Virus record (IMG/VR): IMGVR_UViG_3300021417_000039
Coordinates: 1-26,373 of that record
Direction: 5' to 3' (one strand)
Length of the DNA: 26,373 bases
Origin: a virus
Position 1 is the first letter of the stretch. Every line of letters begins with the position of its first letter. The position numbers and the translations under genes are program-made. Below the pieces are notes generated by a model. It saw only the letters and a list, made by a program, of their open reading frames with translations. It was not told the DNA's origin and searched no databases. Positions 1 through 26,373 of the stretch are shown here, piece by piece.

Positions 1-1
1 C

Positions 2-289
2 ACCTTTATTGTTGCTACTGATAAAGGCATCTTTTACAAGATGCAACAACTTACTCCAGAGAAAACGTTTATAGAGGCTCCAACGGGCGGTAACGGCGCT
101 ACGTGTAAAAGCTGTGCTCACTGCCCTTGGATGGCAATGAACGGCTTAGAAGCGATTAAGGCGTCTTTAACGGGCGAAACTGATGGGCATGAAATCTTTG
201 TTGATGATGAATTGCGTAAAGGTGCACTCATTCCACTTGATCGCATGCTTAACTTCTCAGCCGAGTTAAAAGCGAAAGGCGGGCTATAA
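2..289 (+). CDS. nadA: Quinolinate synthase NadA, C-terminal part (partial)
   Basis: Only the last 95 codons are present; the gene begins before the window. NadA is a cytosolic 4Fe-4S enzyme that condenses iminoaspartate with dihydroxyacetone phosphate to make quinolinate, the precursor of NAD. The diagnostic stretch is [18 protein letters not shown], matching the conserved C-terminal Cys-x-x-Cys-PWMAMN motif that contributes an iron-sulfur cluster ligand. The reading frame is open from base 2 to a TAA at 287-289. The gene is host chromosomal DNA and marks the left flank of the prophage. Nothing suggests damage: the C-terminus after the motif has a normal length and composition for the family. 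Confidence 0.95.
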
Positions 290-306
290 GCGCACCTTTT
301 ATAAGC

Positions 307-371
307 ACTTGCTGAATATTTTCCAGCAAGTTCTTGATTAAGCGCGCGGCTTTACCTACTATACGCGCGCT
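307..371 (+). terminator. Two hairpins after nadA, weak terminator candidates
   Basis: The first hairpin has a perfect 8-bp stem (ACTTGCTG at 307-314, CAGCAAGT at 324-331). The second has a GC-rich 8-bp stem (AGCGCGCG at 341-348, CGCGCGCT at 364-371). Neither is followed by a clean run of T, so intrinsic termination of nadA is only possible. They could also be processing sites before the tRNA. Confidence 0.4.
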
Positions 372-411
372 CAAGGGTTTTCGTCGTTGAAATCTTCTTG
401 ATACAAAATTT

Positions 412-502
412 GGAGAGGTGGCTGAGTGGCTGAAGGCGCACGCCTGGAAAGTGTGTATACGTTTATAGCGTATCGAGGGTTCGAATCCCTCTCTCTCCGC
501 CA
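412..502 (+). tRNA. tRNA-Ser (anticodon GGA)
   Basis: The cloverleaf can be drawn by eye. The 7-bp acceptor stem pairs 412-418 with 492-498, with one G-T pair. The anticodon stem CACGC/GTGTG closes the loop CTGGAAA, giving anticodon GGA (serine codons UCC and UCU). A long variable arm, typical of class II serine tRNAs, follows, then a T arm with GGTTCGAATCC. The discriminator base is G at 499 and CCA is encoded at 500-502. The gene lies between nadA and the prophage end. It appears intact and is not visibly used as an attachment core. Confidence 0.95.
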
Positions 503-511
503 AATACAAAG

Positions 512-562
512 AACCCCATGATTTGAAATAGTTTATCTGATTTTGAATATGGGGTTTTCTTT
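512..562 (+). terminator. Hairpin terminator after tRNA-Ser
   Basis: An 8-bp stem (AACCCCAT at 512-519, ATGGGGTT at 549-556) with a 29-base AT-rich loop is followed by TTCTTTT. This fits an intrinsic terminator for the tRNA. On the minus strand the same stem is followed by CTTTGT, so it might also stop transcription leaving the prophage late operon. Confidence 0.6.
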
Positions 563-578
563 TAGGTGCTGTAGCCGC

Positions 579-622
579 CGGAGTAGTTTGGCGAACAACG
601 CGGAGTAGTTTGGCGACACTAA
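579..622. repeat. Two tandem 22-bp repeats, probable transposase-binding sites at the phage right end
   Basis: CGGAGTAGTTTGGCGA occurs at 579-594 and again at 601-616, exactly 22 bp apart. A TG lies 9 bp before the first copy (570-571), with another at 567-568. Phage Mu has two adjacent 22-bp MuA-binding sites (R1 and R2) at its right end and TG at the terminus. The last phage gene stops three bases from the second copy. An IS21-family end is the main alternative, since those elements also carry terminal repeats. Confidence 0.6.
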
Positions 623-882
623 CCGACGTTTATAGCCTTATTTATCCCCTTGTCTCTACCCCACGTAATGCGCTTAATACCTCTACTGCTTGCCCACTCT
701 CTTACCGCTATTTTCATTTCTTTGGTTACACTCCCGTGTCCAATGTAAATGACTATGTTGTCTTCGCCTTGTGAGTGAGCGTAGAACTTAAATGTGCCTC
801 CGGGAAAGGTAAGGCGCAGAATCCATCCGGTGACAAATTCTTCGACTTTTACCTGACCATACATTTCTGCTGTATAAGGCAT
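619..882 (-). CDS. Small phage protein of unknown function (87 aa)
   Basis: I do not recognise this 87-residue protein. It is the last gene of the late operon, and its TAG stop lies three bases from the 22-bp terminal repeats. The start is ATG at 882, preceded by AAAAGGGG about 7 bases upstream, a good ribosome-binding site. The sequence begins MPYTAEMYGQVKVEEF. It has no signal peptide or membrane helix, and its C-terminal third is basic. Its position after the tail fibre genes suggests a tail-fibre accessory protein or a small cargo gene, but that rests on position only. Confidence 0.75.
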   Translation of the reverse strand: MPYTAEMYGQVKVEEFVTGWILRLTFPGGTFKFYAHSQGEDNIVIYIGHGSVTKEMKIAVREWASSRGIKRITWGRDKGINKAINVG

Positions 883-895
883 CTTTAAACCCCTT

Positions 896-1666
896 TTAAA
901 CAGCTCTTGCGGTTGTTGAGTAGTATTTTACTTTGGGTGCGCCTGAAAGCCCTGGTGCAGTCATAACAACACCTCTCTCATCATCGCCAACAAAAACAGA
1001 GACAGTCGGTTCGAACTCTTTTGTTGATGGCTTGATTGGCATATCTCCCATTCTTACGTGCAATTTACTTCTTTCTCTAGTGATTGAATCCGTATCACTA
1101 GATATGATTTTAACGCCAGTGGTTTCGAGCATAGAGATTTCTACTCTCCTTACATCATTTGCCTCGAAATCGAACCATCCGTCATCGAGAACAAGGCCAG
1201 TAGGATCACTAGGCTTAAGTCTGAAGGTTTCTCTATTTGCTCGCCCTGGAAATGCTGTAATCATTCCATCTGATTCAAACGTGAATGAAATTTTGTCGAT
1301 AATGTTGAGTACATCATTTTGTACCACCGCAGAAACGTCAATGTTAACCAGGGAAGGGGCGCTAGAAGCACCTTCATCGTCAACAGTAACCAGCTGAAAC
1401 GTTAAGCGCTGCGCTGTTGTTTTGCTTGGAGACGTTGCCGTAGGCCTTGCAGGGTCTTCTAAGTTAAGTGTTACTGGGTCGCCTTCGGTTTGCGTCCAGC
1501 GCCATTCGACAATTACGCCGTTGGCATCTTGAGAGTTTGTTCCATTTAATCTGAACTCAACTCCTGCCGAAACTGATTGGTCGGCACCTGCGTTAGCAAT
1601 TGGGGCGCTGTTAATATTTGTATTTTCATTACCGTATCGATAAAGACCCAAATATGCGTATAACAT
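896..1666 (-). CDS. PKD/K319-type Ig-like domain protein, probable tail fibre accessory
   Basis: This 256-residue protein has an N-terminal immunoglobulin-like domain at about residues 20-115. Its signature is PIANAGADQSVSAG, then a WRWTQTEGDPVTL segment and a VDDEG turn, the pattern of PKD/REJ/K319-like beta-sandwiches that often bind surface glycans. The remaining C-terminal half (about 120-256) is unassigned. The start ATG at 1666 has GGAG six to eight bases upstream, and this Shine-Dalgarno overlaps the stop region of the tailspike gene before it, indicating translational coupling. By position it is likely a virion protein decorating the tail tip or spikes. A host-surface adhesion role is inferred from the domain type. 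Confidence 0.75.
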   Translation of the reverse strand: MLYAYLGLYRYGNENTNINSAPIANAGADQSVSAGVEFRLNGTNSQDANGVIVEWRWTQTEGDPVTLNLEDPARPTATSPSKTTAQRLTFQLVTVDDEGASSAPSLVNIDVSAVVQNDVLNIIDKISFTFESDGMITAFPGRANRETFRLKPSDPTGLVLDDGWFDFEANDVRRVEISMLETTGVKIISSDTDSITRERSKLHVRMGDMPIKPSTKEFEPTVSVFVGDDERGVVMTAPGLSGAPKVKYYSTTARAV

Positions 1667-1675
1667 ACCTTTCTC

Positions 1676-4600
1676 CTAGAATAAGTTTGCGGGAACTGCA
1701 GACCTAACATCGATGTTGGTATTATTTTGCTCTAATACTTTTCCAGAGCTTCCTAGTATGACCGGCGTTGTCTCCCATTTGGTTGTGTCAACACCTTTGC
1801 AATTCAACACGTAGACCTTATCTACATTGCTACCTATTTCAAAACAGTTGTCAGCGCCTAGATTTGAGCTAGTTACTTCGATACCAATATTCACAGAACT
1901 AGTTGTGCCCGACTCTTCTATTTGGCTTAAACGACTGTTAGTTCGCTTGCCTCCAATGCGTATTACCGAAGCGCTATTGAATCGTATAGAACCTTTACCG
2001 TCGCATCCGTCAATGATGCAGTCATGTTCCAAGCATTTTGTGTCATTTGCTATCGTGTTACCATGCAAAGCTGCATTGTAGATATTGTACTTGGAAAAGT
2101 AGGCTTCGACTCCGTTTCGCTCTACGAATGCGCCTCTTGCTGCAGAAGCAATAGAGTCAGTCTCTTTCACAGCTATAATGTTTCCTGCTGCGGCTGACGA
2201 AGCAACAGCCACTCCAAAACCGAACATTTTTACGCGTTCTATAAATAGCGTACTGGTTGGGTGCCCTTTGATTGAATCGGCTGCTGAAGTGAACACATTT
2301 GAGTCTGGTTCTCTGCCATCATGCAGTTTTACGTACAATGTCCCTGAATCATGGTAATAACCTGTGTCAGTGCTATCTAGTGCAGATAACGAGTTTACAG
2401 AAAGTAACGATTTGACTTTACCATTCCATTCATCAATATCCGTTAAATCAAGCACACCGGCAACGGTTGTAATATTTGCTTGATATACGTTTGTGTAAGT
2501 ACCTTCAGCACTCCAAGCGGCCGTATTATTACCGCCGTATAGGTTCACGTTATCACCTGTTGCCTCAATGATTAAATTGCCGCCCAATGTGGTGCTGGCG
2601 TCTATAGCGCAATCGTAGTAATTGCCATTACTTGCGAGTATTCGGTCAACGCCGCTTACTGACAAAGCGCTTGCTAACGTGGCTTTAGCTGAACCTACTG
2701 TCAATCCATCGTTGCCATCATCGCCTGTCGCAGACAGATAAACATCAGTGGTATGCGCAGGTTTAAAATCATCAATGTCGAAGTCTGTTGTGCTATCGGA
2801 ATTAATTGCGTAGTTATCAGTAAACCAGCTAAATTCAGACGGGAACGCAAGAGCAATTAAATCATAAATTCTTACTTCTGAACCGAGAGCAACCCATTCG
2901 CTTGATTGGTTACCGTTTCTTATTCTTGCTCGAATATCATAATTACCGGCGTTTAACGAAACTTGTAAGTAATGACCGCTTGGAATTCCATTGCTGTAAA
3001 TATCTTCCCAATCTGTTGTGCCCGTAGGTGCCGCTTGTATTTGCAAATCCGTAATAGCGGCTTTTCCTGTTTCTCTTTGTCGGGGTAGAGTTTTCATTAC
3101 ATAAAACAAGTGCTGTGCGTCAGAAGGGTTCACATAATTCTCCCAACTGTAGATAGGTTCACGGCCAGTTCCAAAACCTTCTTTAGTAGCTAAGTTGCTT
3201 TGAACTTGGTCATAAGAAACAATTCTTTCGCCTTCCAAACTTGAGTTGAAAATTTGCAACAGTGAATAAGGGTGCTCAATGTTGAAAGACCCCGAAGAAT
3301 CTTCGTGTCTAGTAAAATTAGAGTTCATAAACAACGCATGACTGCGATGCATTCTCACTTGCCTGTTACTACCAAAGTACTCCGCAAAGTTCCATTCACT
3401 CGTGGTTTTTGAGTCTATACATCCATCCCCAGCGTTAGCCGCATAAATATCAAAACCTGTTAAAAAATCGTCGGAAACAGGGGCTTCACAACCACCATTA
3501 ATTCGGATGCAATCCGTGTTATCCGCGTTGTGGTCATTGCGGTTGGGGGTTCTTAGTAGATCCATATCTATGTGATATAGTGCAGCTCTACCACATGCGA
3601 CTCCATTAACACCAAGGCTAAAAAACGCTTGGTTGTCAAAGCTAGAACCAGTATAGCCGCCTTTTAGGCTCAACCCATACGCTTCTAAGAACCCTTTAAC
3701 GATACCCTGCCTTTCACTGGTTGGTGCGTTCCTAGCGACTATTGAGTGATAGCCCTCTAAGTTAAGACCATTAATAACAACGTTTTCCACCCCCGCATTG
3801 TCGTACCAAAAGGTCTTGTGATATTCCTTATCTCTCCCTAATTTTTCATCTTCTATAAAGTAGTCATAAAAGTTATTGTCCGACCAACGGTAGTGTTCTA
3901 AAAACCTCAAATTGAAGTTTATTTCGTTGTAACCTACGCGGTTAATAGAGGCCTCTCGGAAAGAAGAAACTCCATTCAAGGAATTAACTTTTTTCATGAT
4001 AATTGAAGAAGTATTAATTGAGCCATCAAAGTCATTTGAAGGCTCAATTAAAAGTTTACATAAGTTACTCGTGGCTCTTAAATACCAAACTTCTCTTCCA
4101 TTCAATTTCATACCATAGTCTGAAGACTCATCACTGACCCCTGACAAAACAGGTTTTACGCTACCTGCAGTAACGCCACTTACAAGAAAAGAGACTTCAT
4201 ATACTGAGTCTAAGCTCAGTGCTAAGTCTCCAGTTGATATGACATTCTCATTTCCGGTATTGTGAGCTATTTGATCACCATTGACCGACCAACCGTCTGT
4301 AGAAAACGCAGAGTAATCTCTTAGTAAATTAGGCCCGACTTGTTGGCTTCCTCTTACTTCTATTTTTATTTGACCTATTTCACCTTCTGATGTTCTGTAG
4401 TCCAGCACTTCAGTAAATGTTTCATCTGGATTTAAATGGTCAAACGCCCCAGCCGGGTTATACGATATACAGCCGTTAGCACCTTCAAAGTTGTAAGCGC
4501 AAAACGTTGCACCAGAAGCAAGCACTTTAACGCGACCAGGAACGTAGTTTTCTCCATTAATTTGGTCTATAACTTTGTTTCTAAGAGAAAGACGGTCAGT

Positions 4601-4879
4601 TAATGTGTCATTCGCAAAAACAAATGGGCCTGTTCTTGCTGTAAATGTGACAGCAGCGGTTGCTGGAAACCCCCCAGAAACTATAGTTGCTTTTACTTCT
4701 TGACCGGGAGCTGCGTTTATATCCGTTTCACACTCTCCACTTACAAACGTAACAATTTTAGAGTCTAATTTTTCACTGCCTAGAAATTTGAAAAACTCAA
4801 CAATATAATCTCCGTCAGGGAGTTCTTTTATTGCCTTCGCGGTTTTAAATATTGATTTATATTGCGTGGTAGATGCCAT
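1676..4879 (-). CDS. Large tailspike with beta-helix regions and CBM-like segment
   Basis: This protein of 1067 residues is a probable receptor-binding or polysaccharide-degrading tailspike. The N-terminal 100 residues include an LPDGDYIVEFF segment and may attach it to the tail. Residues about 180-290 begin GPNLLRDYSAFSTDGWSV and look like a jelly-roll carbohydrate-binding module. A first repetitive Asn/Gly/Ile-rich region (about 300-560) fits a right-handed beta-helix. A second begins near residue 710 with YLSATGDDGNDGLTVGSAKA, the usual entry of a pectate-lyase-like beta-helix (DUF1565-like). The ATG at 4879 has AAGG about nine bases upstream. The next gene upstream encodes another beta-helix protein. 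Catalytic residues cannot be named from sequence alone. Confidence 0.8.
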   Translation of the reverse strand: MASTTQYKSIFKTAKAIKELPDGDYIVEFFKFLGSEKLDSKIVTFVSGECETDINAAPGQEVKATIVSGGFPATAAVTFTARTGPFVFANDTLTDRLSLRNKVIDQINGENYVPGRVKVLASGATFCAYNFEGANGCISYNPAGAFDHLNPDETFTEVLDYRTSEGEIGQIKIEVRGSQQVGPNLLRDYSAFSTDGWSVNGDQIAHNTGNENVISTGDLALSLDSVYEVSFLVSGVTAGSVKPVLSGVSDESSDYGMKLNGREVWYLRATSNLCKLLIEPSNDFDGSINTSSIIMKKVNSLNGVSSFREASINRVGYNEINFNLRFLEHYRWSDNNFYDYFIEDEKLGRDKEYHKTFWYDNAGVENVVINGLNLEGYHSIVARNAPTSERQGIVKGFLEAYGLSLKGGYTGSSFDNQAFFSLGVNGVACGRAALYHIDMDLLRTPNRNDHNADNTDCIRINGGCEAPVSDDFLTGFDIYAANAGDGCIDSKTTSEWNFAEYFGSNRQVRMHRSHALFMNSNFTRHEDSSGSFNIEHPYSLLQIFNSSLEGERIVSYDQVQSNLATKEGFGTGREPIYSWENYVNPSDAQHLFYVMKTLPRQRETGKAAITDLQIQAAPTGTTDWEDIYSNGIPSGHYLQVSLNAGNYDIRARIRNGNQSSEWVALGSEVRIYDLIALAFPSEFSWFTDNYAINSDSTTDFDIDDFKPAHTTDVYLSATGDDGNDGLTVGSAKATLASALSVSGVDRILASNGNYYDCAIDASTTLGGNLIIEATGDNVNLYGGNNTAAWSAEGTYTNVYQANITTVAGVLDLTDIDEWNGKVKSLLSVNSLSALDSTDTGYYHDSGTLYVKLHDGREPDSNVFTSAADSIKGHPTSTLFIERVKMFGFGVAVASSAAAGNIIAVKETDSIASAARGAFVERNGVEAYFSKYNIYNAALHGNTIANDTKCLEHDCIIDGCDGKGSIRFNSASVIRIGGKRTNSRLSQIEESGTTSSVNIGIEVTSSNLGADNCFEIGSNVDKVYVLNCKGVDTTKWETTPVILGSSGKVLEQNNTNIDVRSAVPANLF

Positions 4880-4917
4880 GTGAAGTTACCTTAATTTTTG
4901 CATGTAAATTAAAACTA

Positions 4918-6189
4918 TTAATCAGGAACCCATTCGCTGCCTGGGTCTTGAAACGTCAGTGTTCTGTTGTATTTCTTCCCGTTTATCTCAACATCAATGA
5001 GTTCAACGGTTGTTACTCCAACCGCATCATTACCCGAACCCGACACGATAAAGGGGTAATCGGGAGGTTGAATGTATTCGCCCCTTATGATTTTTATGTT
5101 GATTGCCTGTGAAACAATAACAGTGCACTTAAAGCGCCTCTCAAGCATAAATGCCGAACAATCCTCCAACGTCGAATTGTTACCAAAAAGCAAGTAAGCG
5201 GTTGCGGGGGTATTCCCCACGCCCACTGAGGATTTGACCACGCAATTGATTGCATGTGAGTCAGCGGCCCACATGGTAATGCCGCGCTTCGACATTGACC
5301 CGCCACTGTCGCGTATAACACATTGGGCTTTGCAATCGATAAGCCTGTCGGTAGTATTGAATACAAAGAATCTGTCTATCTCAATGCCTGCGCCACCTTC
5401 AATAGCTAACGCTTCACCTTGGGTGTACGGAGCGTACTCGGATTTATCGTGGTAGGGATTTTTAGGTATGCTACCAACGTAGTGATCGTGCTGACCACCA
5501 ATAACAACATCGCGAATTTTTACGTTTTGGTTGTTGCCCCCAAGAAAGCGAATGCCTATCGCTTCACCGTCTTCGATGTTTGCATTTAATGAAGTGATAT
5601 TTGATATGGTCGTGTTCGTAACATTTTTATGGAACATCAACAGTGACTTGGTAATGTTCTTACCCACAATGCTGTCAATTTCCATATCCGTCACGGTTTC
5701 TCTAAACCTTGCGCCGTAATTTGCATTTTGAAATATACAATTCATTAGCGCCGAATCTTGAATAGCCGACTTGTATTCCATCACGTCAGCATAGTTTTTC
5801 GCTTTTATCCCTTCGATACTTATGTAATCACTAGTAATTTCAAGAAGATTTACCCCTTCCCACTCTTGCCGGCGCATTGGGTCAGGGCGTGAACCTACGA
5901 ACCACCACGAATCTTGACTGACGGAAGACTCAAAACGAGAACCAATATTTCCGCACATAACATATATTCGGCTTATTGACGAACCGAAAGCGGTAATCTG
6001 GTAAGTGTTTTCGTAGGTTAGTCTGTCTCTTAATCGACCTGCATCGCAGCAAATGTGAATCAAGTCTTTATCACCCCGACTATTAAGCGCAGTCAGCCAC
6101 CTATCCCAACCAAGGGGCGAATCCCACCAATCGCCTGTATTACCTTCTGGGGTTTCATCAAGGTTTATATCAATACAATCAATTGCCAT
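4918..6189 (-). CDS. Second tailspike, right-handed beta-helix protein
   Basis: This 423-residue protein has short hydrophobic and Asn-containing repeats typical of parallel beta-helices, for example ISIEGIKAKNYADV, a NTTISNITSLNA run and a later ADSHAINCVVKSSVGV. The N-terminus (MAIDCIDINLDETPEG) is polar and may form the tail-attachment part. It overlaps the preceding gene by 11 bp in the same operon and is followed after 38 bp by the larger spike. Two consecutive spike genes imply two receptor-binding or depolymerase specificities, or a branched spike. Cysteines are unusually frequent in the first 80 residues. Confidence 0.75.
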   Translation of the reverse strand: MAIDCIDINLDETPEGNTGDWWDSPLGWDRWLTALNSRGDKDLIHICCDAGRLRDRLTYENTYQITAFGSSISRIYVMCGNIGSRFESSVSQDSWWFVGSRPDPMRRQEWEGVNLLEITSDYISIEGIKAKNYADVMEYKSAIQDSALMNCIFQNANYGARFRETVTDMEIDSIVGKNITKSLLMFHKNVTNTTISNITSLNANIEDGEAIGIRFLGGNNQNVKIRDVVIGGQHDHYVGSIPKNPYHDKSEYAPYTQGEALAIEGGAGIEIDRFFVFNTTDRLIDCKAQCVIRDSGGSMSKRGITMWAADSHAINCVVKSSVGVGNTPATAYLLFGNNSTLEDCSAFMLERRFKCTVIVSQAINIKIIRGEYIQPPDYPFIVSGSGNDAVGVTTVELIDVEINGKKYNRTLTFQDPGSEWVPD

Positions 6190-7630
6190 AGGTGTCTGGA
6201 TCCGTAATTAGTTGTTTGATGAATAAAACTTGCACTTTTGTTGTTAGTACCGCGTAGGCTCGTTTAAGGCAGATGCGCTCTCCTGTCCCCTCATAAATAT
6301 GGGTTCCTACATCGGATGATTGATGCGGCCCTTGGTTGCTGATAGCTGTTGTTAATGCACCTGTAAGACTGCGAATAACTACGGCCCACGTCATGGTTTT
6401 ATAATTGGTTTTATACGTAGGAAAAAATTCAACCGCATCGTCAGGGTCTTCCACATTGCTGCAAGTGAATACTCTTTCGCTTTGTTGCGTCCACTCAGGT
6501 TCAATGTCAAAAGGAACTGCGGGGGTAATATCTTTACTTTCCCAACGCCCATCAACACGTAAGAAACACTCGACAAATGGATCATCTAAAGGCCCCGAGT
6601 TTTTTCGTATTGTTCCGAGGGAGGGAATATATGCTTTGTACGTATCAGTAGCATGGTCTTTGACGTAAAAACTCTTGTCTAATTTTACGAATACGCCTCT
6701 ATCTTCTAAACATATCCAATCCACAATGCCGTAGAAGTAGTTGCCTGTTCCATCTGTACCAAAATTATCTAAATCTGTTACATCTACGGTAACGGTGGAC
6801 CATTGGTTAAGAGTCGCATTGGCAAGACCAGGAATAGCATTTGTATCTGTTGACCAGCGAAAAACACGATAACTTAGCTTTCCTGTGTATAGGCTATTAA
6901 ATTGAATGTACGTAGGCTGGTCGATAACGTAGAAATGTCTTCTAGCTTTGTAGCCGTTAATCTCTAGCGAGTCTGAAACGTCGTTACTGGAAAATAGCGC
7001 ATGTACTTTCTTTTGAGCCGAGTCGAAGTGAAGCACGGGTGCTTTAATTGGCGGATATTCGGGCGGTAGTTCGCTCAAAGACTTAGGTAGTAAATCATGA
7101 TGTATATGGTTATATGCGTTGTGATCATGATTAAAATTTGCGGGGCTTTGCCTTAAACCTCTTCCACCCTCGGCATCTTCTAGCGCTTTCAATTGTGGTG
7201 TTTTTACTACTACTTCGGGTAACTGAGACTCGCCCAATGTGCCCGTAACTTGAGTGAAATCCGGCCATTGTGTCGATGTGACTGGTGGGTCTATGATGAC
7301 AGACCAGCTAACCTCACTAACATTTCCATACGCCTCGGCTAGTCCGTTTTGTGCTTGTGTTAGTGAAGTTATAGCGGACAATAAAGCATCGTTCTGACCA
7401 AGTGGTATGAGCGCCGCGCTTTTCTCTACTATGTCGTTACCCGTATAAGGAATAGATAGCGTTAATGTGCGATTAACTGTATCGCCGCTTGTCAACACCC
7501 GAGGTCTGTCACCAGCTACAACAATTACGCTTCCAGGCACGACCGAAAAGTTAGAATCATTGGTGTTTATCTGTACCAGATTACTGTTGTTTGTAAGCGT
7601 AACGCTTGGGAACTCTCTCACTGCGCTCAT
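6179..7630 (-). CDS. Tail-tip or fibre-connector protein downstream of J (483 aa)
   Basis: This 483-residue protein is coupled to J by an ATGA overlap at 7627-7630 and to the first spike by an 11-bp overlap. The N-terminal 85 residues are beta-rich. A coiled stretch (about 80-105) and a His/Asn-rich linker with NHDHNAYNHIHHD (about 165-185) follow. The middle part (about 200-330) looks like a beta-sandwich. His-rich HxH segments occur in metal-stabilised phage fibre tips, but here that is only an analogy. I do not recognise a named family. Its place between J and the spikes suggests it links spikes to the tail tip. Confidence 0.65.
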   Translation of the reverse strand: MSAVREFPSVTLTNNSNLVQINTNDSNFSVVPGSVIVVAGDRPRVLTSGDTVNRTLTLSIPYTGNDIVEKSAALIPLGQNDALLSAITSLTQAQNGLAEAYGNVSEVSWSVIIDPPVTSTQWPDFTQVTGTLGESQLPEVVVKTPQLKALEDAEGGRGLRQSPANFNHDHNAYNHIHHDLLPKSLSELPPEYPPIKAPVLHFDSAQKKVHALFSSNDVSDSLEINGYKARRHFYVIDQPTYIQFNSLYTGKLSYRVFRWSTDTNAIPGLANATLNQWSTVTVDVTDLDNFGTDGTGNYFYGIVDWICLEDRGVFVKLDKSFYVKDHATDTYKAYIPSLGTIRKNSGPLDDPFVECFLRVDGRWESKDITPAVPFDIEPEWTQQSERVFTCSNVEDPDDAVEFFPTYKTNYKTMTWAVVIRSLTGALTTAISNQGPHQSSDVGTHIYEGTGERICLKRAYAVLTTKVQVLFIKQLITDPDTYGN

Positions 7631-10600
7631 GAAGGCCGCTCCTCAACGCTGATAAGACTCAAACGCTGCGAGTCTATGAATTGTTGTAGTAGCGCACGTT
7701 GTTGGTTAACAACTCGCAGACGATATGTGAAATTGGCTTGTGATGTGCTGGTGTCTGTAAAAGTGAATGAGCCCCCAGAAACTTCAGCCATGGTACACGT
7801 TGTAACTCCGTGTTCACGGTCATCAAACTCGTGGTATGTGACTGTCCCAGTCAAAACTTTAGATTGAAGCTGAGACCAACCACCACCCCCAGTGCTACGC
7901 TCTAAAATAACCGTCGCTTCAGGCACAAAGTCTTGATTTGTAGGACACGCCTCATCCCATGTGTAGGTTCCTCGCCAACTAAGACTACAGTTAACCGTTT
8001 TAGGGTTGCCGTTGGTTGTAAAAGGCCCTACTTCAACTGAAGGGTTTAATGTAAGCAAGGTGGTATCACCACCATTTATCAGTTGTCCCGTTGTTACTGA
8101 GCCACCAAAGTATTCATTAGCATTTAAGTCACGCCAGCCCAAAGAAGCATTTTGTTTGGTCAAGGCGTCATAATCTGGCTCTCCATTTTGGTCTAGTATC
8201 GGGCTACCTTTCCATATCCATAAATTGTCTGGTCCAAACCCATCAGGATCCTTCACTTCCATGACGTTAGCTCGAACAGTTACTTCCCGAGCTGCTCTAA
8301 TAGTTCCCGTAAACTCTGTGTTTGCACCAATTTCCAACTTGCCAGTAATAGTATTGAGGTTAAAAAACACTACGCCTGCTTGACTGGCGAACTTAAGGTT
8401 ATCCATGTAAAGGTGAATTGATGAATTGTTGTTCCCGCCCTGAATACTTAAGCCTGTGAACTCTTCGTTTTCGTCTACCACGCCTAAGTAGTAAGTGCCG
8501 CCAAGCTCACCAAGCTGGTCTTCCAAAGCCTGCATGAAGTTAATAACAGAAAGCTCTTCACCCGCACTGTTTGTCACTTTTACTTCTTCAAACGACCGAA
8601 CCAGAGGTGCGCCGGCAATCCAATCGCCGTTCTCATCTTCATAGCCGATATTTACCTGCTTAAAGTCTGCAAATTGCGCCTCAACTGTCTTGGTACCTAC
8701 TTTCTGCTTAAGCCCAATTATCTCTGTGCTGTTGATTTGATTAGCGCTAACCGCTTCGGTTACGTTGTAAATAAGCTGCTGGTACTGGTCGCCCTGCTCA
8801 CTGGTTTGGGTACTCCAATAAGACACATCATTAGTAATCGCTTCAATGTGATCACCCAGTGCCGCTGGTAAACCTGGCCATTGAATTCGAGATATGATTT
8901 CTGGGTCTACTCTGTCGAACGTGGTACCTATCAAATCAGCCACGCTGAAGCTTAGCCAATTCGGGTCTACTTGGTCGCCATCAACAAGCCGATACCAAAC
9001 ATAGATAACGCCGTCGTGTGGGGTGTTTGTAATAGTAACGGTGTCGCCTTTACCCATATAAATGGCGCTATCGAAATGCTCCTGCTCATCGCCATCATAG
9101 GAGTACTTCCATTCATAAGTTGCGTTGTTATGGGGAAGAGTAGGGCCGTTAATCACAATGCGACCAGGCAACACATTTACTACCACACCTTGTGTGGGCG
9201 TCGACGGTACTCCAATAGTAATGTCTCGTCCGATGCCTGGACTGGTTCTAAATCGGTTTCGTGCAGATACTGCTACGGTATAAACACCAACAGGCAAGTG
9301 CGCTAAGCTCTGAGCTCTGTTTGCAGGCGTAAATGTTAGTTGAGTCTCGGGTGTTTGGCTGTCTTTGTTGCTGACTGAAACAACATAGCTGATCACGTTA
9401 GCCGGCGATGGATGGTCCCACGTTAAAACACCTTGCCGCCAGCTGTCATTTGGGGTGGTTGTCCACAGTAAGTTTTCAGGAGCCTGGACAACGGTAGCAT
9501 CTGGCAAAGATGTGTTTGGCGTTAAGTCGCCTTCAGCAGCTTCAAAGCTGTCAGGGTAAATCTGCGGGCCATCTTCTATTAGCTGCAGTTTGGTCTGATG
9601 TTTTTCAGTATCAAAGTCTCTGTCTTCAACGGTAAATTCTTTACTCACGCCTGTTTCGACATCAACAAACTTTATACATGTACCAGGAATGATATCTAGC
9701 CTAACACCCGGGACAATGTGTGTAGCCATAAAACCCGCGCGGCTACGCTCCATTGCCAGTTTGCCTATTCGCTGCGCTTGATGGTCGCGGGTTATTAGCG
9801 TGAAGCGCAGGTTTGACTCTAAGTAAGCACCGTCGTTTTCGCGGTACTCGGCGCTCTTTACCACAGGGGCATTGGTCATTTGCCACTTGTGATTTGGGCT
9901 AACAAACTCGGTTTTGACCGTGTTAATTTTTTCTTTGTAAGGGCGATGAGGACGGTACTCTGGAAACGTCATTGAGTCGTTATCTACGTCAATGACTATT
10001 GTTGCTGGGCCAGCATACATAGCGGGCTTAAAGTAGACGACACCACCTACACGATAGGGTTTGCCTCCCATGCACGCCATAATTTGGTTAAGCATGTCTT
10101 GCTGACGCATGCCGTTATTTAAAACGCCATTTACCTCAAAGCGCGTTCCTGTTTGCTCATTGCCCTCTGCGTCTCTATAGATAGCCTGTTCATCGCAGTA
10201 GTTGGCGGTAACAGCAATAAAGTCCATAGGAAGGCGTCGACGAGGAACAGGCTTTGCGCCGTAACGGCGTAAGCAGTCGTAACTACATAGCGCTGGGTTG
10301 CTTGACCACTCCCATGTTGATTCATCATCAAAACGGTGCTCACCATCACCACCTTGCGTCGTGTCTTTTCTGGGGTCGTAAACCTTGTGGCCACGAACAA
10401 CGAATTTAATTTCGTTTAGCCCGCTCGGGAACGCTTCATCATCAACTTTAATTTTTAACGTCACATAGGTTTGGTTTACGCCTATATGTTCCGATGTCCA
10501 CCCACTGATATATTGGTTAGCAAGTGGGCACACTGTGGTTTGGTCGCCTAAATAGATTCGGCTGGAAACTAAACCTGAAAGCTCACTCTTGGTTTTCCCC

Positions 10601-10971
10601 TCTATTTCATAAATATCTACGCTCTCACACGGATGGCCAATAAGGTGAAGCACCATTATGTGGTAGTCATCACCACCGATAGTGGGCTTGGCATAGCCGA
10701 CGATTTTGCCGCCTACTAGCGCCTCGCCATACACTATTTTTCTTACATCGTTAGCGTTGGTATTTAACGACTGGTCAGTGGCAGGGTCAGATGCATAGTC
10801 GCCCATATCGGGTGTAAGGGCATCACCCAGAAAATGCGTTACTGCAGCTCCGCCAACGCCAATTGCCACTGCACTTAGTGCAGCTGAAAGACCAACACCT
10901 AAAACCGTAACCGAAGCGCCTACCGCTGCGGCTCCCAATCCTAATGCAACGCCGACAGCTACTGGTGGCAT
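7627..10971 (-). CDS. Lambda J-like central tail fibre / host specificity protein
   Basis: This is a tail tip attachment protein of 1114 residues. ATG at 10971 is preferred because GGAG lies six bases upstream; an upstream TTG at 11040 would overlap the preceding gene by 82 bp. Residues 1-52 are a Gly/Ala-rich hydrophobic stretch like the segment found in lambda I/J tail-assembly proteins. A Phage-tail_3-like region follows (about 200-430). Fibronectin type III-like modules begin near residue 500 (WTTTPNDSWRQGVLTWDHP). A DUF1983-like central-fibre region with VGTKTVEAQFADFKQVNIG and LGVVDENEEFTGLS follows, then a C-terminal beta domain. It forms the central tip that contacts the host receptor and plugs the tail tube. 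Confidence 0.9.
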   Translation of the reverse strand: MPPVAVGVALGLGAAAVGASVTVLGVGLSAALSAVAIGVGGAAVTHFLGDALTPDMGDYASDPATDQSLNTNANDVRKIVYGEALVGGKIVGYAKPTIGGDDYHIMVLHLIGHPCESVDIYEIEGKTKSELSGLVSSRIYLGDQTTVCPLANQYISGWTSEHIGVNQTYVTLKIKVDDEAFPSGLNEIKFVVRGHKVYDPRKDTTQGGDGEHRFDDESTWEWSSNPALCSYDCLRRYGAKPVPRRRLPMDFIAVTANYCDEQAIYRDAEGNEQTGTRFEVNGVLNNGMRQQDMLNQIMACMGGKPYRVGGVVYFKPAMYAGPATIVIDVDNDSMTFPEYRPHRPYKEKINTVKTEFVSPNHKWQMTNAPVVKSAEYRENDGAYLESNLRFTLITRDHQAQRIGKLAMERSRAGFMATHIVPGVRLDIIPGTCIKFVDVETGVSKEFTVEDRDFDTEKHQTKLQLIEDGPQIYPDSFEAAEGDLTPNTSLPDATVVQAPENLLWTTTPNDSWRQGVLTWDHPSPANVISYVVSVSNKDSQTPETQLTFTPANRAQSLAHLPVGVYTVAVSARNRFRTSPGIGRDITIGVPSTPTQGVVVNVLPGRIVINGPTLPHNNATYEWKYSYDGDEQEHFDSAIYMGKGDTVTITNTPHDGVIYVWYRLVDGDQVDPNWLSFSVADLIGTTFDRVDPEIISRIQWPGLPAALGDHIEAITNDVSYWSTQTSEQGDQYQQLIYNVTEAVSANQINSTEIIGLKQKVGTKTVEAQFADFKQVNIGYEDENGDWIAGAPLVRSFEEVKVTNSAGEELSVINFMQALEDQLGELGGTYYLGVVDENEEFTGLSIQGGNNNSSIHLYMDNLKFASQAGVVFFNLNTITGKLEIGANTEFTGTIRAAREVTVRANVMEVKDPDGFGPDNLWIWKGSPILDQNGEPDYDALTKQNASLGWRDLNANEYFGGSVTTGQLINGGDTTLLTLNPSVEVGPFTTNGNPKTVNCSLSWRGTYTWDEACPTNQDFVPEATVILERSTGGGGWSQLQSKVLTGTVTYHEFDDREHGVTTCTMAEVSGGSFTFTDTSTSQANFTYRLRVVNQQRALLQQFIDSQRLSLISVEERPS

Positions 10972-11375
10972 GGTACGCTCCAACAACCTTTTGCATGACT
11001 CAACGGCAGAGTGGCGAGGCCACTCAATGTCGCCACCCAAATTTTGCCGCTAGCAACAACCCCTAAGGCATCACCCGTGTCGGTTTCAACAAGTACCAAG
11101 TCACCGCGACCTGCGTTTAAACGGGGTTTAAGCGGACCAAATATGGCATTTAACGTACTTTTAATATCGCCATGGCCATATTTAATTAATGCCTTGGCTG
11201 CCCCTTTTTCAGTGGTGTATTTACCTCTAAACGGCTCTGCAAAATCTTTTCCTGTCATCGCGTGAACAGCATTTGCAGCGAACAAGCAGCAATCAAACGT
11301 GCCCCACTCAAACGGGGTGTCTAAATGCTCTTGCAGGTAAGTGACAAGCTTTTCTGGCCAATTCTTGTTTCTCAT
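10959..11375 (-). CDS. NlpC/P60-like tail assembly protein (DUF6950-like, lambda K analogue)
   Basis: This 138-residue protein has the motif EWGTFDCCLFAANAV near residues 23-37, resembling the Asp-Cys nucleophile motif of NlpC/P60 cysteine peptidases; a later GDLVLVE matches the region that leads to the catalytic His in that fold. In phage tails such proteins (lambda K) sit between the L-like and J proteins, and they are thought to cut peptidoglycan during DNA entry or help tip assembly. It starts with ATG at 11375 in an ATGA overlap with the upstream gene and overlaps J by 13 bp. The exact family (DUF6950) is from memory of its pattern. Confidence 0.8.
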   Translation of the reverse strand: MRNKNWPEKLVTYLQEHLDTPFEWGTFDCCLFAANAVHAMTGKDFAEPFRGKYTTEKGAAKALIKYGHGDIKSTLNAIFGPLKPRLNAGRGDLVLVETDTGDALGVVASGKIWVATLSGLATLPLSHAKGCWSVPCHQ

Positions 11376-12013
11376 CGTTGGTGGGCTCCGCTTCTACCGC
11401 GCGTTGAACGTCTACCGCCACCGCCGTAATTTGTCTTAACTGGAAGGCTGGAAAGAGGGGAGCCTGCGATCACTTCTACAAGGTCAAAAAATCGGTCTCC
11501 CGGGTGAAGTTCTTGCTGCGCTGCATCGGTGGTTTTTACCACTTCGACAGGTTGAGCCCATCGCTCGAACCAGTCGTTAATCGTGATTTTGATAACCGCA
11601 GGTTTGTTCGCGGCGCGTTTACCTGTAATAACTTTTAGGTCAACCATTTCTGCATCGATAAAATAATCAGCGCCTTCTGTTATTTGGCGGTTCTCATCGA
11701 ACGCGACTAGATGGATGAAACACTCGCGACCGTTGGGGTCTTCGTTCATGACTTCACTGAGCAACGATGGGTCACGCACAACAAGTGAAAGCGTGGTTCT
11801 GTTGCCACTTTGGCTCGCGTTCTCTCTAACTCTGCCAATGCTGCCAAGCTCACCTATGCCTAGATAGGTCTGCCCGTTATAAACGCGGGTGCCCACACCT
11901 GTGTGAACTCGTACCCAGCCAGACTTAAAGTTTAATTCTGCAAAGGCGAGCAAGCGTGACGGGCTTGCCTGTGCGGCTTCTAACATCGTGGGTGAAATTG
12001 CGCTCTCAATCAT
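11372..12013 (-). CDS. DUF2163-like tail tip/hub protein (213 aa)
   Basis: The sequence VRVHTGVGTRVYNGQTYLGIGELGSIGRV near residues 34-62 is typical of the DUF2163/phage BR0599 group, which in phages and gene transfer agents sits directly before the NlpC/P60-like and J-like proteins and is part of the tail-tip hub (functional analogue of lambda L). The C-terminal 20 residues are Gly/Arg-rich and probably flexible. ATGA overlaps at both ends place it in the tail-tip translational unit. The family assignment rests on gene order and motif style. Confidence 0.7.
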   Translation of the reverse strand: MIESAISPTMLEAAQASPSRLLAFAELNFKSGWVRVHTGVGTRVYNGQTYLGIGELGSIGRVRENASQSGNRTTLSLVVRDPSLLSEVMNEDPNGRECFIHLVAFDENRQITEGADYFIDAEMVDLKVITGKRAANKPAVIKITINDWFERWAQPVEVVKTTDAAQQELHPGDRFFDLVEVIAGSPLSSLPVKTNYGGGGRRSTRGRSGAHQR

Positions 12014-12621
12014 GTGAATGCCTCTTCAAAATCAAGCGTAATATTGCGGTACAAACGGCGGTTGCCAGACAGCTGCTGTATTTGTTCTGGTTTAATCCAT
12101 CGCGCGATGGTTTTAAGCGAAGAAACATCGCTTTGGATAACACTGTTGTCTGTGGCGGGCTCGCGTAATTCGTTCGTAAAGTAAAGCGTGGTGCGACCAA
12201 ACTCATCGGCATAGCAGTCTTGCCTAATCTCAAGCAGCTGCTCGCCAATCACACAGCGGTCCATTGCACTTGCAACCAAAAGGTTGGGTTCAAACCCATC
12301 GGCGTTTAACATCATGCCGTACTGGCCAGCGCCATTTACTCTAGGAACGCCTGCCCACAATCCGCTTTGTTGGTTAAAGGTTGTGTCGTACAAACGCGTT
12401 TTATTAACAGGGCCGCGCAAGTGAGCTAAGTGCGCCTTCAGCACCTTGCATTCTTCAAATGTCAGCACTGAAAACTTGTATGAAACAATCCATCGTTCGC
12501 CTGGGTTCTCGACAATATGCTCAAATCCATTAAATGAACTTCTGTTCATCTTGGTGTTGAACTGAGGAACGAACAGGCAACGGCTAACGGGAAGTTCAGG
12601 GAAATCAAAAATCTCATTCAT
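12010..12621 (-). CDS. Probable distal tail (Dit-like) protein (203 aa)
   Basis: This 203-residue protein begins MNEIFDFPELPVSRC and is coupled by ATGA overlaps to the tape measure gene upstream and the DUF2163-like gene downstream. The slot just after the tape measure is normally filled by the distal tail protein (lambda M, or Dit), which forms a ring at the tube end. The content fits: a compact alpha/beta protein with an N-terminal stretch rich in Arg/Trp (NPGERWIVSYKFSVLTFEE). No named family is certain. Function is inferred mainly from position. Confidence 0.65.
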   Translation of the reverse strand: MNEIFDFPELPVSRCLFVPQFNTKMNRSSFNGFEHIVENPGERWIVSYKFSVLTFEECKVLKAHLAHLRGPVNKTRLYDTTFNQQSGLWAGVPRVNGAGQYGMMLNADGFEPNLLVASAMDRCVIGEQLLEIRQDCYADEFGRTTLYFTNELREPATDNSVIQSDVSSLKTIARWIKPEQIQQLSGNRRLYRNITLDFEEAFT

Positions 12622-14981
12622 GCGGCCATCGTCCCACTTAAGCTTTGCGATAATTCGCCACCATTAGAAAAGTCTTCTCGCAGCTGGGCTTGCCACTGCA
12701 GCTGCGCCATTTCCACGCTCTCGCGTATTTTTTCTTCCATGCCTGGTACCGCATTTGTTGCGTCTATGTTGTTGGTGATATAGAACACTCGTGAACCGCC
12801 ACTCCTTCCGCCCGGTGCTCGTGAATCATTTGAGGCGACCATGCTTTCAAAGCTACGACGTTGTTGAGGGTTGAGTACCATCTCGTCGTTTCTCAGCCAC
12901 CAGGTTCCCTCTCTAACATTCTTGTCTAACCCACCGTGCGCTTGGCCTTGCATTGTGACGCCTTTAATATTTGCAATCAGGCTTGCTCCAGTTGCTGCGG
13001 CCTTAGCCATCTCTGGAATGTTTAAAGGGTAGGGTAGCGCCATCGCATTACTGACCGCCGTTGACAAATTCATGACACCTTGCGCAATAGCAAAACCTTT
13101 ACTAATGGCAAAAAGAACTTTGTAGGCTTTTGACTGTTTACCCGCGAATGCACCCGTAATACTAGCTAAGCCGTCAAATATTTGTGCCGAACTGCCTAGT
13201 ATCATGTTGCGCTTGGCTGCTTCTAACGCTGCTAATTCATCTTCATGCTTCTTGCGAGCTGCAAAAATTAAGTCTAACCCTTGCTGCTCGGTGATTCTCT
13301 TTTGCTCCATCGCTTCAGTAATGATTGCCATTTCATTCTGCGCGTTGATGCGAAGCGCTTCTTCGCGCGTTGCATATTTTAGACGAAGCCTTTCATACTC
13401 ACTGTTTTGCTCTTCAGGCGTTGATGTTCTTTCTTCAGGAACGAAAGGTTCTGGTGCGTTGAAGCTGTTATCGTTGGCTGCAGGTCTTTGAAGTCTGAAC
13501 TCAGCAAGAGACTTTGCAGCTGCCAGCTGCTCATTCATTGCGTTAATTGCGCCATCTCGCTCTGCAAAAACATCCTGTAGAACTTGGTCTCTCGCTTGGT
13601 TTGAAGCAGCAATTCGAGCCTTTGCAGTCTCTTTTGCTTTTTCAGTTACCCTGTCATAGGTCCCATCAATGCGGGACAGCTCACCATCTAAATTAAATGA
13701 ATCTCCATCAAAGGGGTTGAGTACATCCACTAGCTCGCTCGCATATGCGCCAGCCTTTTTTATAAGTCGTTGTAACTCTAATAAAACCGTGTCTCTAAAT
13801 AGGCCAGTGTAAGTTTTGGCTACTCTTTCCAGATTGGCTAACTCGACAGTTAGTATCTGAACCATTCCTTTAATGTTCTGAGGGAAATACTTAAATGCAT
13901 CAGCAAGCAACCCAAGCGTTTCTTCAGTGATCGCTTTTGCTGCTAAAACTTGTAGTGGGAATTGATTAACTGCACCTATAGCCAAGTCAATCGAATCAAA
14001 AACAGAATCTGCCCAGCCCGACCATGCTCCAGCGTAAGCTGACAAATAGGCGACCATCTCTCCGCTGGCTACGATAGAAGTTAAACTCCCAAGGGCTTCA
14101 CCAATACCAGAAATAGTATTTGTTAGTCCGCCAAAATCGTTTGATGCTTTGTTTACTTCTGATACCAGTGTCTTGAAGTTGTTTGAAACAACAGTCATTG
14201 CTTGACTGGCGGTAGGTGCCATCTTTCCAAATTCTGTGTTTATGGCTTCAGATTGGTTAATTAGCGCAGCTATAAGCTTCTGGCTAGTTAACTCACCGTT
14301 TTCAGCCATTTCTCTTAATTCACCAGTTGTCGCGCCGAGTTGCTCTGAAAGTGCCTCTAATAATCTTGGTGCTTGCTCCGCGACACTATTAAATTCATCC
14401 CCTCTAAATACACCTGAAGCAAGTGCTTGAGCAAGTTGACGTATGGAGCCTTCTGCTTCTTGGGTAGAAGCCCCGCTAATAACAAAAGATTGATTGACTG
14501 CTCGTGTTACAGCTAAGAGTTGTTCTTCATTAACACCTAACTCCTGCGTAGCCCTTGCCATTTTGGCGTAGATTTCAGTTGTTGTTGTAATTGCAGAATA
14601 CGATCTATTGGAAAGCTGAAGTAGCTGCTTCTGTAGCGCAAACCTTTCTTTATCCGACGCCGTTACCAACTTCAACTGATTATCGAGACGTTTCATTTCA
14701 TCCGAGAAGCGGATGACATCCCCAATTCCCATTGCAGCGATTAATCCTGCGATACCACCTGTTAAAAGGTTAACAGGTGAAAACATTGTCCTAATATTCG
14801 CGGTAAGTTGACCTTTTGCAGCAGAGAGACCTGCAACCTGCGCGCTTGTTCGCTGGGCTTGATTGCCAGACTGGCGAGTCGTGTTAGTGAATTTTTCTTG
14901 AGCTGTGCGAGCACGTTGTGTCTCACTTACTAAGCCACTTGCGTCACCCCTTAGCCGAATACCAGTTACTATTTCACTCAT
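12618..14981 (-). CDS. Tail tape measure protein
   Basis: This 787-residue protein contains a classic tape-measure N-terminal domain (about residues 85-280), including FSDEMKRLDNQLKLVTAS and the motif ALASGVFRGDEFNSVAEQAP. A short hydrophobic helix lies near 70-90, further amphipathic or hydrophobic helices lie in the middle, and a Glu/Ala-rich coiled coil spans about 520-600. Near 600-665 is a second hydrophobic region (AFAGKQSKAYKVLFAISKG). It sets tail length and is threaded through the tube; at about 0.15 nm per residue the tail would be roughly 118 nm. ATG at 14981 overlaps the chaperone T stop (TAATG), as usual for this gene pair. Confidence 0.95.
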   Translation of the reverse strand: MSEIVTGIRLRGDASGLVSETQRARTAQEKFTNTTRQSGNQAQRTSAQVAGLSAAKGQLTANIRTMFSPVNLLTGGIAGLIAAMGIGDVIRFSDEMKRLDNQLKLVTASDKERFALQKQLLQLSNRSYSAITTTTEIYAKMARATQELGVNEEQLLAVTRAVNQSFVISGASTQEAEGSIRQLAQALASGVFRGDEFNSVAEQAPRLLEALSEQLGATTGELREMAENGELTSQKLIAALINQSEAINTEFGKMAPTASQAMTVVSNNFKTLVSEVNKASNDFGGLTNTISGIGEALGSLTSIVASGEMVAYLSAYAGAWSGWADSVFDSIDLAIGAVNQFPLQVLAAKAITEETLGLLADAFKYFPQNIKGMVQILTVELANLERVAKTYTGLFRDTVLLELQRLIKKAGAYASELVDVLNPFDGDSFNLDGELSRIDGTYDRVTEKAKETAKARIAASNQARDQVLQDVFAERDGAINAMNEQLAAAKSLAEFRLQRPAANDNSFNAPEPFVPEERTSTPEEQNSEYERLRLKYATREEALRINAQNEMAIITEAMEQKRITEQQGLDLIFAARKKHEDELAALEAAKRNMILGSSAQIFDGLASITGAFAGKQSKAYKVLFAISKGFAIAQGVMNLSTAVSNAMALPYPLNIPEMAKAAATGASLIANIKGVTMQGQAHGGLDKNVREGTWWLRNDEMVLNPQQRRSFESMVASNDSRAPGGRSGGSRVFYITNNIDATNAVPGMEEKIRESVEMAQLQWQAQLREDFSNGGELSQSLSGTMAA

Positions 14982-15271
14982 TACTTACTCATCGTGCAAA
15001 GTTTTGTGATTTCATCTGCGAATGTTCGACCCATTATTCGAAGCCCTTTGTATTGTTGACTCGTAAATTCGCGACCCGACATAAACGCATCATCGCGGAC
15101 GGCTTTAACATCAAGGCCAAGGCAAACATTTTGATTCCACAAATACAGGTCTTCTGTCTCAATGAACCATTCGACGATAGGCCAGTTTTCCTCTAGAACT
15201 TCATAACGCTCGTCCGAGCGCATTACTTTGTTCAACTCTCCTAAATGGCTCGATAATCCGAGCTCCTGCAT
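14981..15271 (-). CDS. Tail assembly chaperone T domain (DUF1799-like), probably made as a G-T frameshift fusion
   Basis: The region ENWPIVEWFIETEDLYLWN followed by GLDVKAV matches the DUF1799 phage family found before tape-measure genes. The ATG at 15271 has no convincing Shine-Dalgarno. The same frame is open upstream to at least 15346 and reads LEGAARHWAVGPQTPQKEID, so it continues sensibly into gene G. A slippery A AAA AAC at 15346-15352 in the G frame would shift ribosomes by -1 into it, giving a 230-residue G-T fusion (109 + 121). In lambda, gpGT recruits tail tube subunits onto the tape measure. The stop overlaps the tape-measure start. Confidence 0.85.
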   Translation of the reverse strand: MQELGLSSHLGELNKVMRSDERYEVLEENWPIVEWFIETEDLYLWNQNVCLGLDVKAVRDDAFMSGREFTSQQYKGLRIMGRTFADEITKLCTMSK

Positions 15272-15288
15272 TTGCTCAGTTAGGGCAT

Positions 15289-15672
15289 CTATCTCTTTTT
15301 GCGGGGTTTGCGGCCCGACTGCCCAGTGCCTGGCTGCCCCTTCAAGTTTTTTGCTACGATTCCCGTGGCTGCTTCGTGGTATGCGTTAATGAAGCCCATT
15401 CGCACATATGCTGCACTTTTAAATAAAGCTTCTTTTGTTTTTGCGGTACAGGGGAGTGGTTTTCCGTCTTCATCTTGAATGTCACTACCAAATGCAGTGA
15501 CGACACGAACACAGAATTTAACGTCATCGCCAATGAGCTTGTCGTACTCGTCTTGATTTAAAACCTCAAAACTTGCAGTGCATTTTTGAGATTCGGTATG
15601 GCCGCCATCAATTGGCACTTCAATTGATACAGGCCATTCGATTTCACGTTTTTTCGTTAAGATAAATGGCAT
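15289..15672 (-). CDS. Tail assembly chaperone G
   Basis: This 127-residue protein lies between the tail tube and tape-measure genes, the standard slot for lambda gpG-type chaperones. It begins MPFILTKKREIEWPVS and has an acidic body (QDEYDKLIGDDVKF). Its C-terminal tail, read only without frameshifting, is basic and low in complexity (GQSGRKPRKKR). Loss of that tail in favour of the T domain after residue 109 is the expected outcome of the slippery site. The start ATG at 15672 has a weak GAGAA element about nine bases upstream. It keeps tape measure protein soluble during tail assembly. Confidence 0.85.
   Translation of the reverse strand: MPFILTKKREIEWPVSIEVPIDGGHTESQKCTASFEVLNQDEYDKLIGDDVKFCVRVVTAFGSDIQDEDGKPLPCTAKTKEALFKSAAYVRMGFINAYHEAATGIVAKNLKGQPGTGQSGRKPRKKR
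15346..15352 (-). promoter_or_regulatory. Programmed -1 frameshift slippery site A AAA AAC
   Basis: On the minus strand, codons 107-109 of chaperone G read GCA AAA AAC, containing the heptamer A AAA AAC in the correct X XXY YYZ phase. A -1 slip here leads directly into the open T frame. The downstream 45 bases are GC-rich, with a short CCAG/CTGG stem and a GGGG...CCCC pairing possibility that could stimulate slipping. Position and phase match the lambda G/GT arrangement. Confidence 0.85.
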
Positions 15673-15765
15673 GGTTGATTCTCAAATAGAGGTGCCATCC
15701 CTGGCGGTGAGTAAATCGCTGACTCCTTTGCTCAGCGCTTTTATCGCCCTACGGGGCACGTTGTA

Positions 15766-16713
15766 TTAGCTGGTCTTGATAATACTGTGATGGCCTTTGA
15801 TAACCCTGAAACCACAATCCCACGCTTGTTTGCCTTTAATAGCGGTAGGCTTAACCGTTAAGATTTGAATACCTGAACTCGACTGTTCAAACACTTCTCC
15901 ATTGGCTACGCCGTGGGTGAATGTAAATGGAACAAGTGTTGAAGTTCGCATTAAGGCGAAGGGGTCGAAAGTTGACAGTGCTGGGCTTTCAATAATGAAC
16001 TTTCCTTCTTCGCTCCAACTTTCAATAAACACTTGGTTTTGCTCAGTTCCCTCGTCATGTTCAACATTATGATTGTCGGCAAGCTCATACTCATAGAGGT
16101 TGAGAGCTTGAGCATCCAAAGTAAATTTGGTGTTGGAATTACTTAGTGGGAGAGGATCCTGAAATCCGCTGAAATCTGGTTGAGGTGGCAGGCCCTCGAT
16201 GGTGTCGCCGTAGATTCCTTTAACCTCAAAAGTTAGGTATCCCAGTTCGTTTATTTTTCCAGCGACGGTAAGGGATGATTTTCCTGCAAGTAAAATGTGA
16301 TACATCCCTTCCCAGTAAAAGTAGAACGTACCGTCTTGCTCTTCCGATGCATTAAGAACCCGGTTATGGGTCACTTCATTGGCAACATCGGTTTTTTCGT
16401 CACGCATAGCCGTTTGCAGGATTGCACTGTATGCAGCTGCGCTTGATGCATCACCAGAGCCCGCTATTTCCACAGGGATGGTAAGTGTCATCATTTCACC
16501 AGCGTGTATGACCTTCTCTCCACCTTGCTCACCCGTATCTAAATCACGTGTAATTTGTTCGCTCTGATAAGGATCAACCGCCAACCCTTTGGTGAGTATC
16601 GCAAGAGGTTGTGCGCCAGCAGCGATATAGTCAGCGCCTTTTGTGTCGCTGTCTCTGCGAAGCGCCATCACCACAAATTTTTTGTCGTGTCTAAACCCTG
16701 GAGTGATACTCAT
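15766..16713 (-). CDS. Major tail (tube) protein
   Basis: This 315-residue protein begins MSITPGFRHDKKFVV. The segment FEVKGIYGDTIEGLPPQPDFSGFQDPLPLS near the middle (from about residue 160) is characteristic of long-tail tube subunits. Further support is the order: connector, tail terminator, small protein, this gene, chaperones, tape measure. The subunit polymerises into the tube around the tape measure. It starts in an ATGA overlap with the 68-aa gene. A 93-bp spacer separates it from chaperone G and holds no gene. The size is larger than lambda gpV and agrees with tube proteins of Mu-like siphophages. Confidence 0.85.
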   Translation of the reverse strand: MSITPGFRHDKKFVVMALRRDSDTKGADYIAAGAQPLAILTKGLAVDPYQSEQITRDLDTGEQGGEKVIHAGEMMTLTIPVEIAGSGDASSAAAYSAILQTAMRDEKTDVANEVTHNRVLNASEEQDGTFYFYWEGMYHILLAGKSSLTVAGKINELGYLTFEVKGIYGDTIEGLPPQPDFSGFQDPLPLSNSNTKFTLDAQALNLYEYELADNHNVEHDEGTEQNQVFIESWSEEGKFIIESPALSTFDPFALMRTSTLVPFTFTHGVANGEVFEQSSSGIQILTVKPTAIKGKQAWDCGFRVIKGHHSIIKTS

Positions 16714-16916
16714 GATTTCTTCTCCTGTGCTTTTGGCTGCGCTTTGGTTTCAATTGGGCGGTCTTCAACAACCACGACTTTTAGCTTTGGATGTGCACTA
16801 ATTTGTGCGCGTTTGCCGTCGCTTAGCTCACCCGTTTTAAACTTGTTTTCACCAGGCTTAAACGTTACGGCTGCACGCGTAATATCGTTGTCGCTGGCAT
16901 TGGTCACTATGATCAT
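16710..16916 (-). CDS. Small tail-module protein (68 aa), unknown
   Basis: The ATG at 16916 is chosen over an upstream TTG at 16967 because it forms an ATGA overlap with the previous gene. The 68-residue product begins MIIVTNASDNDITRAAVTF and ends in a Lys/Gln/Pro-rich tail (AQPKAQEKKS). It also overlaps the tail tube gene by ATGA, so all three are translationally coupled. Small beta-rich proteins with a charged tail occur at this place in several tail modules, but I do not recognise a family and assign no function. Confidence 0.75.
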   Translation of the reverse strand: MIIVTNASDNDITRAAVTFKPGENKFKTGELSDGKRAQISAHPKLKVVVVEDRPIETKAQPKAQEKKS

Positions 16917-17338
16917 GTTGCATTTCCTCTGTACCAGGTATTGGTTGAAAATCTGTCTATCCACCAAAGGCCGTCGTTGGTGAAACCGATAAGGTCGCCA
17001 TTCCCCAAAATAACGCGTTCGTGCTCGTCGTCAGGTTTCCAACCAAACAAGCTTTCACGCAGTGTATTGCGCAGGCTTTCAAGCTCTGCAAGCGTTCGCT
17101 CGCCTGTAGGGTCGTTAATGGCACGTAATCCAATGACTACACCAAACGTCACGATAAACTCTTGCAGCGGACGGCCCATATCGACATCACGGCTGTTTGT
17201 CATGGGTCGATTGCTGACTGGCACGACAAACGCGGCGCTATTGCGATGCAGTGGTTGGCTCATTGCTTTTCGCACGTTTGCGGCGGTGCCAACCTCGTCG
17301 AACAGGCTGGCGATACGGGGTTTAACCAAATTCAGCAT
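16913..17338 (-). CDS. Tail terminator / tail completion protein
   Basis: This 141-residue protein (ATG at 17338; the adjacent upstream TTG would add one residue) carries RNSAAFVVPVSNRP, then a RDVDMGRPLQEFIVTFGVVIGL stretch in the middle and ends FSTNTWYRGNAT. The late aromatic/Tyr-Arg ending is common in tail terminator proteins of the lambda U / DUF1834-Mu gp37 type, which cap the tube and join it to the head. It follows the Mu gp36-like connector (TGATG overlap of one base) and precedes the tail tube module, the expected place. The family is assigned from order and pattern. Confidence 0.75.
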   Translation of the reverse strand: MLNLVKPRIASLFDEVGTAANVRKAMSQPLHRNSAAFVVPVSNRPMTNSRDVDMGRPLQEFIVTFGVVIGLRAINDPTGERTLAELESLRNTLRESLFGWKPDDEHERVILGNGDLIGFTNDGLWWIDRFSTNTWYRGNAT

Positions 17339-17760
17339 CAAATAAACCCCTTTGAGTTGCGACGGCTAAACACGCCTTCCTCACTCTGAATTTGTATCTG
17401 GTCGTCAGATGCGGGCGACTCGTTGCTATCTGATAGGCCTAACCGCACTTCGCCTTTCCCCACCGACTTCAAAAAGTCCATTGCCGCCTTGTTGTTCTTA
17501 TCGACGGTTTCAGGAACGGTGTGGTCGTACATATTGAACCTGGCGATGTCAGCGCATATTTTAATTAGCACGCTAGGCACAACATTAAGGGGCAGGGTGT
17601 AGCGCCCACCCAAATAGCCATCAATCAAGTCACTGGCATCTTCTATGGCTGCACTTACTGCTTGCTCGTCGATAAAGCCGTTATTGTCGCGGTCAGTAAG
17701 ACGTAACAGTTCATCGGCTCCATACCGGTCAATTAAGTTGTCAGTAGTGCAATACGCCAT
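17338..17760 (-). CDS. Mu gp36-like (DUF1320) head-tail connector protein
   Basis: This 140-residue protein begins MAYCTTDNLIDRYGADEL. It continues with the segment DASDLIDGYLGGRYTLPL, the hallmark of the DUF1320/Mu gp36 family. The protein is mostly helical and is thought to form the adaptor ring between portal and tail. A GGAG Shine-Dalgarno lies eight bases before ATG at 17760. It follows gp35 and precedes the tail terminator, as in Mu. Confidence 0.9.
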   Translation of the reverse strand: MAYCTTDNLIDRYGADELLRLTDRDNNGFIDEQAVSAAIEDASDLIDGYLGGRYTLPLNVVPSVLIKICADIARFNMYDHTVPETVDKNNKAAMDFLKSVGKGEVRLGLSDSNESPASDDQIQIQSEEGVFSRRNSKGFI

Positions 17761-17783
17761 AGTGATGCTCCGACTAGCGCTAA

Positions 17784-18134
17784 TTAGGCGCTAGCACCTG
17801 TGTCGTTGGTTGTGCTGGCTTTACCCGTTGCTTTCGTTCCCGTCGACTTGGTAGGTTCGGTTTGCGAGGCAGTCTTTTTTTCTTTCGTCTTTTCTTCAGC
17901 GGCGGAAGCGGTGAGCGCGGCAGAGATAAGTGAGGTATCAACGCCTTCTGGGATGGCATCGGACTGCACTTCGCGGACAGACAGCTTTTTCTCTTTGTGA
18001 ATGTCGTTAAGTTGTTCTTCTGTAAAGTAACCTTCAGGGAAGGCTTTTCCGGCGTCAGTAAAGGTTGTGCCGGCACGACGAAAGGAAGGCACACTTGCGG
18101 TAATAATTAATGAGACAATAGCGAGTTTTGACAT
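17784..18134 (-). CDS. Mu gp35/HI1506-like protein
   Basis: This 116-residue protein starts at ATG 18134, seven bases after GGAG; an upstream TTG at 18152 lacks this. It begins MSKLAIVSLIITASVPSFRR, followed by RAGTTFTDAGKAFPEGYFTEEQL, the typical N-terminus of the FluMu gp35/HI1506 family. A Lys/Thr/Ala-rich, low-complexity tail follows residue 75. The gene always sits right after the Mu-type major capsid gene; its role in the capsid is not well defined. A hairpin with weak terminator character lies just upstream. Confidence 0.85.
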   Translation of the reverse strand: MSKLAIVSLIITASVPSFRRAGTTFTDAGKAFPEGYFTEEQLNDIHKEKKLSVREVQSDAIPEGVDTSLISAALTASAAEEKTKEKKTASQTEPTKSTGTKATGKASTTNDTGASA

Positions 18135-18149
18135 AACGTTTCTCCAAAA

Positions 18150-18177
18150 CAACTGGCCTTTATTTAAAAGCCAGTTG
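18150..18177 (-). terminator. Hairpin between capsid and gp35 genes, possible attenuator
   Basis: A perfect 8-bp stem (CAACTGGC at 18150-18157, GCCAGTTG at 18170-18177) with a 12-base AT-rich loop lies after the capsid gene. On the minus strand it is followed by TTTT and then the GGAG of gp35. It could partly terminate late transcription, keeping capsid mRNA in excess, or stabilise the capsid mRNA 3' end. Confidence 0.5.
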
Positions 18178-18211
18178 TAGTAGTTGTAGTGATTGTTAAG
18201 GTTCTAGGAAA

Positions 18212-19144
18212 TTAAGCTTGAAGGTAATCGGGGTTTAGTACCGTAAACTTGCCTTTGAGCTCGTTACTTACCGTCACGCCGCCGTCGTCAATTTGTTCCC
18301 GCTCGTTAATCTTGGTAGCGTGTTCGTGCAGTGAGGATGGTACGACTAGCGTTAACCCGTTCTTACCTAAACCTAACGGACGGCCACCGTCTGCTTTAAA
18401 GCTGCGGAACTTGTTGATGGCTTCCCAAAGGGTTGCTGGAGTCAGTTCTTTCTTAACCCCGATAGCCATTTGCCAGAAGCCGTAGCCCACATTGCAGCGA
18501 CAATCTACGCCATAGCGGAAAACCTTATTCATGAATACTTGTTCATCGTTAGGGTTATCCATAGCGACAAATTGCATACCTTTGCGCTCTTGGAAGATAA
18601 GTGGTTTTAAGCTTCGCGATGTGTCTAACAGATACCAGGCATCACCTGTGTAACCAGGATCAATGATTGCGTTAGAAAACGAGATATCTGTACCACTGCC
18701 ATCTACTTCAGAATTCACTGGGTGGTCGGTGTCAAAGAAGTACTGCCCGTCGTAACAGGTAGACGTGAAGCCAGCACCTAGTAAAGGAAATATCAGTTCG
18801 TCTGGGAATACTGATGAGGCGTAACCCATTTCGTCCATCATGGGCGAATAAACGCCTAAGTTGTCATCTTCGATATCGTCTCTGTCAACCGCCACAGTTG
18901 ATTCAAAGGCCTTATTGGTGATGGTGTAACCGTGCTCTTTAAGTGATTTAAGCTGACGCTCGCCAATCCATTCACGGAAGCCCGGCCATTGCCCTAACCA
19001 GCCGTAGGTGTTCGATTTGGTTGAGGATGGAACGATGGTGGCCACGGCATTGTACATCGGCATGCCACGGGTTTTACCGTCTTCGAAGTTTTTACGAAAC
19101 CCAGTGCGGATTGCGTTTAATACAGGTGAGGTAATAATAGCCAT
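18212..19144 (-). CDS. Major capsid protein, Mu gpT type
   Basis: This 310-residue protein begins MAIITSPVLNAIRTGFRKNF and continues with TYGWLGQWPGFREWIGERQ and a FESTVAVDRDDIEDD segment, the well-known signature of the Mu gpT head subunit family. The length is close to Mu gpT (about 305). It forms the icosahedral shell with the HK97 fold expected for the family. It follows protease/scaffold after 42 bp with its own GGAG 11 bases before ATG at 19144. A 77-bp gap with a hairpin separates it from gp35. Confidence 0.95.
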   Translation of the reverse strand: MAIITSPVLNAIRTGFRKNFEDGKTRGMPMYNAVATIVPSSTKSNTYGWLGQWPGFREWIGERQLKSLKEHGYTITNKAFESTVAVDRDDIEDDNLGVYSPMMDEMGYASSVFPDELIFPLLGAGFTSTCYDGQYFFDTDHPVNSEVDGSGTDISFSNAIIDPGYTGDAWYLLDTSRSLKPLIFQERKGMQFVAMDNPNDEQVFMNKVFRYGVDCRCNVGYGFWQMAIGVKKELTPATLWEAINKFRSFKADGGRPLGLGKNGLTLVVPSSLHEHATKINEREQIDDGGVTVSNELKGKFTVLNPDYLQA

Positions 19145-19186
19145 GTGCTTTATTTCTCCAAATTAAGTGTGTGGTTAGGCGTAGAG

Positions 19187-19765
19187 CTAGTCTTTCTTAA
19201 GCTCGGTGGCGTAGTCCTCGTGGGAAATGCCCAGTTGGTCTGCTACAAGCTTTTGGTCAGCGGTAAGGGCCGCAACGGCGTTTTGGTCTTCACCGTCTGG
19301 TTTCTTTTCTTTGGTTTGTTTACCACCAAAGGCTTCCACGCTTGCGCGGCCATCAAGCTGTGCTTTAAGCGCTGCCATGCTACTTTTACCCAGGCTGCGT
19401 AAGTAAGGCAGCTCCGCTTGCGCCACGAACTTGCCGTCTTTTTGGGCCTGCTCAATGAGCTGGTCGACAGTTACCGCACTGTGGTTTGCCGATAACGCTG
19501 CTAGCTCTGCTACCACGCCGTTATAGGTTTCGATAGGCACATACTCGGCTGGGTTAATGCCTTCTTTGGCTTGCTCTACTTTTGCCGTAAGTGCGGCAAT
19601 TTGTTCGTCGCTTTGTGCTGCGCCGTCTAACTTGGACTTAATTTCGTCAAGCTTGGCTTTCACGCCTGGTTTAGTTAACTGTGCATGTAATGCAGCAGCA
19701 TCAATGTCGGTAGATGGGGTAGTAATACCCAGCAGATTAAATAGCAGGGCTAATGCTTCGTTCAT
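19187..19765 (-). CDS. Nested in-frame scaffold protein (Mu gpZ-like) inside the protease gene
   Basis: An in-frame ATG at residue 212 of the protease gene (position 19765) is preceded by GGAG with nine bases of spacing. The 192-residue product would begin MNEALALLFNLLGITTPSTD. It contains only the coiled, Ala/Lys-rich scaffold region and an acidic C-terminus (AALTADQKLVADQLGISHEDYATELKKD region). In Mu, the scaffold gpZ is made from an internal start in gene I, and the same is inferred here. Confidence 0.65.
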   Translation of the reverse strand: MNEALALLFNLLGITTPSTDIDAAALHAQLTKPGVKAKLDEIKSKLDGAAQSDEQIAALTAKVEQAKEGINPAEYVPIETYNGVVAELAALSANHSAVTVDQLIEQAQKDGKFVAQAELPYLRSLGKSSMAALKAQLDGRASVEAFGGKQTKEKKPDGEDQNAVAALTADQKLVADQLGISHEDYATELKKD

Positions 19766-20398
19766 GGGCGTAGGCTCCGATGGTTGGTTATTAACGTTTG
19801 CATGAAGGGCGGCAGCTTGACTCATGCCCTTTACTGCTGGGTCATTCGTGAGAGCGGCGCTGTGAAGGTCTAACACTTCACCTGTGTGTTTGTTGTAAAT
19901 GACGACGGGGGAGTAGTATTTGTACTCACCGTCTTTGATGTGCTTTCGCGCGGTTGGCGTGAAATTAAGCTGAGCGAATAAGCCTTTGTCTTCTCGCCAT
20001 TCGAATTTATTACCCCATGCACTGGCAGGGGCTTTAGAGCCGTTCTCTTTGGCAAGAAGGGTTTGGTGGTCGTAGTCGACAAGCAGCTGCTCGCCCGCAT
20101 CAGCTCGCGCATTTAATTTCGCGGCGAGGGCTTCGCCTTTGGCATTATCGATGCGCCACTTATTACCAGGCACTTCAGTAGGGCGGCCATCATAGGCAGC
20201 GAAGTCAGCTCCCGGGAGTATTTGTTGCCAGGGCTGTTCTATATCAATTGAAAAAGTACAGGCAGCAACGCCAAGTGGAGACTCAGCGTTGTTCGACTGG
20301 TTCGATAGGGCAGCAAAGGACACGGCTGCTGCTAGCGTTGTCGCTACATGGCGGCCTCCAAGTACTGAAGATGTAAGTGTGGTTAATTGTTTTTTCAT
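19187..20398 (-). CDS. Mu gpI-like prohead protease with C-terminal scaffold
   Basis: This 403-residue protein matches Mu gpI. Residues 53-66 (IEQPWQQILPGADF) start the protease domain, LLVDYDHQTLLAKENG (105-120) carries His111 and LDLHSAALTNDPAV (176-189) carries Ser180. These are the likely catalytic pair by analogy with prohead proteases of the herpesvirus-assemblin type. The C-terminal half is Ala/Glu/Lys-rich and coiled, as in the scaffold. About 40 N-terminal residues precede the conserved region. ATG at 20398 has no Shine-Dalgarno and sits directly after a perfect hairpin, so translation may be controlled or start differently; a GTG at 20320 is another option but also lacks a ribosome-binding site. 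Confidence 0.9.
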   Translation of the reverse strand: MKKQLTTLTSSVLGGRHVATTLAAAVSFAALSNQSNNAESPLGVAACTFSIDIEQPWQQILPGADFAAYDGRPTEVPGNKWRIDNAKGEALAAKLNARADAGEQLLVDYDHQTLLAKENGSKAPASAWGNKFEWREDKGLFAQLNFTPTARKHIKDGEYKYYSPVVIYNKHTGEVLDLHSAALTNDPAVKGMSQAAALHANVNNQPSEPTPMNEALALLFNLLGITTPSTDIDAAALHAQLTKPGVKAKLDEIKSKLDGAAQSDEQIAALTAKVEQAKEGINPAEYVPIETYNGVVAELAALSANHSAVTVDQLIEQAQKDGKFVAQAELPYLRSLGKSSMAALKAQLDGRASVEAFGGKQTKEKKPDGEDQNAVAALTADQKLVADQLGISHEDYATELKKD

Positions 20399-20420
20399 AG
20401 CCCGACCAGTATGTCGGGCT
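20399..20420 (-). promoter_or_regulatory. Hairpin abutting the protease start codon
   Basis: On the minus strand AGCCCGAC (20420-20413) and GTCGGGCT (20406-20399) form a perfect 8-bp stem with a six-base loop, ending directly before the ATG of the protease. No Shine-Dalgarno is visible in or next to it. It may modulate protease translation or allow coupling with the upstream gene. It is not followed by a T run, so it is unlikely to be a terminator. Confidence 0.5.
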
Positions 20421-20442
20421 ATAGGGAAGGAAGGGGATTAGT

Positions 20443-20706
20443 CTAGGTTTGGGCTAGTGAGCTGGAAAATCCCTTGCGGATAAGGGCTTCTTCTACATGC
20501 AACACATAGTCGGTTTCAGGGTCTACTATGAAGGTTGCGGTTTTATCGCCCTCGGTAAACGTGAGCTTTAAGTATCGTTTTGGACGCCACCAGTAATAAT
20601 AAATTGCTATGCATACGGTACGGCAAACCTGATACAAAAACGGCAAGGCACAAAGCGCGCTAATTGCCATCATAATGAGCAGCAGTGTTTGGGAGTGTAG
20701 TTCCAT
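20443..20706 (-). CDS. Small membrane protein (87 aa), unknown
   Basis: ATG at 20706 is chosen; upstream in-frame codons (to 20826) look non-coding. The 87-residue product begins MELHSQTLLLIMMAISAL and has one long or two short hydrophobic helices at about residues 8-38 (LLLIMMAISALCALPFLY, then CIAIYYYWW), followed by a soluble basic-to-acidic C-terminal part (KRYLKLTFTEGDK). It lies between the opposite-strand regulator cassette and the protease gene, a place with no counterpart in Mu. The AAGG about eight bases upstream is a weak ribosome-binding site. It may be a moron protein acting at the host membrane; no family is recognised. Confidence 0.55.
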   Translation of the reverse strand: MELHSQTLLLIMMAISALCALPFLYQVCRTVCIAIYYYWWRPKRYLKLTFTEGDKTATFIVDPETDYVLHVEEALIRKGFSSSLAQT

Positions 20707-20737
20707 AAGGTGCCTTTTTCTTGTACTGGATACGACA

Positions 20738-20759
20738 ACGCGATCAGAGTACGCGATCA
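20738..20759. repeat. Direct repeat ACGCGATCA x2, operator-like
   Basis: ACGCGATCA occurs at 20738-20746 and 20751-20759, 13 bp apart and about 50 bp before the start of the minus-strand membrane protein gene. Read on the minus strand it is TGATCGCGT twice. Placement suits a regulator-binding site, but chance is not excluded. Confidence 0.35.
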
Positions 20760-20920
20760 AATGGTGCTTGCCAACTGCCTTATGCTTAGGTACATTTGCA
20801 CCAGATGCTTCAAAACATCTTTTCAAGTAGCGTTACCCGCACACGACAGCCAGCGGTTTTTTTGTGCCCGATTTTTGCCCAGCACCCTTGCAGGCTAAAA
20901 AAGTGGCAACTTGTACCAGC

Positions 20921-21011
20921 GCCGGGAGGGTGATTAATACAATACCCTCGGGAAATAGATCACGCAGCTCTACTTGGCTGTTTTGAACCTCCCGGCACCC
21001 AACTCATATTC
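20921..21011 (+). promoter_or_regulatory. Candidate promoter with flanking inverted repeat for the BRO-N regulator
   Basis: TTGAAC (20983-20988) and CATATT (21005-21010) are spaced 16 bp apart and resemble -35 and -10 boxes (four of six matches each). GCCGGGAGG (20921-20929) and its exact inverse CCTCCCGGC (20988-20996) flank the region; the right arm lies inside the promoter spacer, where a bound repressor would block transcription. The predicted transcript would begin about 17 bases before the regulator's start codon. Confidence 0.4.
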
Positions 21012-21033
21012 AAAGCGACAAGTAGGAGGCCAT

Positions 21034-21861
21034 ATGGCTACCCAATTAACCACCGTGCCGTTTGAGGGCACCAACCTTACCGTAATTGATCACAATGACC
21101 AGCGTTGGCTGACTGCTGAGCAGATAGGCTTAGCGCTTGGCTATGCTGAGCAAAATGCTAGAGATGGTATTGTGCGTTTGTTTAATCGCCACAAAGACGA
21201 ATTTACAGAAGACGACACCTGCACGGTCAAATTGACCGCGCAGGGTCAGGCTCGGGATTTCCGCATTTTCTCCGCCACAGGCTGTCACTTACTGAGCTTT
21301 TTTAGCAACACGCCCCGCGCCAAACAGTTTCGGGCATGGGCTAAAGCGGTGCTGGCCGGGCAAGCCGCAACGCCGGGTTCGATGGAGGGCGTGGAGCAGC
21401 GGCTTGGCAAAGTAGAGCATAACCTTGGCATTATGGCTGAGAACATGGCGGCACTGGTGATGATAAGCCGCCAGCAAGCCGAAAAACTGGATGTGACGGG
21501 GCGCTATATTGGGCTGTTGGAAATTAACCAAAAAGGCAAGGTACGGGTAACGCGCAAAAAAGAAGCTGAAGCACTGGCGCTGCGCGCCCAAGGTATGAGC
21601 ATGCGTGATATTTCGGCGGTGCTGCGCATATCGCCAACAGCAGTAAGCCAAATCATTAACGGTAAATACCCTTGGGCCAACAGCGAAGACGATAAAGGCC
21701 CATTGCCTACGCCTACTATTGAAGAACTGATAGACAGCATGGTAGAGCACGAGCGGGAACGTTTGCCCCGTTTACTGGATGCCCTTAAGCGCACTACTGG
21801 TAGCCAGATAAAAAAGGCGCGAGTAAGGATTGCCAGTGGCGGCACTGTGGAGGGCGAGTAA
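21034..21861 (+). CDS. BRO-N / antirepressor-like regulator with C-terminal helix-turn-helix
   Basis: This 275-residue protein starts at ATG 21034 after a near-perfect AGGAGG six bases upstream; an in-frame TTG at 20974 is unlikely. Residues about 8-112 form a BRO-N domain: DQRWLTAEQIGLALGYAEQN, IVRLFNRHKDEF and FRIFSATGCHLLSFFSNTPRA are typical of BRO/antirepressor proteins. Residues about 115-150 look coiled, and 178-210 (EALALRAQGMSMRDISAVLR...PTAVSQIING) form a helix-turn-helix. BRO-N plus HTH suggests DNA binding and control of lysogeny or of its own operon. It is on the opposite strand to the late genes, with its own promoter candidate and terminator, so it is probably expressed in the lysogen. 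It overlaps the next gene by one base. Confidence 0.85.
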   Translation: MATQLTTVPFEGTNLTVIDHNDQRWLTAEQIGLALGYAEQNARDGIVRLFNRHKDEFTEDDTCTVKLTAQGQARDFRIFSATGCHLLSFFSNTPRAKQFRAWAKAVLAGQAATPGSMEGVEQRLGKVEHNLGIMAENMAALVMISRQQAEKLDVTGRYIGLLEINQKGKVRVTRKKEAEALALRAQGMSMRDISAVLRISPTAVSQIINGKYPWANSEDDKGPLPTPTIEELIDSMVEHERERLPRLLDALKRTTGSQIKKARVRIASGGTVEGE

Positions 21862-22064
21862 TGGCTGCGGTAAAGCTGGCGAGCGAGCGCGTAAATCAAT
21901 ATGTGCAACTACTGGATTGTGTAGCAGAGACCTGCGTAAAACTTGAAGCCTTAGAGTCTTTATTGGCCTATCAGGACAACTTAGAAGGTGTTAATCCGGC
22001 AGGATTAGCGGGTCTAATTGAATTAGTTAGGTTAGACCTTGATAGCTACATAAATAAAAATTAA
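21861..22064 (+). CDS. Small protein (67 aa) coupled to the BRO-N regulator, unknown
   Basis: TAATG overlap at 21859-21863 couples this 67-residue protein to the regulator. It begins MAAVKLASERVNQYVQLLD, is acidic and predicted mostly helical (LESLLAYQDNLEG, GLIELVRLDLDSY), with two cysteines near residues 20-26 (DCVAETCVKLEA). It has no signal peptide or membrane segment. The strong terminator 17 bases further on ends the unit, so regulator and small protein form a two-gene operon. It may modulate or pair with the regulator, but I recognise no family. Confidence 0.65.
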   Translation: MAAVKLASERVNQYVQLLDCVAETCVKLEALESLLAYQDNLEGVNPAGLAGLIELVRLDLDSYINKN

Positions 22065-22080
22065 TCAGAAAGCACTTAAA

Positions 22081-22104
22081 AAGGCCCGAAACAGGGCCTT
22101 TTTT
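22081..22104 (+). terminator. Strong intrinsic terminator of the BRO-N operon (likely bidirectional)
   Basis: AAGGCCC (22081-22087), loop GAAACA, GGGCCTT (22094-22100) then TTTT gives a 7-bp GC-rich stem with a six-T tract; flanking A and T runs extend pairing. On the minus strand the hairpin is also followed by T5, so it could end transcripts from the gpG side. The 234 bases between it and gpG (22105-22338) contain no gene I can support. Confidence 0.85.
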
Positions 22105-22338
22105 ATGACTGATGGTAAATAGCACCCTAAACTACACTACCAAACCCCTCAGACCCCTTTTAATTATCACCAGAATTGTTTAAATTTTTTTAGTAAGGCC
22201 AATACTCAGCTTTTACCTTACACGCGCTTAGAATGCGTTTGAGGCGCTCACTTTTTAATGCTGTTATCCATTTTTCCAGCCAAATACATCTAAAATATGC
22301 CTCCAGCCCTTATTTAAACTGGGATTGAGTGATTTTGT

Positions 22339-22791
22339 CTAGGTGATAGCATCTAATAGGTGGCCTTGCAGTATTTCCACAATTTCATCCTCATCTCTCC
22401 ATGGCCCTGTCGTTAACCCCAAGAATGGGCGGGCGGGTATGCCATCTTCCTCTCTTCCGAACTGGTGGGTACTGGCATACTCTTGGTTACTTCCGAAGGT
22501 CAGCGTTTTTCCAGTTATTTGATAATTGAGCTGATCGCGCAAAATGCCAGATTGCTGCAATATTCTATCTTCGCCAGCTTTTCGTGCTAGCGTTTCTGGC
22601 GCAAGCGGCTCCCACTGCTCACCATTGGGAGCGAGTTCCAGCTTAAAGCGTTCTTCCGTTGCCCGAATTAGATAATCACCAATCTCCTCGAACGCGGGCT
22701 CTAGGTCAGTACCTGCTCTGGCAATACGGGTAAGCAGTGCATTTATCTCACCACTGCCATAAGCACGAACCGTAATGAAGCTACCAGCCAT
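22339..22791 (-). CDS. Phage virion morphogenesis protein, Mu gpG-like
   Basis: This 150-residue protein is of the phage virion morphogenesis (Mu gpG / P2 gpS) family. Signatures are RATEERFKLELAPNGEQWEP, then LRDQLNYQITG, NQEYASTHQFG and IPARPFLGLT near the end. ATG at 22791 is chosen because the purine-rich AAAAGGG element is six bases upstream; the ATG at 22797 directly abuts it. Such proteins help head completion or head-tail joining. It lies downstream of a small membrane protein gene whose 3' end overlaps this start by 11 bp, and ends in front of the reversed cassette. Confidence 0.9.
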   Translation of the reverse strand: MAGSFITVRAYGSGEINALLTRIARAGTDLEPAFEEIGDYLIRATEERFKLELAPNGEQWEPLAPETLARKAGEDRILQQSGILRDQLNYQITGKTLTFGSNQEYASTHQFGREEDGIPARPFLGLTTGPWRDEDEIVEILQGHLLDAIT

Positions 22792-22960
22792 TACCATCCC
22801 TTTTTTTTATAACGTCGATTTTACTTTCAATTTCACAGCCCACAGAGAAAATCGTCATGCAGATGAGAAAACCCCATATAGATATTACTTCTACCTTCAT
22901 CAGAAAAGCGCTCAGTATCGCTATAAAGAGGATCCAACTAAGAATACTAGCTTTAACCAT
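22781..22960 (-). CDS. Small two-helix membrane protein (59 aa)
   Basis: I found this frame by reading the gap between the 65-aa gene and gpG. ATG at 22960 comes two bases after the upstream stop, and a TAG at 22781-22783 closes 59 codons. The product begins MVKASILSWILFIAILSAFL and has a second hydrophobic stretch VISIWGFLICMTIFSVG, followed by a charged tail (EIESKIDVIKKRDGNGW). It fits two transmembrane helices. The frame overlaps gpG by 11 bp. The ribosome-binding site is weak (AGG 11 bases upstream), but tight packing and amino-acid composition favour a real gene. Function is unknown; a small holin-like or exclusion protein is conceivable. Confidence 0.55.
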   Translation of the reverse strand: MVKASILSWILFIAILSAFLMKVEVISIWGFLICMTIFSVGCEIESKIDVIKKRDGNGW

Positions 22961-22962
22961 AA

Positions 22963-23160
22963 TTAGTCAGCCTGCAGCACTAGGTTAGAAAGAAGATCAC
23001 CAAACATGGCTTTTTCATGTTCAGGGGCTTTTTTCATTAGCGCTTCAATACGCGCTTGCTTTTCTGCAGTTGGTACCGACGATTGAAGCACTTGCTGTGC
23101 GTCACGCAGCTGCTCGCTTTCTTCTTTATGGCCAGCGTTAATTTTATCGAAAATACTCAT
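22963..23160 (-). CDS. Small head-module protein (65 aa), unknown
   Basis: The ATG at 23160 overlaps the gpF stop by one base (TAATG). The 65-residue product begins MSIFDKINAGHKEESEQLRD and is largely helical and highly charged, likely a coiled coil. It is cytoplasmic by composition. Small genes between F and G are common in Mu-like phages, but no family is recognised and no function is assigned. Confidence 0.75.
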   Translation of the reverse strand: MSIFDKINAGHKEESEQLRDAQQVLQSSVPTAEKQARIEALMKKAPEHEKAMFGDLLSNLVLQAD

Positions 23161-24578
23161 TACAGTAGTTCCCCCATTAGTTCGTCGAAGTATGCGACTA
23201 TCGCTGGATAGTGCGTTTCAAGCATGGCGCGATTAAGCGCCCATGCGGCAAAGTGCTCGGCATGCCATTCCATGGTGTCTTGCATACTGTAAGTGGTAAT
23301 ACTCTCATTTAAGCCCGGTGTAGGAATTTCCATGCGCATGGCCTGAAATTGAACTTGGTGTCCCATTTCATGAAGCCATGTGATTATTGCGCCACCATGA
23401 TCACCACTGTCTGTATAGTGCCTTACAATATGCGACAGCGACCATTGCCGCTTGCCAGCCTGTAAAGCGAGTATTGCCGCCTCTACCGCATTGGTTAAGT
23501 CGGTAATGTCGGCAATTTTATTTAAGTTTACACCTGTTTTGGCTTTTACGACGACGTGTTTCCAAGCAAGTGCTGTGTAACCATTTGCACGTCGTGCGGT
23601 GTTACTGGGTACAGGCCAATGGCCATTGGCTTTTGATATTGGGACATTTAAATAACTGGTAATGTCCTCTTCCAACTCTTTGGCTTTCTTGCTTCCACGC
23701 ACCATTTCGGTAGGTTTCAGAAACAAGGTTTTCATACCGTAGGTAGTAATGAAATCGGTCACTTGGCGCATTTGTGGTTGCGCCTGGCTCAATTCTGAAA
23801 TGACCTTGTTTAACCCATGAATGGTTACATTTTTATTCGTTGAGTAAGCACTAGGTACCACACGTTCAGGAAGGCGCTCTTTTAGTGGTGGCTTTGAAAG
23901 TTGCTGCTGGCGCAATACATCGGCTTGCGATTTTGAGCCCGGCGAATAATCGAAACCAGGGTCGATACCTACAGGCACTTGGTGCGCTTCACCTGTTTTC
24001 TTATCTACCCATTCGCGCGTTTCAATAACAGGCTCTTTGCTTAACGTCATGTTCTTGCGCTTAATACTGCGCTCTGTCTCACCAAACACTTTGCATTTAC
24101 AGCCCCAACCGTTTTGGGGAAACCAGGTAAGCCAGAACGGCGACTCTTTAGGTAAAATGGTACCGTCTTTACTTTGGTGATGTGGGCGAGGGTAGCGACT
24201 ATCGCCGTGCGCATAGCGCCAGTAAGGAAAATTCTGCAGCTGCTGGAAGCGACCCGCGTTATAGGCTTGGCGCATGTTCGTGTCATAAATGATATTAGCT
24301 CGCCATGCGGCACTGCCTGTGTGTTCCCATCCATGCTTTTTAACCAGGTGTTTAAACTCTTTTTGAAACCAGCTTAAACTTTTGCCCTCGGCTATTGCGC
24401 TGTCTACCATTTGGCGAATGTCGGCCAACAAATCCGTCTTCGTTGCACCAGCCACCATAAAGGCGTTATTGTGCTGTTCGCGCCACACATCAGCCCAGCG
24501 TTCGCTGGGCATGTTTAACTTGTTTCTAAAGTGGGTAATGGCTTCAGAAAACTTCTGAGGGCCGTACTGGGCAGGCAT
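23160..24578 (-). CDS. Mu gpF-like minor head protein with HEMGH peptidase-like C-terminus
   Basis: ATG at 24578 is preferred, with AGGG about ten bases upstream. The protein has 472 residues. The MuF domain (PF04233 type) covers about residues 35-168: ANIIYDTNMRQAYNAGRF, then YAHGDSRYPRPHHQ and the cysteine pair NGWGCKC. The rest is unusual: near residues 399-409 is ITWLHEMGHQV, an exact HExxH zinc-binding motif (His403-His407), with EWHAEHFAAWAL 30 residues later offering a third ligand (Glu437 or Glu441). MuF proteins with C-terminal toxin domains form a known class of phage polymorphic toxins. Here the C-terminus may be a virion-borne metallopeptidase, though a catalytic role is unproven. 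Confidence 0.9.
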   Translation of the reverse strand: MPAQYGPQKFSEAITHFRNKLNMPSERWADVWREQHNNAFMVAGATKTDLLADIRQMVDSAIAEGKSLSWFQKEFKHLVKKHGWEHTGSAAWRANIIYDTNMRQAYNAGRFQQLQNFPYWRYAHGDSRYPRPHHQSKDGTILPKESPFWLTWFPQNGWGCKCKVFGETERSIKRKNMTLSKEPVIETREWVDKKTGEAHQVPVGIDPGFDYSPGSKSQADVLRQQQLSKPPLKERLPERVVPSAYSTNKNVTIHGLNKVISELSQAQPQMRQVTDFITTYGMKTLFLKPTEMVRGSKKAKELEEDITSYLNVPISKANGHWPVPSNTARRANGYTALAWKHVVVKAKTGVNLNKIADITDLTNAVEAAILALQAGKRQWSLSHIVRHYTDSGDHGGAIITWLHEMGHQVQFQAMRMEIPTPGLNESITTYSMQDTMEWHAEHFAAWALNRAMLETHYPAIVAYFDELMGELL

Positions 24579-24580
24579 CC

Positions 24581-26206
24581 TCAATTACCCTCATTCACAT
24601 CAAATCGTCCGCTTAACTCAGCTGCGGTAAATGCTTGGCCCAAAAGTAGTTGATAATCTTCAATGGGCAGTTGGTCTTCTAATTCCAGCAGCTGCTCTAA
24701 TAGCGCCTCCAATGAATCAGCATTCGCTACGAGTGATTCAATGGGTTGCATTAACTGACTGAACGACTCGCCAGCCTGTTGTGCTAAGCGCTTGGTGAGT
24801 ACATCTGCACCGTCGTCTTTCGGTTGTTGTGCTTTAAGTGCAGCGAGCGCTAAACGCAATGCAGCGGTTTGCGGCTCTTGTTTTGGGTCGTCCTTATCCG
24901 CATCTTTTTCCTCTGGCTCGTTAACAGCAGGCGTGGCGGCAGCGCGAGCCAAGATAGCCTCTTCGCCTTCAGGCTCCGGAATGCGCAGCTTATCTTGCGC
25001 CCAGCTGGCCGGAATACGAAAACCAATGTCGACCAGCTTGGGTAAGCTATCAGCGTATTGGCTGATGTCTTCGGGCTCTTGTGTGTCAAATATAATACGC
25101 GGCTTACGTCTTGGGTCGCCTCGGTAGCTTAGGCTGTTAAGCGCGTGCATCGGTAAAACAAGGTCGCGATTTAAGGTATTGGCCATTTGGCGCAAATCGT
25201 GGTCGCGAATGTCTTGTCGTACTTCATTGTGCACGTTGCCTAACGCTTGGCTGCCCGTGCTGTCTACCTGGGATGTGAGGGTTTGACCTAAAATGACTTT
25301 AGATTGGATGCGCTCACACCAGCTCATCATTGTCATGAAGGGGTCGCTGCCGCCGCCTTTCGCTGCTTCGTGAAATTCAATTTCCATGCCTTTGGGGATT
25401 ATGCCCCCAGCATTGTGGCCAATGCCGAGTACTGCCTGAAGCAAGCGGCTCTTTTCGGTATCAGTTGCACCACTAGGGTATTTACCCAATTTAATAGGAA
25501 TGCCGTAAATCTCTAGGAACTCGGCTAAGTCGCGCACCGAATAGTTTTTGAATATGAACGGCCACGCCAGCTGACGAATTAGGCCAATGCGTGCGGCATA
25601 ACCGCTTTTTGCAGGGTGGCGGTGCTGCAGCCAGTTAAGCGGGCGTAGTTTCTCGCCCTTACCCGTTTGGTCGCGAAGGGCAATGCAGTCCTGGTCGTCG
25701 TGGTGTAACTGAAACCACGTAGCAGGGCGGTGCACGAATGCCTCAGGAATACGGAAGTTATTGTAAAAGCCCCATTCATACTCAATGTTTGAAAAGCCTT
25801 TTAAAATGCCGTCACCCATACCAAATATGATGTTGTGCCAGTCTTCCACATCTTTCAGCATTTGCTCTATGTTGGCCGCATCTTTTTGTTCCTGGGCGGT
25901 GGCATTCACAGGCGGCTCTATCTGCCAATCGATATCGGTTAGTGCCATCTTACGCTTGAATATTTCAGCCTGGATGTGACCGTCTTTCTCTTCGATGTCT
26001 TCAGCAAGGTAGCACTGTTCTAATAAGCTACCTTTTTCAGCATTTTTAAGAATGACCGCCAACGTGGCAGGCGTTAGCCCAGAACTAGGATGCTCAGCAA
26101 ACTCACGCCGCATTTGCGCCACACGTGCTGAATTGTCGGTTTGTTTGGTTTTAAGGCCGCGTTCACGTACACGAAAGCGCGTACCGTTTTGCTCGTAGGT
26201 TTCCAT
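24581..26206 (-). CDS. Portal protein, Mu gp29 / DUF935 type
   Basis: This 541-residue protein starts at ATG 26206, overlapping the terminase stop (TGATG); a GTG nine bases earlier is possible. Signature regions are LYLAEDIEEKDGHI-like (QCYLAEDIEEKDGHIQAEIF), ALTDIDWQIEPP, the segment GFSNIEYEWGF and YSVRDLAEFLEIYGIPIKLG, all typical of the DUF935 family to which Mu gp29 belongs. It forms the dodecameric channel for DNA packaging. The C-terminal 130 residues are acidic and Ala/Gln-rich (EPEEKDADKDDPKQEP) and likely disordered or helical. The TTG/ATG of gpF follows immediately. Confidence 0.95.
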   Translation of the reverse strand: METYEQNGTRFRVRERGLKTKQTDNSARVAQMRREFAEHPSSGLTPATLAVILKNAEKGSLLEQCYLAEDIEEKDGHIQAEIFKRKMALTDIDWQIEPPVNATAQEQKDAANIEQMLKDVEDWHNIIFGMGDGILKGFSNIEYEWGFYNNFRIPEAFVHRPATWFQLHHDDQDCIALRDQTGKGEKLRPLNWLQHRHPAKSGYAARIGLIRQLAWPFIFKNYSVRDLAEFLEIYGIPIKLGKYPSGATDTEKSRLLQAVLGIGHNAGGIIPKGMEIEFHEAAKGGGSDPFMTMMSWCERIQSKVILGQTLTSQVDSTGSQALGNVHNEVRQDIRDHDLRQMANTLNRDLVLPMHALNSLSYRGDPRRKPRIIFDTQEPEDISQYADSLPKLVDIGFRIPASWAQDKLRIPEPEGEEAILARAAATPAVNEPEEKDADKDDPKQEPQTAALRLALAALKAQQPKDDGADVLTKRLAQQAGESFSQLMQPIESLVANADSLEALLEQLLELEDQLPIEDYQLLLGQAFTAAELSGRFDVNEGN

Positions 26207-26373
26207 CAATAACACCCACTTTGTTGGATTGAGTAGTTGTCGTCATTGTTGCGGTTGTCGCGCCTTTCGGCTTTGGAAGGTAGGCTCATGTAGTCAATTT
26301 CACCGCCCTCCATTTTACTGGCCGCAACCATCATGCAGCAGGCAATAGCACCGTCGCCATGTCGCTGTTTTTT
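26206..26373 (-). CDS. Terminase large subunit, C-terminal end (partial)
   Basis: The last 55 codons of the gene upstream of the portal reach the window edge with no start. They read KKQRHGDGAIACCMMVAASK, followed by a short polar tail rich in Asp/Asn/Arg, and stop at TGA 26206-26208. The RHGDGAIA motif is the usual C-terminal signature of Mu gp28-like large terminases, whose nuclease domain ends with RHGD. The large subunit packages DNA into the prohead as an ATPase-nuclease. One-base overlap with the portal gene keeps the two coupled. Confidence 0.85.
   Translation of the reverse strand, partial: KKQRHGDGAIACCMMVAASKMEGGEIDYMSLPSKAERRDNRNNDDNYSIQQSGCY

What the first reader, a model, noticed from the sequence alone, without database searches (positions are those of the whole stretch)
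23160..24578. HEMGH zinc-peptidase-like domain on the MuF minor head protein
The MuF domain is followed by some 300 extra residues that end in an exact HExxH and a downstream EWHAEHF. MuF proteins carrying C-terminal toxin domains are a known class of phage polymorphic toxins, and a zincin-like version would be carried in the virion and could be delivered to the host on infection, or act on the capsid.
Basis: partly seen in the sequence, partly recalled or inferred. Interest (0 to 1): 0.75.

Follow-up and report, generated by a model that had tools for sequence, protein, structure and literature searches.

The report
Phage head protein with partnered protease
A Mu-like marine phage carries, fused to a protein of its head, what is very probably a working zinc protease of the same fold as anthrax lethal factor and the Pro-Pro endopeptidases, and right behind it a tiny helical protein that appears and disappears with the protease across phages, as an inhibitor (immunity) partner would.

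Summary
The gene is on the minus strand: ATG at 24578, 472 aa (the mechanical ORF has a TTG at 24584). A MuF N-terminus (1-226) is joined to a separate C-terminal domain (238-472). That domain is predicted at pLDDT 94-98 as a zincin; best solved matches are anthrax lethal factor domain IV (Z 11.9) and Pro-Pro endopeptidases (Z 9.5). H403, E404, H407, Y430, E437 and E441 are invariant in 47 dereplicated homologues. With the search keyed only on the N-terminus, 61 of 61 complete relatives with this domain keep HExxH.

It is present in 61 of 61 zincin-type loci and absent from 5 of 5 relatives, also recruited by N-terminus alone, whose C-terminus is missing or a PBECR2 nuclease. It follows zincin-type MuF proteins in unrelated MuF lineages, cyanophages included, and its divergence tracks the zincin, not the adjacent gpG.

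Best reading: a MuF-type, virion-carried protease effector with a cognate inhibitor. Catalysis is very likely; delivery, target, toxicity and inhibition are untested. MuF toxins with metallopeptidase domains are already described: a new variant of a known kind.

The parts
23163..24578 (-). MuF minor head protein with C-terminal zincin, 472 aa (stop codon 23160-23162; an alternative TTG start lies at 24584)
   Evidence: phrog_220 match over residues 3-456 of the 474-aa ORF
24087..24422 (-). Phage_Mu_F domain (residues 53-164, ATG numbering)
   Evidence: PF04233 E 3.6e-15
23163..23867 (-). zincin domain, residues 238-472
   Evidence: pLDDT 94-98 from residue 241 on; Z 11.9 to lethal factor domain IV, Z 9.5 to PPEP-1
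23358..23372 (-). HEMGH: predicted zinc ligands H403 and H407, general base E404
   Evidence: invariant in 47 dereplicated homologues
23289..23291 (-). Y430, aligns with lethal factor Tyr728
   Evidence: invariant; HMM alignment
23250..23270 (-). EWHAEHF, residues 437-443: E437 predicted third zinc ligand (aligns with lethal factor Glu735), E441 aligns with Glu739
   Evidence: invariant E437, A440, E441; HMM alignment
22963..23160 (-). 65-aa helical partner, candidate inhibitor/immunity protein (phrog_18304 family); its ATG shares one base with the MuF stop (TAATG)
24581..26215 (-). Mu-type portal protein, upstream neighbour
   Evidence: PF06074 E 4e-101
22339..22797 (-). gpG-like virion morphogenesis protein; comes directly or after a short gap behind MuF in relatives lacking the zincin
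   Evidence: PF05069
19187..20398 (-). gpI, the phage's own head maturation protease
   Evidence: PF10123 E 2e-85

Best explanation
The C-terminal 235 residues are an active zinc endopeptidase of the lethal-factor / Pro-Pro-endopeptidase fold, carried into the virion by the MuF head protein and released into the infected cell with the DNA, where it cuts a bacterial protein. The 65-aa helical protein encoded directly behind it is co-translated and holds the enzyme inactive in the cell that builds the virions. Shown here: fold prediction, invariant catalytic site, modular exchange, strict linkage and co-divergence of the partner. Inferred from precedent: packaging with the head protein, ejection, proteolysis of a host target, and inhibition by the partner.
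For: Fold: pLDDT 94-98 over the domain; VIA-align Z 11.9, 3.2 A over 163 residues to lethal factor metalloproteinase, Z 9.5 to PPEP-1; Foldseek top hits lethal factor. Sequence: profile A2 finds lethal factor at E 0.0015 with HExGH, TxY and ExxAE aligned; Pfam ATLF matched weakly by 7 of 13 members. Active site invariant in 47 dereplicated homologues. Modularity: the same MuF N-terminus carries no C-terminus, PBECR2 nuclease or a DRAT-type ADP-ribosyltransferase in relatives, four PBECR2 types and one short type having N-termini 58-62% identical to the window's. Partner: HMM match in 129 of 133 zincin loci, the 4 misses at truncated contigs, none significant in complete non-zincin loci; in the N-terminus-only survey 61/61 versus 0/5. 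The pair recurs behind MuF proteins with no detectable N-terminal similarity, and partner HMM scores there exceed shuffled controls in lineages B and C. Partner distance correlates with zincin distance after removing N-terminus and gpG (partial r 0.33, 0 of 500 permutations) but not with gpG (-0.10). Relatives: partner acidic (median pI 4.4), zincin basic (9.4). [quoted passage not shown] MuF Apk2 toxins have immunity proteins acting by protein-protein contact (PMC12226406).
Against: No activity, toxicity, binding or virion proteomics data. The zincin clade is stable within this MuF lineage (46 zincin rows form one clade), less polymorphic than classical toxin sets. The window pair has no strong charge contrast (zincin pI 6.9, partner 5.3). 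The partner sits in the late operon without its own promoter-like site, so it may not protect a lysogen. The cassette also occurs in cyanosiphovirus P-HS2 / MED4-184, studied as a lytic phage (PMC7852597), which does not fit a lysogen-versus-lysogen weapon.
Confidence: 0.68

Rival explanations
1. Assembly protease: the zincin trims MuF itself, the portal or another head protein during maturation, and the small protein is a chaperone or timing factor for that step.
For: MuF is a head protein; zincins of polyvalent phage proteins may self-process before packaging (PMC5512222); the domain is conserved over long divergence in one clade.
Against: gpI protease is present; relatives with the same portal-MuF-gpG order lack the domain or carry a nuclease or ADP-ribosyltransferase instead.
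Confidence: 0.15
2. Production-time safety catch with a host-takeover role (a narrower form of the best explanation): the delivered protease removes a host defence or regulatory protein early in infection, and the partner only silences it while virions are made. No competition between lysogens is involved.
For: Partner lies in the late operon, no promoter-like site between the genes, start overlapping the stop; same cassette in a phage studied as lytic (PMC7852597).
Against: Mu-like carriers are found as prophages in many gammaproteobacteria, where immunity of lysogens is also possible; promoter scan is weak evidence.
Confidence: 0.35
3. The small ORF is a structural head or neck gene that happens to sit there, unrelated to the protease.
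For: It lies between two morphogenesis genes.
Against: Absent in every complete relative without the zincin, present in every one with it; follows zincin-type MuF in other phage lineages; diverges with the zincin, not with gpG.
Confidence: 0.05
4. Catalytically dead zincin used as a binding module.
For: Activity has not been measured.
Against: Both histidines, the catalytic Glu, the Tyr and the third-ligand Glu are invariant and HExxH is kept throughout.
Confidence: 0.04

Closest known systems
MuF polymorphic toxins (Jamet 2017, PMC5576092; Apk2, PMC12226406)
   Same: MuF N-terminus, exchangeable C-terminal enzyme, small ORF directly downstream only when the C-terminal domain is present; a fifth of the described MuF toxins have a metallopeptidase
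   Different: Described MuF toxins are over-represented in Firmicutes; here a lethal-factor-like zincin in Mu-like phages of marine gammaproteobacteria, no Pfam or NCBIfam match for the window's domain, a specific partner family (phrog_18304), and a cassette shared with cyanophages
Anthrax lethal factor metalloproteinase domain (Pfam ATLF)
   Same: Predicted fold, HExxH, Tyr and ExxxE helix in the same order
   Different: 12-14% identity; no targeting domains; carrier is a phage head protein; no evidence of any eukaryotic target
Pro-Pro endopeptidases PPEP-1/2/3
   Same: Minimal zincin of the same fold, Z 9.3-9.5
   Different: PPEPs are solved as stand-alone proteases; substrate pocket here not compared
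Zincin MPTases of phage polyvalent proteins (Iyer 2017, PMC5512222)
   Same: Zincin fused to virion proteins thought to be injected
   Different: That paper does not describe an inhibitor gene for them in the sections read; whether this domain falls in one of its 12 clades was not tested
Phage Mu gpF
   Same: Orthologous position and MuF domain
   Different: Mu gpF has an inactive PBECR C-terminus according to PMC5512222

Membership tests
MuF polymorphic toxins | N-terminal MuF domain in the packaging module | tested here: met
   PF04233 E 3.6e-15, between Mu portal and gpG
MuF polymorphic toxins | C-terminal domain exchanged among relatives with conserved N-terminus | tested here: met
   short, PBECR2 and DRAT versions
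MuF polymorphic toxins | small ORF (<150 aa) downstream when, and only when, the toxin domain is present | tested here: met
   61/61 versus 0/5; 129/133 versus none. PBECR2-type relatives were not seen to carry a comparable ORF
MuF polymorphic toxins | C-terminal domain toxic to bacteria and neutralised by the downstream protein | not testable with these tools
   needs expression
MuF polymorphic toxins | carried by temperate phages | tested here: inconclusive
   window is a 26-kb fragment with late genes only; relatives lie in bacterial genomes; cyanophage relatives are regarded as lytic (PMC7852597)
Lethal factor / PPEP-type zincin (ATLF) | zincin fold | tested here: met
   predicted model, Z 11.9 and 9.5
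Lethal factor / PPEP-type zincin (ATLF) | HExxH plus distal Glu ligand and Tyr | tested here: met
   invariant in 47 homologues, aligned with lethal factor
Lethal factor / PPEP-type zincin (ATLF) | sequence score above the Pfam ATLF cut-off | tested here: not met
   window: no match; best relative L185 26.8 bits against 27.4. So: same fold and site, not filed as an ATLF member
Lethal factor / PPEP-type zincin (ATLF) | zinc-dependent endopeptidase activity | not testable with these tools
   needs purified protein
Polyvalent-protein zincin MPTase | placement in one of the 12 described clades | not tested
   alignment files of PMC5512222 not available here

The most novel reading that the evidence does not exclude
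A mobile two-gene cassette, a lethal-factor-fold protease plus its own small helical inhibitor, has been fitted to several unrelated phage head proteins, including those of apparently lytic ocean cyanophages. The inhibitor is a production-time safety catch, not lysogen immunity, and the protease is a general virion-borne host-takeover enzyme.
Probability: 0.35. Interest if true: 0.75.

Novelty: new variant of a known kind. Interest (0 to 1): 0.58.

Why it matters
Which proteins phages inject besides DNA, and how the producing cell survives making them, is largely unknown. This gives a compact testable pair (235-aa protease, 65-aa partner) recurring in marine gammaproteobacterial phages and cyanophages, puts a candidate function on phrog_18304 (unknown function) and on C-termini that Pfam and NCBIfam leave unannotated, and predicts an inhibitor for a protease fold known from potent bacterial toxins.

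Tried and rejected
Direct phmmer of the window protein against PDB gave nothing; a profile was needed. Pfam, NCBIfam and PADLOC do not recognise the window's C-terminal domain. The partner's helical model has no informative structural match (best Z 6.6, common for small helical proteins). Promoter scan between the genes found none, weak evidence. Six cyanophage loci first read as lacking the motif only have T for A in ExxAE and keep HEMGH. Lineage B2 partners (L201-L211) share position and size but their HMM score does not exceed shuffles, so their homology is not claimed. Stand-alone zincins L187, L189, L190 (177-211 aa) have no partner and were set aside. No paper describing this pair turned up in the held library; that library is partial.

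Full report
What is there. The window is a 26,373-base virus record holding the late genes of a Mu-like phage, read on the minus strand: portal (PF06074), MuF protein, a 65-aa ORF, gpG-like (PF05069), then gpI protease (PF10123), gpT major head (PF10124), an FluMu_N protein (PF17891) and tape measure.

The C-terminal domain. Pfam sees only the MuF domain. AlphaFold2 on 47 dereplicated homologues gives pLDDT 94-98 from residue 241 to the end (88 in one block), with a weak linker around 212-240. The second-look alignment puts residues 238-472 on the lethal factor metalloproteinase domain (Z 11.9, rmsd 3.2 A, 163 residues) and on Pro-Pro endopeptidases (Z up to 9.5). A profile of 13 C-termini finds lethal factor in the PDB sequence set at E 0.0015 and lines up HExGH, TxY and ExxAE; by that alignment E437 corresponds to lethal factor Glu735, Y430 to Tyr728 and E441 to Glu739. 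That Glu735 is the third zinc ligand there is established knowledge, not tested here. The same six residues (H403, E404, H407, Y430, E437, E441) are invariant in all 47.

Bias check. Scans with the C-terminal profile used HExxH-containing patterns, so conservation seen in them is partly built in. Two scans avoid this: one search used patterns without HExxH, and one search used only N-terminal patterns. In the latter 61 complete zincin-type proteins all keep HExxH. A profile search of 395 genomes of the order of Alteromonas found 13 strong matches, about 3% of species, all with HExxH.

The domain is a module. N-terminus-only recruitment also brought phages whose C-terminus is absent (L315) or a PBECR2-type nuclease (L319, L321, L324, L348), with N-termini 58-62% identical to the window's. 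More distant relatives have PBECR2 (L045, L053) or a DRAT-type ADP-ribosyltransferase (L050). In a tree of the N-terminus the zincin label needs two changes while other C-termini are intermixed; within this lineage the zincin is stable rather than constantly exchanged.

The partner gene. Directly behind the MuF stop, most often overlapping it by 4 bases (1 base in the window), lies an ORF of 57-96 aa predicted as a small helical bundle (pLDDT 83). An HMM of 45 of them finds it in 129 of 133 zincin loci, the 4 exceptions at truncated contigs, and significantly in no complete non-zincin locus; in the N-terminus-only set the score is 61/61 against 0/5. In those without the zincin gpG starts directly or after a gap of about 96-162 bases. 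PHROG files 27 of 45 members as phrog_18304, unknown function. Two loci where it seemed missing carry it a little further downstream.

The pair travels. MuF proteins with no detectable N-terminal similarity to this one also end in such a zincin and are followed by a 57-67-aa ORF. These are lineage B (L193-L200), B2 (L201-L211) and cyanophages (C: MED4-184, P-HS2 and L215-L276). Partner HMM scores exceed residue shuffles for the best of C (22.4 bits against a maximum of 8.0) and for B (24-27 bits against 9.3), but not for B2. Across 38 lineage-A phages, partner divergence tracks zincin divergence after removing the N-terminus and gpG (partial r 0.33, 0 of 500 permutations), whereas partner and gpG do not track each other (-0.10). 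Partners are acidic (median pI 4.4) and the zincins basic (9.4), though the window's own pair is closer (5.3 and 6.9).

Mechanism. Most likely the head protein carries the protease in the virion, the protease enters the cell with the DNA and cuts a bacterial protein, and the co-translated partner keeps it inactive in the producing cell. The first parts rest on MuF biology: SPP1 gp7 is a portal-bound head protein in one or two copies (PMC5576092). The inhibition step rests on linkage, co-divergence and the Apk2 precedent (PMC12226406). Because the partner has no visible promoter of its own and the cassette occurs in phages regarded as lytic (PMC7852597), I favour a production-time inhibitor over lysogen immunity, at even odds or slightly better. 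No target is proposed with confidence. Nothing here suggests action on eukaryotic cells.

Known or new. Zhang 2012 (PMC3482391) lists MuF delivery and lethal-factor-like toxin domains but does not pair them in its table. Jamet 2017 reports metallopeptidase domains on 20% of MuF toxins and an unexplained Ct_MAD extension in Proteobacteria; whether Ct_MAD equals this zincin could not be checked, as its profile is in a supplement. New here: the fold assignment for this clade, the specific partner family, and the shared cassette. Confidence: active zincin about 0.93; cognate functional partner about 0.85; delivered effector with inhibitor 0.68.

Noticed in passing
window 20443-22064, between gpG and gpI: Cargo slot: the window has a BRO-N/HTH regulator (20974-21861 +), a 67-aa ORF and a 127-aa ORF; relatives carry other genes here, including a Septu PtuA-like ATPase (L102 4664-6019, E 3e-117), KAP-type NTPases close to PDC-S20/QatA (L036, L108, L149) and an AbiZ-like protein (L120). 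It may be a defence-gene slot in the late region.
   Followed up: partly
L187, L189, L190: Stand-alone 177-211-aa proteins with HExGHHVYFK and ExFAE motifs, weakly matched by the zincin profile and without the partner gene.
   Followed up: no
L050 2984-5158: A 725-aa MuF protein with a similar N-terminus ends in a DRAT-like ADP-ribosyltransferase domain (E 1.4e-9).
   Followed up: no
L200, ORF directly after the MuF-zincin: The partner ORF is 118 aa and looks like a fused or duplicated partner: its second half carries the PLPDDAEEQL motif.
   Followed up: no
L021 3001-4411: One close relative (95% identical) has a frameshift splitting the MuF-zincin ORF (124 aa, then a 402-aa frame), either a sequencing error or a broken copy.
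   Followed up: no
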